Below are positions 1-64,000 of a stretch of 64,000 bases of DNA, piece after piece; the stretch's first letter is position 1, and each line of letters starts with the position of its first letter. This DNA is from Bryobacterales bacterium (GTDB taxonomy: Bacteria > Acidobacteriota > Terriglobia > Bryobacterales > Bryobacteraceae), in the NCBI GenBank assembly GCA_003166865.1, contig PMUP01000030.1:33361-97360 (forward strand), in the 5' to 3' direction. Made by a program: the position numbers and the translations under genes. The notes beneath the pieces were generated by a model. The model saw only the letters and a program-made list of their open reading frames with translations, searched no databases and was not told the DNA's origin.

Positions 1-73
1 CGCAGCACGGCGATAACCTCGGACCCTGGATCGATCCCGAACCGGGGCTGCGGATTTTGCCTAGAATTGAAGA

Positions 74-343
74 ATGGCGCAAAGGTATTTCTGCGGCGAG
101 TACGACCTGATCACGGGAAAGCAATGCGGCTTGGAATCGAAGCGCGTTCACGGCGGGCACGACTTCGCAACGGAGATAATCCTGCCAACCGGCAAAACCC
201 TTGAAGAAATGCCAAGGAACCGAAAGGTTGAGCCGTTGCCGCTAGGCGTTCAGCACTGCATCCTGATTGAGTGTCCGGTGCATGGCCAAAAGTACCTCCT
301 GAAGCCCACCAGCCATCATGTGGACAAGAAGTACCTGAAGTAG
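74..343 (+). CDS. hypothetical protein (89 aa)
   Basis: Complete ORF with no larger competing ORF; no recognised motif. Confidence 0.4.
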   Translation: MAQRYFCGEYDLITGKQCGLESKRVHGGHDFATEIILPTGKTLEEMPRNRKVEPLPLGVQHCILIECPVHGQKYLLKPTSHHVDKKYLK

Positions 344-507
344 AATCCAGTAAAAGCGTTGTCCCGAATTGCCAGAGCGGAACACATGGTCGGTGACGGT
401 TCCGCACCGTGATCCGGCAACGCGAAGCGGCAGGCCGCCAGTAGCAAATCCGAGCGCCGATCTGCTACCCGGCCCAAAGATTTGCTACCACATTTGCTAC
501 CCGCTTC

Positions 508-532
508 AAAAACGCCCTCCAGTGACGGAGGG
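508..532 (-). terminator. Rho-independent terminator-like hairpin downstream of tRNA-Leu
   Basis: Minus strand CCCTCC-gtcact-GGAGGG-cg-TTTTT. Confidence 0.55.
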
Positions 533-565
533 TATTTTCGTTGCAACTCTTTTTTTTTCTGTTGG

Positions 566-650
566 TGCGGATGAGAGGACTTGAACCTCCACTCCCTTGC
601 GAGAACATGAACCTGAATCATGCGCGTCTGCCAATTCCGCCACATCCGCA
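566..650 (-). tRNA. tRNA-Leu (anticodon CAG)
   Basis: Reverse complement tgcggatgtggcggaattggcagacgcgcatgaTTCAGGTtcatg...gGTTCAAGTCCtctcatccgca: 7-bp acceptor stem, long variable arm, anticodon loop TTCAGGT, T-loop GTTCAAGTC. Confidence 0.95.
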
Positions 651-666
651 GGATGGTGGGCCGATC

Positions 667-1152
667 TTATTGTCGAGTAGGCCGCTTGCGGCTGTCAACC
701 CGCACGGCAGCCGTTACCGTCTCCGACCCCACCGTCTTGCGCGACCGCAGCCGCTCAATCAAAACCAACACGCGCCGCTCAATCTCATCGCGCACCTCGC
801 GGAAGACTTCTTCCGGCTCGCCGATCGGATCGGGAACGTCCCATTCTTCCACCGCCACCGGATTTCTCAACTGCAGCTCGTAACCAGACATGTTGATGAT
901 CAGGTCCACGCCGTCCATGCCGCCCCCGACGCGATCAATGCCCCGGCCCATCTCCTTGGGATAGAAATCGCCTAAGTCGATATCTTTTTCGAGCATTACC
1001 ACGTGCGTGAGCGGGGCCACAGCCAGCGCTGGCGCAAGTCCAGCGCTCTGCGCTTCCAACACGTCCGAGCCGTGCGTGCGCGCGAAAGCCTCCGCCATTG
1101 GGCTTCGGCAAGCGTTGCCGAGGCATACGAATAACACCCGAGTAATTGCCAC
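667..1152 (-). CDS. low-molecular-weight protein tyrosine phosphatase / arsenate reductase-like
   Basis: N-terminal VLFVCLGNACRSPMAEA (CX5R loop) and DPIGEP near C-terminus. Confidence 0.85.
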   Translation of the reverse strand: MAITRVLFVCLGNACRSPMAEAFARTHGSDVLEAQSAGLAPALAVAPLTHVVMLEKDIDLGDFYPKEMGRGIDRVGGGMDGVDLIINMSGYELQLRNPVAVEEWDVPDPIGEPEEVFREVRDEIERRVLVLIERLRSRKTVGSETVTAAVRVDSRKRPTRQ

Positions 1153-1192
1153 TGATTATTAGTCTACCGGAGCACGCGCACTTCTCAGCCGT

Positions 1193-1768
1193 CTAAGGGA
1201 TTTTCTCCAGGAACATAAGGTGAACGCGGGCATCGCCGGTGAGTTCCGGATGAAACGTCGCGGCCAAATGCCGGCCTTGCTCCACCAACACCGGATCGCC
1301 CTCGTAACTCGCAAGCACCTTGGCGTCCCTGCCAACCCGCCGAATAATCGGAGCGCGTATGAACACTGCTTCCAGACCGCCGTCCATTCCTTGAGGATTC
1401 AGATGGGCGATCCGGCTGTCGAGCTGGCGGCCATAGGCATTGCGCTCCACCTGGATGTCCATCAGCCCGAGCGAAACCTGCGGTGAGTTGGCAACATCGG
1501 TGGCGAGCAGGATCGCGCCCGCGCATGTTCCAAAAATCGGCCGCCGCCGGCCGAACTCGCGCAGAGGATCGAGCAGCTTCTCTTCTTCCAGCAGCTTCAC
1601 CATGGTGCTGCTTTCGCCGCCCGGAATGATCAGCCCCTGAACGCCCTCCAGATCGCCGGCGGTGCGAACTTCCACCGCTTCCGCGCCCGCGCGCTCGAGC
1701 GCCCGCTGGTGCGCCTGAAAATCCCCTTGCAGCGCGAGCACTCCCACGCGCTTCTTACCGGCCATCAC
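1193..1768 (-). CDS. pdxT: pyridoxal 5'-phosphate synthase glutaminase subunit PdxT
   Basis: [43 protein letters not shown]; overlaps pdxS by 4 nt. Confidence 0.95.
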
Positions 1769-2649
1769 CAGCCTCGCGTTTGCAGCAGCTCCGACTCCGG
1801 CAACTTCGCGATGTCGATTCCAAACATGGCCGCCCCCAGCTCTTCGCTGGCTTCCAGCAGTTTGGCGGGATCGTTAAAGTAAGTGGCCGCCTTCACGATC
1901 GCGCGGGCGCGCGCTTCGGGATCCGACGACTTAAAGATCCCCGAGCCGACGAACACCGCCTCGGCGCCCAGTTGCATCACCAACGCAGCGTCGGCGGGCG
2001 TGGCAATGCCTCCGGCCGAGAAGTTGGGAACCGGCAGCTTGCCGTGCTTGGCTACGTATTCAATCAGCTCGAGCGGCGCTTGATGCTTTTTCGATTCGGC
2101 CACCAATTCCTCGTGCCCCAGCACCGTGAGCTGTTTCATTTCCTTCACGATGGTGCGGATATGGCGCACCGCCTCCACGATGTTCCCCGAACCCGCTTCG
2201 CCCTTAGTGCGGATCATGGCCGCGCCCTCGGCAATCCGGCGCAGAGCTTCGCCCAGATTCCGCGCTCCGCACACGAACGGCACTTTGAAGTCCCGCTTGT
2301 CGATGTGGTGCTCTTCGTCGGCCGGCGTCAGCACTTCGCTTTCGTCGATGTAATCCACCGCCAAGGCTTCCAGGATCCGCGCCTCCATGAAATGACCGAT
2401 GCGAGCCTTGGCCATCACCGGGATGCTGACCTGCTGCATGATCTCGCGGATTTTCCCGATCGGCGCCATGCGCGCCACTCCGCCCTCTTTGCGAATGTCG
2501 GCGGGCACGCGTTCCAGCGCCATCACAGCGGTGGCGCCGGCCTTCTCGGCAATCACCGCCTGTTCGGCGTTGGTGACGTCCATGATCACGCCGCCCTTGA
2601 GCATCTCGGCCAGCCCAGCCTTCAGGCGAAAGCTTTCATCCAAAAACAT
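1765..2649 (-). CDS. pdxS: pyridoxal 5'-phosphate synthase lyase subunit PdxS
   Basis: [43 protein letters not shown]; start at MFLDESF (ORF track extension upstream is spurious). Confidence 0.95.
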
Positions 2650-2663
2650 AACGTTCTCCTCTC

Positions 2664-4106
2664 CTATACGAGCGCCGTGGCTTCGGCCAGCGGCGTATGC
2701 GCGCGCACGCGCTCCAATTCTTCTTGAAATATACGGCCTAAAATCGTCAGCCCCGAGCGGATTTCCTCCGGCGTCATCCCCGCAAAGCTGATGCGCAGAC
2801 CATTCGGCTGCGGTCGCGACACCGCAAAGTATCTTCCCGGCAAATACGTCACGCCTTCGCGCTCGGCGCGCGGCAACAATTCCGCGGCATCCAGAGCGCC
2901 GGGCAGTTCCACCCACAAGCTCATCCCTCCGCGCGGACGCGTGAATTTCGTGCCGGAAGGGAGATACGCGGCGCAAGCCTCAAGCGCGGCCTCCAATCGC
3001 TCGCGCCCGGCCACCAGCATGCGCTGTCGATGCTGCTCCAAGCGACCCGACTCGGCGAACCGCAGCAGCACCGCCTGCGAGAGCTGATCGGTGTGCAGAT
3101 CGCTCCACTGTTTCGTCTCCGTCAGCCTTTCAATCAGCGGACGCGGCGCGATCACCCATCCCACGCGCAGCCCCGGAAAAGCCACCTTCGAAAAGCTGCG
3201 CAGCAAAATCGTATCACCGGTATCGTCCAGCCGCTTGATCGCGGCGATCGGCTCGCCTTCATAAGCCAGCGCGCCGTAAATGTCGTTCTCGATCACCATC
3301 ACGCCCGCGGCCTGCGTGATTCGAAGCAGGCTCTTGCGCGCGGCCAGAGGCATGGTGGAACCCGTTGGATTCTGAAAATTCGGAGTCACGCAAAGCAGCA
3401 GCGGACGCTCGCGCGCAATGGTGCGCTCGAGGACTTCCAGGTCCATCCCTTGACGGCCCACTGGAACGCCGATCAATCGAGCGCCCGCGCGCTCAAACAC
3501 ACTGCGAGCACCCGGATACACTGGGTCCTCCATCAGCACCGGGGTCCCTTGACCGATGGTGCGTTGCAGCAAGTCGAAAGCTTGCTGGCAGCCGCTGGTG
3601 ATCAGGATGTCGTCCGATTCGCGCGCCACGCCTTCGGCACGCGCTTGTTCCAGCAGATAGCGCCGCAGCGGCGGATAGCCGGACGGAGAGCCGAGCTGGA
3701 GAATAGACGCCGCGTCATCGCTCGCGATCACTTCAGCGCAAGTCTTGCGAAACTCCTCCAGCGGGAACAGCAGCTCGGAAGGACGCGAGCGCGAAAAGCT
3801 GCTGGGGCCCGAGTACGCCGCCGCGCCGTTCCAACTGGCCGCACTGCCGTGCTCGAAATTGGTTCCGCCCGATACGAAGCTTCCCCGCCCTACATGACCG
3901 GTGATCAAGCCCTCGGACTCGAGCAGCGCGTAGGCCGCCGAGACCGTTGTCCTGTTCAGTCCAATCTGGCCAGCCAATTCGCGAGTGGCTGGCAAGCGGC
4001 TACCCCTGGAAACGGCCCCCGACTCAATCAACCCCTTCATCTGAGCGTGGAGCTGACGGAAAAGAGGGGTCTTATCCCGTGGATTCAATGGGGCGATCGG
4101 AAGCAT
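2664..4106 (-). CDS. pdxR: MocR/PdxR-type GntR-family regulator with aminotransferase domain
   Basis: N-terminal wHTH ([17 protein letters not shown]...[30 protein letters not shown]) fused to PLP aminotransferase ([15 protein letters not shown]); adjacent to pdxST. Start could be 4130. Confidence 0.88.
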
Positions 4107-4142
4107 GCCAAACCATCCAAAGCATATCACATTGGTTGGCCG
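3958..4142. repeat. left copy of ~185-bp direct repeat (pdxR 5' end plus upstream DNA)
   Basis: agtccaatctg...acattggttggccg matches 6750-6934 at about 90% by eye. Confidence 0.9.
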
Positions 4143-4367
4143 GCGGGTGCGTCAAGTCTCCGGCGTGGCCATCCACGACCAACCCCCCACCTCCCCGAAA
4201 ACGGGACCTCTGGCTCGGATCGAATACCCCCTGTGGCGGGCCATAGATAACCCATAGCCAAGCCGACGCCTATGTTTCAGCTAGCCTCAGACACGCGCAG
4301 TCTCGATCGCAAGAGCGATCTCCCTGGTGGCACATCGCTTCGGCTGTATACTTCAAACGAGGGCCTC

Positions 4368-5630
4368 ATGCCGAAGCAGCCAAGCACAACCTCGCCTCTC
4401 GATCGACGCCAACGCTTCAGAGCATTCATGAAGCGATTCAACCCAACAGCGTCGGCGAAGGTTGCCATCGGGGAGGGGCTAATCTGCCAGCACGCTGGAC
4501 GTTCTGTATTCAAGAAGCTTGCGGCAGGCGCCGACTTGACCCTCGGTAGCCAGCAACTTCTGGTCGGTGGAATCGGCTCCGGCAAAACCACGGAGCTAAT
4601 GCTCGCCGAGCGAGAGTTGGCTCGCAACGAGAGTATGTCGCCTCTGTATATCGACGTGTCGGCTGAAACCGATTTGAGCACCGTGAATTCAGGCGCACTC
4701 CTGGCGAGCCTAGGAATGCATACCTGGAGGGCAATCGCATCGAAGTTCAATCCTCCCGAAGGGCTGTCTGAGGTTTACACCGCAGTCAGGAACGCGGCCT
4801 TTGGGCATCAAAAGCAAGTTTGGGTGGAAGATTTCCCCGAGCCCGATTTCGACGACTACGATCGGCGCGAAGACTACGACGAGTCAGGACACTGGAAGAC
4901 GATCAACGTGCCCGGGAAGCTCAAGCCGCCTTTTCCGGCATTTCGGAGAGACGTAAAGGACCTGGCGGGGCTGGTGTCGAAGCTAACAGGTTTTCTGAAA
5001 GACCAGGGAACCGAACTCGTTGCCGTGTTTGACGGTCTAGATCGTCTGATAAAGGCTGACCAGTTTTGGTCCGTCGCGGAACAAGACTTCCGTGCAATTA
5101 GGCCGCTTGAGGTCTCGGTATTGGCTGCTGGCCCGCTCTCGATCCTTTACGGCCAAGGTCGACAAGTCAAGGACTATTTTGACGAGGTCCATTACCTGCC
5201 ACCTGCCGTGGCCGATCCGAGAGTATCGTCCTTCCTAATTGACATTCTCCGCGCAAGAGGTGCCGATGAACTGATGCGTTTCGACCTGATGCAGAAACTT
5301 TGTCTGGCATCGGGTGGCGTCCTGCGCGACCTGATCTCGCTCGCCCGGAATGCGGGAGAGAACGCATATCTAGAGGACGCTGATAATATCGAGGCATCCC
5401 ACGTAGACCGGGCAATTGAACAACTCGGTAACAGCTATCTGCTGGGTCTTGGTACGCGCCAAAAGGTGGACCTCAGAAAACTGTTGCGGGGAGATGGTTT
5501 TGCTCCGTCTGATTCAACAAGCATGGAGCTATTGATCACCAGGCGGGTTCTGGAGCAATCCGAGTCTAGATACGAAGTGCATCCCGCATTGGCCACGGTT
5601 CTGTCGCAAACCTCGAATGATCCGGAATGA
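4368..5630 (+). CDS. P-loop (AAA/STAND-like) ATPase
   Basis: Walker A LLVGGIGSGKTTEL, Walker B ELVAVFDGLDRL, C-terminal winged-helix-like segment; GAGG upstream of ATG 4368. Confidence 0.75.
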   Translation: MPKQPSTTSPLDRRQRFRAFMKRFNPTASAKVAIGEGLICQHAGRSVFKKLAAGADLTLGSQQLLVGGIGSGKTTELMLAERELARNESMSPLYIDVSAETDLSTVNSGALLASLGMHTWRAIASKFNPPEGLSEVYTAVRNAAFGHQKQVWVEDFPEPDFDDYDRREDYDESGHWKTINVPGKLKPPFPAFRRDVKDLAGLVSKLTGFLKDQGTELVAVFDGLDRLIKADQFWSVAEQDFRAIRPLEVSVLAAGPLSILYGQGRQVKDYFDEVHYLPPAVADPRVSSFLIDILRARGADELMRFDLMQKLCLASGGVLRDLISLARNAGENAYLEDADNIEASHVDRAIEQLGNSYLLGLGTRQKVDLRKLLRGDGFAPSDSTSMELLITRRVLEQSESRYEVHPALATVLSQTSNDPE

Positions 5631-6217
5631 GCTTCAAGTCGGCTCCCATATTTGAAATAGTTCGGCTGATCGACCTTCAACCGCCGGGCGAGACCGGATT
5701 CTGCATGTTAGTTGACGCGTCCTCCGAGCCACGACTGGTCCGAGACCTCCAAGAAGAGCTGGCCGTTCAGAATGCAGGATCTCTGGGCGTCATAGATGTC
5801 AGGGACGAAACGGTGCCCGCCCTGGTCGAGCAACTACGCAAGATACAAAACGCCGTAGTGCTCATGCACGGCTTCGACGGATGGAACGAGGGCACATTTG
5901 CTTCATTGGACGTCAATCGAAGTAGGCTCGAAACCGGCAGTTTTCTCGTGTTCAGCGTCGACTTGGAGACAGCCGGCCGGTTTCTTGACAGCGCACCTAA
6001 CATACGTAGCTTCTTGGGATCGAACATCTTTGTGGCCGCACCCGATCCATCAGCGATGGGCCCCGAAGAGATCGCTGATCGTCTGGCTCAGCTAAGAAGG
6101 TACTACGACCTAAGCGACGCAGAGGTAATTCAACGAGCTGCAAATAGGGATCTTCCTTCTGAGCCACACTTCATAGAATGGCTGATCCTCTTGGGGAGAA
6201 GCGAGCTTGCCCGTTAG
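5627..6217 (+). CDS. hypothetical protein, possible degenerate NTPase-like partner
   Basis: ATGA overlap with the upstream ATPase; contains VVLMHGFD and a FLVFSVDLETAGRFL...NIFVA segment but no Walker A. Confidence 0.7.
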   Translation: MSFKSAPIFEIVRLIDLQPPGETGFCMLVDASSEPRLVRDLQEELAVQNAGSLGVIDVRDETVPALVEQLRKIQNAVVLMHGFDGWNEGTFASLDVNRSRLETGSFLVFSVDLETAGRFLDSAPNIRSFLGSNIFVAAPDPSAMGPEEIADRLAQLRRYYDLSDAEVIQRAANRDLPSEPHFIEWLILLGRSELAR

Positions 6218-6749
6218 GCCTTGGAATCGGGTAGAAGCGGCCAAAGCCTTAGAGGCAAGAACCGAAGCAGACCTAGCCAACATCAGCCTCCCCCCACCGC
6301 ATGAGTACTTCAGGGATATTCGCATTTACCGTCAGCGAGCCACCGACGGCGGGCGTACCAGAAACGGTGTGCACGTCCTGTCACGGCACAGTCTCGGAAA
6401 CGGCGACACCCAGATTAACGCTGGTCCCACGATTTTCCGCGACCCGTGCGAGAACTGCATCCAGTTCCGTTCAGGCGCACAACTCGCGTTCGGAGTCACG
6501 CTACGTTTCGACGGCGCACAAAGCACTCTGCTTGCGTACCGGTTTTATCTCTCGCTTCTTCCAGCTAGTGGTCTTCGATTCGTTCGGATCGACCTCAATG
6601 CCCCAAAGGAAACTTACGATCCACTACATATGCCCCGGTGCCATATGCATCCCGGATTCGAGGGAATTCATATGCCTTTCCCCGTGATGACGCCCATCGA
6701 AGTTCTGGACCGCATCGTCCATGTTATCGAACCGCATTTCACCCCGTAA
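6207..6749 (+). CDS. hypothetical protein (180 aa), unknown family
   Basis: TTG start overlaps the upstream gene by 11 nt; His/Cys-containing C-terminal half (MPRCHMHPGFEGIHMPFPVMTPIEVLDRIVHVI). Confidence 0.6.
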   Translation: MPVRPWNRVEAAKALEARTEADLANISLPPPHEYFRDIRIYRQRATDGGRTRNGVHVLSRHSLGNGDTQINAGPTIFRDPCENCIQFRSGAQLAFGVTLRFDGAQSTLLAYRFYLSLLPASGLRFVRIDLNAPKETYDPLHMPRCHMHPGFEGIHMPFPVMTPIEVLDRIVHVIEPHFTP

Positions 6750-6934
6750 AGTCCAATCTGACCAGCCAATTCGCGAGTGGCTGGCAAGCGGCTGCCTTTG
6801 GACAATTCACCCGACTCAATCAACCCCTTCATTTGAGCATGGAGCTGACGGAAAAGAGGGGTCTTATCCCGCGGATTCAGTGGCGTGATGGGAAGCATGC
6901 CAAACCATCCAAAGCATATCACATTGGGTGGCCG
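6750..6934. repeat. right copy of ~185-bp direct repeat (truncated pdxR 5' end)
   Basis: Minus strand encodes [57 protein letters not shown], then diverges. Confidence 0.9.
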
Positions 6935-6981
6935 CGCGAACTTGCTTGACAATAACTTATTACTTATATAATCTACTAACT

Positions 6982-7329
6982 ATGCAGATGACGTCAAATC
7001 TCGATGCCGCCTTCTCTGCCCTGGCCGACCCCACGCGTCGTGCGATTCTTGCACGCCTTGCCCAAGGAGAAGCCACGGTGATGCAACTCGCGCAGCCGTT
7101 CGAAATGACGCAACCGGCCATCTCGCAACACCTGAAGGTGCTCGAGCAGGCGGGACTCATTGCCCGTCGAGTCGACGGGACCAAGCGCCCTCGCCGCCTG
7201 GTTGAAGCAGGTATCGAAGCCATGGACCAATGGCTCGCGATGGTGCGAACAGCTCTGACGAAAAACTACGACCGGCTGGACCAGGTTCTGGCCGCTATGG
7301 AACCAGAGAAAGGAAAGGAAACGCGATGA
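6982..7329 (+). CDS. ArsR-family transcriptional regulator
   Basis: DAAFSALADPTRRAILARLAQGEATVMQLAQPFEMTQPAISQHLKVLEQAGLI. Confidence 0.9.
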   Translation: MQMTSNLDAAFSALADPTRRAILARLAQGEATVMQLAQPFEMTQPAISQHLKVLEQAGLIARRVDGTKRPRRLVEAGIEAMDQWLAMVRTALTKNYDRLDQVLAAMEPEKGKETR

Positions 7330-7799
7330 GCAAGCTGACGCTTAAGACAGAAGGCGATACACATATTGTGGTGACCAGGCGCTTCGCGGCGCCTCCGGAA
7401 GCTGTGTACCGCGCGCACACCGAGCCGAAATTAATCCAGCAATGGTTGCTCGGTCCCGAGGGATGGACCATGCCCGTCTGCATCAGCGATGCTCAGACGG
7501 GCGGAAAGATCCGCTACGAATGGACGAACGGCAAAGGTGGCGGATTTCATCTGACCGGTGAATATCTGGAACTCGAGCCTTTCGGCAGAATCGTACATGT
7601 GGAACGGATGTACCTGCCCGACCCGACGCCGGATAATCACGTGGAAACGCGTTTCGATGCGGATGGCGCCGGAACGTTGATGACGCTGCGCATGACCCTG
7701 CCCGATGCCCAAACGCGAGCGGCCATGCTGGCTACCGGCATGGAGCTCGGAATGGAAGTGAGCTACGTTCGGCTGGAGAACATTACTTGCAAAACTTAG
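7326..7799 (+). CDS. SRPBCC / AHSA1-family protein
   Basis: VVTRRFAAPPEAVYRAHTEPKLIQQWL...GGKIRYEW; ATGA overlap with arsR-like gene. Confidence 0.88.
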   Translation: MSKLTLKTEGDTHIVVTRRFAAPPEAVYRAHTEPKLIQQWLLGPEGWTMPVCISDAQTGGKIRYEWTNGKGGGFHLTGEYLELEPFGRIVHVERMYLPDPTPDNHVETRFDADGAGTLMTLRMTLPDAQTRAAMLATGMELGMEVSYVRLENITCKT

Positions 7800-7810
7800 T
7801 TGCAAGTTTT
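7785..7810 (+). terminator. hairpin terminator overlapping stop codon
   Basis: ACTTGCAA-aacttag-TTGCAAGT-TTT. Confidence 0.5.
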
Positions 7811-7864
7811 CGCCTCGACGGCTCATTCATACCTAGGAACGTACGAGAAAAGGGGCGACTAACG

Positions 7865-8203
7865 ATGCACTTGCGTGTTGACTGCTGTGTCTTGTGTACT
7901 GTTTTGGTGTTTGGGCTCGCCGGCTGTGGCGGAGCGGGCTCCGAACCATCCGAAGCACAGATGAAAGACGCGATGGAGTATGCCATGAACCACCCGCCGG
8001 GCGTAGTCAACAGCGAGCCAATCAAGATCACCTTTTTCAAGAAGGAGGCTTGCGACAAACCGGCTGAGCAGGGTTTCCGATGCACTTTCACCGTGATGGT
8101 CGCGTCAGCGAATATCGGCGCCGGGATGTACAACAACATATCCATGGGCTATTTTTATAAGGACAAGGATTCAGGCAAGTGGATGATGCGGCCGCCGTTC
8201 TAA
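7865..8203 (+). CDS. small putative lipoprotein
   Basis: Signal peptide with lipobox VFGLAGCGG. Confidence 0.6.
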   Translation: MHLRVDCCVLCTVLVFGLAGCGGAGSEPSEAQMKDAMEYAMNHPPGVVNSEPIKITFFKKEACDKPAEQGFRCTFTVMVASANIGAGMYNNISMGYFYKDKDSGKWMMRPPF

Positions 8204-8229
8204 GAACGCAGAGCTCGGGTACTTGCCGG

Positions 8230-8560
8230 CTCGGCCGACACAATGTCCGCTCCAAGCGGGTCAGGCTTACAGCTCCGCACCTGAAGGTTCCAGCACAATT
8301 CAACCGCGCGGACTGCACGCCTCGGCAAGCCCGTGCGGGATTGGCCGAGAGCGCCGCTCGCTGCGCGGAGATGCTCGCTGAGGCGCTCGGCGGTGCTGGG
8401 GGCCGCGTCGCGAAGTTTCTCAGAGACGGCTGGGCGCGGCCTTGGCCGGTTGGCCTGGAAATGCTGTGCTACATGCTTTCTCACGAAGCCCACCATCGCG
8501 AGTCGCCTGGCCTGGCGAGTGCGCCGTAAACCATGCTCCGTAAATCAGGCGCTATCCGCT
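8230..8560 (+). pseudogene. decayed DinB-family protein fragment
   Basis: LKVPAQFNRADCTPRQARAGLAESAARCAEMLAEALGG...MLCYMLSHEAHHRE then early stop. Confidence 0.5.
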
Positions 8561-8696
8561 TCCCGATCGGCTACACTTAGCTGAATCAGCGTATGCCGCT
8601 CCTGCGCGATCCGGATCGTATCGCTCGCTTCCCGCTCCCGCTAAAGGAAGCGGTTGCGATCTCCAGGCAAATCATCGAAGGGCTGCCATCCACACG

Positions 8697-9245
8697 TTGA
8701 AGATTGCGGCGTATTGCGTCTATCTCGCGGCTTGGTTGGTATTCGCCATGGGCGCCGTGGCGGGCGCATTGCCGCGGCTACGCAGGCAGACCGCCGCGAC
8801 GACGGCGATCACAGCGCCGGTGCTCCTCGGCAGTCTGCTGCAGGCCCTCGCGGCATTCGCGGTTACCAGGTCCATGGGCAGTGGACCGCTACACCCTCGG
8901 ATGTTTGAATTGGCCGGTGCGCTCGTGCTTGCACCACTCGGCGCGGCTCTATTTGTATGGGCGCTTCGATCCGTACCCCGGAATGCTCACGGCGATACAT
9001 TGGTCACCGGAGGCGCCTACTGGTGGCTGCGCAACCCGATCTATCTGGCTTTCCTCGCGATGCTGCTGGCCACCGGCTTCCTCATTTCGGATGGCATCAA
9101 ATTGATCCCGCCGGTGCTGCTGTACCTGGCTGGGTCGGAGTTGCGGATCGCTTCCGAAGAACGTGAACTCGCCCAGAAGTTTCCGCAGGATTATGCGATG
9201 TACCGGAGCCGGACACGCTGGCGTTATCTCCCATGGTTACGGTGA
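8697..9245 (+). CDS. isoprenylcysteine carboxyl methyltransferase-like membrane methyltransferase
   Basis: TGAYWWLRNPIYLAFL...EERELAQKFPQDYAMYRSRTRWRYLP; TTG start. Confidence 0.7.
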   Translation: MKIAAYCVYLAAWLVFAMGAVAGALPRLRRQTAATTAITAPVLLGSLLQALAAFAVTRSMGSGPLHPRMFELAGALVLAPLGAALFVWALRSVPRNAHGDTLVTGGAYWWLRNPIYLAFLAMLLATGFLISDGIKLIPPVLLYLAGSELRIASEERELAQKFPQDYAMYRSRTRWRYLPWLR

Positions 9246-9327
9246 AAATCAGACGTTGGCCAGCGCTCCCACAACCCACCTCCCGCCCGGCTTGCGCAAC
9301 GTGCGCACCACCTGCTAGCATTCGCGT

Positions 9328-10089
9328 GTGAGCGATGCTGCTTGGGTCGCAACTTCCGACGCAGCCGTCCCAGCCAGGACGGTACCTTCGCGGCACTCTG
9401 CCCTCGTCCGCGTCACTCATTGGATTGCCACCCTGAGCTTTCTTGCCCTGCTCGTCACTGGAGTCGAAATCCTCATCTCTCACCCGCGCTTTTATTGGGG
9501 TGAAGCGGGCAACATAAACACTCCGGCCCTCTTCAAAATTCCGATCCCCGCCTCCAGGTCATCCGTGCCCACCGGCTACGGCTACGTGCTGCCGGACCAG
9601 AACGGCTGGAGCCGCTATCTCCACTTTCAATCTGCCTGGGTCGTCGTACTCACCGGCTTACTGTACATAATCTCCAGTTTCTTTAGCGGACATTTGCGGA
9701 AAAACTTGCTCCCAGATCGGGCCGATCTTTCGTGGCGGACCTTCTCAACTACAATCGCGAACCATTTGCGCTTCAAGCCGCCGGGTGATGAAGAAGCCTG
9801 GTCGTATAACCTGCTTCAGCGGCTCACCTACCTGTTGGTGATCTTCGTTCTGTTCCCCTTGGTCATCTGGACGGGCCTGGCGATGTCGCCCGCCATCGCG
9901 TCCGTGTTTCCCACCGCCGTCAGCGCGCTGGGCGGCCAGCAATCCGCGCGCACCATTCATTTCTTCGTCTCGGTGGCCCTGGTCCTTTTTCTGTTGGTTC
10001 ACATCATGATGATTTGCCTCGCCGGGCTAAGGAACCGCATGCGCGCGATGATCACGGGCCGATATAGTACAGATAAGGAGCGCGCATGA
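9328..10089 (+). CDS. membrane cytochrome b (b561/DUF4405-like)
   Basis: VRVTHWIATLSFLALLVTG, WSRYLHFQSAWVVVLTGL, TIHFFVSVALVLFLLVHIMMI; GTG start. Confidence 0.75.
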   Translation: MSDAAWVATSDAAVPARTVPSRHSALVRVTHWIATLSFLALLVTGVEILISHPRFYWGEAGNINTPALFKIPIPASRSSVPTGYGYVLPDQNGWSRYLHFQSAWVVVLTGLLYIISSFFSGHLRKNLLPDRADLSWRTFSTTIANHLRFKPPGDEEAWSYNLLQRLTYLLVIFVLFPLVIWTGLAMSPAIASVFPTAVSALGGQQSARTIHFFVSVALVLFLLVHIMMICLAGLRNRMRAMITGRYSTDKERA

Positions 10090-10844
10090 ACCCTCTTTCA
10101 CGCCGCAAACTCATTACCACCGGGATCACGGCAGCGGCGGGCGCATCGGGCCTGGCCGTCGCAGGCGGTCTTGCGAAGCGTTACGGACTGATCCCGCCGG
10201 ATGCTGGCGGTCTCTATGGCGTGGGCGAAACGCTGACCTATGCAGCGCAGCGCGTACTCACCAGCCACTCGATGGCCCGCGAGTTTTCTCCCAGCCAGAT
10301 TTCGAACCCTCCGTTCGCGAACGAAGTCGCTCCATTAGGCGGCACGTTCAAGCGCCTTCAGGAAGGAGGCTTCGCTGACTGGAGGCTCGCGGTGGACGGC
10401 ATGGTCGCCCGCCCAGCATCATTTTCGATTGCCGATCTCAAGAGCCATCCTTCCCGCAGCCAGATCACTCACCTGGCCTGCGAAGAAGGCTGGTCTTATA
10501 TTGCGGAATGGACCGGCGTGCCACTCTCCCACGTCTTGGACGTGGTGGGGATTCTGCCGCAAGCCAAATATGTTGTCTACTTCTCGATACAGCAAGACTG
10601 GTGGGACAGCCTCGATATGGCCGATGCCATGCATCCGCAGACCCTCATCGCCCACAGCATGAATGGCGGTGAGCTTCCGGTGGGCCACGGCGGCCCTCTG
10701 CGCATGCGTGTTCCACGCCAACTGGGCTACAAGAACGTGAAATACATCACGCGCCTGACGGTAACCGACGATCTGAAACGGTTCGGCCAGGGCTTGGGCT
10801 CCTCGTCGCCGGAAGGCGGTTACGCCTGGTACGCCGGCATCTGA
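10086..10844 (+). CDS. molybdopterin-dependent oxidoreductase (sulfite oxidase/YedY-like)
   Basis: SRRKL..TG twin-arginine-like start; THLACEEGWSYIAEWTGVPLSHVL, PRQLGYKNVKYI; overlaps cytochrome b gene. Confidence 0.85.
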   Translation: MNPLSRRKLITTGITAAAGASGLAVAGGLAKRYGLIPPDAGGLYGVGETLTYAAQRVLTSHSMAREFSPSQISNPPFANEVAPLGGTFKRLQEGGFADWRLAVDGMVARPASFSIADLKSHPSRSQITHLACEEGWSYIAEWTGVPLSHVLDVVGILPQAKYVVYFSIQQDWWDSLDMADAMHPQTLIAHSMNGGELPVGHGGPLRMRVPRQLGYKNVKYITRLTVTDDLKRFGQGLGSSSPEGGYAWYAGI

Positions 10845-10891
10845 TTCGGCTAATGGCCGCTGACCTAAACGTGAAAATCGCGCTGGCTGGT

Positions 10892-10900
10892 TGCTATACT
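10892..10900 (+). promoter_or_regulatory. extended -10 promoter element TGCTATACT
   Basis: TGnTATACT ~80 bp upstream of the 10980 CDS; same 9-mer at 46145 and 55543. Confidence 0.45.
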
Positions 10901-10979
10901 GCTCTACGTAGTGCATCCACCGGGTAGTGGACACCGATTCCAGGAATTTTCGCGCAACGCAACCCGGAGATAGCCTCGC

Positions 10980-12551
10980 ATGCACACGCACCGTATCGCC
11001 ACGATCACTGCAATTCTGTCGACCGCGTTAATCGCGGCTCCGCAGAGCACGCCTGCTCCCCAGCAACAGACTTTGCCGCGCACGGCCGACGGCAAGCCAG
11101 ACCTCGAAGGCATCTGGCAGGCGTCCAGCACCGCGGCAGCCGATCTTCAGGATCACGCCGCAAGCCTCAACATGCTGGCCGGCCGTTCGGTGATCGGCGG
11201 AAACGAAATCCCATATCAGCCGTGGGCCGCCAAGCAGAAAGCCGAGAATTATCAGAATCGGCAGACGGCCGATCCGCTCTCGAAATGCTTCTTGCCGGGC
11301 GTCCCTCGAATCATGTATCTGGACTTTCCGTTTCAGATTTTCCAGACGCCGAAAGCTATCGCGATGGCCTTTGAATGGGAACTGGACTACCGCCTGATCT
11401 ACACCGACGGCTCTCCTCACCCCACTGACGCCGATTCCTGGATGGGCGATTCACGCGGCCATTGGGACGGCGACACCCTGGTTGTGGACGTCGGCAACAT
11501 CAATGACAAAACCTGGTTCGATATGGCGGGGGACTTTCACAGCGACGCGCTCCACGTGGTGGAGCGATACCGCATGACCGGCCGCGACAGCATTCAGTAC
11601 CAAGCCACCATCGAGGATTCCAAGGTTTTCACTAAGCCTTGGACCATCAACATTGCCTTGCAGCGCCGAACGGATCGGGACAGACTGTTCGAGTACTCCT
11701 GTCAATCCGAAGTCGAAGAGGCGAACGGCGCGTTCACGCGTGAGGAGCGAACCTGGTATCCGGGTAGCGGAACAGCGCCCCCGGTGGCCATGGCCGCCTC
11801 TTCGCATGTGCCCGCCACTCCGCCGCGAGTTGTGGCGAACCTTCGGCGGACGAATGGCGACAAGCCAGACCTGCAGGGCTTCTATGAATCCAAGGCCGAG
11901 GGCGCGAACCAGGCATTGGAAAGACCGGGCGCGCCGGCCGGACAAGCCCTGATCATCGATCCACCGGACGGGAAACTTCCGACGCAGCCCTGGGCCGTGG
12001 ACGAGCACGCCAGCCGGAATTTGAGCGAGCGCGGTTACGACGATCCGACGGCTCACTGTTTCCCCCAGGGCGTCCCTCGATCGATGTACATCCCGCAGGG
12101 AATTGAACTCATTCAAACCTCCGATTACATCGTCTTTCTGTTCGAACGCATGTCCTGGCGCATAATCCCGCTCGTCGATCAGGAGAAAGCGGGGCGTGCC
12201 CACCTGCCGGACAACATTCGATTGTGGGAGGGCGATTCGCTGGGACATTGGGAGGGCGACACGCTGGTTGTCGACACGACCAGCCTCAACGGCAAGACCT
12301 GGCTGGGTGAAGGCGGCGAAATTGTGAGCTACGCCGAACACGTGGTGGAACGATTCACTCCGGCGAGTCCCGACGCTATCAACTATGAGGCGACCATCAC
12401 CGATCCGGTGGTGTACACGCGGCCGTGGACAATGGCCTTTCCAATGAAGCGCGAAAAGTTCCAACTTACCGAGGCGGCGTGTCACGAGGAAGATCGCGAC
12501 CTCCCGCACATGAAGGCCATCAAAGACGCGGCCGCCGGGAAAAAGAAATAG
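10980..12551 (+). CDS. secreted protein with two tandem copies of an acidobacterial-type domain
   Basis: Halves share GKPDLEG/DKPDLQG, C(F)xxGVPR, GDS.GHWxGDTLVVD, KTW, HVVERF/Y, YTRPWT/FTKPWT. Confidence 0.8.
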   Translation: MHTHRIATITAILSTALIAAPQSTPAPQQQTLPRTADGKPDLEGIWQASSTAAADLQDHAASLNMLAGRSVIGGNEIPYQPWAAKQKAENYQNRQTADPLSKCFLPGVPRIMYLDFPFQIFQTPKAIAMAFEWELDYRLIYTDGSPHPTDADSWMGDSRGHWDGDTLVVDVGNINDKTWFDMAGDFHSDALHVVERYRMTGRDSIQYQATIEDSKVFTKPWTINIALQRRTDRDRLFEYSCQSEVEEANGAFTREERTWYPGSGTAPPVAMAASSHVPATPPRVVANLRRTNGDKPDLQGFYESKAEGANQALERPGAPAGQALIIDPPDGKLPTQPWAVDEHASRNLSERGYDDPTAHCFPQGVPRSMYIPQGIELIQTSDYIVFLFERMSWRIIPLVDQEKAGRAHLPDNIRLWEGDSLGHWEGDTLVVDTTSLNGKTWLGEGGEIVSYAEHVVERFTPASPDAINYEATITDPVVYTRPWTMAFPMKREKFQLTEAACHEEDRDLPHMKAIKDAAAGKKK

Positions 12552-12632
12552 GACCGAAACGGCGCTCCAGACACGCGACGAAATAAGGCCAAGGAACAGC
12601 CGCCCGTCTTCGCATAGGGAGATAATAGGGTA

Positions 12633-12947
12633 GTGCGCACTCCAGCCGGAAACGTCAATCAGGCCGAGCTCAGGGATGCGGTAGACCAGGCCGCTGAAGA
12701 ACTTGATCCCCGTGAAGTCCGAGAGGTCCGGTTCACTCTAGGATCTGATTCGGGCGGAGAACCATCAATATTCTTCGGCATCCTGCTGACCCCCTACGCC
12801 AGCCACCAATCCCGCTTGGCGCACGTAACCGGAAAAGTGGCAACGGCGCTATTTGATCAACTTCAACCTTACAATCGCTGGGGACTCCAGCCTTACTTTA
12901 ACTTCACCTCTGATCAGGCGCACTTCCGTAATCCAGGCTGGATGTAA
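12633..12947 (+). CDS. hypothetical protein, candidate partner of HEPN protein
   Basis: GTG start; 3-nt gap to the HEPN gene. Confidence 0.55.
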   Translation: MRTPAGNVNQAELRDAVDQAAEELDPREVREVRFTLGSDSGGEPSIFFGILLTPYASHQSRLAHVTGKVATALFDQLQPYNRWGLQPYFNFTSDQAHFRNPGWM

Positions 12948-12950
12948 TCG

Positions 12951-13433
12951 ATGGCGTTTGCTGAAGATCTTCTGAAGCAGGCGTTCCTTCTCCTCAATAA
13001 GGAGCCCAAAACCCCGACCCAAGCAAGTCTTCGAAGATCTGTTTCCACAGCCTACTACGCTCTTTTTCACCTACTGATACAGGACGCTTCCGCCAATTGG
13101 AGCCGATTGGATACGCGCGATTATCTTGCGCGGGCATTCGAACACAAGACCATGAAGGAGGCATCAACGCGGGCGGAAAACGCCACATATGATGATCCAT
13201 CAGTCCCTCCGCAGGTGGTGGCCAAGTTGCGCTCGGTTGCTAGGGCATTCAGGGAGCTTCAGTTTCAACGCCATCTTGCAGATTACAGCAATGCGACTAG
13301 GTGGGATAGGATCAAGGCGTCATCCAAAGTTAATCAATCCAAAACCGCTTTTGGTGACTGGAAGGCAATCCGCAACGAGTATGTTGCTCAGCGATACCTC
13401 ATCTCTCTTCTCAGTAACTACAAAGACGGGTGA
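12951..13433 (+). CDS. HEPN-domain-like protein
   Basis: SLRRSVSTAYYALFHLLIQDA signature and helical architecture. Confidence 0.65.
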   Translation: MAFAEDLLKQAFLLLNKEPKTPTQASLRRSVSTAYYALFHLLIQDASANWSRLDTRDYLARAFEHKTMKEASTRAENATYDDPSVPPQVVAKLRSVARAFRELQFQRHLADYSNATRWDRIKASSKVNQSKTAFGDWKAIRNEYVAQRYLISLLSNYKDG

Positions 13434-13578
13434 CGACGTGGGATTCGAACGCTGACCCATCGGCAGCTCCGCCGCTCGAGGTCTGCAATCCGCGTTCCCC
13501 CGCAGTAGCATGATCGACAGCACCACGGGATAGCCCAAGGCATGAGCAACCGCGAGATCGCCGGGAAGCTGCCGATGC

Positions 13579-14070
13579 CTATTTCTTGGGCGCGCCCTGG
13601 TCTCCTGCCTTATAGAAGGCATGACATACGGCGCATGCCTGGTCAACCTCCTCGAGTTGTTTTGTGAATCCCGCTGTGTCGTTGGCCGCAGCCAGCGCAG
13701 CCAGCCGGGCTGTCGCGGACGCATAATTGGCCGCAGCCCGATCGAAGCCGGGGCGGTCTCGCCAGATTGCGGGGAGCGCCTGCGAATCCGCAGACGTCTC
13801 ACCCTCGCCGGTGCCAGGCGGAAACATTCGCGGAAGAGCCTTGGCCCATTTGGCAAGGGCAGCCGCCGGATAGCCTTGACTCTTTGCCTCGCGTCCCGCC
13901 TTCATGGCATCGCCCATCGAGCGGAACGTGATGGAGGACATATCCAGGCTCGCCTGCCGCGCGGCGATGGCATCCAGGCCCGATATGCCTGGGGTACTCT
14001 GCTGGGGCGAGCCGGTCGCAGCGAAGACAAACGATGCGCCGGACAACACGATCAGGCTCTTGAATCGCAT
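13579..14070 (-). CDS. cytochrome c'-like (class II) protein
   Basis: Signal peptide; C-terminal CAVCHAFYKAG (CxxCH). Confidence 0.7.
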   Translation of the reverse strand: MRFKSLIVLSGASFVFAATGSPQQSTPGISGLDAIAARQASLDMSSITFRSMGDAMKAGREAKSQGYPAAALAKWAKALPRMFPPGTGEGETSADSQALPAIWRDRPGFDRAAANYASATARLAALAAANDTAGFTKQLEEVDQACAVCHAFYKAGDQGAPKK

Positions 14071-14141
14071 GCGGGTCAACCTCCTGCACTCTGCTCCCTC
14101 GGCCGCCGCCCGGATTGACAGAGTGGCTCTTCGATGATACT

Positions 14142-14166
14142 TTGTTATCCAAGGCTTGGCAAACAA
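14142..14166. promoter_or_regulatory. candidate PadR operator (inverted repeat)
   Basis: TTGTTATCCAAG-G-CTTGGCAAACAA, 10/12 arm match. Confidence 0.45.
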
Positions 14167-14170
14167 GGTC

Positions 14171-14500
14171 ATGGAGATCGACCGGCAGTTCCTAAAGGGC
14201 AGCATCAGTTTACTCTTGCTTCATCTGCTGTCGCGGGGTGAAATGTACGGATATGAAATTCTTCAGGAAGCCTCGCGCCGCAGTGCCAATGCTTTCGAAT
14301 TCAAGGAGGGCACTCTTTACCCCGCGCTGCATCAACTTGAGAAAAGGGGTGAGATCAAGTCCCAATGGCGCACGGCCGAAAACGGCAGGGAACGCAAGTA
14401 TTACTCGCTGACCCCCAAAGGCAGGAAAGCCGCCGCCGCGTATGAAAAGCAGTGGCAGCATTTGACCGGTGCGATCACGGCGATACTGGAGAGCAAGTAA
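14171..14500 (+). CDS. PadR-family transcriptional regulator
   Basis: LLLLHLLSRGEMYGYEILQ..FKEGTLYPALHQLEKRGEI...RKYYSLTPKG. Confidence 0.92.
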   Translation: MEIDRQFLKGSISLLLLHLLSRGEMYGYEILQEASRRSANAFEFKEGTLYPALHQLEKRGEIKSQWRTAENGRERKYYSLTPKGRKAAAAYEKQWQHLTGAITAILESK

Positions 14501-15313
14501 GTGCACGCGGCGGATGAACTGATCGACAGGATCGTGAACCGCTCGCGGATTCCATCGGCGAAACGACGGCGTGAGATTCAACGCGAGCTTCGCTCCCACA
14601 TCGAGGATTTCGCTGTCGCAGCGCGCGCGGCTGGCCGGGACGAAGACGAGATCGAGCGAGCGGTGCTGGCTAACTTTGGCGATCCCGGCCAGATCGCCCA
14701 AGGCTTTGCCTGGGTTTACCGGCACGAACGGCGAAGACTTCGGGTTTTCGCATACACGCTTTCCACCGTGCTCCTGGCGAGCTCTCTTTTAGCGGCGATT
14801 CTGGCAATGCAGACCGGTCTGGCGTTCGGCTTTGGCACGCCAATCATGAACGTGCTCGCGAGCAGGCATACGGTAATTGAAGCGCTCGACATCTTGGCGT
14901 CCGTGGCTGCCTATCTGGGCGTGACTTCGCTTGAAAATCTTTTCAAAAGCCGCCAGTTTCAAAAAGCAGCTTTCCTGCTCGCGGTAATCTTCACCATCCT
15001 CATGGCGTCGTGTGCCGCAGCGGGTCTCCACACAACCTTTCTTTTCTATGGACTCGTCAACGCACTCTTCTTTCGGGCAATTCAGCTATTCGTCAATCCG
15101 AAGGTCGCGCGTGTCGGCATCGTTGTGGTTTGTTTTTCGCTGGCCGGACTCGTTTCCGCTCTGCTGCGGGCGCCGGTTTCACAGGTTACCCTCGCGGCAA
15201 CTTGCGTCAGTTGGCTAGCTATGGGGGCTGGCTACCAACTCATGACTCATCTCGCGGCGCGTGTCGATGCAGCGCTTCTGAACAGCCTCCAGCGGATTCA
15301 AGCAGGTTACTAG
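14501..15313 (+). CDS. permease-prefix-domain-like membrane protein
   Basis: RREIQRELRSHIEDF...AVLANFGDPGQIAQGF then several TM helices; immediately follows padR; GTG start. Confidence 0.7.
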   Translation: MHAADELIDRIVNRSRIPSAKRRREIQRELRSHIEDFAVAARAAGRDEDEIERAVLANFGDPGQIAQGFAWVYRHERRRLRVFAYTLSTVLLASSLLAAILAMQTGLAFGFGTPIMNVLASRHTVIEALDILASVAAYLGVTSLENLFKSRQFQKAAFLLAVIFTILMASCAAAGLHTTFLFYGLVNALFFRAIQLFVNPKVARVGIVVVCFSLAGLVSALLRAPVSQVTLAATCVSWLAMGAGYQLMTHLAARVDAALLNSLQRIQAGY

Positions 15314-15326
15314 TGGGAGAGATCAA

Positions 15327-15947
15327 ATGAGAACCCTGACCATTCTGCTTGGGGGCTGCCTGCTGTTCGCGCTGGCGCCGCGCGGCGTCGCGCATTTCAG
15401 ACTGCTCGAGCCCGCATCCTGGCTTCAGGAATCGGAGGAGCTTGGCGATCCACAGTGGTCGGCTCCGTGCGGAGGAACGTTAACTGACCCCGGCAAATCC
15501 ACCGGCGCGATTACGAAAATCCAGGGCGGTGAAATGCTTCACATCCGAATCCGGGAAATGGCTTTTCATCCTGGCTTTTACCGCGTGGCCCTGGCCGTGA
15601 ATTCGCGCAACGAACTCCCTCCGGATCCCGAAGCCACGAGCGGGCCGGGGACCGACGGCCGTCCACGGTCTGTTTCGGGAGCCGTTCACTATCCGCCGTC
15701 ACCGCCAGTTCTTGCCGACGGCTTGTTCATGCACGTCGCGCCTTTCGAGAAGGAACAGGAAGTCGATGTCGAGATTCCGAACATCAGCTGCGAGAAATGC
15801 ACCTTGCAGGTGATCGAATTCATGGCGGCCCATGGCTGGAATAAAGACGGCGGCTACACCTACCATCATTGCGCCGACCTCCAGATCCGCGCCAACCCGA
15901 ATAAGCCGATCGATACAAGGTTTCCAGCCGAAAACAAACAGCGCTGA
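15327..15947 (+). CDS. secreted polysaccharide monooxygenase-like protein (SCE4755-type)
   Basis: Signal peptide followed by AHFRLLEPASWLQE...GDPQWSAPCGG...YTYHHCADLQI. Confidence 0.7.
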   Translation: MRTLTILLGGCLLFALAPRGVAHFRLLEPASWLQESEELGDPQWSAPCGGTLTDPGKSTGAITKIQGGEMLHIRIREMAFHPGFYRVALAVNSRNELPPDPEATSGPGTDGRPRSVSGAVHYPPSPPVLADGLFMHVAPFEKEQEVDVEIPNISCEKCTLQVIEFMAAHGWNKDGGYTYHHCADLQIRANPNKPIDTRFPAENKQR

Positions 15948-16007
15948 GATGCACCGCTAAGAGCGCCTGGAGCCGTGTGCAATGCCCCGCGCCGAATTCT
16001 TTCAGAT

Positions 16008-16434
16008 ATGACCGCCGGCCGAATCCTCATCGTGGATGAAGATGCTCGCCTCCGAGGCACGTTGGTTGAGCTCCTGGCAAGGGAGAATTTTCAACCCGCG
16101 CACGCGTCGAACGGAGCAGCCGCTCTCGCTTGTCTTCGCCGCTGCGATTTACCCCGGGATGATGTCGGCCACGTTCGAAGGAGTGCCCGTGCGGCTGACC
16201 ACCGCCGAGTTCATGGCGCTTGAGGCTCTCGCCCGATCCGCCGGGCGAGTTCAGAGCCGGGAAACTCTGACTTATCAGGCGCTCGGACGCCCGCTCCAGC
16301 CGTTTGATCGTAGCATCGATACCCACATCTCGAACATCAGGCGCAAACTATGCCTCGATCCGGGGCGAGGCATCGAAATCAAGAGCTCGAGGGGGCACGG
16401 CTATGTGCTCACCGTTCCCCGCTGGTGCGCATGA
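16008..16434 (+). pseudogene. degenerate OmpR-type response regulator
   Basis: REC start (GRILIVDEDARLRGTLVELLARENF) in one frame, winged helix (VRLTTAEFMALEALARSAGRV...RSIDTHISNIRRKL) in another. Confidence 0.7.
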
Positions 16435-16713
16435 CTAATCCATCGGGACGTCGGCATGTCCCTCGATAACCAACTCGGCTAACCCGATTCTTCATCCGAA
16501 TCAGATACTTACGCTGTCGCCACCCACCCGTGTATCCAGCTATCTTGTACTCTGTTCTTGAAGCTGATCCGCGCTCCCTCCCCTCCCGTTCCATCCCTGC
16601 GACCAGCGCCCGTCTGAAGAGGAAGCAAAAAAACACGACCAAACACAAAAGTAGGCCACTTGCGCCACCCGGCCGGCGGCCCGAAAAATTTCGCCGCTCG
16701 CCGCACAACACTC

Positions 16714-16760
16714 CCCACCTCCCACCACCCACCTCCCACCTCCCACCTCCCACCTCCCAC
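16714..16760. repeat. 7-bp tandem repeat (CCCACCT)n
   Basis: cccacctcccaccacccacctcccacctcccacctcccacctcccac. Confidence 0.9.
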
Positions 16761-16803
16761 GCAAGTTGGACAATTCTGCCGATAGCCCCCTTAGAATGAA
16801 TAG

Positions 16804-18086
<1,283 letters not shown>

Positions 18087-18087
<1 letters not shown>

Positions 18088-19622
18088 TGCTCGGCCAAAG
18101 AAAGCCGCTCGTCCTCACCATCCTGGACGGTTGGGGTTATTCCGCCGCCACGGAGGGCAATGCGATCGCCGCCGCGCGAAAGCCTACCTACGACGCGCTT
18201 CTGCGCGAATATCCGAACACGCTGGTGCGCACCTCGGGGCCTTCTGTTGGGCTACCGGAGGGACAAATGGGCAACAGCGAAGTGGGCCATTTGAACATCG
18301 GCGCCGGCCGCATCATTTATATGGATGTGACGCGCCTCGATAAGATGATCGCCTCCGGCGAGTTCTTCAAGAATCCGGTTCTGCTGGATTCCATGCTGCA
18401 CGCTCGTACCCATCGCCTGCATCTGATGGGCCTCTGTAGTGACGGAGGCGTGCATTCGCTGCTCACTCACCTCTACGCGCTGCTGAAGATGGCCAAGCAG
18501 CAGCAAGTGGAGCAGGTTTTCGTGCACTGCTTTATGGATGGGCGCGATACGCCTCCGGAGAGCGGCGCGGGTTTTCTCGAACAAGTACAAAAGGAGCTTC
18601 GCCAAATCGGAGTTGGCAAAATCGCGACCGTCTCGGGCCGCTACTATGCCATGGATCGCGACAAACGTTGGGATCGCATCGAGCGCGCATTTGGCGCAAT
18701 GGTGCTGGGCAACGGCGTCGCCTCCGATGACCCCGTGGCCGCGGCGAAGAAATCCTACGAGCATGGCGTTACCGACGAGTTCATCGAGCCGGTGACCATC
18801 GTCGATAGCAGCAAGCAGCCGGTGGGCCTCATCCGCGACGACGACGCCTGCATCTTCTTCAACTATCGCGCCGATCGCGGCCGCGAGATGACCATGGCGC
18901 TCACCGACCCCACGCTCGAAAAACCATCGCGGTCTCTGGCGCCCAAGAACCTGCACTTCACCACCATGACCGAGTACGACAAGAGCTTTTCCGTTCCTTT
19001 CGTGCTTCCGCGCGAGCATCCCAACAACATCCTGGCGGACGTGATGGCGCGGCTAAACTGGAAAAACCTGCGCGTCGCCGAAACCGAGAAGTATGCACAC
19101 GTGACTTACTTCTTTAATGGCGGCAACGAAAAACCTTATGACGGGGAGAGCCGCGAACTGATCGCCTCGCCGAAGGTTGCGACCTACGATCTGAAGCCCG
19201 AAATGAGCGCGGCCGGAATCACCGAAGTAGTGGTCAAGGCCATCGATCAGCGCAGCTTCGACGTCATCGTGATGAACTACGCGAATGCCGACATGGTTGG
19301 CCATTCGGGAAAAATGGCTCCCACCGTGCTAGCGGTGGAGGCCGTCGATGCTGGCCTAGGTGAGATCTACGCCGCTCTGCGCCGCTCCGGTGGCTCGTGG
19401 ATCATCACGGCCGATCACGGCAACGCCGAGATGATGATCGACCCAGTCACCAAAGGTCCGCACACTTACCACACCACCAATCCGGTGCCATTCATTTTGG
19501 TGAACGAAACGGGCGCCCGGTTGCGCTCCGGAGGCGCGTTGCAAGACATCTCGCCGACCGTGCTCAGCTTCCTGGACGAAAATCAGCCCAAGGAAATGTC
19601 CGGCCGCGACCTGCGCCTCTGA
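18087..19622 (+). CDS. gpmI: 2,3-bisphosphoglycerate-independent phosphoglycerate mutase
   Basis: [61 protein letters not shown] overlap with eno. Confidence 0.98.
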
Positions 19623-19667
19623 CAGAACCGCGACCGTGAGGGAGCGGTCCCCGGTTACACTGAAACT

Positions 19668-20150
19668 ATGTCCAAGCAATATTCAGCACCGCCCGCGATG
19701 GCGATTGATCCGGCCGGCAAGTACACGGCGACTCTCGATACCTCGAAAGGAAAAATCATTTGCGAGCTCTTCGCAAAAGACGCGCCGAAGACCGTCAACA
19801 ATTTTGTATTCCTGGCTAAGGAAGGCTTCTATGACGGCACGGTGTTTCATCGCGTCATCAACGACTTCATGATTCAAGGCGGCGATCCGACGGCCAGCGG
19901 CCGCGGCGGTCCCGGCTACAAGTTCGAGGACGAGACCAAGAACAATCCGCATCGCCACAAGATCGGTTCACTGTCCATGGCCAACGCCGGTCCTGGCACC
20001 AATGGCAGCCAATTTTTCATCACGCACATCGCCACCGATTGGCTGGACGGCAAGCATACCATCTTCGGCCAAGTGACCAGCGGTCAGGACGTGGTCAACA
20101 AGGTGAAGCAGGGCGACCAGGTGAAGTCCGTCACCATCCAGGAAGGCTGA
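19668..20150 (+). CDS. cyclophilin-type peptidylprolyl isomerase
   Basis: [32 protein letters not shown]. Confidence 0.95.
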
Positions 20151-20154
20151 AGCG

Positions 20155-21126
20155 GTGGCCTTTCCGATTCACCGCATGCGGCGCCTGCGCGCGAGCGAGG
20201 CGCTGCGGAATCTGGTGCGCGAGACGGTGCTCGATCCCGGCGATTTCATCCTGCCGCTGTTCATCTGTCCGGGCGAAGGTGTGCGCCGCGAGATCAGCTC
20301 CATGCCGGGGCATGCGCAGCTTTCGGTGGACCGGCTGGTCAAAGAATGCGCCGAAGCGCACGAGCTCGGAATCGGCGGCGTGATTCTATTTGGGATTCCG
20401 GAAACGAAGGACGAGCTAGCTTCGGGCGCTTTCGCCGACGATGGCATCGTGCAGCAGGCCGTGCGGGCCCTCAAGCGCGAAGTTCCGAAGTTGCTGGTGA
20501 TGACCGACGTTTGCAATTGCGAATACACCAGCCACGGCCACTGCGGATTGGTTGTGGATGGCGAGGTTCAGAACGATCCCACGCTCGAGTGGCTGGCCAA
20601 AGCCGCCGTGTCTCATGCCCGCGCCGGGGCCGATGTGGTGGCGCCCAGCGACATGATGGATGGGCGCGTGGCCGCCATTCGCAAGGCACTCGATACTGCC
20701 GGCTTCACGAACACGCCCATCGTTTCGTACGCTGCTAAGTACGCCTCGGTTTTTTACGGTCCGTTCCGCGAGGCGGCCGAATCGACGCCCCAATTCGGCG
20801 ATCGGCGTAGCTATCAGATGGACCCGGCCAACTCGCGCGAAGCCATGCGCGAGATCGAGCTGGATATCGAGGAAGGCGCGGACGTGATTATGGTGAAGCC
20901 GGCCATGCCGTATCTCGACGTCATCCGCGAGGCCCGCCAGCGTTTTCCCACGCCGCTCGGCGCTTACCAAGTCAGCGGCGAGTTCAGCATGCTGACCGCG
21001 GCCATCAACAACGGCTGGCTGGACCGCGACCGGACGATCCTGGAATCGCTGACCGCCATCCGCCGGGCCGGCGCGGATTTCGTGCTGACCTACTTCGCGA
21101 AAGACGCGGCCCGCCTGCTGGCCTGA
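20155..21126 (+). CDS. hemB: delta-aminolevulinic acid dehydratase
   Basis: [51 protein letters not shown]. Confidence 0.97.
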
Positions 21127-21140
21127 CAAGCCGCCGACCT

Positions 21141-21434
21141 TCACTGCCTCACGAAAAACCCCGAGGGCTCTTCCAGCGCCGCTTCGGCTTCATCCACACC
21201 GCGAACTTCGGCCCAGCGCGGTCCTTTCCACAGCAGTCCCGCGAGTTCGGAAAGCTGGGCGTGAGTGCCCACGGCATACACCTCCACGCTCCCGTCATCG
21301 ACATTGCGCACCCAGCCTCTCACGCCGAGCGCCTGCGCCGACTGCTCGACGAAATAGCGAAAGCCCACTCCCTGCACCTGTCCTCGCACACGGTACAGCC
21401 GGGCTTGTTTCTGGACGCTCAAGGTTTCGCTCAA
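21141..21434 (-). CDS. acylphosphatase
   Basis: VRGQVQGVGFRYFVEQSAQALGVRGWVRNVDDGSVEV. Confidence 0.93.
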   Translation of the reverse strand: MSETLSVQKQARLYRVRGQVQGVGFRYFVEQSAQALGVRGWVRNVDDGSVEVYAVGTHAQLSELAGLLWKGPRWAEVRGVDEAEAALEEPSGFFVRQ

Positions 21435-22414
21435 GGCTTCTTGACGAGCGGATAAACAACGATGCGGCGGAACTCCACGGGCCCACGATTGCCCTGCAGT
21501 AGAATGGGCCCAGGCTCGGCCTCGTTGAAGTCGAGCGCGATCGTAGTCGGACCCTCGATGCTTTGCCGATTGATCACGCGGTTGCCGTTCAGTATCACCG
21601 TGACTTCACGGCCCACCAGGCGAACCACCAGCATCTGCCACTCGCCGGCCGGCCGCTCGGCATTCAACGTGGGAGCGATGCGGCCCAAAATTGAACCGCT
21701 CGCGCGATTCGATACGGGTCGATCGGCATCGTCGGTAATCTGGACTTCATAGCGTCCGCGCAGGGCAATGCCGCTGTTGCTGTGCGGTTCAATCCGGTAT
21801 TCGGCGTCCACCACGAAGTTGAAAAACTTCTTGTCGGAAATGAGATCCACCGCTCCCGGCAGCGCCGTCAGAGCTCCATCCTTCACAACCCATCCCGCCA
21901 GATGCGCGGGCGGCGCGGCCTCCCAGCCTCCCAAATCGCGCCCGTCGAACAGCACCACCGGACCGCCGAGTTTCCACGAGCCATCGTCTCGATCCGGCAG
22001 CGCTGGTGCTCGCACGCCGGTCCATTCGAGATACGAAGACGGATCGCCCTCGATTTCAAATGTTCCCTTGAGCTTGCCGTCTTCCAAGCGGGCCCAGTAG
22101 AGGCCCTTCTCCGGGTTGCGGTCTTTCGCGAAGCGGGATTCCAGCGCAAAACGAAGCTCGCCTTCCGAAATGGAAAGCTTGGGGATCTCATCCAACAATC
22201 CGATGGGAGAGCCCAGGAACTTGCCCTTGAGATTGTCCGTTCCGGCACCCGACACTTCCAGCCACCAGCCGTGCGGCGCGGCCGGCCCGTTGGTGGTGAT
22301 GTCCCAGCGGCCGTTAAATTCCTGATCGTCCTTGGAAGCAGCAAAGCAGCACAGCGCAATGGCTGCGACGAAAACGTGTCGCACTGCGCCTACTTTACCA
22401 AAATTTACGTTCAC
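21431..22414 (-). CDS. DUF1080 / 3-keto-disaccharide hydrolase-like protein
   Basis: VVLFDGRDLGGWE, NFVVDAEYRIEPHSNSGIALRGRYEVQI. Confidence 0.8.
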   Translation of the reverse strand: MNVNFGKVGAVRHVFVAAIALCCFAASKDDQEFNGRWDITTNGPAAPHGWWLEVSGAGTDNLKGKFLGSPIGLLDEIPKLSISEGELRFALESRFAKDRNPEKGLYWARLEDGKLKGTFEIEGDPSSYLEWTGVRAPALPDRDDGSWKLGGPVVLFDGRDLGGWEAAPPAHLAGWVVKDGALTALPGAVDLISDKKFFNFVVDAEYRIEPHSNSGIALRGRYEVQITDDADRPVSNRASGSILGRIAPTLNAERPAGEWQMLVVRLVGREVTVILNGNRVINRQSIEGPTTIALDFNEAEPGPILLQGNRGPVEFRRIVVYPLVKKP

Positions 22415-22430
22415 CGCGCGTCCGTAAATC

Positions 22431-23561
22431 TCAGTGCCTCAGCTCTGCTCGCGTCTGAAGAAATTGCACGACGTTGGCCCGCGTTATGATTCCATCCAAA
22501 TGGCTGCCGCTGACCACCGGCAACTGGTTCACGTCATCGCGCCCCATGGTCTCCAGCGCTTCCATCACCGGCGTCACGGGCGTGACGGTGTGGATTTGGT
22601 CCAGCGGACGCATGACGTCGGCGAGTGTCATGTAGGGCCAGCGCGGCCTCTCCAGTTCCTTAATCTCGTGCGGAGTCACCAGTCCGGCGATCTCGCCATT
22701 TTGCTGGACGACAAAACAGCGGCGTCCGGATTTCAGCAGGTAATTTTCGACAAATTGCTCCACGTTCATGTTGCCGTCCAGCGTCACACAATCGCTGGTC
22801 ATGATGTCGCGCACCTGCACGCCTTTCAGCCCTTCGGTGAGCGCAACCGAGCTGGCGCTGGCCGTAGCCGCTTGCAGCAGAAACCATCCGATGAACGCGA
22901 TCCATAGGCCGCCAAACCCGGCGCCACCAAAGAAGCGGAAAATCCCGAACGCGATGAACAGCAGCGCGATCGCTTTGCCGACAGTCGCGGCGCGTCGCGT
23001 TGCAACCTGGACATTCCCTGAGCTCAGCCACAAGATGGACCGCAGGATGCGGCCGCCATCCAGCGGGTAACCCGGAATCATGTTGAACGCCGCCAGCATA
23101 AGGTTGATGTATCCAAGCCAAACGAACATGGCGTGCAGCGGCGTTTCCGGCGCCGCGCCCATGCGCCATCCGAGCGCCCACGCCACAGCCAGACAGAGAC
23201 AGCCGATGACGGCGCTGGAAAACGGCCCCACGATGCCGACCAGGAATTCGGTTTTGGCGTCCTCCGGCTCTTTCTCGATTTGGGCCACGCCGCCCAGCGC
23301 GAACAGCGTGATGGCTTTCGTGGTCAGTCCGCGCGTCCGCGCCACCAGCGCGTGCGACAGCTCATGCGCCAGCAGAGTGACGAAAAATAGCAGCGCGGTC
23401 AGAATCGAGAGCGACCAGATCACCGTCGATCCCCACTCCGCGTGGCTGGCCTGGAATTGCGAACCCAGGGACATGGTGATCAGCAGCGCGATGATGAACC
23501 AACTGTAGTGAAGACCGACCTCGATGCCGAACAGGCGCCCGAGTCGAATGGAAGAGTGCAT
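22431..23561 (-). CDS. site-2 protease family (M50) with CBS domains
   Basis: [13 protein letters not shown] (HExxH), [16 protein letters not shown]-terminal CBS-like repeats. Confidence 0.92.
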
Positions 23562-23616
23562 CGACCACCTCTCTCCATTCCTACCACGTACCGAGCCGCG
23601 TCCGTGACGGGGCGGG

Positions 23617-25671
23617 CTAAGATGCCGCCAGCAGACCGGAGCGCGCGAGCAGAGCGTTCGGATCGGGATCGCGGCCCATGAAGCTGCGATACAGCTCCGC
23701 CGGATCTTCGCTGTCGCCCCGGGCGAGGATTTGTTCGCGGAATCGGCCACCCACTTCGCGGCTGAAGATTCCGCCGCGCTGAAATAACGTGAAAGCGTCG
23801 GCGTCCAGGACCTCGGACCATTTGTAGGAGTAGTAGCCGGCGCCATAACCCACCGGACTCGAGAACAGGTGCGTGAAGCTGACGATCATCGCGTAGTGTT
23901 CCGGCAGCTCGGCCGCGGAGAATTCCTGCAGAATACCGCGCGCGAAGTCGAGCAAGTCGACGCCGGACTTTGGATCCACATCGCGATGCAGCGCCAGATC
24001 CACGAAGGCGAATCCGAGCTGCCGCATTTGCAGGTTGGCCGCCCGGAAATTGCGCGCGTTCCGCATCTTGTCGAACAGTTCCGCCGGGATCGGGGCGCCG
24101 GTCTGGTAGTGCCGGGCAAACAAATCCAGAGCATCCCGTTCCCAGCACCAGTTCTCCATGATCTGCGATGGCAGCTCCACGAAGTCCCAAGCCACGTTCA
24201 CACCCGCCAACCCCCGCAGTTCCACTCTGCTCAGGCAATGGTGCAACAGATGCCCGAACTCGTGGAAGATGGTCTGCACTTCACGGTGCGTCAAAAGCGA
24301 TGGGCGATCCTCGGCAGGCGGAGTGAGGTTGCCGCAAATCAGCCCCAAGTGTGGATCTTGGCGATCGCCGTGCGGTAGGCCGGTGATAAATGCATCCATC
24401 CATGCACCACCGCGCTTGTTCTCGCGCGGAAACCAGTCCGCGTAGAATGCTCCTACCAGGCGGCTGCCGGAAGCATGGCTTTCGTCGTAAATCTCGTAAT
24501 ACTTCACTTGCGAATCCCAGGCCGGCACGCCATTTCTTTCCACCACGCGGATGCCGTAAAGCCGGTGCACGATCTCGAACATCCCGTTCACAACGCGATC
24601 CAGCGGGAAATACGGGCGCAAAGCTTCTTCGTCAAAATCGTACAGAGCCGCGCGCTGCTTTTCCGCATAATATGCGATATCCCACGGATATAGTTGCGCT
24701 TTTCCAGAGAAAGCCAGTAGCTCGGCATTCTCTCTATGAAATTGCGATGCCGTCTTGTGCTTCAGATCGTCGAGGAACTGTTGGGCCCGTTCACCACTGC
24801 CGGCCATGCGGTCCTCGAGCACCAAGTCCGCGAAATCCCGGTAGCCGAGCAAGCGCGCCTTTTCACGGCGGAGTTCCAGGATCCCCCGCAAGAGCGGCCG
24901 GTTGTCGTACTTTTCTTCCGTCGCGCGATTGCTGAAAGCCTCGTAGACCTTCCGCCGCAGCTGGGGATCGTCCAGATACGTCAGCACGGCCAAATAGCTG
25001 GGGCCTTGCAGCGTGAAGCGCCAGGACGGTTCCGCCAGGCCTTTGGAAGCTGCGCTGGAGCGCGCCATCGCTCGCGCGCTCTCCGGCAAACCCGCCAGCT
25101 GGCGTTCATCGGTGATCACCCACTCATATTGATTGGTCGAGTCCAATACGTTTTCCGCGAAGCGAATGGTCTGCTTGGTCAGCTCGACGTCGATCTCGGC
25201 GATGCGCTTCTTCCCTGGCGCGTCCAATTCAGCCCCGTGCCGCCGGAAATTGTCGATGGTTTTTTCCAGGAATCGTTTTCGGACGCCGGCCAGATTCCGG
25301 GCCTCGCCCGTTTGCGAATAGCTCTGCACGGCGCTCCACAGTGCTTGGTTCAAAGGCAGCGACGAATAGAATTTGCTCACCTGGGGTTGGACCGCGTTGT
25401 AAGCGGCGCGCAACTCGGGCGTCGTGGCAACCGCCTCCAGGTTGCGGATGATCTGCATGGCGTATTCCAGGCGCTCCGTGAGATCATCCAGCCGCTGCAT
25501 GGTATTGGCAAAACTGCGTGGCGCCGGTTCGGAGGTGAGCCGGTCCAGCTCCGCGCGCGTGTCCGCAAGCAGTCCGGCGATGGCCGGCTCCACGTTTTCC
25601 GCGCGAATCTGGTCGAACGGGATTTGAAATTGAATTTGAAGCAGCGGGTTGGCAATGGTCGGAGATGTCAT
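23617..25671 (-). CDS. prlC: M3-family oligopeptidase
   Basis: [14 protein letters not shown] (HExxH) and M3A-type N-terminus. Confidence 0.92.
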
Positions 25672-25792
25672 TCGAATTATTTCTTATTCTACGACAGACA
25701 CGGAAGCATTTAGAAACTATTCAGCACCCGGGGTGCGGCGGCCGGATTTTCCAGCTGCCGGGAACAAACCGCCGGCGTTCCTGCGTATCCTA

Positions 25793-26725
25793 ATGAGAGT
25801 GGACTCCGAATACGCCATCGAAACCCAGGATCTCACAAAGATCTACCATGCGCGATGGTCCGGTGGCGAGGTCCGGGCCATTGACGGTGTTTCCCTGCGG
25901 GTTCCCAAGGGGACCATCTTCGGCCTGCTGGGGCCGAACGGCGCTGGAAAAACAACCTTTGTGAAGACGCTGCTCTCGGCGGTCCGTCAAACCCATGGCA
26001 GCGCCCTCATTTTCGGACGCGATGCCAGTGATCCCGAGGCGCGCCGGCCGATCGGATATCTGCCGGAGAACCATCGCTTCCCCACGTATTTTACGGGCGC
26101 CGGAATGCTCGATTTCTACGCGTCTCTTTCGGGGGTCAGCGCCTCTCGAAGAAAGAAGCTGATCCCGGAACACCTGGAGCTGGTGGGCCTCAGCCAATGG
26201 GGCGCGATGCGTATTGGCAAGTACTCCAAGGGCATGCTGCAGCGCCTGGGGCTGGCGCAAGCGCTGATTCATTCGCCTTCCATGCTGATCCTGGACGAAC
26301 CCACCGACGGCGTCGACCCGGTGGGCCGCCGCGAGATCCGGGAGCTTCTGGTGCGCTGTGAATCCCAAGGCGTGACGATTTTCGTCAATTCGCACTTGCT
26401 CGCGGAAATTGAGACCCTGTGCCGGGAGATCGCGATACTGCACAAGGGAAAAGTGGCGCTCACGGGAAAAATGCACGACCTCACGGCCGGCAAAGGCTAC
26501 CGGTTAACCGTTACCAAGCCAAGTGATGCTCTAACCGAGGAATTGCGCGCTAAAGCAACGTCGATGGCCGCGCGCGACGGCCTGATCGACTTTCAATTCC
26601 CCAGCCGCGAGCTGGTGAACACCGCGGTGGATCTGCTACGGGCGCAACAATGCGAAATCGAGTCGCTGGCGCCAACCACCAGCACTCTCGAAGAAGTGTT
26701 CGTTCGAACCGTGGAGAAAAAATAG
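25793..26725 (+). CDS. ABC transporter ATP-binding protein
   Basis: GLLGPNGAGKTTFVK, YSKGMLQRLGLAQAL, MLILDEPTDGVDP. Confidence 0.95.
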   Translation: MRVDSEYAIETQDLTKIYHARWSGGEVRAIDGVSLRVPKGTIFGLLGPNGAGKTTFVKTLLSAVRQTHGSALIFGRDASDPEARRPIGYLPENHRFPTYFTGAGMLDFYASLSGVSASRRKKLIPEHLELVGLSQWGAMRIGKYSKGMLQRLGLAQALIHSPSMLILDEPTDGVDPVGRREIRELLVRCESQGVTIFVNSHLLAEIETLCREIAILHKGKVALTGKMHDLTAGKGYRLTVTKPSDALTEELRAKATSMAARDGLIDFQFPSRELVNTAVDLLRAQQCEIESLAPTTSTLEEVFVRTVEKK

Positions 26726-26728
26726 GCA

Positions 26729-27550
26729 ATGGTCACCCTGGCACTCGTTCGCGATACGTTCCGCGAAGCGCTTACCCGAAAGATTTTCTGGGTCCTGTTC
26801 GGCTTGTCCACCCTGATGATCCTGTTCTTTCTGTTCCTGCTGAAAATCGATATTGTTGCCGGCGCCACCGCCACGGTATCGCTGTTTGGCCGCCCGACCC
26901 GCGGGAGCCCGGACGTGAACCGCATGGTGCGCGGAGTCTACGGCGGCATTGCGACCTTTCTCTACACCTTTGGAATGTTCCTGGCGGTCTTCGCTTCCGC
27001 CGGTCTGGTTCCCAGCGTCCTCGAACCGGGCCGCATCGAACTGCTGCTCTCGAAGCCGCTCTCCCGCGCGCATCTCCTGCTCGGACGCTTTCTCGGCAAC
27101 ATCTTGCTGGTCTCGCTGAATAGTATCTATCTGGTGCTGGGCGTGTGGACCATCCTCGGCGCCAAGACCGGCATTTGGTCACCCGTTTTCTTGATCGCGA
27201 TTGCCACCACCACCTTCATATTCGCCGTCCTGCTGTCGGTTGTCGTTCTGATTGGCGTGACTTTGGAAAGCGCCGCCGCCGCTACCATGATCACCGTAGC
27301 TCTGATGATCATCAGCCCGATTCTGGCGCAGACCAATCTGATGATGCGCCTGCTCTCTTCGGAATGGTCACGCAACCTCTGGCGCGCTCTCTATTACACG
27401 TTCCCCAAAGTCTACGAGCTCGGCAAGATGACCCTGGACGCGATCCAGAGCGGGACCTTCGCCGGATTCACGCCCATTTGGACCTCGGCGCTGTTTGGAA
27501 TCCTAATGCTCGGGGCGGCTCTGTGGATTTTCCAGCGGAGAGATTTCTAG
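26729..27550 (+). CDS. ABC transporter permease (ABC-2 type)
   Basis: Multi-TM protein directly downstream of the ATPase. Confidence 0.85.
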   Translation: MVTLALVRDTFREALTRKIFWVLFGLSTLMILFFLFLLKIDIVAGATATVSLFGRPTRGSPDVNRMVRGVYGGIATFLYTFGMFLAVFASAGLVPSVLEPGRIELLLSKPLSRAHLLLGRFLGNILLVSLNSIYLVLGVWTILGAKTGIWSPVFLIAIATTTFIFAVLLSVVVLIGVTLESAAAATMITVALMIISPILAQTNLMMRLLSSEWSRNLWRALYYTFPKVYELGKMTLDAIQSGTFAGFTPIWTSALFGILMLGAALWIFQRRDF

Positions 27551-28458
27551 TGCGGTGCGCCGCGGCGGTTGCACTAGTGGCATTAGCACTCAGCGGTTGT
27601 CAGCCCAAGAAATCGGCTTCGCTGCACGTGAGTCCGGCGCTCGAAGCGTTGGTCCCGTCCGACACCGTGGTGGTGTTGGGCGTGAATCTGGCCTCAATCG
27701 GCGCCACGGCCATTTATCAAAAGCTCATAACTCGCGTTCCTCTGCCGCAGCTTGACGAATTCGAACAGCAGACCGGTCTCGATCCGCGCAAGGATCTTTC
27801 GGAGATCCTGGTCTGCTCCAACGGGAAGAACGCTGTGCTGCTGGTGCGCGGAAAGTTTCGCGTCCCCGATTTGCAGGCACGCTTCAAATCGAAAGGCATC
27901 ACGCCGTCGAACTACAAAGGGCACGACCTGTTCGGAGATGAGCGGGCCGCCATCACGCTCTTGGACGATTCCACGGCCGCCGCCGGGTCACCCGCCGCAT
28001 TGCGCTCCCTGATCGATCAAGCCGGTTCCAAAGGCGGCGGTCTTCCGCCGGAGCTCCGCGATCTTCTGCGCACGCTTCCTGAAGGCGATCAGGTGTATGC
28101 CGCGCTCACCGGCGGCGTCGAAAACTTGAATTTGCCGCTGCCGCGCGAAGGCAACCTGGGAAACATCCTGGACGCGCTGCGATCGGTCGACAGCGCCACG
28201 CTTGGCATGAACCTGAGCAAAGGCATCGACGCAGTGGCGGTTGTAAACTGCAAAACCGCCGGCGACGCAAAGTTCGTTCACGACCTGGTTCGCGGCCTGG
28301 TCGGATTCGGACGGCTCAACACTCCGGACAACAAGCCTGAGATGCTCAAGCTGTACGACGCGATTCACGTGACCCAGCAGCAGACGCAGACCAAGGTGAT
28401 CGCCGATGTCCCGCAGGAGCTTGCGGACCATTTTTTAGATCTGTGGTTAAAGAAATAG
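27550..28458 (+). CDS. putative lipoprotein of unknown function
   Basis: GTG start overlapping permease stop; lipobox LALSGCQP. Confidence 0.7.
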   Translation: MRCAAAVALVALALSGCQPKKSASLHVSPALEALVPSDTVVVLGVNLASIGATAIYQKLITRVPLPQLDEFEQQTGLDPRKDLSEILVCSNGKNAVLLVRGKFRVPDLQARFKSKGITPSNYKGHDLFGDERAAITLLDDSTAAAGSPAALRSLIDQAGSKGGGLPPELRDLLRTLPEGDQVYAALTGGVENLNLPLPREGNLGNILDALRSVDSATLGMNLSKGIDAVAVVNCKTAGDAKFVHDLVRGLVGFGRLNTPDNKPEMLKLYDAIHVTQQQTQTKVIADVPQELADHFLDLWLKK

Positions 28459-28464
28459 CGGACG

Positions 28465-28857
28465 TTACTTCTTGCCGACCGGCGCTGGAATCGCATCGCC
28501 CAGGTTCATGGAACCGCCGCCTTCGCTGACGTAATTGATGTTCCACGACGGGATCTCCACCTCGACGTCGCCTTCCACCACGCACTGGCAACCCAGGCGC
28601 GATCTCAGCGTGAGGCCGGGAGCCATCTGGAGGCGATCCCCTTCTTCGTCCTCGTCCAACTCGGAAAGGTTTTCCATCCCCTTGGTGACGATCACGTGGC
28701 AGGTGGTGCAGGCGCAGTTTCCGCCGCAGGCATGTTCGAGATGCATTCCAAAGTTCAGGCAGACGTCCAGAAGCGATTCGGGCTTTCCGTGCTCGTGATA
28801 GGGCAGTTTTCCCGACTCGAACTCGACTGTCTTACCGTCGATTGTAACCTTGGGCAC
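28465..28857 (-). CDS. 2Fe-2S ferredoxin
   Basis: HACGGNCACTTCHVIV...RLGCQC cysteine pattern. Confidence 0.92.
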   Translation of the reverse strand: MPKVTIDGKTVEFESGKLPYHEHGKPESLLDVCLNFGMHLEHACGGNCACTTCHVIVTKGMENLSELDEDEEGDRLQMAPGLTLRSRLGCQCVVEGDVEVEIPSWNINYVSEGGGSMNLGDAIPAPVGKK

Positions 28858-28889
28858 GTCCTATTATAACGTGTGCATACTGAAAGGAC

Positions 28890-30818
28890 GTGTTTCATTC
28901 CATCGAGAAGAACATTTCCGCGCGCGTCGCTGAGTATGTCCGGACCAAGTACGGCGTGCAAGGCGCTGGCGCGCTCGAGCAGCCCAAGCAGTCTTCCTTC
29001 GGCGAGTTGGCGATTCCAGTCGCGTTTCACTTGGCTCGGCAATTGAAGCAGGCGCCGCGCGCGATCGCGGCCGAGCTGGTGGCTGGCTTGGGATCGATCG
29101 ACGGCGTCGCGGCCCTCGAAGTCGCGGGTAACGGCTACATCAATGTGCGGCTGGATCGCGGGGCGTATGGTTACGCCGTACTACACACAGCGGACAAAGC
29201 CGGCGAGCCGGTTCCCGGCAAGATCATCGTCGAGCACACCAACATCAATCCGAACAAGGCCGCGCACATCGGTCATCTTCGCAATGCGGTGCTGGGCGAC
29301 ACGTTCGTGCGCATGCTGCGCGCGAGCGGCCGGACGGTGGAGGTGCAGAATTACATCGACAACACGGGCGTGCAGGTGGCGGATGTCGTAGCCGGGTTCG
29401 AGCACCTGAGGCCACAAGAAGATGTTGAGACGCTCATCAAAACTACCCGTTTCGATTACTACTGTTGGAATCTCTACGCTGAAGTCTCGTCACACCCAGA
29501 GCTGAAAGAATGGCGTCGCGAGACGCTTCACTCGATCGAACACCGCACTGGGCAATCGGCGTTCTTGGCCGCACTTATCAGCGAGACCATCGTGAATTAT
29601 CATCTCGCAACCATGCGCAAGCTAGACATTTCCTATGACTTGCTTCCTCGCGAGAGCGAGATCCTTTACCTCAAATTTTGGGAGACGGCCTTTGAGCAAC
29701 TGAAAGAGCGCCAGGCCATCTATTTCGAGACCGAAGGAAAGAACAAAGGCTGCTGGGTGATGCCGGCCAGCGCATTCAAGGAACAAACCGGCGAAGATAC
29801 TGACGACAGCAAAGTGATCGTGCGTTCCAACAACACCGTCACTTATGTCGGAAAAGACATCGCCTATCAGCTCTGGAAGTTCGGGTTGTTGGGGAAAGAC
29901 TTTTACTATCGCCCGCTGCGAGAGGTCGACGGTCATATCGTGTACATTACGACCGGCGAGCCACAACCCCAAGCGCCTTCGTTTGGCCACGGCGAATGGG
30001 TCTACAACGTAATCGACTCGCGCCAATCTTATTTGCAGGACGTCGTCGTCGCCGGCCTGCGCGCCCTCGGTTACAACCAGCAAGCCGACCGGTCCACACA
30101 TTTTTCGTACGAGATGGTCGCGCTCACGCCGGGAACTTGCGTCGAGCTGGGCATCGAGCTTTCTGAAGAAGACAAGAAAAAGACTTACGTCGAGGTGTCG
30201 GGCCGCAAGGGGTTGGGCGTCAAGGCCGACGACCTGATCGACAAACTGATCGAAAAGGCGCTCCAGGAAGTGGACTCGCGGCACTCTGAAGCGCCCGCGG
30301 CCGAGCGCCTCCGGATCGCCACCGAGATCGCCATCGGTGCCCTGCGCTACTTCATGCTGAAGTTCACGCGCAATTCGGTGATCGCCTTCGATCTCCAGGA
30401 AGCTCTCAGCTTCGAGGGCGATACGGGACCCTACGTGCAATACACGGCAGTGCGCGCCGGCAATATCCTGCGCAAACTTGCCGAGCGCGGTGAAGCATTA
30501 CCCGATTTCTCGGCGGAACTCGACCAGGACGCACTCGCGCGTCAGCTCGCCTTGGAAGACTATTGGCAGCTGCTCCTGATGGCATCGAAATCCGAATCAG
30601 CCATAGAGCGCGCCATCGTTTCGGGCGAGCCCGCGCATGTCGCCAAATACGCATTTCAGCTCGCGCAGGCATTCAATAATTTCTATCACGGCACGCAGGT
30701 CCTGAGCGAAGAGAATCGCGAGAAGCGCGTCTTTCTTCTTTGGATGACCCACTATGTCCGGCGGCAGCTGGAGCGCACGCTCGCGGTGCTCGGGATCACC
30801 GTGCCCGCATACATGTAG
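28890..30818 (+). CDS. argS: arginyl-tRNA synthetase
   Basis: VEHTNINPNKAAHIGHLRNAVLGD; GTG start. Confidence 0.97.
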   Translation: MFHSIEKNISARVAEYVRTKYGVQGAGALEQPKQSSFGELAIPVAFHLARQLKQAPRAIAAELVAGLGSIDGVAALEVAGNGYINVRLDRGAYGYAVLHTADKAGEPVPGKIIVEHTNINPNKAAHIGHLRNAVLGDTFVRMLRASGRTVEVQNYIDNTGVQVADVVAGFEHLRPQEDVETLIKTTRFDYYCWNLYAEVSSHPELKEWRRETLHSIEHRTGQSAFLAALISETIVNYHLATMRKLDISYDLLPRESEILYLKFWETAFEQLKERQAIYFETEGKNKGCWVMPASAFKEQTGEDTDDSKVIVRSNNTVTYVGKDIAYQLWKFGLLGKDFYYRPLREVDGHIVYITTGEPQPQAPSFGHGEWVYNVIDSRQSYLQDVVVAGLRALGYNQQADRSTHFSYEMVALTPGTCVELGIELSEEDKKKTYVEVSGRKGLGVKADDLIDKLIEKALQEVDSRHSEAPAAERLRIATEIAIGALRYFMLKFTRNSVIAFDLQEALSFEGDTGPYVQYTAVRAGNILRKLAERGEALPDFSAELDQDALARQLALEDYWQLLLMASKSESAIERAIVSGEPAHVAKYAFQLAQAFNNFYHGTQVLSEENREKRVFLLWMTHYVRRQLERTLAVLGITVPAYM

Positions 30819-30847
30819 GGATCGCCGTAGAGGAAGACACCCGGATA

Positions 30848-31767
30848 CTAAGGTTCAAGAACGATCTTGCCACGGGTATGGCGCTGCTCAAGCTCTCGAT
30901 AGGCATCGCGAACCTGGGCCAGAGGATAGACCCTGGCGATCGGAATCTCAAGGTGGCCGGCGGCTAGCAGCCCAGCAAGTTGCGCGAGCACGTCCGCAGT
31001 GGCTGCTTCATAGCTACCTTCCGTCTTCACTCCATATTTTGCCGAGGCGGCGAAGTCGATGATGGTGTCGATTCGATTCGGAGCGACGCCCAACTTGAGT
31101 GCAAGTTCGACGTATCCACCGCCGAATGTGTCAATGAAGGCATCCACTTTCCCCGCGAATGCAGCGCGGATCCGATCTTCAACCCCATCACCATAGAGAA
31201 CAGGAATTACGCCGTGATCGGTGAGCCACTTGTGATTCGTGGCGCCGGCCAAGCCGATAACTTTGGCCCCGGCATTCCTGGCCAACTGCACGGCGATGGA
31301 GCCTACCTCACCCGCGGCACCGGAGACAACCACCGTGTCACCCGCGCTCAGAGCGACGCTCCGCACCGCGGCGTATGCCGTGGTGCCGGCCACGAACAGG
31401 GCGCGGCTTGCTCCCACGGCACGTTTCGAGGACGCGGCACGAGGTTGCCGGATTCGACGAGCACGAACTCGGCTTGGCTTGATCTGTCGTTGGTGAATCC
31501 AATGCCCTCATCACCCACCGCAACATTCGCCACCCCCGGGCCGACCTCCTCCACGATGCCAGCGAGATCGCTGCCCTGCCCTGAAGGAAATGTTGAAGGC
31601 CACCGGTCGGCAAACAGTCCTTTCCGGATCGAGGCCTCGCCCGGATTAATGCCCGCGGCTTTGACCCGGACAAGGACCTTCCCAGGCCCCGGGGTCGGGC
31701 GGTCGACTTCCACCACTTGCAGAACTTCGAGCCCGCCATACTTATCGAATCTCACCGCATGCGGCAT
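30848..31767 (-). pseudogene. frameshifted NADP-dependent quinone oxidoreductase-like gene
   Basis: MPHAVRFDKYGGLEVLQVVEV...RNVPWEQAA continues in another frame as ALFVAGTTAYAAVRS...GKIVLEP. Confidence 0.8.
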
Positions 31768-31871
31768 AAGACTTTCTCTCCTCTCAAGAGCAACACTGCT
31801 AGTAGATTCCATTCAACCTTATCGGATCGGTAACCGAAGTTCTAGGCCCTCCAGCGTCTACAATAAAATAA

Positions 31872-34520
31872 ATGCCACAGTCGAATAGTTTTGGAGCCGC
31901 TTCCACTCTCACCGTCGGCGGCAGCCAGTACCGTTACTACGCGCTGGAGGCGCTGGAGAAGCGCGGCGCGAACATCTCACGCATTCCTTATTCCATCAAG
32001 ATCCTACTCGAAAACCTGCTTCGCACCGAAAACGGCGCGACCGTGAAGCCGTCCGATATCGAATACGTCGCGCAATGGAAAATCGGCGCCCAGGCCCAGG
32101 AGATCAACTTCAGCCCGGCGCGGGTGCTGCTCCAGGATTTCACCGGCGTTCCCTGCGTGGTCGATCTCGCGGCCATGCGCGACGCGCTACGCGAAATGGG
32201 CGCCGATCCCAAGCGGGCCAATCCGCTGATCCCCGCCGATCTGGTGATCGATCATTCGGTGCAAGTGGATCAGTTCGGCTCGTCCGGCGCATTCGCCTTC
32301 AACGCGCTGCTCGAGTTTCAGCGCAATCAAGAGCGCTATGCGTTCCTGCGCTGGGGTCAGAAGGCCTTTCAGGATTTTCGCGTGGTGCCGCCCGACACCG
32401 GCATCGTGCATCAGGTGAATCTGGAATATTTGGCGCCGGTGGTCTTCACGGACCAGAAGCAGTCGCCCGTGCTCGCGTATCCCGACACGCTGGTGGGAAC
32501 CGATTCGCACACCACCATGATCAACGGCCTGGGTGTGGTCGGCTGGGGCGTCGGCGGCATTGAAGCCGAGGCTTGCATGCTCGGCCAGCCCATCTCGATG
32601 CTGCTTCCGGAAGTGGTCGGGTTCAAGCTCAAAGGGCGGCTGTCCGAGGGATGCACCGCGACCGATCTGGTGCTCACCGTCACGCAAATGCTGCGCAAGA
32701 AAGGCGTGGTTGGAAAGTTCGTCGAGTTCCATGGGCCGGGCGTGGCCGCGCTGCCGCTCGCCGATCGCGCCACCATCGGCAATATGGCGCCGGAATATGG
32801 CGCCACCATCGGATTCTTTCCCATCGATCATCAGACGCTTGACTATCTGCGGCTCACCAATCGCTCCGCCGAACTGATCGCGCTGGTGGAGGCTTACGCC
32901 AAGGCGCAGGGCCTGTTCCTCACTCCCGATTCGCCCGAGCCCGAGTATTCCGATGCTTTGGAGCTCGATCTGGGGACCGTGGTTCCATCCATGGCGGGTC
33001 CCAAGCGGCCGCAGGATCGCATCAACCTTCCGGATGTTAAAAAGAACTTCCTGGACACATTGACTGCGGCACAGAAGTCGGCAGAAGTTGCTACAAATGG
33101 CTCGAAGTCGACGATTCACGACGGCTCGGTGGTCATCGCCGCGATCACCAGTTGCACCAACACCTCCAATCCGTCGGTCATGATCGCCGCTGGTTTGCTG
33201 GCGAAAAAAGCGGTCGAGAAGGGACTCAAAACCCAGCCCTGGGTGAAGTCGAGTTTAGCGCCCGGCTCCAAAGTTGTCACCGACTATTTGAACGATGCGG
33301 GCCTCACGCCGTATTTGGAAAAGTTGAAATTCAATCTGGTCGGCTACGGCTGCACCACTTGCATCGGCAACAGCGGGCCGTTGCCGGAACCCATCGCCGA
33401 CGCGGTACAGAAAGGAAAGCTGACCGTGGCCGCGGTGCTGAGCGGCAATCGCAACTTCGAAGGGCGCATCAATTCGCTGGTCCGCGCGAACTATCTGGCT
33501 TCGCCGCCGCTGGTGGTGGCGTACGCGCTGGCCGGCCGCGTGGACATCGATCTGGTGAGCGAGCCCATTGGCGCGGACTCGAGCGGCCGCAGCGTTTTCC
33601 TCAAAGACATCTGGCCCACGCCCGAAGAAGTGCAGGCCGTGGTGAAGCGTTCGGTGCGCGCCGAAATGTTCCAGAAGGAATACTCGGAAGTCTTCCAGGG
33701 CGACGATCGCTGGAACTCTGTGCAAGTTCCGTCGGGTGATCTGTACGAGTGGACCGAAAAATCCACGTACATTCGCAAGCCGCCGTATTTTGACAACATG
33801 GTGGACCCCGCGACTTCGGTGAAGGATCTCTCGGGCCTGCGCGTGCTCGCGATGCTGGGAGATTCGGTGACCACCGATCACATCTCGCCGGCCGGCAATA
33901 TTCCCGCCGATAGTCCCGCCGGCAAGTTCCTGATCGAGCAAGGCGTGAAGCCCGGCGACTTCAATTCCTATGGCGCGCGCCGCGGCAACCACGAGGTGAT
34001 GGTGCGAGGCACGCTCGCAAATATTCGCCTGCGCAATATGCTCGCGCCGGGCACCGAAGGCGGCTGGACCACGCACGTGCCATCGGGCGAGAGGATGTTC
34101 ATCTACGACGCGTCGGTTCGATATCAGCAGGAGGGCACGCCGCTCGCGATCATCGCGGGCAAAGAGTACGGCTCGGGATCGTCGCGCGATTGGGCCGCGA
34201 AAGGCGCGCTACTGCTTGGTGTGCGCGCCGTAATCGCGGAGAGCTTTGAGCGGATTCATCGCTCGAATCTGGTCGGGATGGGCGTATTGCCGATGCAGTT
34301 TCTCCCCGGCCAAAATCGCGAGTCGCTGGGATTGACGGGCTTCGAGGAATATTCGATCACAGGCATCCCTGAGGCGATCGCGAAAGGAGCCAAGGCGCAC
34401 GTTCGCGCGGGCGACAAAACTTTCGATGTTGTGGTTCGCATCGACACGCCGCAGGAGGCCGAGTATTACCGTAACGGCGGCATCTTGCCGTACGTGGTTC
34501 GCCAGCTCGCGAAATCTTGA
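31872..34520 (+). CDS. acnA: aconitate hydratase
   Basis: [67 protein letters not shown]. Confidence 0.97.
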
Positions 34521-34532
34521 TGAAGAGCCGGT

Positions 34533-35351
34533 TTAATCGAGTACGCGGATGAATTCGGCGATGATGCGGTATTTCTCTTCGTTCGCATCGAGATTCCAGT
34601 CTGGATATTCCCGGTTCAGGGATTCCAGCCGAATCCAATTGTGCCGCCATTCTTCCGAATCGGTTTTGTCGCTCTGGTAGCGTTTCACGGCGTAGCGATT
34701 GTTGCCGCCGGTTTCGAGATTCTCCGCCAGCACTAGCCGGCCTTGCCTGGATCCGGTGACGCCGTGCCTGAAGACGCAGAGCGAGCAATCCGGTATGGTG
34801 GGTTCCATGGAATGACCGGCGATCTCAGCCACAAACATATCCGGCCCCAGGCGCAAGTTTTCCGGAACCTCGATCCAGCCCTCTGCGGTGACTTCCTGAT
34901 TCTCGAGAAATTTTCCGGCTGCGGCCCGAAGCGAGTATTTCGGAAGATGGGTGCGGAATTCGAGCACCTTGCTGGGGACGTGCTTGCGATACAACCGGTC
35001 GAGCGCGCGGTCGAAGTCCGACACCAGCACTTCTTCGCGATCGGTGATGCGAATGGCGCCTGACAGCGTGCCTTCCAGGTACTCGAACAGTTTTTCCGCG
35101 CCCAACTCTTGCGCTTTTTGCGCCAGGTCACCCGCCAGCGCGCGCAGAACGTCCAGGTCTTCGTTTGCCACCGACTCGAGATCCCTACGGAAACGCAGGC
35201 GCAACGAATCGGCCTGCGGATCTTGCAACAGAATGCCGAGCTTCACCGTCCCTTGCTCCGGCGTGTCGGCCTCGACGACGCAATACTTGCCCAAGCGGGT
35301 TTCGAAAGTCTCAGCGGTCGCCATATTCGCTAAGTTGATCTTATCGGCCAA
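34533..35351 (-). CDS. S24/LexA-like peptidase-domain protein lacking an obvious HTH
   Basis: AGHSMEPTIPDCSLCVFR...GRLVLAENLETGGNNRYAVKRYQ (Ser/Lys dyad pattern). Confidence 0.75.
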   Translation of the reverse strand: MADKINLANMATAETFETRLGKYCVVEADTPEQGTVKLGILLQDPQADSLRLRFRRDLESVANEDLDVLRALAGDLAQKAQELGAEKLFEYLEGTLSGAIRITDREEVLVSDFDRALDRLYRKHVPSKVLEFRTHLPKYSLRAAAGKFLENQEVTAEGWIEVPENLRLGPDMFVAEIAGHSMEPTIPDCSLCVFRHGVTGSRQGRLVLAENLETGGNNRYAVKRYQSDKTDSEEWRHNWIRLESLNREYPDWNLDANEEKYRIIAEFIRVLD

Positions 35352-35385
35352 ATCGGGGAAAGCGTCGCTAAGAGCACAGGCCGGC

Positions 35386-35436
35386 TTGCCGCCCCGCCAG
35401 GGGCCCGCCGGAGGCAGTTGCCGCCCCGCCAGGGGC
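35386..35436. repeat. two 19-bp direct repeats TTGCCGCCCCGCCAGGGGC
   Basis: Copies at 35386-35404 and 35418-35436; each contains GCCCC-gcca-GGGGC. Confidence 0.9.
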
Positions 35437-36498
35437 TCAAGGCGCGAATGGGTAGTATCCCTTCCTCGCCCGCACCTTCACGTTCGACAGATTCACCTTC
35501 ACTTCAATATCCCGGAACTGCTTTTTGGCATCGGTCGAATTCGGAACGTAGCGAATGATGTACTGCGTGGTCACCTCGCCCACCACGGCTTCGACCGCGC
35601 GGTACATGCCGTTCGCCAGCTCGGCGGCGTATAGGCCGGTGCCCACCTTCAGCGGGTAATTGCCTTCGTCGGACGGCGTCGATATAAATCCGGCCACGTC
35701 CTTGAACACGTCTTCCAACGGATATTCCACGCGGCCCCCGGTCTCCTCCGCCAGCCGGACCAGGTTCTTGGCGTCTTGGTTTGCGAAGCCGAAGGCCACC
35801 GTGCTGACGCCATAAATTGTCACCAGATTCCGTTGCGCGATTTCCAGCGCTTCGTCCAGCGTTTTCTTGCTGGCGTTGTCGTGCCCGTCGCCGATGATGA
35901 CCAGGATGCGCCGCGGCTCGATCGGCTCGCCCTGAATCAGCTTGCGGCTGGTGCAAGCCATATAGATGGCGTCGTACAAGGCCGCCCCGCCGCTGGGTTT
36001 CATTTTTTGGAGCTTTTGCACCATCGGCTCGGGATCCGTGGCGGTGTCCAGCAGCAGGTCCGCGGTATTGGAATAGCCGATCAGATAGCCGCTGAACTTC
36101 GGATTGTCACCCGGTATCAGGTTCTGCACCAGCTCGACGGCCGCGTCCTGATAGTTCTTCCAATGCAGGCGGCTGGCGTTGCTCAGATCCACCAGGAATC
36201 CGACCACCACCGGCTGGCTGCGCTCACGGGTGAAAAACTGGATCTCCTGCTGCTTGCCCTCTTCAAAGATGGTGAAATCCTTTTGATCCAAATCCGATAC
36301 GAAGCGGCCCTTTTCATCTGTGACCGTCACCGGAACAATAACTTCATTGACCTGGACCTGAATAGGGGGCGGGCCCTGATTGGCCGAAGAAGACGGTTGG
36401 CTATTGGGGGCCACGTCCGGCTTCTGTGCAATCGGCGTCGGCGACTGCCCAAACAGAGAAATCGCGATCAAGGGAAAAAGCGCGAACCGCAGGTACAT
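35437..36498 (-). CDS. VWA-domain protein (acidobacterial VWFA-related type)
   Basis: VNEVIVPVTVTDEKGRFVSDLDQKDFTIFEEGKQQEIQFF...VVGFLVDLSNA. Confidence 0.85.
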   Translation of the reverse strand: MYLRFALFPLIAISLFGQSPTPIAQKPDVAPNSQPSSSANQGPPPIQVQVNEVIVPVTVTDEKGRFVSDLDQKDFTIFEEGKQQEIQFFTRERSQPVVVGFLVDLSNASRLHWKNYQDAAVELVQNLIPGDNPKFSGYLIGYSNTADLLLDTATDPEPMVQKLQKMKPSGGAALYDAIYMACTSRKLIQGEPIEPRRILVIIGDGHDNASKKTLDEALEIAQRNLVTIYGVSTVAFGFANQDAKNLVRLAEETGGRVEYPLEDVFKDVAGFISTPSDEGNYPLKVGTGLYAAELANGMYRAVEAVVGEVTTQYIIRYVPNSTDAKKQFRDIEVKVNLSNVKVRARKGYYPFAP

Positions 36499-37128
36499 GA
36501 TTTGCCTTGCTCTGATTATAAGGCAGAAGTGGCGGCGCTTCCAGCGGCTCGTGAAGCCGGTGAACAGCGGCGACACCAGGACCATCGGCGCCTATAACTC
36601 TCTTGTAACGTTAACGATCTTCGATTACACTGAAAGCGTTAGAAGAAACCCGCACCGGGGACCGGCTGGTGAGGACCGTCGAAGCGGCCGGTTCCGGTGC
36701 GGTCAAGATCTAGCGTCGGCACGTCTGGCCGGAAACTAACTTGCAGCTCCATCCTGGCGAGGCCCGCGTCCTGCTATCCCCGCCACGAGCGCCACACGCC
36801 GCCGAAACCATTCCGAAATGAAGACGGATCGGTTTCATGCTGCGAAGCGACCCAAAAAAATCCCTCTGTTGCAACTCGCCGGTCAGAGCCTAAAGCGGTT
36901 GCAAATCTCTTAAGCACCTGGTTCCCGCAAGCACGCCGTTCACCAGCCCGCTCATGACCCCGTCCCACGCGTTGCAAGCAGAGGGCAGGTTTTAAAGGTC
37001 ACTTCATCAATTCGGCTGCTCCAAATGCACGCCGCCCGCCACCGGTTTTCCCTTTGTTTTCAAAACGCTCTGAGGACTTCTTGGGGCGGCAAGCTGCCAG
37101 GACTGTGTCAGTGTGACACAATTGGCAG

Positions 37129-38523
37129 TTGGTGATTAGCGATTGGGTCACACGCTTTGTCGTGCTCGCTTTCATCCTAACGCCGTCCCTGCCTGCGCAG
37201 GAAGACGAGTTCCGCGTCTACACCGAACATCCCCGGCTGATCTTGACCACCCAGCGCCTCCGGCTGCTCAAGCGCGAGCGCGAGCGCGAATCCCAGCGCT
37301 GGCGGCAGTTCGATCTGTTGGTGAAAGGGGCGGGCGCCTGGCCCGAGCCGGGGTTCGCGCTGGCGCTCTACTATGCGGTCTCGGGCGACCAGGCGGCCGG
37401 CAAACGGGCCGTGGAATGGGCCTTGGGTCCAGCGGACGACCTCAGGCAACTGGCCCTGGTCTACGATTGGTGTCAGCCCGTTCTCAGCTCCAAAGAGTCC
37501 GCGGCGCTGGCCGCGAAGATCCGCCAGCTTATCCAAAAGCGAACCGGCAATGACATCGCAACCCGGCGCGATCGCATCCTGGCTCTGATTGCAACCGCCG
37601 ATGACGCCGAGCATTCCGAGGAAGTTCCCCTCGAACAAGCTGTGCGCCAATGGCGGTTGGAATACGGGCCGGCGCTGGATGGCGGACGCACCACGCTGGA
37701 GCTCCCGGATGTGTACCCGTTGCTCGAAATCCTGCACGCCATCCGCGACAATTTGCAGATCGAGCTGCGCAACGCCGCGCCCGGCTACTTCGCGCATCTG
37801 GCGAAGTATCTCGTCATGGGGAACTATCCGGCGCCGTACCGCGCGCCCGAAAACGAATTCCGCATCCCGATGTATCTCGGCGGCATTGAATCAAGCGGCG
37901 TGAAATCAAGTCGCATTGAATCAAATAATGCCCAGCCCGATCTGAACCGCGCAGCGCTGGCGCGGGCGGCTGGCCTGAGCATGGTGGCGTACGATAACAA
38001 TGCATTGGACAATCAGTTCCTGCAAGGCTGGCTGATCCAGGATCGTTTCTCACTCATGACGCCCTTAGGCGCGCCGTACGAGTACCTGTGGGCCAATCCC
38101 TACCAGCCGGGACTCAGCTACTTTCAGCTTCCGCTGGTGTTTCATGACGAGAACTCTGGAGCGTTGTTCGCCCGATCCGCTTGGGACGAAGACGCCGATT
38201 GGTTTGGACTGTATGGGGGCGAGGCGGAGCTGTTTCATGATGGCCGTATTACGGTTGTGAACCAGGCCGCGGGCGCGGCGGCTCCCAAGCCGGTTGAGAT
38301 CGGGGAAACCAGCGTCGTTGTTGGACGCACTCCTTTGCAATTTTCAATGGAAGGAGGGACGGTATTGGTGATCGGATTGAAGCCGCTGTATCCATATTTG
38401 GTCGAGACGGACGACGAGGAGATGCGGGAGGCCGCAACGGATCGGGCCGGGACTCTGGTTCTCGAATACCCCTCCAGCCGGATGGCCGGCGTGCGTATCC
38501 ATACCGGAGCACTTATCCAGTGA
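37129..38523 (+). CDS. secreted heparinase II/III-like or glycan-active hypothetical protein
   Basis: Signal peptide; FRVYTEHPRLILTTQRLRLLKRERERESQRW; start codon TTG 37129 or GTG 37132 uncertain. Confidence 0.5.
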   Translation: MVISDWVTRFVVLAFILTPSLPAQEDEFRVYTEHPRLILTTQRLRLLKRERERESQRWRQFDLLVKGAGAWPEPGFALALYYAVSGDQAAGKRAVEWALGPADDLRQLALVYDWCQPVLSSKESAALAAKIRQLIQKRTGNDIATRRDRILALIATADDAEHSEEVPLEQAVRQWRLEYGPALDGGRTTLELPDVYPLLEILHAIRDNLQIELRNAAPGYFAHLAKYLVMGNYPAPYRAPENEFRIPMYLGGIESSGVKSSRIESNNAQPDLNRAALARAAGLSMVAYDNNALDNQFLQGWLIQDRFSLMTPLGAPYEYLWANPYQPGLSYFQLPLVFHDENSGALFARSAWDEDADWFGLYGGEAELFHDGRITVVNQAAGAAAPKPVEIGETSVVVGRTPLQFSMEGGTVLVIGLKPLYPYLVETDDEEMREAATDRAGTLVLEYPSSRMAGVRIHTGALIQ

Positions 38524-38564
38524 GGAAAGCGAGGGGAGCTCCGAGGGCAACCCAGAGGCCAAAC

Positions 38565-39140
38565 ATGGAAAAGGCGGAGCGTGAGTTTCTGCTGCTGTAT
38601 CTGGCCGCCAGCCGCGAACGGCTGCTGGAGAGCGTGGAGGGCTTGAACGAACAGCAGCAGCGCTTTCGTCCCGCCCGGGACCGGTGGTCGGTGGCCGAGT
38701 GCGTGGAGCACGTGTCCATCGTAGAGCGAGGCGTGCTCAGGAAGATTGAGGCGCTGGTGCTCGCGCCCCAGCCCGAGATCCCGCCCCACGCCCAACCGCC
38801 GCCCCGCGCGCGCGTGCCAGACCAGGTGATCCTCGCTCGCGTGCCAAACCGGTCCTCGCGCGTCACTGCTCCGCCGGAAGCTCTGCCCGGCGGGCGCTGG
38901 ACGGATTTTGCGGAGTTGCTGCGGGAGTTTGAAGCCGCTCGCGAGCGCAGTCTGCGCTTCGCCGCCGTCACCCAAAGCGATCTGCGCGGCCATTTCTTCG
39001 CGCATCCATATTTGGGCGAATTGGATTGCTACCAGTGGCTCTTGTTTCTAGGAGCGCACTCGGAGCGGCATGCGCGGCAGGCCGAGGAAGTAATCGCGTA
39101 TCCCAACTTTCCCGGCGCGGCCGATTCGGCGACGGCCTGA
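38565..39140 (+). CDS. DinB-family protein
   Basis: RDRWSVAECVEHVSIVERGVLRKIEAL...GELDCYQWLLFLGAHSERHARQAEEV. Confidence 0.8.
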   Translation: MEKAEREFLLLYLAASRERLLESVEGLNEQQQRFRPARDRWSVAECVEHVSIVERGVLRKIEALVLAPQPEIPPHAQPPPRARVPDQVILARVPNRSSRVTAPPEALPGGRWTDFAELLREFEAARERSLRFAAVTQSDLRGHFFAHPYLGELDCYQWLLFLGAHSERHARQAEEVIAYPNFPGAADSATA

Positions 39141-39164
39141 GCGCCTGAGCCGCGCCGCCAAGCC

Positions 39165-39773
39165 CTACTTGATTTCCAGAACCTCTTTTTCCTTGGTCTT
39201 GACGGCCTGATCCAGCTTCGCGATATAGCCGTCCGTCAGCTTCTGGATTTCATCGTGCGCCCGGCGGTCCTCATCCTCGCTGATCAGTTTGTCCTTCAAC
39301 AGCTTCTTGATGTGCTCGTTGCTGTCGCGCCGGATGTTACGCAACGCCACGCGATGGTCCTCGGCGATATGGTGCACCTTCTTGACCAGCTCCTTGCGGC
39401 GCTCCTCGGTGAGCGCGGGAATGGGAACGCGAATCAGCTTGCCGTCGTTGGATGGATTCAGCCCCAGATCGGCCGCGCGAATGGCTTTTTCGATGATCGC
39501 GATCTGCGACACGTCCCAGGGCTGCACGCTGATGAGCGTGGGCTCCGGCACATGCAGGGTCGCCAGCTGATTGAGCGGCGTCAGCGTTCCATAATAGTCC
39601 GCGCGCACGTTGTCCAGCAGGCTTACCGAAGCGCGCCCGGTGCGCACACCCGCCATTTCGTGTTGCAGGTCCGACAGCACTTTGTCCATCCTGGTGTTGG
39701 CGTGCGCATCCACATCTTTGACGCTCTGAAAATTGTGAGCGGTTGGAGTAGTTGTTTGAGGTTCGTTTTTCAT
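39165..39773 (-). CDS. frr: ribosome recycling factor
   Basis: MDKVLSDLQHEMAGVRTGRASVSLLDNVRADYYG. Confidence 0.97.
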   Translation of the reverse strand: MKNEPQTTTPTAHNFQSVKDVDAHANTRMDKVLSDLQHEMAGVRTGRASVSLLDNVRADYYGTLTPLNQLATLHVPEPTLISVQPWDVSQIAIIEKAIRAADLGLNPSNDGKLIRVPIPALTEERRKELVKKVHHIAEDHRVALRNIRRDSNEHIKKLLKDKLISEDEDRRAHDEIQKLTDGYIAKLDQAVKTKEKEVLEIK

Positions 39774-39781
39774 AGGCCGGC

Positions 39782-40489
39782 CTAGTGAATGAGCGTCCCA
39801 ATGGGTTCGCCCTTCGACATACGCATTATATTGCCGAACACGTTCAAGTTGAAAACCACAAGCGGAAGCTGATTGTCGCGGCACATCGCGACCGCGGAGG
39901 CGTCCAGCACCTTGAGCGCTTTTGCCAGGACGTCCTGATAACTGACCTCCGCGTACAGCACGGCGTCGGAGTGCCGCAATGGGTCCTTATCGTACACACC
40001 GTCCACGCGCGTGCCTTTGGCGATCACGTCGGCGTGGATCTCGAGCGCGCGCAGGGTGGCCGCGGTATCGGTGGAGAAATAGGGGTTCGAGGTGCCGGCC
40101 GCGAATACAACAATGCGGCCTTTCTCGAGATGACGGATGGCCCGGCGGCGAATGTAGGGTTCAGCCACCTGCTGGATCTGGATGGCCGTCATCACGCGCG
40201 TGGGCACGCCCGCCTTTTCGAGCGCGTCTTGAAGCGCCAGCGCATTGATCACGGTGGCCAGCATGCCCATGTGGTCGGCCGCGACGCGGTCCATGTTCAT
40301 GGCCGCCGCCGCCACGCCGCGGAAGAAATTACCGCCGCCCACCACCAGGCCGATCTGCACGCCGGTGCTGGCGACCTCGGCGATCTCTTCCGACAAGCTC
40401 TTGACTCGCGCCGGATCGATGCCGAAGGAGCTTCCGCCGGCCAGAACCTCGCCGCTCAGCTTGAGAACAATGCGCTGGTATTTAGGCAT
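39782..40489 (-). CDS. pyrH: UMP kinase
   Basis: [52 protein letters not shown]. Confidence 0.97.
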
Positions 40490-40543
40490 GTGTGCATGTT
40501 AACTGAGCCGCGCGCGTGAGCAAGCGGTGCTTCAGCATCCTGC

Positions 40544-41182
40544 CTAGGCCTTGGGCGCCGAGTGTTCCGCTGTCTCCTCAATTAGCGCGGCTTCCCCGAC
40601 CTTGAAACGGACGAAGCGCGAAACCGAGACGTTCTCGCCCAGCTTGGCGATCGCGGATTTAATCAAATCGCCGATCGTGGTGGCGTTGTCGCGGATGAAA
40701 GGCTGTTCGTAGAGACAAATCTCCTCGTAAAACTTGGCCAGCCGTCCCTCCACGATCTTGTCCGCCATCTTCTCCGGCTTGCCTTCCTGCAAGGCGCGGG
40801 CGCGCTGAATGTCGCGCTCTTTGTCCAATACGTCGGCGGTGACGTCTTCCTTGCGGATGAATTGCGGATCGGCCGCGGCCACCTGCATCGCCAGATCCTT
40901 CACCAGTTGCTGGAAGTCATCGGTGCGGGCGACAAAATCGGACTCGCAGTTCACCTCCACCAGCACGCCCAGTTGCGAGCCCGGGTGAATGTAGCTGCCG
41001 ATGATGCCCTGCCGCGTGGTGCGGGTGGCCTTGGTTCCGGCCTTGGTGATCCCCGCCTTGCGCAGAATGATCTCGGCTTCCGGCAGATTGCCCTTGGATT
41101 CGACCAGGGCTTTCTTGCACTCCATCATGCCCGCGCCGGTCCGGTCGCGGAGCTCCTTCACTAATTTCGCGCTGATTTCCAT
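40544..41182 (-). CDS. tsf: elongation factor Ts
   Basis: KELRDRTGAGMMECKKALVESKGNLPEAEIILRKAGITKA. Confidence 0.97.
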   Translation of the reverse strand: MEISAKLVKELRDRTGAGMMECKKALVESKGNLPEAEIILRKAGITKAGTKATRTTRQGIIGSYIHPGSQLGVLVEVNCESDFVARTDDFQQLVKDLAMQVAAADPQFIRKEDVTADVLDKERDIQRARALQEGKPEKMADKIVEGRLAKFYEEICLYEQPFIRDNATTIGDLIKSAIAKLGENVSVSRFVRFKVGEAALIEETAEHSAPKA

Positions 41183-41242
41183 GATTTGGTTCAAATTGAC
41201 TTCGTTCAAGTTGACTGCGTTCCCGCCGGCTTGCTGCCGCCG

Positions 41243-42142
41243 TTATTCTACCGTCTGTGAGGTGGTGCCGACTTCTTCGGCCGCTTCCGATCCCGGACCC
41301 TTACGAGGCAGAGACGTCGAAGGCAGATCTTCATCCGACAGCCCTTCCGACATGAGCTGATCGAGCTGCTGAGGATCGAACTGCGTGTACTCCAGAATCT
41401 CTTCGGTCGGAGTTTCGTCGGTGATGATCTTCTCGGCCGCGAAATCCTGTTCGGTGGCCAGTGCCCGGCCTTCGATGACGGCGTCGGCCACCTTGGTGGT
41501 GAACAGTCGAATGGCCCGCAGAGCGTCGTCATTGCCCGGTATCACGTGATCCACTTCGTCCGGATCGCAATTGGTGTCCACCACCGCGACCACCGGAATG
41601 CCGAGCCGGCGGGCTTCCTTCACCGCGATGGCTTCCTTGTTCGAATCCACCACGAACAGCACATCCGGCAGTCCCTGCATATCCTTGATGCCCGCCAGAT
41701 TCTGCTGCAGATGTTTGCGCTCGCGCTCTAGCCGGCTGGCTTCCTTCTTGACGCGGCCTTCGTAGCCTGCGCCCTCGGCCGCCATGATATCCAGCTCTTT
41801 GAGCCGCTTGATGGACTTTTGCACGGTCAACATGTTGGTGAGCAAGCCGCCCAGCCAGCGCTGGTTCACGTAGTATTGGCTGCAGCGCGTGGCCTCTTCG
41901 GCGATGGCTTCCTGGGCTTGCCGCTTGGTTCCGACAAACAGCACAGTCTTGCCTTGCGCGGCCGCCTCCGCCACATACCGCATGGCGTCTTTGAACAGCT
42001 TCAGGGTTTTTTGGAGATCGATGATGTAGATTCCGTTTCGTTCGCCAAAGATGTACTCTTTCATCTTTGGATTCCAGCGCTTGGTCTGGTGCCCGAAGTG
42101 AACGCCGGCTTCGAGCAATTCCTTCATGGAAATTGATGGCAA
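41243..42142 (-). CDS. rpsB: 30S ribosomal protein S2
   Basis: [41 protein letters not shown]. Confidence 0.98.
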
Positions 42143-42246
42143 AATGCCTCCTTTGTTACTGGGTCACTGGTTCGCCCGATCGCGTCCGCGCACACGGCCC
42201 AAAGCGGAATTTGTGTGCGCCGGACTGAACCGGCCGTGAAACTCTA

Positions 42247-42287
42247 GCGTTCACACGAGTGTGAACGCGGCACGCACGAGTGCGTGC
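42247..42287. repeat. two tandem perfect palindromes between rpsI and rpsB
   Basis: GCGTTCACAC-GA-GTGTGAACGC (42247-42268) and GCACGCAC-GA-GTGCGTGC (42270-42287). Confidence 0.9.
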
Positions 42288-42295
42288 GCCACTCA

Positions 42296-42691
42296 CTAGC
42301 GTTTGGAGAACTGGAACCGCTTGCGCGCGCCCTTCTGACCGTACTTCTTGCGCTCGCGAGAGCGCGGGTCGCGGCTCAGCAGTCCCAGCTGCTTCAACTT
42401 CGGACGCAGCTCGGCGTTGAATTCCAGTAGCGCGCGGGCAATGCCCAGCCGCGCCGCGCCGGCCTGGCCGTGAGGTCCGCCGCCGTCTGTCAAAATGAGG
42501 ATGTCGAACTTGTCCGCCACCTCGGCCGCCAGCAGAGGCTGGCGCACTAAAGCGCGCGCTGCTTCGTTGACAAAGTAATTTTCGAAGGTCCGCCCGTTGA
42601 CCGTAATCTGGCCTTTACCCGATCGCAAAAAGATGCGAGCGACCGCGGTTTTCCGGCGGCCGGTTCCTAGATGCTGGATTAATCCTGCCAC
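42296..42691 (-). CDS. rpsI: 30S ribosomal protein S9
   Basis: [26 protein letters not shown]...[17 protein letters not shown]. Confidence 0.98.
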
Positions 42692-42760
42692 TCAAATACC
42701 TTCCTTGCTGGTTGCTGTTGGGTTGTAAGTTGCCGGCCGCGGGAAGAACATTCTGAACAT

Positions 42761-43192
42761 TTACGACTTCGCGAGCGCCACCGGCTGTTGCGCCTGGTGG
42801 GGATGCTTGTCCCCTGCATAAACCTTCAACTTGCGGTACATTTGCTTGCCAAGCTTGGTCTTCGGGAGCATTCCCGCGATTGCGTGCTCGATCATTTTGG
42901 TGGGGCGAGTCGCGCGCAGTTTGGCGGCGCCAACTTCGGTGAGGCCGCCCGGGTACCCGGAGTGGCGGCGATAGAGTTTTTGCTGTTCCTTGCGGCCCGT
43001 GAGCTTGATCCTCTCGGCATTGATCACGATGACGTGATCGCCCGTGTCCAGGAAGGTGGTGTAGGTGGGCTTGTGTTTGCCCATCAGGATGAGCGCAGCC
43101 GCGCTGGCAACCCGGCCGAGCACTTGATCGGCGGCGTCGACAACGTGCCACTGGCGCACGATTTCCCCCTGGGACGGAATATGAGTTTTCAT
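42761..43192 (-). CDS. rplM: 50S ribosomal protein L13
   Basis: [46 protein letters not shown]. Confidence 0.98.
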
Positions 43193-43321
43193 AAGGACAG
43201 AACTTCTCTGTTCGAGACTTACAGTCAATTTAGGTTACCGAATTGGGCGCTTGGGTGTCAAACGGAGGCGCAGTGGCTGGCGGCTGGTTCCAGGGCTTTA
43301 TAATGAATAAGGAGATCGCGC

Positions 43322-43639
43322 ATGGCCAAGGACTACATTGAGAAACGTTCCGGGGCCTACCTCATCGCTGGAACTCGCGTATCTCTGGACTCTGTCGTGT
43401 ACGCATTTCTGCGAGGCGAGTCCCCGGAAGGAATTGCCGAATCCTTCCCGGCTCTCACGCTTGAGCAGGTCCTCGGGTCCTTGGCGTTTTATCTGGCGAA
43501 TCGCGACGAGATCGACCACTATCTCCGGCAGGGTGCGGAGGACTTCGAACGCCTTCGTCAAGAAGCGCACCAAAATCGTCCAAGTCTCTACGCGCGCCTG
43601 ACGGATGCCCGCCAGCGGGCCAATCGCCCGGGTGCATGA
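43322..43639 (+). CDS. DUF433-family antitoxin-like protein
   Basis: YLIAGTRVSLDSVVYAFLRGESPEGIAESFPALTLEQVLGSLAFYL. Confidence 0.88.
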   Translation: MAKDYIEKRSGAYLIAGTRVSLDSVVYAFLRGESPEGIAESFPALTLEQVLGSLAFYLANRDEIDHYLRQGAEDFERLRQEAHQNRPSLYARLTDARQRANRPGA

Positions 43640-44148
43640 CGCCCCGATTTCAGGCGGACGAAGATTTCAATCAACGAATTGTCCTTGGCCTGCGCCGGAG
43701 GGAGGCAGCGATTGACTTCCGCGACGCACACGATGGTCGTGTGATTGGCGCTTCAGACGCCACTGTGTTGCGGCTCGCCGCTGAGTCCGGGCGAATTCTG
43801 ATCTCGCACGATCGAAAGACGATGCCCGCTCATCTGGCACGATTCCTTGAAAGCTATTCGATCCCCGGCGTCATTATTGTTTCGCAGGGGTTGGACGTGG
43901 CCACCGCGATCGAGGACCTGTTGATCATTTGGGCTGCTTCGGATGCAGAAATGGCGGAACCAACTTGGTTTTGTGCCGTTGTAGACACTAGCCATTTCAG
44001 GCCGATCCCAATCCTCGGCAAACGGAGCCAGCCGGCGACGCAGATCGGCCGACTGAGACTCGTCGATCCCTCGTTCGCGAAGATCGACCGACTTGACCAT
44101 ATGTTCAGTATCCCACGCCGTGCGCCACTCAGTCCAGGTCAGCCATAG
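43636..44148 (+). CDS. DUF5615 PIN-like toxin, C-terminus likely altered
   Basis: FQADEDFNQRIVLGLRRREAAIDFRDAHD...LISHDRKTMPAHL; ATGA overlap with DUF433 gene. Confidence 0.8.
   Translation: MTPRFQADEDFNQRIVLGLRRREAAIDFRDAHDGRVIGASDATVLRLAAESGRILISHDRKTMPAHLARFLESYSIPGVIIVSQGLDVATAIEDLLIIWAASDAEMAEPTWFCAVVDTSHFRPIPILGKRSQPATQIGRLRLVDPSFAKIDRLDHMFSIPRRAPLSPGQP
43978..44100 (-). pseudogene. antitoxin-like small ORF remnant, antisense to DUF5615 3' end
   Basis: MVKSVDLRERGIDESQSADLRRRLAPFAEDWDRPEMASVYN. Confidence 0.4.
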
Positions 44149-44239
44149 CTGTGTCGGCATTACAGAGCCCTCCGTCCATCATGGATGGCGTATACTTGAG
44201 CACAATACGGACTCCAAAATAGAAAAGACGGCGCGACCA

Positions 44240-45322
44240 ATGAAGCTCTGGCTCGGCGTACTGTGCTCGGTTTCGGTTCTATGGGCCGGCGATACTTCCA
44301 CCGCGCGCATTCAGGAAGCGGCCACCAAGGCGGTCGCGATTATTCAGAAAAGTCAACAAAACTGGTACGCCAAGCACAGCTGCTTTTCCTGCCACCAGCA
44401 GGTGTTACCGGCGCTCGCGTTTCGATTCGCCCGTGAGCACGGCATCCCGGTTGACGAATCGGCGGCGCACGCCGATGCAGCCGCCGCCTTCGGTTACTTC
44501 TCCAACTTCGAGCGGGCGGTGGAGTACACGCACATCATCGATCCAGCACTGAGCGACGGCTACGGAATGATTGCGGCGAACTCGGTGGGAGTGCGTCCCA
44601 GCGTGGTCACCGCGGTGTACGCGCGCTTGCTCGCGGCCCGGCAGGAGGCAGATGGACATTGGGAATCCGCCGATGAGCGGCCGCCGCAGTCTTATAGCCC
44701 ATTCACCGCGACCGCAATTTCTCTGCACGCGATTCAGCTTTACGCCCACCCCAGCCAGAAAGCCGACGCACAGGCACGTGCGGAACGCGCCCGAAGCTGG
44801 CTGCTCTCGCATCAACCTCCCGCAACCGAAGAGCGTGTGTACCAACTGCTCGGCGCCTCCTGGGCCGGCGCGGATCAGGCCACGCTTCTGAAGCTGGCCG
44901 CCGCACTGAAGGCCACCGAGCAGGCCGATGGCGGATGGAATTCGCTGGACGGCCGTTCCAGCGACGCCTATTCCACCGGCCAGGTGCTGGTCGCACTGCA
45001 CGAAGCAGGTGGCATGGCGATCACGGACCACGCCTGGCAGCGCGGCATCGCATATCTGTTGAACACGCAGGCCCCCGATGGCACCTGGCACGTGGTATCG
45101 CGACTCCATCCGCCGGCGCCAGTGAGCCCGGCGTATTTCGAGACCGGCCACCCCTACGGCCATGATCAATTTATCTCTACGGCGGGTGCGAGCCTGTCCG
45201 TGATGGCGCTGGCCACTGCGCTCGGCCCCGCAAAACCCACTCAGCCGTTTCTCAAGGAAGCGGAGCCGCGGCCATCGAGCCGTGGGCCGAAACGCTGCTG
45301 TTCGGCAGCACTGCCGATGTGA
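44240..45322 (+). CDS. squalene-cyclase/prenyltransferase-fold protein with CxxCH motif
   Basis: Signal peptide; HSCFSCHQQVLPALAFRF; repeated ATEQADGGWNSLDGRSSDAYSTGQVLVAL / NTQAPDGTWHV motifs. Confidence 0.65.
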   Translation: MKLWLGVLCSVSVLWAGDTSTARIQEAATKAVAIIQKSQQNWYAKHSCFSCHQQVLPALAFRFAREHGIPVDESAAHADAAAAFGYFSNFERAVEYTHIIDPALSDGYGMIAANSVGVRPSVVTAVYARLLAARQEADGHWESADERPPQSYSPFTATAISLHAIQLYAHPSQKADAQARAERARSWLLSHQPPATEERVYQLLGASWAGADQATLLKLAAALKATEQADGGWNSLDGRSSDAYSTGQVLVALHEAGGMAITDHAWQRGIAYLLNTQAPDGTWHVVSRLHPPAPVSPAYFETGHPYGHDQFISTAGASLSVMALATALGPAKPTQPFLKEAEPRPSSRGPKRCCSAALPM

Positions 45323-46080
45323 AGAAGCTGCTCGACGGGGGGTTCGATCCGAACTCTGCCACCAAAGCGGGCGGCGTCACGGCCCTGATGCTGGCCGCAC
45401 CGGACGTCGACAAAATGAAGCTGTTGATCGATCGCGGCGCGAACGCCGACGCCCGTGCTAAGAATCGATACTCCGCGCTGTTGGTTGCGGCGCAATATCC
45501 CGGTTCCAGCGCAGCCATGAATCTGTTGCTGGATCACGGCGCCAAAGTGCGGCTGCCCAAAGGCCAGGGCTCGCCATTGTTCAACGCTTTCCCAATCATG
45601 CTCGCCGCTTTTTCCGGCAACTCCGAAATCATCGCCCGTCTCCACAAAGAGGGGGACCGGGTGGACGACAAGATGACTTTCCTCGGCCTGGGTCCGATCA
45701 CGCCTCTGTTGGCGCTGGCGACCACGCATCGGACCGATTCCGTCCGCGCGTTGCTGGACGCCGGCGGTCAGGTGGACGAAGCCGATGACGACGGAATCAC
45801 CGTTCTCTCGTGGGCTGCTATCGGAAACCGCGCCGAAATGGCGCGCCTGTTGATCAAACGCGGCGCTGACGTGAATCACGTCGATAAGAGAGGGATGACG
45901 CCGCTGCTCTACGCGGCTTCGATCGACTTTGGCGATTCGGCGATAGTCGACCTGCTGATCAAATCCGGCGCCCGGACCAGCGCGCGCACCAAGGAAGGTC
46001 TGACAGCGCTGGACCTGGCGCACAAGTATCACCACACCCATCTCGTAGCGAGCCTGGAGGGGCCGCGAGCCTCAAGGTAG
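45319..46080 (+). CDS. ankyrin-repeat protein (possibly the frame-displaced 3' part of the preceding gene)
   Basis: Repeats such as TALMLAAPDVDKMKLLIDRGANADAR and TVLSWAAIGNRAEMARLLIKRGADVNHVDKRGMTPLLYAA. Confidence 0.85.
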   Translation: MKKLLDGGFDPNSATKAGGVTALMLAAPDVDKMKLLIDRGANADARAKNRYSALLVAAQYPGSSAAMNLLLDHGAKVRLPKGQGSPLFNAFPIMLAAFSGNSEIIARLHKEGDRVDDKMTFLGLGPITPLLALATTHRTDSVRALLDAGGQVDEADDDGITVLSWAAIGNRAEMARLLIKRGADVNHVDKRGMTPLLYAASIDFGDSAIVDLLIKSGARTSARTKEGLTALDLAHKYHHTHLVASLEGPRASR

Positions 46081-46144
46081 CCGCGCCGCTATGATTTTCG
46101 GGCTGGTCGCCCGCGGGCCGTTTCCTTAGGCGACACCCAATCAT

Positions 46145-46153
46145 TGCTATACT
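46145..46153 (+). promoter_or_regulatory. extended -10 element TGCTATACT
   Basis: About 30 bp upstream of the S9 peptidase ATG. Confidence 0.5.
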
Positions 46154-46181
46154 AACCCCGAAATCTCTTCCGAGGTGTCCC

Positions 46182-48281
46182 ATGAAGACCCGTCTTGTCG
46201 CGCTGGCGGCCTTTCTACTATTGGCCGCTTTCACCACCGTCTCCCAGGAGACCCCTTCCGCTACGCGTTTGACCAACGATCATTACTTTGACTTCGAGCG
46301 CTTGAGCAATGCACAGATTTCGCCCGACGGCGCGCACATCGTCTACACCCGCCAACAGGCCAACAAGATCGAGGACCGCTGGGATTCCTCGCTCTGGATC
46401 ATGAACGCCGATGGCAGCCAGCATCGCTTCCTTACCAAGGGCTCTGATCCGCGCTGGTCGTCCGACGGGAAACGCATCCTCTATATAGCGGATGGAGAGC
46501 CGCGCGGCCCGCAGATCTTTGTCCGCTGGATCGATGCCGATGGACCCGCTACGCAGATCACTCACGCCACCGACAAGGTCGCAGACGCGCGCTGGTCGCC
46601 GGACGGCAAGTCCATCGCGTTCTCCATGTTCGTGCCGGAGAAGGACACTTGGAATATCAGCCTGCCGACCGCGCCCCAAGGCGCCAAGTGGACCGGCTCG
46701 CCGCGTGTAGTGGAAACGCTGCACTACCGCCAGGATCAGGTTGGTTTCCTCGAAGACGGGCATATTCATCTGTTCATCGTCTCGGCCGATGGCGGCGCAC
46801 CTCGCCAGATCACTACCGGCCAGTGGACCGCGGGCGCCGGTGAATTGCGCGCCGCCGTGCCCTTGGACTGGACACCCGACAGCAAAGCGATCGTGTTCGA
46901 AGCGGAACGAAGCACGGAAATCGATCGGCAGTATCAAATCTCGGAACTGCTGGTGGCCGACATCGCGTCCGGCGCCATTCGCGAACTCGTCGCAAAACCC
47001 GGCTCCTGGAGTCGCCCCGCCGTTTCGCCCGACGGCAAGACCGTAGCCTTCACCGGTTACCCGGAATCCAAGCGCACGCACTCGGTGGCGGACCTGTATG
47101 TGATCCCGTTCCAGGGCGGAGAAATGCGGAAGATCAGCGGCGACTATGACCGCGATCCGGTGAATCTGCACTGGTCGCCCGATTCGGCCTCCATTTATTT
47201 CGACGCCGAGGATCACGGCTCCCGCAACGTCCAGTTCGTACCCCTTGCGGGCGGCGGCGTGAAGCCCGTCACCACTGGCCCTCATGTGCTGACCATGGAT
47301 TCAACCTCCAGCGACCTAATGGCGGTTGGCACCGAGTCCGATCCAGACAACCCGCCCGACGTGGTGCGCTACAACCTGCGCCGCCCAGGAGAGATAGCGA
47401 AGCTCACCAGCGTCAACGCAGGCCTGCTGAGCGGCAAGCACCTGGCGAAAACGGAGGAAATCAACTTCACTTCCAGCGGCAGTGCCAAAGTCCAGGGCTG
47501 GGTTGTGAAGCCGCCCGACTTCGACGCGACGAAGAAGTATCCGCTCATCCTCGAAATCCATGGCGGACCATTTTCCATGTATAGCGTGGCTTTCAACTAC
47601 ATGTTTCAGAATTTCGCCGCTAACGATTTCGTGGTTGTCTACTTGAACCCGCGCGGCAGCACCGGATATGGCACGGCCTTCTCCGGCGGCATCGACCACA
47701 ATTATCCAGGGCCCGACTACGACGACCTGATGGCCGGCGTGGACGCCACCGTCGCCAAAGGCTTCATCGACACCACGCACATGTATGTCTCCGGCTGCAG
47801 CGGCGGCGGAGTACTTTCGAGCTGGGTGATCGGCCACACCGACCGTTTCGCAGCGGCCGCCGTGCGCTGCCCGGTGATCGACTGGCTGAGCATGAGCGGG
47901 AACACCGACATTCCGCTCTTCACCTACAGCTTTTTCCAGAAGCCGTTCTGGGAAGACCCGAGCGATTGGCTCGCTCATTCTTCGGTAATGACGGTGGGCA
48001 AAGTGACCACGCCGACGCTTCTGATGACCGGAGTGCTCGACCGCCGCACGCCCATGCCGCAAACCGAGGAATACTACGCGGCGCTGAAGGTTCGCGGCGT
48101 GCCCGTGAAACTGCTGCAATTCGAGGGCGAATACCACGGGACTGGCTCGAAGCCGTCCAATTTCATTCGCACGCAGTTATATATGATGAGCTGGTTCAAG
48201 CAGTATTCGCGCACGCCCGATGGCAAGTCGACGCCCGTATCAACCGCCGCCGCTGGGAGCGCTAGCGGTGCGCTGCAATAA
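46182..48281 (+). CDS. S9-family (prolyl oligopeptidase-type) peptidase
   Basis: WD40-like repeats (SPDGKSIAFS) and C-terminal GCSGGGVLSSWVIGHT plus LLQFEGEYHGTG. Confidence 0.92.
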   Translation: MKTRLVALAAFLLLAAFTTVSQETPSATRLTNDHYFDFERLSNAQISPDGAHIVYTRQQANKIEDRWDSSLWIMNADGSQHRFLTKGSDPRWSSDGKRILYIADGEPRGPQIFVRWIDADGPATQITHATDKVADARWSPDGKSIAFSMFVPEKDTWNISLPTAPQGAKWTGSPRVVETLHYRQDQVGFLEDGHIHLFIVSADGGAPRQITTGQWTAGAGELRAAVPLDWTPDSKAIVFEAERSTEIDRQYQISELLVADIASGAIRELVAKPGSWSRPAVSPDGKTVAFTGYPESKRTHSVADLYVIPFQGGEMRKISGDYDRDPVNLHWSPDSASIYFDAEDHGSRNVQFVPLAGGGVKPVTTGPHVLTMDSTSSDLMAVGTESDPDNPPDVVRYNLRRPGEIAKLTSVNAGLLSGKHLAKTEEINFTSSGSAKVQGWVVKPPDFDATKKYPLILEIHGGPFSMYSVAFNYMFQNFAANDFVVVYLNPRGSTGYGTAFSGGIDHNYPGPDYDDLMAGVDATVAKGFIDTTHMYVSGCSGGGVLSSWVIGHTDRFAAAAVRCPVIDWLSMSGNTDIPLFTYSFFQKPFWEDPSDWLAHSSVMTVGKVTTPTLLMTGVLDRRTPMPQTEEYYAALKVRGVPVKLLQFEGEYHGTGSKPSNFIRTQLYMMSWFKQYSRTPDGKSTPVSTAAAGSASGALQ

Positions 48282-48336
48282 CCGCTTGCCGAGCTGCGAC
48301 CGCATGCCCTATGCCCTGTTAAGGGTAACAATATAG

Positions 48337-48365
48337 TTGACAACTCACCGGTTTTGAGTTAAGAT
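48337..48365 (+). promoter_or_regulatory. transposase promoter, -35 within TIR
   Basis: TTGACA (48337-48342), 17-bp spacer, TAAGAT (48360-48365). Confidence 0.6.
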
Positions 48366-48371
48366 TTAAGC

Positions 48372-49346
48372 ATGGAACCGAACACTCTTCAGGAAGTAAT
48401 CCTCTTCTTCGATAGCCCTGACAATTGCCGAGAGTACTTGGTAAAGCATCGCTGGCCCAATGGCGTTGTCTGCCCGCGTTGCGGCGGAACAAAGGTTCTA
48501 TTTCAACCGAAGTACAACCGCTGGCAGTGTGGTAGCAAGCACGCGCTGAGACAGTTCACCGCGAAGACTGGCACGATCTTTGAAGATAGCCCACTGGGTC
48601 TCGACAAATGGTTGCTGGCCATGTGGCAGGTTGTGAACTGCAAAAACGGCGTGAGTTCCTATGAGATCGCGCGCGCTACTGGCGTAACACAGAAGACTGC
48701 TTGGTTCATGGATCATCGCATTCGTGTTGCGCTCGGCATGGCGACGCCTGATAAGTTTTCGGGCCATGTCGAGGCAGATGAGACATTCATCGGCGGCAAG
48801 GCTCGGAACATGCATGTAGCGCAACGCCGCCGCCGCATAACGGGCACGGGCGGGAGAGACAAAACCGCCGTCATGGGAATTCTGGAACGCGGCAAAGATG
48901 GAACCAGCAAAGTCCGGACTAGCGTAGTAGAAAATCGCAAAAAGAAAACTCTTCAGGCTGAGGTGCACAAGCATGTAGAGGCTGGTTCGGCTCTTTACAC
49001 CGACTTCCTTCTCTCATATGAAGGATTGGAAGGCCGGTACGCGCATCAGGTGGTCGATCACGCCGTACAGTACGTGGATGGCAACGTTCACACGAACGGT
49101 TTGGAAAATTTCTGGTCTTTACTGAAGCGTGGCCTTAGCGGAACCTACGTGAGCGTGGAACCGTTCCACTTGTTCCGATACCTCGATGAGCAGTCGTTCC
49201 GATTCAATAATCGCAAGATGACCGATGGTGAGCGTTTCAGCGTGGCCGTTTCTGGAGTTGTCGGTAAACGCCTCACGTTCGATCAACTGACCGGCAAGAT
49301 TACTCCTGGGTCGAATTTGGAATCGACTTCCCCTGCTCCGATTTAG
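48372..49346 (+). CDS. IS1595-family transposase
   Basis: Zinc-ribbon CPRCGGTKVLFQPKYNRWQC, DDE-type HVEADETFIGGKARNMH, HTNGLENFWSLLKRGLSGTYVSVEPFHLFRYLDEQSFRFNNR. Confidence 0.95.
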   Translation: MEPNTLQEVILFFDSPDNCREYLVKHRWPNGVVCPRCGGTKVLFQPKYNRWQCGSKHALRQFTAKTGTIFEDSPLGLDKWLLAMWQVVNCKNGVSSYEIARATGVTQKTAWFMDHRIRVALGMATPDKFSGHVEADETFIGGKARNMHVAQRRRRITGTGGRDKTAVMGILERGKDGTSKVRTSVVENRKKKTLQAEVHKHVEAGSALYTDFLLSYEGLEGRYAHQVVDHAVQYVDGNVHTNGLENFWSLLKRGLSGTYVSVEPFHLFRYLDEQSFRFNNRKMTDGERFSVAVSGVVGKRLTFDQLTGKITPGSNLESTSPAPI

Positions 49347-49437
49347 GCGACAGCGGCGTGGCAAACGCAGCTGCGCCGGAAGTTGACCCAAGACGTGAGA
49401 TGATAACCTACTTGAACGGGAGGATAGGCGGACCAAC

Positions 49438-50133
49438 ATGGCAAATGTTTCGATCCCAGAGCGATACCAAGTCGGAGTGTCCAGAATTACCAAGCTCGAC
49501 ATCGAGACCGTTCGTGCGATAAGAGCAGCTTTGGATGCGGTCGTGTACCACGACCGTCCGCCTAAGGCTAGTTCGGTTATTGTCACCGCAATAGGATCTG
49601 TTTCTCCCCCGGAAATCACGGAAGAGGATTACAGGAAGATATCTGAAGCGCTCACGTCGATGTACGTGGTGCAGTCCGGACAGGACATGTCTTCAGATGA
49701 GTTTACTGAGGGGGTGGCGAATGCCTTGGAGGCGCTCCCCGATCCCGACTTGCGGTTGGAGCCCAGCGAACGCGAAACATTCAAGGAAAAGCTTTCTGTC
49801 CTCTTAGGTGCCGAAATGTTCGCCATGCTCTCGAAAGTGGGCGATCTACGTGCAGAGAGTGAGCATGTTTTTTGTCACGCTCGTATTTTGACGGACGTGC
49901 GCCCGGTGTTTGGGGCGCAAATCGAGAAAGGTCCCGTCGCGGCGCTGATCATGCACAATCTGAAAATAGCGTTTCATCTTTCTGGCAGGAGAGGCGATCA
50001 CGATTTTTATGTACTCCTGGATGGTGATGATCTATCGGAGCTGAAAGAAGTCATAATCCGAGCAGAAGCAAAGGCCAAGACTCTAAGGGGCATGGTTAAG
50101 AGTGATGTTAGGTTGATTGGAGAATCGACGTAA
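49438..50133 (+). CDS. hypothetical passenger protein (231 aa)
   Basis: Complete ORF overlapping the next start by 1 nt. Confidence 0.65.
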   Translation: MANVSIPERYQVGVSRITKLDIETVRAIRAALDAVVYHDRPPKASSVIVTAIGSVSPPEITEEDYRKISEALTSMYVVQSGQDMSSDEFTEGVANALEALPDPDLRLEPSERETFKEKLSVLLGAEMFAMLSKVGDLRAESEHVFCHARILTDVRPVFGAQIEKGPVAALIMHNLKIAFHLSGRRGDHDFYVLLDGDDLSELKEVIIRAEAKAKTLRGMVKSDVRLIGEST

Positions 50134-50615
50134 TGGATATTGATGCAGACTTCTGTTCTGGAGTCACGCATGTCAGCCAAAGCGAATGGATAGGTGGTGC
50201 AATTCACCGAGGCACCATTGAGCGAGTACACCACTGGCTGGGAAGGACAAAGGGAGAATCCTATCGGGCGATCGCAGAAATGTGGGCACATGCGGACGCG
50301 GGCGCTGTCACACATGCCCCGCAGGAATTACCCGGAGAGCGATTCGCACGGCTCGCGAATAAATGGTCTTCCGACACCGACCATATTTCTTCGGTAACGG
50401 ACTTGATCAACGATTCTAGCTATCAGCAGATAATTGATATGGGAATGGACGTTGTTCCGCATCTTTTGAACGATCTTGATCGCAATAAAAGATTTTGGTT
50501 CCCCGCTCTTGCCGCTATTACCGGATTGCGTCCGTTCGATCCCAAGGATATGGGAAACTATCGTTTAATGACCGAGGCATGGCTTCGCTGGGGCCGGCTG
50601 AAAGGGTTGATTTAG
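50133..50615 (+). CDS. hypothetical passenger protein (160 aa)
   Basis: ERFARLANKWSSDTDHISSVTDLINDSSYQQIIDMGMDVVPHLLNDL...RFWFPALAAITG. Confidence 0.65.
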   Translation: MDIDADFCSGVTHVSQSEWIGGAIHRGTIERVHHWLGRTKGESYRAIAEMWAHADAGAVTHAPQELPGERFARLANKWSSDTDHISSVTDLINDSSYQQIIDMGMDVVPHLLNDLDRNKRFWFPALAAITGLRPFDPKDMGNYRLMTEAWLRWGRLKGLI

Positions 50616-50643
50616 TCTGTCAGGTCTTCCACATCTTGAGCGC

Positions 50644-51204
50644 ATGTTCGACAAACTCTCCGTTGCTGGGTACGAAAAAACCAGTGAGCGGACCGACTAC
50701 CCGCCAACCCCTGGCGCATACAATTGCATAGCGTGGGCCGCTAACGATACCCATCATTTTCTTTGGCCACAGGCTGATTCTGACTGGCCTTTCTGGAGTC
50801 CGCGTATCGTAACTCGCGCCGCATTTATCCGCGCGTTTCGTGGATTTGGATATCAGACATGCGATAGCTCGCGCCCCGAGCTTTGGTTCGACAAAGTTGC
50901 TTTGTACGAACTTAACCAGGAGCCTAAACATATGGCTCGACTACGACGAGACGGAGCTTGGACGAGCAAATGCGGCGGGGCAGAAGACATTAAGCATTTT
51001 ACATTGGACGCGCTGGAGTCCTATGGCGGTCGCGTGCTGACCCCGCAGGGAGCATTGAGAAAAGCCGAGTACGGGTGTCCAGAGATGTACATGAAGCGGT
51101 TTATTCCACTTGGTTGGGTTGTACGAGCACTTCAGTGGATCACGTGGAAGCTGGAGACCGCCTTCCCATACGTCGGCTTTTGGATCTGGAAACGTCGCCA
51201 GTGA
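50644..51204 (+). CDS. DUF7689-like passenger protein
   Basis: YNCIAWAANDTHHFLWP...FGYQTCDSSRPELWFDKVALYELNQEPKHMARLRRDGAWTSKCGGAEDIKH. Confidence 0.65.
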   Translation: MFDKLSVAGYEKTSERTDYPPTPGAYNCIAWAANDTHHFLWPQADSDWPFWSPRIVTRAAFIRAFRGFGYQTCDSSRPELWFDKVALYELNQEPKHMARLRRDGAWTSKCGGAEDIKHFTLDALESYGGRVLTPQGALRKAEYGCPEMYMKRFIPLGWVVRALQWITWKLETAFPYVGFWIWKRRQ

Positions 51205-51235
51205 GACAAAACACTGGCGTTATGATGTCTGTAGG

Positions 51236-51400
51236 ATGAGCAAACCACAACCAGCACCGCAGGTACCGGGCAACACAGACGCCGAACGAATGAGCAACGC
51301 TCTCAGTATGGTGCTTACCGTGTCCAAAAAGGATCTGCTGACGAAGGAAGCGCGGCTGAAACGCGCCGGCGAAAAGAAGCGGGCGAAGAAGACTTCCTGA
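51236..51400 (+). CDS. small Lys-rich protein (54 aa)
   Basis: MSKPQPAPQVPGNTDAERMSNALSMVLTVSKKDLLTKEARLKRAGEKKRAKKTS. Confidence 0.45.
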   Translation: MSKPQPAPQVPGNTDAERMSNALSMVLTVSKKDLLTKEARLKRAGEKKRAKKTS

Positions 51401-51411
51401 CCTGTGGTCAT

Positions 51412-51828
51412 TCAGGCGTGGTCCGCTGTATTGTCGTCATCCCTCCCGCGATTCGGGAAGAGGTACTTCGCAACGATGTATAAAATCCCGAGGACGTTTG
51501 CTGTGGTTGACCCAATCATAGCCAGCACAATGCTGTCCGACAATTTGAATGGTGCTCCCCAAAACGAGTAGCCAAACCCCTGAAGCATAATTATCGCTAC
51601 GATCGCGACTAGCCAAGCGCAAGAAAGATAGAAGAAAAGCCGCGCGTACTTCTTCCGCTCTTTGATGTCCTGCTTCTGACCCTCTGTCTGCGCCCCATAC
51701 CTTACCTTTTCGAGATCCGCCTTTTCCCTTAGAGTGTTTGGGTCTGGCTCGTTGCTTACCGTCTCACTCGCTGCCTCCGCTAGGCCACGGGCCAATTTGT
51801 CCTGCGGCGGTAGTTCGGGAGCACTCAT
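51412..51828 (-). CDS. small two-TM membrane protein, candidate toxin partner
   Basis: FYLSCAWLVAIVAIIMLQGFGYSFWG and SIVLAMIGSTTANVLGILYIVAKYLF; ATGA overlap with upstream gene. Confidence 0.6.
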   Translation of the reverse strand: MSAPELPPQDKLARGLAEAASETVSNEPDPNTLREKADLEKVRYGAQTEGQKQDIKERKKYARLFFYLSCAWLVAIVAIIMLQGFGYSFWGAPFKLSDSIVLAMIGSTTANVLGILYIVAKYLFPNRGRDDDNTADHA

Positions 51829-52328
51829 CTTGGTAGGGCAGAGAAGTATCTCTTTATCAAATCATCGTCAATGAAAGGCTGGTTATTTTTCCGCGCTGTG
51901 CTCCACGGAGAGTCGGGAGCGTGCGTCATATTGGAAAGCTGAATTGCCGTGAAGTGCTTATAGGCTTCCCAAACCCTGCCCAGTAGATCCGTAACCTTTG
52001 GATCTTGGTACTTTGGGATTCCAGGATGAGTTACCCGAATGGTGGTGCCTGCAATTTGGAACACTTTCGCCGGTTCCGTGATGGGCTGGTTGCCAAACTG
52101 CTTGAACGCATGATAGAGGTCGGAAATAACTGGACCATAGTCCCACGCCTCTATCCTCTGACTGATAAGCGGACGCTCGTATACTCCCAGCATCCACCCA
52201 TGTGCAAAATACACAAATTTCTGCATCGCCATGGGAGTGATGCGTATACTTTCAGCGTTCCCGAGTTCTAGAAAATAATTAGCAACCGCTCTGGCATCGT
52301 AGGTCATGCTAGGGCTCGGCGTTGCCAC
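51825..52328 (-). CDS. Panacea (DUF4065)/SocA-like antitoxin-domain protein
   Basis: AVANYFLELGNAESIRITPMAMQKFVYFAHGWMLGVYERPLISQRIEAWDYGPVISDLYHAFKQFG. Confidence 0.88.
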   Translation of the reverse strand: MATPSPSMTYDARAVANYFLELGNAESIRITPMAMQKFVYFAHGWMLGVYERPLISQRIEAWDYGPVISDLYHAFKQFGNQPITEPAKVFQIAGTTIRVTHPGIPKYQDPKVTDLLGRVWEAYKHFTAIQLSNMTHAPDSPWSTARKNNQPFIDDDLIKRYFSALPR

Positions 52329-52768
52329 GCGCCAAGTCTACCATGCAAGGTCGTTGCCGTGAGTTGTCAACTATATGGTTACCCTGTTAAGGGCCAAGGG
52401 AGCCGGTCCCCGGTGTTACTGAGCTGCGGGCGCGTAGTCCTCGTGTGCGGCACAGGCAGGGCCCCGGACTGACGGCGCTCTCTGCTCTCCGATGAAGTTC
52501 CCGCGGCTACCATGCCCGGTCGCGACCATATTTCGTTATCGCAGCAGCGACAATTCTTTTTCCCGCCGCTCCTTCCACTTACGTCCCAACTCCACCCTCT
52601 CGCCCGATCCCAAATGCTATTTCTGGCTTGAAGGGATCGTGCCGCGCTCCGTTATGCGCGAGTTCCTCAAAAAGTGAAATTACCAAACGCAGCGAATCCC
52701 GTATATGAACACCTCGGCCGATGCTCAAATTCCCAGTCACCAGCCACCGACAACCAGCAACCAACCGC

Positions 52769-53713
52769 CTACAAACCCAACCGATCGAGGATCGGCTTCT
52801 CGTACACGTCATCCTCGCCCGGATAGCGCAGCACGGAATCGTAGCGGCCCGTTTCCTTTGCCAGCGCCCACACCAGGCTCTCGCCCGCCGGCGCGGTGTC
52901 CGGTTGGCGCGTGAACACTTCATCTTGGAACGCGCGCTCGGCATCCACCAACTGCCAGCCCCGCATGCGGAACATGTCCATCGCATCGCCCAGGAAATAC
53001 GAATTCAAGACGTTGTAGTGCAGCAGGATGGTATGCGGGATGCCGCGGCCCAGCACCTCGCGCGCCAGCCGGTCATAATATGTCGCCCGATCCCAAAGAT
53101 GCGCCAGGTAAGGCTCGCGGAAAAGGTTCACGTCGAACTTCGCGCGTTCCTTCATACATTTTCTGAGGCGCTGGTCGTAATACCAATCCGACGCATCGAT
53201 GGTCACCGCGCCATTCCGGTATCCGTGCGCCTTCAAGAATGCGCGCATCCAATCGCGGCGCTCGCGCGTGCCGCCTTCCTTCAGCATCGGGAAACGCAAG
53301 TAGGGCCGAAACGTTGGAAACTGGCGCACGAAGGCGTCGCATCGAAGTATGTCGGCTCCGAATTGCTCCTCCGGCATCTTGTCATACCAACGATGCGACC
53401 AGGTGTGGTTGCCGATCATGTGCCCGCGCCCGCTCCACTCCCGCAGGATCGCGCGCCCTTCCGGCGTATCGCCATTCTCTCCGATAACGAATAGCGCGGC
53501 CTTCACCTTGTGCCGGTCGAGCGCCGCGCGCAGCCGCTGGTCCGCATCCTTCCGCATGGCCGCGGGAATGTCCTGCCATCGCAAATCATCCATCGTGATC
53601 GCGATTCGACGCTCTTCCGACGTCGCGGCGCTTGCAACTATGGAGCCAGTCATTATTGACCCGCTTAATGCAGCCAAAACATCCCGGCGCGATACGCCCA
53701 TGCGAATCATCAT
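52769..53713 (-). CDS. polysaccharide deacetylase-family protein
   Basis: RRIAITMDDLRW, LFVIGE, GHMIGNHTWSHRWYDKM (NodB motifs). Confidence 0.9.
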   Translation of the reverse strand: MMIRMGVSRRDVLAALSGSIMTGSIVASAATSEERRIAITMDDLRWQDIPAAMRKDADQRLRAALDRHKVKAALFVIGENGDTPEGRAILREWSGRGHMIGNHTWSHRWYDKMPEEQFGADILRCDAFVRQFPTFRPYLRFPMLKEGGTRERRDWMRAFLKAHGYRNGAVTIDASDWYYDQRLRKCMKERAKFDVNLFREPYLAHLWDRATYYDRLAREVLGRGIPHTILLHYNVLNSYFLGDAMDMFRMRGWQLVDAERAFQDEVFTRQPDTAPAGESLVWALAKETGRYDSVLRYPGEDDVYEKPILDRLGL

Positions 53714-53716
53714 GCC

Positions 53717-55525
53717 ATGCTGGAGAAGATGGGTGTTCTATTGAGCGGTTCCGCTCTGAGCAAATCCTTTGGCGCGCGGCCTCTGTTCGAGGATCTTTCG
53801 CTGAGCCTGTCCGATGGCGATCGCACCGGTCTCATCGGCCCCAATGGCAGCGGCAAAACCACCTTGCTCGAAATCCTGGCCGGCAGGGAAGCGCCCGACT
53901 CCGGGACCCGCGCCCTGCGCAAGCAAACCAGGCTCGCGTACGTCCCGCAAGATTCGCTTTTTGCTCCCAGCGACACCGTCGTTTCCGTGCTGACCGCCGC
54001 TCTTGTCGGGTTGCCGTTGGATGCAGAAGAGAAGCTAGGGCGCATCGAGCTCATGCTCGGCCGGGCCGAATTCACGGATCGCACCACGCCCGCCGCAGCG
54101 CTCTCGGGCGGCTGGAAAAAGCGCCTTTCCATCGCGGCCGCGCTGATCGCCGCGCCCGATGTGCTGCTGCTCGACGAACCCACCAATCACCTGGACCTCG
54201 AAGGCATCCTCTGGCTTGAATCGGCCATCCAGGCCGCGGGCGCTTGTTTGGTGGTCACGCACGATCGCTACTTTCTCGAGCGCGTCGCAACCCACATGCT
54301 GGAAATCAACCGGATTTATCCCGGCAGCGCGTTCCAGGTGAAGGGGAACTACAGCGAGTTCCTGGAAAAGCGCGAGGACTTTCTCGAAGCTCAGAAGAAG
54401 CAGACAGACGCCCTTGCCACCAAAGTGCGCCGCGAGATTGAGTGGCTGCGCCGGGGACCGAAAGCTCGCACCGGCAAATCACGCGCGCGTATCGATTCCG
54501 CCGGCCGTCTCATCGATGAGTTCTCCGCCGCCACTCAACGCAGCCGCGGCGGAACTGCCAAGATCGATTTCACCGCGTCCGATCGCAAGACCAAGCGCTT
54601 GATTGAAGCCGAAGCTATCGGAAAAACGCTCGGTGGCCGGCGGCTGTTCCGAAATCTGAGCCTCACCCTCGCGCCCGGCGTGCGCATTGGACTCGTCGGC
54701 GCGAACGGCAGCGGCAAAACCACGCTGCTCAAGCTCCTGGCGGGAGAGCTCTCGCCCGATGAAGGCGAGATCCGTCGCGCCGAGCGCCTGCAAATCGTCA
54801 GCTTCGCGCAGGATCGCGGCGCACACCTGGACCCCGACATCAGCCTACGCCGCGCGCTTTGCCCGGAAGGCGATATGGTGATCTATCGCGACCGTACCGT
54901 CCACGTCGTGGGCTGGGCCAAGCGCTTTCTCTTTTTGGAAGAGCAGCTCGAAATGCCGGTCTCGAAACTCTCGGGCGGCGAGCGCGCCCGCGTCATGATC
55001 GCGCGATTGATGCTGGCGACCGCCGACGTGCTGCTGCTCGACGAACCCACCAACGATCTCGACATTCCCACGCTCGAAGTGCTCGAGGATAGCCTGCTCG
55101 ATTTTCCCGGCGCCATCGTGCTGGTGAGCCATGATCGCTATATGCTCGACCGCGTCTCGACCATCGTTATCGGCCTCGACGGCGGCGAAGGCAACGCTTT
55201 CGCCGACTACTCACAGTGGGAAGCCTTCCGCGGCGAGCAGCTTTCCGAAAAGCCCGCGCCCAAACTTCCCCGCCCTGCCACGCCAACCGAGGAGCCGAAA
55301 AAGAAGCTGTCCTATTTGCATCAGCGCGAATGGGACGGCATGGAAGCGAAGATTCTCGAAGCCGAACACGAGCTCGCCGCCTGCCAGCGCGAGTTACAAG
55401 CCTCGGCGTCCGATCCAGATCGAGTCACCGAAGCCTACGACAAAATGCACGCCGCGCAACGCCGCGTGGAGGACTTGTATGCGCGCTGGGCCGAGCTGGA
55501 GTCCCAGCTAATCCCCAACCCCTAA
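53717..55525 (+). CDS. ABC-F family ATPase (Uup-like)
   Basis: Two ABC cassettes (GPNGSGKTT, GANGSGKTT; two LLLDEPTNxLD) and C-terminal coiled coil. Confidence 0.93.
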   Translation: MLEKMGVLLSGSALSKSFGARPLFEDLSLSLSDGDRTGLIGPNGSGKTTLLEILAGREAPDSGTRALRKQTRLAYVPQDSLFAPSDTVVSVLTAALVGLPLDAEEKLGRIELMLGRAEFTDRTTPAAALSGGWKKRLSIAAALIAAPDVLLLDEPTNHLDLEGILWLESAIQAAGACLVVTHDRYFLERVATHMLEINRIYPGSAFQVKGNYSEFLEKREDFLEAQKKQTDALATKVRREIEWLRRGPKARTGKSRARIDSAGRLIDEFSAATQRSRGGTAKIDFTASDRKTKRLIEAEAIGKTLGGRRLFRNLSLTLAPGVRIGLVGANGSGKTTLLKLLAGELSPDEGEIRRAERLQIVSFAQDRGAHLDPDISLRRALCPEGDMVIYRDRTVHVVGWAKRFLFLEEQLEMPVSKLSGGERARVMIARLMLATADVLLLDEPTNDLDIPTLEVLEDSLLDFPGAIVLVSHDRYMLDRVSTIVIGLDGGEGNAFADYSQWEAFRGEQLSEKPAPKLPRPATPTEEPKKKLSYLHQREWDGMEAKILEAEHELAACQRELQASASDPDRVTEAYDKMHAAQRRVEDLYARWAELESQLIPNP

Positions 55526-55542
55526 TCCCAAATCCCCAACCG

Positions 55543-55551
55543 TGCTATACT
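55543..55551 (+). promoter_or_regulatory. extended -10 element TGCTATACT
   Basis: Upstream of the DEAD-box helicase. Confidence 0.5.
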
Positions 55552-55633
55552 CAGAACTACTGGAAGTTGATCCGAATCCCCCTCTCCCTTGACCGGCAGT
55601 CGGCTCGTCGTTTCTCCCTCCGCAAAATTACAA

Positions 55634-56776
55634 ATGAAAAGTTTCACTGAATTACCTCTGTCTGCTCTGCTTAAGAGCAATCTATCTAAGCACGGTTTCG
55701 TCCAGCCAACGCCCATCCAGGAGTTGGCCATCGAGCCCGCGCTGGCCGGCCGCGATCTGGTCGCCACCGCGCAAACCGGCACCGGCAAAACGCTCGCGTT
55801 TGTTCTGCCCATCATCCACCACATCTCGGCGCAATCCGGGCACTCCGGCGTTAATGCCCAAGCCGGCGTTCGGGCCGTTATCTTGACCCCAACGCGCGAA
55901 CTCGCCATCCAGATCAGCGAAGTGTTCGCCAAAATGGCCGCGGGTACCGGCGTTCGCGCCGCCGTCGCCGTCGGTGGGCTCAGCGAGCGAGTCCAGCTCC
56001 AAGCCATTCGCAAGGGCGCGCAAGTTCTCATCGCGACTCCCGGCCGCCTGTTCGATTTCCTCGGGCGCAAGCTCGTCAATCTCAGCCAGGTCCGCACGCT
56101 GGTTCTCGATGAAGCCGACCGCATGCTCGACATGGGCTTTCTTCCCACCGTCACGAAAATCATGGCGGCCATGCCGTCCGATCGCCAGACGTTGCTCTTC
56201 TCCGCCACCATTCAAAGCTCGGTCCAGCACCTGGTTCACACGCACGTTCGCAATGCCGTGCGCGTGGAAGCTGGCGACACAACCCAGCCGATCGCAAAAA
56301 TCGCTTTGCACCTTTATGAAGTGGAGCAGGACTGCAAGCTCGGCCTCCTTGAAAACATGCTGCGAAAAGAACCGGGCTCGTTCCTGGTCTTCGCCCGCAC
56401 CAAGCATGGCGCCGACAAGTTGTCAAAGAAGCTGGCGCGGGGAGGCGTAAACGCCGCGGTGATCCACGGCAATCGCAGCCAAAGCCAGCGCATTCACGCC
56501 TTGCGCGGTTTTCAGGAGGGCGACTATCGCGTGCTGGTGGCTACCGATGTCGCCGCTCGCGGCATCCACGTGGAAGGAATCTCGCACGTGGTGAACTACG
56601 ATCTTCCGCAAGTCCCGGAAGACTTCATTCATCGCGTCGGTCGAACGGGCCGCGCCGGCGCTTCCGGAACAGCTTCCACGTTCGCCACGCGCTCGGAGCG
56701 CTCGCAGATCGCCCAGATCGAGCGCAAGCTTGATTCCAAGCTGATGCGCCGCGCATTACTGCAATCCACGAACTAG
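55634..56776 (+). CDS. DEAD-box RNA helicase (RhlE-like)
   Basis: ATAQTGTGKTLAF, PTRELAIQI, LVLDEADRMLDMGF, HRVGRTGRAG. Confidence 0.95.
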   Translation: MKSFTELPLSALLKSNLSKHGFVQPTPIQELAIEPALAGRDLVATAQTGTGKTLAFVLPIIHHISAQSGHSGVNAQAGVRAVILTPTRELAIQISEVFAKMAAGTGVRAAVAVGGLSERVQLQAIRKGAQVLIATPGRLFDFLGRKLVNLSQVRTLVLDEADRMLDMGFLPTVTKIMAAMPSDRQTLLFSATIQSSVQHLVHTHVRNAVRVEAGDTTQPIAKIALHLYEVEQDCKLGLLENMLRKEPGSFLVFARTKHGADKLSKKLARGGVNAAVIHGNRSQSQRIHALRGFQEGDYRVLVATDVAARGIHVEGISHVVNYDLPQVPEDFIHRVGRTGRAGASGTASTFATRSERSQIAQIERKLDSKLMRRALLQSTN

Positions 56777-56827
56777 TTGGATCGAGCCCACTCACCTGAT
56801 TGGGGCAGATCGGAGTTGAAGCTGAGT

Positions 56828-57145
56828 TCAGCCGACGTGGCTGACCAGGAAGCTGTTTACCAGCTCGACGAGATTCGACGCGTCCAGCAATGCCGGTTCG
56901 ACGAAGATCCCGGTTCGAAATCCGGCGCCTTCCGGTTTGGAATGTGCAACATGCCCGTAGAAAATGATCCCGAGGATTTCCAATTTCACCATCGTTCCAG
57001 GATCGGCCGCGGTCCGCAGCAGAACGCCAATGCCGGATTCGGAAAGGTCGAGCAGCTTTCCGCGCGCTTGTTCTTCGGATTCGAGGAGGGTGAGCAGCAC
57101 CGGCAAGTCCGCGGTGATGCGCTGATTGTAGCGGCGGTCCATCAA
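56828..57145 (-). CDS. PilZ-domain protein
   Basis: DRRYNQRITADLPVLLTLL...GKLLDLSESGIGVLLR. Confidence 0.8.
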   Translation of the reverse strand: MMDRRYNQRITADLPVLLTLLESEEQARGKLLDLSESGIGVLLRTAADPGTMVKLEILGIIFYGHVAHSKPEGAGFRTGIFVEPALLDASNLVELVNSFLVSHVG

Positions 57146-57190
57146 TCACTTATCGGCCCGGAGTAGGAATTACTTTAGTGGCCTGGATCC

Positions 57191-57949
57191 TTAGCGTTTC
57201 ACGATCAAGCCTTGGCCGGTAGGCAGGGACAGCACGTTGAACCCGAGCGATTGGGCGACCGCGTCGATAGCGTCGGCCTGGTATTCGAAACCATAGTAGG
57301 CATAATCGTCCAGCAGCACCAAGGCGCCGGGCGACAGGCGATTCCAAAAGTACTCGAGCGCGGCACGTTCCGGATAGGCGCAATTCATGTCGATATGCAG
57401 GAATGCCACGCTGGCTATGTTCAGCGCCGGCAAGCTATCCGGCACGGCTCCTGGAACTACCAGTGCATTCGGCCATTCGGCAAAATTGGCGCGCACACGG
57501 GCGAGGCTGGTTTCGTAGGCGCCCGTCTCCATGCCGTCCTGTGCCATTTTGCGCCTACCGCGCTGGATCTCTTCGGCGGAGAACTGCGACAGGACCGGGC
57601 CTGCGAACGTGTCCAGGAGGTAGAAGCGCTTGGCCACGTTCCGCCAATTGAGCCCGCCCATGATGGCCGAGCTCAAGAACCCGGTGTTGACACCGCACTC
57701 GACGAAATCCCCCGGCACTGCCAAGGCACTGGAGGCAGCCCAGAGAGCCACGTGCACTCGCCACTCTAAGTGCGGGTCGATGTTATTGTTGGCTTCGATA
57801 CCACGTTGATAGGCGGCTTTGAAGACCGGGTGCTGGCGAAAATGCTGGTTGTGAACGGTGAAGAGACCGTCTTCGTCGTAATGCCGGCGCGTGTTGATGA
57901 TCATGAGGCCTCTGTGGCCGAGGGCCTTCTTGATCAGAGTTTTAATCAT
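57191..57949 (-). CDS. TylF/MycF-type class I methyltransferase
   Basis: VPGDFVECGVNTGFLSS, FYLLDTFAG, VAFLHIDMNCAYPERAALEYF. Confidence 0.8.
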   Translation of the reverse strand: MIKTLIKKALGHRGLMIINTRRHYDEDGLFTVHNQHFRQHPVFKAAYQRGIEANNNIDPHLEWRVHVALWAASSALAVPGDFVECGVNTGFLSSAIMGGLNWRNVAKRFYLLDTFAGPVLSQFSAEEIQRGRRKMAQDGMETGAYETSLARVRANFAEWPNALVVPGAVPDSLPALNIASVAFLHIDMNCAYPERAALEYFWNRLSPGALVLLDDYAYYGFEYQADAIDAVAQSLGFNVLSLPTGQGLIVKR

Positions 57950-58032
57950 GCCGGACAGGAACCAGTTTACCTGTCAGGCGCACCAAGTCGCCGCCCTGCT
58001 GGCACCCTGGAATTGTGACCGGGCGCCGGCCC

Positions 58033-59358
58033 TCAGAAGTCGGCGGAGTCTGGCTTAAATAAATAGGTCAACACCATCTGGCTCTCGACCGCCCGCTCGC
58101 CTTCGCGCGCCGGCCGGAACCGCGACCGCCATGCCGCCTGAAGGGCCTCTTTGGTCAGCAGCGGCGCGCCTTGACCCATCGTCGATGCCACTTCCGCGTT
58201 GGTCACATTGCCCAGGTCATCGATCGCGACGATCACTTGCACGCGCGCTTCCGCCGGGACCTTCGTCCGCACATTAGCGGGGATCTCGAGCGCGATCTGC
58301 GGCCCTTCAAATCGCTGGGGCGGCTTGACGGGTTTGGGCTTCGCAGGCATTGGCTGGTCCGGCTTCAGAGCCCGGGCTGTTTCCATTGGCGGCGCCGGCG
58401 CGGCGGGAGACTTCGGCAGGACGACTGGCATGGTCCCCACGATCATGTAGTGCGACAATTCGCGTTGCAAGTCCGGAATCGCAAAACTGAGAGCCACTGC
58501 GGCGGCAGCCATCACCACGCCCACGATCCAGCGGCGCTTCGGTTTCTTCGCCGGACTTAGCGGGGCTTCGACTGGCGCGGGAGCGGCGGGCGTGGGTGCG
58601 GCCGGCACAGGTGCGGTTAGCAGGGGCATCTGCCGGGGAGCTTGCGCCCAAAACGTTTCCATGGCCGACAACAGTTGCTTGAATCGCTCGTCGCTCAAAT
58701 CCGGCGTCGTGACAATCCGCGTCTCCAGCTTTCGCGTTTGCACCGCCAGTTCGCCTTCCAGCAGCCCGATCCGCCGGGACAGGTTCGATTCCACTTCGCG
58801 GATCATCTTGGATGGATCAGCCGCCAGCTCTTCCCGCTCATGCCGGTTCTTGAACAGACGCCGCCCCGCAACACTGCCGTTCATCACCGCCGCCAGAGCT
58901 GTCACGGGTTGTGATTCGCCGGCCGCTTCCGCCAGCAATTGGATCTCCTGGCCGAAGCGCTGGGCATCGCGCTTGGACAAGCACCGCCACTCCGATGGCT
59001 CGGCCTCTGCATCCGCTTGGTACAGTCCGAATCCCACCAATTCGTCTTCGCCCAAGAAATCGGCGATGCGGGTAAATTGTGCGATGGTCGCGCGCCGCAG
59101 CGAAGTGGCGCCCGCGAACGCCGCGCCGAACGCATGTACCTGTTCGGCGGTGACTGCCCCAGAATATTCCGCGGTGAAGTTGAGCGACTCGGTATCGAAA
59201 TCCGACGCCATCCACTCGCCGCGCTCGGCCTCGATGTGGACATCCTCGGCCAGCAAGTGGAAGAACTTTCGCGTCTCTTCCACCACGCTGGCCAGTTTGT
59301 CGAGAGGCACGCCGGCAGTACGCCGGTTCAATTCCAGTCGAACGCGCAAGCGGGCCAT
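58033..59358 (-). CDS. TonB-C-terminal-domain protein with long N-terminal region
   Basis: Mid-protein TM (RRWIVGVVMAAAAVALSFAI), Pro-rich linker, VQVIVAIDDLGNVTNAEV...AWRSRFRPA. Confidence 0.75.
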   Translation of the reverse strand: MARLRVRLELNRRTAGVPLDKLASVVEETRKFFHLLAEDVHIEAERGEWMASDFDTESLNFTAEYSGAVTAEQVHAFGAAFAGATSLRRATIAQFTRIADFLGEDELVGFGLYQADAEAEPSEWRCLSKRDAQRFGQEIQLLAEAAGESQPVTALAAVMNGSVAGRRLFKNRHEREELAADPSKMIREVESNLSRRIGLLEGELAVQTRKLETRIVTTPDLSDERFKQLLSAMETFWAQAPRQMPLLTAPVPAAPTPAAPAPVEAPLSPAKKPKRRWIVGVVMAAAAVALSFAIPDLQRELSHYMIVGTMPVVLPKSPAAPAPPMETARALKPDQPMPAKPKPVKPPQRFEGPQIALEIPANVRTKVPAEARVQVIVAIDDLGNVTNAEVASTMGQGAPLLTKEALQAAWRSRFRPAREGERAVESQMVLTYLFKPDSADF

Positions 59359-60039
59359 CTACCTTACCCCCGGGATCGAAGCAGCGGGCTTCGAGACAGT
59401 GAACGCGGAAAGAATACGATCGAGAGCGATCCGCAAGTTGTGCCAGCCTTCCAGACAATCGGGCGCGAGCTCGACAATGCGATCGCAGTATTTCGCGGCG
59501 GCGTGGTTGTCGCGGCGCTCCAGCGCCACGGTCGCCAGTCCCTGCAGCGCAACAGCGGATTGCGGCGCAATGCTCAGCAGTTTCTGCGAATGTTCACGCA
59601 TGTTTTCCAGGTCGCGCGTTTCGGCGCTCATGGCGATCAGGTTCGCGAGGGTCTCTTCGGAATTTGGACCGGCTTCGAGCAAGATCTCATACGCGCTTTC
59701 GGCTTCATCGAAACGATGCAGCAGTTGCAGCGCCACGGCTTTGCCGAACAGTGCCGGGCCGGGCGCGTCGTCGCCGTGATTGAATACTTCCAACGCGTCT
59801 TCGATGCGATCCAATTTCAGCAGGCACGCTCCCAGGCCGATGCGCGCCGCTTCCCGCTGTGGCTCCAGACATAGCGCGCGATGGAATGCCTGGGCGGCCG
59901 CGTCCCAGCGTTCGGCGTGTTGGAGCCAGATGGCGAGATTGAGATGCGCGGCCGAGTTGTCGGGGTCCGCGATCACGGCGGAGAAATGATCCAAGGCTTG
60001 ATCCATCAACTCGGTTTTGATTTCGTCCGGCATTTTCAT
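59359..60039 (-). CDS. tetratricopeptide-repeat protein
   Basis: HLNLAIWLQHAERWDAAAQAFHRALCLEPQ...ARIGLGACLLKLDRIEDALEVF. Confidence 0.75.
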   Translation of the reverse strand: MKMPDEIKTELMDQALDHFSAVIADPDNSAAHLNLAIWLQHAERWDAAAQAFHRALCLEPQREAARIGLGACLLKLDRIEDALEVFNHGDDAPGPALFGKAVALQLLHRFDEAESAYEILLEAGPNSEETLANLIAMSAETRDLENMREHSQKLLSIAPQSAVALQGLATVALERRDNHAAAKYCDRIVELAPDCLEGWHNLRIALDRILSAFTVSKPAASIPGVR

Positions 60040-60272
60040 TTCCGCACCATTTTCGGAACCACCATTTCCCAAGCCGCCTCGTCACGTGAGGGCCGGCGCG
60101 GAGGGGGTTCGACAACTTGGAGAGCGCGCGAGGGCGCGGCGATCACAGGCTGTGGAAAAGCCAGCAGCGTATCCCAAGTCACTGAGAATCGGAATCCCTT
60201 GGGCTGCTCGGCGTTGCCGCCGGCCGGGTTCAGCAGCTTGGGCCGGGGCAAGGGAACAACCTTTGGATTCAC
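60036..60272 (-). CDS. hypothetical protein (78 aa)
   Basis: ATGA overlap with the TPR gene. Confidence 0.45.
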   Translation of the reverse strand: MNPKVVPLPRPKLLNPAGGNAEQPKGFRFSVTWDTLLAFPQPVIAAPSRALQVVEPPPRRPSRDEAAWEMVVPKMVRK

Positions 60273-60370
60273 AATGAGTGAACATCGTCACCTAGCCCAA
60301 GGATGTTTAGAGTACTAAGGCCGGAATTTTCCCGCGGGCTGATATGCTACACAGAGGAGATTTCGACGCC

Positions 60371-61174
60371 ATGTTCAAGCGCCTCGGCACCGAAGCCGCG
60401 ATCGTGGCTGCGGCCGCCGTTTTCGTACTGTCGGGTCAAGACTTTGGCGCGAACAGCCGGGCCCCGCGCGCACCCCAGGGCCAGCCAGCGCCTCGCAGGG
60501 CAGATGGGAAGGTGGACTTCTCCGGCGTCTATCACGCGCCCGGCTATGGACCCGGCGATCCGCGCAGCAAAACCGGAGAGGGCTACGCACATAACATTGC
60601 GCGCGACCTTAATCCCGCCGATGTCCCCATGCTGCCTTGGGCCGCTAAGGTTTACAAGGAGCGCATGGATGCCGAAAGCAAGGATGACCCGGAAGGGTTT
60701 TGCCTGCCCATGGGGACGCCGCGCGTGAATCCGTATCCGTGGAAGATTGTGCAGACCGACAAGCTGTTCATCATCCTTTATGAGGGCAACGTTCACAGCT
60801 ATCGGCAAGTCTTTCTCGACGGGCGGCCGCACGATAAAGATGTGATCGAAACCTGGTGGGGCGATTCGATCGGCCATTGGGACGGCGACGCGCTGGTGGT
60901 GGATACGGTTGGAATGAACGATCGCGTGTGGCTGGACGCCGATGGTCATCCGCGAACGGCCAAGGCTCACACCATCGAGCGTTTCACGCGGCCGGAGTTA
61001 GCGAAGGTGGTGATCGAGATCACGATTGACGATCCCGGCGCTTACTCGAAACCATGGACCGTGCGGGAGGTCGCGCAGCTCGCGCCCGGTTGGGAAATCA
61101 TGGAAAACATTTGCAACGAGAATCAGGACGAGCACGGCAATAATTTAGACGTGCAGCATTTGGTCGGTAAGTAA
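60371..61174 (+). CDS. secreted protein, single-domain homologue of the 10980-12551 product
   Basis: GKVDFSGVYHAPG, CLPMGTPR, GDSIGHWDGDALVVDTVGMNDRVW, HTIERFTRPE, YSKPWT. Confidence 0.8.
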   Translation: MFKRLGTEAAIVAAAAVFVLSGQDFGANSRAPRAPQGQPAPRRADGKVDFSGVYHAPGYGPGDPRSKTGEGYAHNIARDLNPADVPMLPWAAKVYKERMDAESKDDPEGFCLPMGTPRVNPYPWKIVQTDKLFIILYEGNVHSYRQVFLDGRPHDKDVIETWWGDSIGHWDGDALVVDTVGMNDRVWLDADGHPRTAKAHTIERFTRPELAKVVIEITIDDPGAYSKPWTVREVAQLAPGWEIMENICNENQDEHGNNLDVQHLVGK

Positions 61175-61188
61175 GTTGGCCAAATGAA

Positions 61189-61572
61189 TTATTGCTGGGG
61201 TCCACCGTCGGATTGCGATCCGGCGAACACTCGCTTGCCATCGGGAAACGTGACCGAGCGGGTGTTGCAGGTGTTGGTTCCGTCCTTGGCGCGAAAGCCT
61301 TGGATGGTCAGTTGATCGCCTGCTTTGACCGTGTCTTTCCGCCAGCCGGCGCGCATCAACGTATTCGGGTTGCCGCCTTCGCACATCCATTTAGTTACGG
61401 TGCCGGCGTCGTCGGTGGCATCGATGTGAAGCCAGATGTGCGGGTTGGTCCAATCGAGCTGGGTGATGGCGCCCTTGAGCGTCACCGGCTTCTTGGCGTC
61501 GAATTCCGCGGCAAAGGAATGATGCGCGAATATTGGCGCGGCGGACACCAGGAGTAAGGCGAGGTACTTCAT
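61189..61572 (-). CDS. DUF6152-family secreted protein
   Basis: FAHHSFAAEFDAKKPVTLKGAITQLDWTNPHIWLHI. Confidence 0.85.
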   Translation of the reverse strand: MKYLALLLVSAAPIFAHHSFAAEFDAKKPVTLKGAITQLDWTNPHIWLHIDATDDAGTVTKWMCEGGNPNTLMRAGWRKDTVKAGDQLTIQGFRAKDGTNTCNTRSVTFPDGKRVFAGSQSDGGPQQ

Positions 61573-62426
61573 TACTGAGCTTCTTCGATCACCCCGTTGA
61601 GGCCCCGGGCAAGATGCAGGTCCGCCCAGTGGAACTCCGTCCTAAGCATCATGGCGATGTCGACCTTCGATTTCTTCGCGCGATTCATTTCGCGCACACG
61701 AGCGACCAGGCGCATGGTGCTTTCGCGGTAAGCCGCCATCTCTTGTTTGGTGGCCATCGGTCCGTGGCCTGGAACGACGGTGTCGAAGTCGAGTTGCAGG
61801 GCCGAGCGCAGGGTGCTGGGCCATTCGACGGCGCTGCCGCCGCCCGAATAATCGATGAGCTCGGGAACGTCGTCGCCCTTGGTGTACATGTCGCCGGCGG
61901 CTAGGACCCGATCGGCCGGGAACAGCACGACCACGTCGCCATTGGTGTGCGAGCGGCCGTAATGATAGAGCGCCACGTTCTTACCGCCGAGAAAAATGTG
62001 CGCGTGATGTTCGATCACGATGTCGGGAAGGCCAGGCTGGTTGGCGATCACCATTTGCTCGCGAGCTTCCTGAGACGCGACGACCTTGGCGTCCATGGCT
62101 TGGAACTTGGCGTTGCCTCCGCTATGGTCGCCGTGGTGATGCGTGTTGATGATGTACTTAACGGGCTTGTCGGTGATCTTCTTCAGCTCGGCCAGGATGC
62201 CGGCGTGATCGATGTCGAACTTGTCGTCCACCAGCAGGACGCCGTCGTTGGTTATCAACGCCGTGGTGTTGCCGGGGACGAAGTCGTTGTGGATCACGTA
62301 CAGGTCGTCTTTTAATTTGATGGTGTTCAGCTTCGAGGGCTGGTTGCCAAACTGCGTGTAGGCGGTGAACAGAGCGCCCAAAGCGAACACGGCCGCGAAC
62401 AATCGAACAACGGAGCTCTTGCGCAT
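61572..62426 (-). CDS. MBL-fold metallohydrolase
   Basis: YIINTHHHGDHSGGNAKF, HYGRSHTNGDVVVLFP, VVPGHGPM. Confidence 0.93.
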   Translation of the reverse strand: MRKSSVVRLFAAVFALGALFTAYTQFGNQPSKLNTIKLKDDLYVIHNDFVPGNTTALITNDGVLLVDDKFDIDHAGILAELKKITDKPVKYIINTHHHGDHSGGNAKFQAMDAKVVASQEAREQMVIANQPGLPDIVIEHHAHIFLGGKNVALYHYGRSHTNGDVVVLFPADRVLAAGDMYTKGDDVPELIDYSGGGSAVEWPSTLRSALQLDFDTVVPGHGPMATKQEMAAYRESTMRLVARVREMNRAKKSKVDIAMMLRTEFHWADLHLARGLNGVIEEAQ

Positions 62427-62440
62427 AAGCGAAAAGTATA

Positions 62441-63883
62441 TCAACTTCGCTGGAGCAAGGGGCGCAGCTCGCGGACGGATTTCAGGCTTTCGAGAGCGAG
62501 CGTGGTCTGGATGAGTTTGCCGCAGCGATCGGGACCGAGAACGGGAGTCATTAGTTCACTTGCTTTCGTGATCACCTCGTCGCGCGGCATCGGATTTTCG
62601 GCGGTCCCGCGGACGGCTTTCACGGTTTCGGTGAGATGCGTTCCATCCGTGAGCACCACCTCGACGATCGCAATGCGGGCGGGTAGTTGACGCTCGAGTT
62701 CGGCGTCCCCAATGAGCTGCACTTTGGCGCGCTGCTTGAGGACTGCGGGATCCTGCATGCGCGGCTTGTCGTGCGCGGCTTTGAAGCTTGCCGTTTTGTC
62801 CAGCAGCATGACCGCGATCATGTGCTGCATACAAATGTCCGGCAGCTCGCGGTTGCTCACGATCGCCGCTTCGCTAGAGGCGACGCGGACGGTGACCGAC
62901 TGCACTTGATCGGCGTCGAAGGGGCGGCGTTTGAGAATGATCTCGAGCGCATCGAGCGGGGCTTGAATCGGCGAGCCCACAGTCCATTTCTTGATATTGG
63001 TGCGGGTGACTTCGTAGCGTTCACCGAGTTTGTTGATCAGGTTTGCGGCCAGCTTTGCGGGATCGGCCTGCGGCGCGTAATCGGCGAGGAAGTTGTCTTG
63101 TCCCGAAAGCACATCATCGACGCCCGTGGCTCCGGCTTGCACCAGCAGCGCGGCGGTGACGCCGTTGCGCGCGGGCATACCGGCGAACAGGAAGGCCTTT
63201 TCGATGTGATCGGTATCGCGCTGCCAGGTTTTGATTCCCGAAGCTTGCTGCGATGCGTAGTCGATCAGCCAGCGCATTTGCTGTTCGTTCAGAGCTGCGG
63301 CGCAACCGGCAGCGGCAGCCGAACCGAACGTGCCTGCCAGAGCGTGGGTGCTGATATGGTTCGCGGTTTGAAAGGCGCCCACGCCCACGGTCATGGTGAC
63401 GCGCGTCCCGACATCGTAGCCGAGCGCGACGGCGTGCAAGAATCGAGCGCCATCGATGTTGAATTGCTCGCCGGCCGCGAGCGCGGCGGGTACAACCGAA
63501 GCGCCGGGGTGCGATTCGGACGGCGCATGCGAGTCGTCTGTTTCGTCTGAATGAGCGAGCATCGCGTTAGAGAAGGCGGCCTCGATAGCACCGCAGACCA
63601 CATCGGAGGCCGCGACGGTTGCTGTTTTTTCGGCAGAGTGCGCTCGCGCAAAGCTGATCGCGAAACGGCCGGGCGCGAGCTCGGAACCGGAGACCATGGC
63701 GGCGAAGGTATCGAGGATATGCTCTTTGGTCTTTTCCAGGGCTTCCGATGGCAGCGGGCCAGTGCCGGCCTCAGTCATGTACGAACTCAGCCGCTTCATC
63801 GCCGGGCTGGGGGCCTGCGCGGTGGCGGCGCGGAGCGGAATAGCAACAGCAGCAGCAGCGGCGGCGAAAGATCGCCGGGTCAT
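62441..63883 (-). CDS. MmgE/PrpD-family protein
   Basis: TKEHILDTFAAMVSG, LAHSDETDDSHAPSESHPGASVVPAALA; TAT-like MTRRSFAAAAAA start. Confidence 0.88.
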   Translation of the reverse strand: MTRRSFAAAAAAVAIPLRAATAQAPSPAMKRLSSYMTEAGTGPLPSEALEKTKEHILDTFAAMVSGSELAPGRFAISFARAHSAEKTATVAASDVVCGAIEAAFSNAMLAHSDETDDSHAPSESHPGASVVPAALAAGEQFNIDGARFLHAVALGYDVGTRVTMTVGVGAFQTANHISTHALAGTFGSAAAAGCAAALNEQQMRWLIDYASQQASGIKTWQRDTDHIEKAFLFAGMPARNGVTAALLVQAGATGVDDVLSGQDNFLADYAPQADPAKLAANLINKLGERYEVTRTNIKKWTVGSPIQAPLDALEIILKRRPFDADQVQSVTVRVASSEAAIVSNRELPDICMQHMIAVMLLDKTASFKAAHDKPRMQDPAVLKQRAKVQLIGDAELERQLPARIAIVEVVLTDGTHLTETVKAVRGTAENPMPRDEVITKASELMTPVLGPDRCGKLIQTTLALESLKSVRELRPLLQRS

Positions 63884-63884
63884 A

Positions 63885-64000
63885 TTATTGTTTGATCTCA
63901 TTTCGAAAAACCACTCCACCTTTCATGACAAATTTCACTCGCTGCATCTCGGTGATGTCGGCGAGCGGGTCGCCCGCGACGGCGATCAAGTCGGCGTACT
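63885..64000 (-). CDS. amidohydrolase, C-terminal end (gene continues beyond window)
   Basis: [37 protein letters not shown]. Confidence 0.75.

Follow-up and report, generated by a model that had tools for sequence, protein, structure and literature searches.

A laterally acquired three-gene ATPase cassette beside pdxR that looks like a stripped-down relative of bacterial immune switches

Within the 64,000-nucleotide stretch of Bryobacterales DNA analysed here (the window), three overlapping genes, one of them encoding an ATPase, lie between two copies of the 5' end of pdxR. By its gene content the host reads as Acidobacteriota-like. The initial annotation regarded them as a discrete cargo unit and as a candidate undescribed system of the defence or toxin-antitoxin (TA) type. 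The locus raises the question of what this trio is, by which route it reached its present position and what its three proteins might do for the host. From the comparison with related genomes described below, the three genes form a real system that has no earlier description and moves laterally.

An active and an inactive ATPase followed by a protein of predicted new fold

The features of the locus are collected in Table 1. ORF1 and ORF2 share an ATGA overlap of 4 nt, and ORF2 and ORF3 overlap by 11 nt. The original description of the same-strand arrangement, the overlaps and the two Walker motifs of ORF1 (Walker A, GGIGSGKT; Walker B, VAVFDGLDRL) was confirmed. The reading frame of ORF1 is open upstream to an ATG at 4272; the family alignment favours the start given in the table. 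The TTG start of ORF3 is found at the same position in the close relatives L030, L031 and L037, and the 11-nt overlap is thus conserved.

Table 1. Features of the trio and of the flanking pdxR sequences in the window.
Feature	Position	Strand	Remarks
pdxR, intact, PLP-dependent MocR-type regulator	2664-4130	-	first ~58 codons = left repeat copy
Left direct-repeat copy (pdxR 5' end, joined to intact gene)	3958-4142	-	
Leader, left pdxR 5' end to ORF1	4143-4367	no strand	225 nt; belongs to imported unit
ORF1, predicted ATPase	4368-5630	+	420 aa; Walker A/B, sensor-2-like SGGVLRDL, C-terminal VHPAL
ORF2, AAA+-fold protein without P-loop (inactive STAND type)	5627-6217	+	196 aa
ORF3, predicted novel alpha+beta fold, candidate effector	6207-6749	+	180 aa; TTG start
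Right, displaced pdxR 5' end copy	6750-6934	-	91% identical to left; starts directly after ORF3 stop

Both Walker motifs are conserved. Walker A is retained in all 22 ORF1 relatives, as are the sensor-2-like SGGxxRDL and the C-terminal VHP[AS]L (22/22 each). Searches with ORF1 in Pfam, NCBIfam, PADLOC and PDB sequences returned generic P-loop matches only. Single members of the family gave weak but consistent Pfam matches to AAA_22, ORC-CDC6-like, AAA_16, NACHT and nSTAND_NTPase5, the direct matches of the window ORF1 itself falling under the cut-off. On these sequence signatures ORF1 is a predicted active ORC/Cdc6-like STAND/AAA ATPase, which agrees with the earlier assignment to a type of NTPase used in conflict systems. 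A match of the ORF1 profile at 53717-55525 in the window reads as an ABC-F protein and was dismissed as a P-loop artefact.

ORF2 gave no significant match in Pfam, NCBIfam, PADLOC or PDB sequences. Its AlphaFold2 model (pLDDT 92.7) has the alpha/beta fold of AAA+/STAND proteins, and Foldseek retrieved clamp-loader subunits (RFC), Hda and ORC with probabilities of 0.96-1.00. None of the 23 ORF2 members contains a Walker A motif (GxxxxGK[ST]), corresponding to the eroded Walker A of inactive STAND (iSTAND) proteins, and the active NTPase with which such proteins are paired is found next to ORF2 in the form of ORF1 with its intact Walker A. All 23 members share an APN motif; after one intervening residue, 22 of them have Arg or Lys (R127 in the window protein), and this APN-x-[R/K] is located just ahead of the predicted last core strand. 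Arginine fingers of AAA+ proteins sit just before the last core strand, and from its position in the model R127 is a candidate arginine finger. ORF2 occurs as a long type of ~190 aa with three C-terminal helices and a short type of ~150 aa that stops before this helical bundle; both types are present in genomes G108 and G129. By its fold, its missing Walker A and its APN-x-[R/K] motif, ORF2 fits the inactive STAND proteins reported for BREX and MoxR-vWA systems (PMC12839542, PMC7159879, PMC8195603).

The fold of ORF3 was likewise predicted with a pLDDT of 92.7. A search with this fold in PDB and BFVD gave nothing at E<=0.001, and the sequence gave nothing significant in Pfam, NCBIfam, PADLOC or PDB. 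Eight residues are invariant among the 21 members aligned (L93, F113, R127, L130, P143, H146, H148 and P157), with H146 and H148 forming an HxH motif. The initial annotation had recognised no family for either ORF2 or ORF3, which still holds for ORF3; ORF2 on the other hand has an AAA+ fold and remote relatives. Neither of the two proved to be a fragment of a housekeeping family, and the trio is absent from PADLOC, Pfam and NCBIfam, in keeping with the earlier view of an undescribed system.

Distribution of the trio and its route into the genome

Among the 257 genomes of the order examined, 23 contain a homologue of ORF1; these belong to 18 of 84 genera, and the four further genomes from the host's own genus have none. 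An independent profile search located ORF3 in 25 of the 257 genomes, 22 of them common to the ORF1 set (Fisher p ~1e-27 for co-occurrence across the 257 genomes). The sole genome with ORF1 only, G216, carries a distant paralogue with other partners, and in the three genomes with ORF3 only the ORF3 matches are partial. In two genomes (G022, G051) ORF1 and ORF3 are found on separate contigs, each at a contig end, in the manner of a single locus that has been split. Wherever the contig extends far enough the order is always ORF1-ORF2-ORF3 on one strand, with genes that overlap or abut in nearly all loci. The protein distance matrices of the three genes are correlated with r values of 0.86-0.92, which no permutation reached, and dN/dS values of 0.12-0.31 for pairs with unsaturated dS denote purifying selection; ORF2 and ORF3 diverge at similar rates. 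The three genes co-occur in about 18 genera and not in one genus only, a restriction that would have spoken against the proposal of the initial annotation.

The distribution is patchy across the order. In an evenly spread sample of 396 genomes of the phylum, ORF3 was found in this genome only, and from the order and phylum samples the trio is known from one bacterial family only. The trio as such was not found on plasmids or phages: tblastn gave no match for ORF1 against plasmids and phages or for ORF3 against plasmids, and the trio was not found in viral contigs. A scan of genome contigs with a generic P-loop pattern, which carries little weight, gave among the matches listed only a cyanobacterial ORF1 remnant.

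The trio has a GC3 of 0.60-0.61. The values for pdxR, pdxS and two genes located 3-6 kb downstream are higher (0.72-0.80), with 0.65 for arsR, which lies nearer. To the right of the displaced pdxR end, at 6928-7799, an ArsR-type regulator and a SRPBCC-family gene are located. These two genes may have been gained separately, since counterparts were not found beside pdxR in relatives.

The two pdxR 5' ends reported to enclose the block were recovered at 3951-4142 and 6743-6934 (192 nt, 90% identity; 91% over the best 185 nt). When 421 kb of sequence was searched for direct repeat pairs of at least 150 bp with at least 85% identity and a gap of 1.5-6 kb, exactly three pairs passed, and all three flank a trio. 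One is the 185-bp, 91% pdxR pair. The second, at locus L034 (G226:C826, 1549-1747 and 4237-4435), consists of the terminal 199 bp at the end of a gene judged by eye to be metallopeptidase-like (88%), and the third, at L045 (G164:C441:46500-63017, 5557-5877 and 10963-11282), of 321 bp of a gene that by eye is of the xanthine-dehydrogenase type (92%). A repeat at L033 with only 67% identity was left out of the count. By simple arithmetic on positions, pairs of these gap sizes placed at random would enclose a trio with a chance of ~1%, 1% and 19%. Where the copies differ, it is mostly at third codon positions (11/17, 18/24 and 16/24; in total 45/65, p ~4e-9), showing that the copies diverged inside working genes. 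Since no further comparable copy of the pdxR 5' end was found in the whole genome, one of the two copies most likely arrived together with the trio from a related strain. A clean empty site was not found: relatives keep the pdxR-pdxS arrangement, and the genes to the right of the trio were not found there. The earlier notion of a discrete, laterally acquired cargo unit is borne out.

Locus L034 gives a hint of the donor. Between its trio and the displaced repeat lies a second copy of 24 bp from the 3' end of an aldehyde dehydrogenase gene (1749-1772 versus 1511-1534), and at L035 (2784-2807) the trio directly abuts an aldehyde dehydrogenase gene, as if the L034 donor had an arrangement of the L035 type. 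In homology-facilitated illegitimate recombination, as described in PMC3240628, joining is homologous on one side and illegitimate on the other. We infer that the trio arrived from relatives in this manner, by one-sided homologous joining combined with illegitimate joining on the other side. Similar repeats would also be expected if a circular intermediate had integrated through one crossover. It is possible that long imperfect repeats of neighbour-gene ends are a general mark of integrase-free cassette transfer.

A constant ATPase core with a variable third part

In other families of this phylum, distant relatives of ORF1 are followed by a gene for a protein of 776 or 1099 aa in which a domain with the motif APDF[FY]SW is joined to NACHT, or by a gene for a protein in which the domain is joined to TPR. 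On plasmids of Nostoc and Acaryochloris the ORF1 relatives precede proteins of >1200 aa that start with the same domain and contain a further P-loop. When the ORF2 profile was compared by hhalign with the N-terminal domains of the non-plasmid neighbour proteins a score of 49.5 was obtained (probability 92%; shuffled maximum 20.7), which rose to 58.4 (95%) with the plasmid members added. This homology implies that the ATPase plus the inactive domain is a constant core, and on sequence comparison the third part behind it varies, being NACHT, TPR, a second NTPase or ORF3.

At L122-L125 and L126-L129, on cyanobacterial plasmids and in further families of the phylum, two-gene pairs were seen in which an ORF1-like ATPase is combined with a large NACHT/TPR/NTPase protein whose N-terminal domain is ORF2-like and inactive; the L127 pair adjoins HicAB and an integrase. 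Such pairs (L122, L123, L124, L054, L055, L126, L127, L129) share with the trio the gene order and, by profile comparison, the homology to ORF2. In contrast to the trio, their inactive domain is fused to a large NLR-like protein and there is no ORF3.

Among described systems, the mobile two-gene operon of Kaur et al. 2021 (PMC8195603) consists of one active and one inactive STAND protein with variable effectors. Like the trio, it is mobile and has an active and a Walker-less STAND/AAA protein side by side, for which a mixed ring with arginine fingers has been proposed. Its inactive STAND is, however, mostly fused to a GT4 or HEPN effector, whereas ORF2 stands alone with 196 aa and no further domain, and is followed by the separate and unrelated ORF3. 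The ATPases of this operon are of the CR-ATPase/Dap3/RNA12-like family. The ternary MoxR-vWA-iSTAND systems (Kaur et al. 2020, PMC7159879) also have three components including an inactive STAND, and plasmid p057_J of Nostoc sp. C057 encodes, immediately behind a MoxR gene, a fusion of an ORF1-like ATPase with a SAV_2336/vWA-type protein (L077, 4219-7143). The ternary systems differ in their MoxR and vWA proteins, which were found neither in the trio nor among its neighbours in the window or in relatives. BREX (PMC12839542) combines an ORC/Cdc6-type ATPase (BrxC) with an inactive STAND partner (BrxB/BrxF), but the trio lacks PglZ, the methyltransferase and the large BrxC, ORF1 having 420 aa against ~1200. 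The BREX core set is absent among the neighbours, and no profile of PADLOC-DB 2.0.0, which covers known anti-phage systems, matches ORF1-3.

Candidate functions of the trio

The chances are about even that the trio works as a minimal conflict switch built from two ATPases, with the third protein kept separate. This reading is favoured because the three genes co-occur, keep their order, are coupled and under selection, and because the ATPase signatures, the homology of ORF2, the patchy distribution, the low GC3 and the lateral arrival all point in its direction. Speaking against it are the mostly metabolic neighbours, the lack of a PADLOC match for ORF1-3, the sub-threshold Pfam matches of the window ORF1 and the failure to find the trio in phages, viral contigs or plasmids. 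ORF1 would bind and hydrolyse ATP, and the catalytically dead ORF2 would dock on it as a sensor or regulator, probably providing an arginine finger through APN-x-[R/K]. In healthy cells this pair, assembled as a mixed ring or dimer, would be kept in the off state. After infection, or in response to some other foreign trigger, ORF1/ORF2 would change state and thereby release or activate ORF3, which as an effector might use its invariant Arg and His-x-His to stop growth or damage the invader. That the proteins form a complex, that they sense a trigger, that ORF3 acts as effector and that the purpose is defence is what we infer; ORF3 probably stands as effector in place of the usual NACHT/TPR part. 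A function in defence is plausible, with about an even chance of being correct. More tentatively, ORF3 may be the founder of an effector enzyme family that is new and has a new fold, switched on by the active/inactive STAND pair, in which case the trio would be a minimal immune switch with a separate effector.

The genomic neighbourhood bears on this question. Strong enrichment in defence islands, for which the initial annotation proposed to look, was not seen, the neighbours across relatives being mostly metabolic genes and only one locus clearly defence-rich (L047, G201:C1:8644500-8661500, in a two-contig genome), with a Mrr_cat endonuclease, an Xre/MbcA antitoxin, a protein that by eye is Fic-like and a 1474-aa DpdF-like helicase. 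A small pair that by eye reads as antitoxin plus PIN-domain toxin was observed next to the trio inside the repeat-bounded block of L045 (10058-10857), and a HNH protein in the neighbourhood of L034. The defence-type neighbours at these three loci make a link to defence suggestive, not strong.

A rather unlikely alternative is a three-gene TA module, in which a constitutively toxic ORF3 would block translation in the manner of TumE, and ORF1 and ORF2 would neutralise it as ATPase chaperone and antitoxin. ORF3 is last in its operon with an overlapping start, as TumE often is (PMC10584680), and the best alignment of its profile with TumE/DUF6516 (PF20126) has a collinear strand pattern with the HxH motifs superposed. 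The score of 14.5 (probability 0.4%) nevertheless lies within the null of shuffled columns (90th percentile 14.6), PF20126 gave no match at E<=1 to any of the aligned ORF3 proteins, and the partners of TumE in TumE-TumA are not ATPases but small and probably DNA-binding proteins (PMC10584680). The only resemblance behind the TA reading of ORF3 is thus not significant, and ORF3 is not classed as TumE.

The trio could also be an accessory regulator outside defence, such as an ATP-dependent machine for assembly or the stress response with a ligand-binding third protein, spread laterally. The metabolic neighbours, the lack of a phage or defence-island signal at most loci and the confinement to one bacterial family speak for this. 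We nevertheless judge it unlikely, as relatives of the ORF1/ORF2 core occur beside or within NACHT, TPR-STAND and MoxR-vWA components, and presence is patchy to the point that the four other genomes of the genus lack it.

It is very unlikely that ORF3 is instead the sensor of the invader and the ORF1/ORF2 pair responds by unfolding or clamping DNA or proteins. ORF3 does hold the position that in the NLR-like relatives is occupied by a variable part including TPR repeats, which usually sense, but its strictly conserved Arg and His residues are closer to an active site than to a fast-evolving sensor, and it diverges at a rate similar to that of ORF2. Finally, a mobility helper with ORF1 as a transposition regulator of the TnsC/TniB type, an idea prompted by the match of most ORF1 members to the Pfam family AAA_22 and by the varied insertion sites, can hardly be correct in view of the missing transposase gene and terminal inverted repeats at the insertion, the lack of a TniB match among ORF1 members and flanking repeats that are host gene ends.

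In its make-up the trio resembles a reduced version of known bacterial immune switches, and it reached this genome from a relative. Other cassettes that have moved without an integrase can be sought through displaced neighbour-gene ends whose differences are concentrated at third codon positions. If the conflict-switch reading is true, three proteins of 420, 196 and 180 residues would provide a tractable minimal model for the cooperation of active and dead STAND ATPases, which is not understood in BREX or in NLR-like systems of bacteria, and a new effector fold would come with ORF3.
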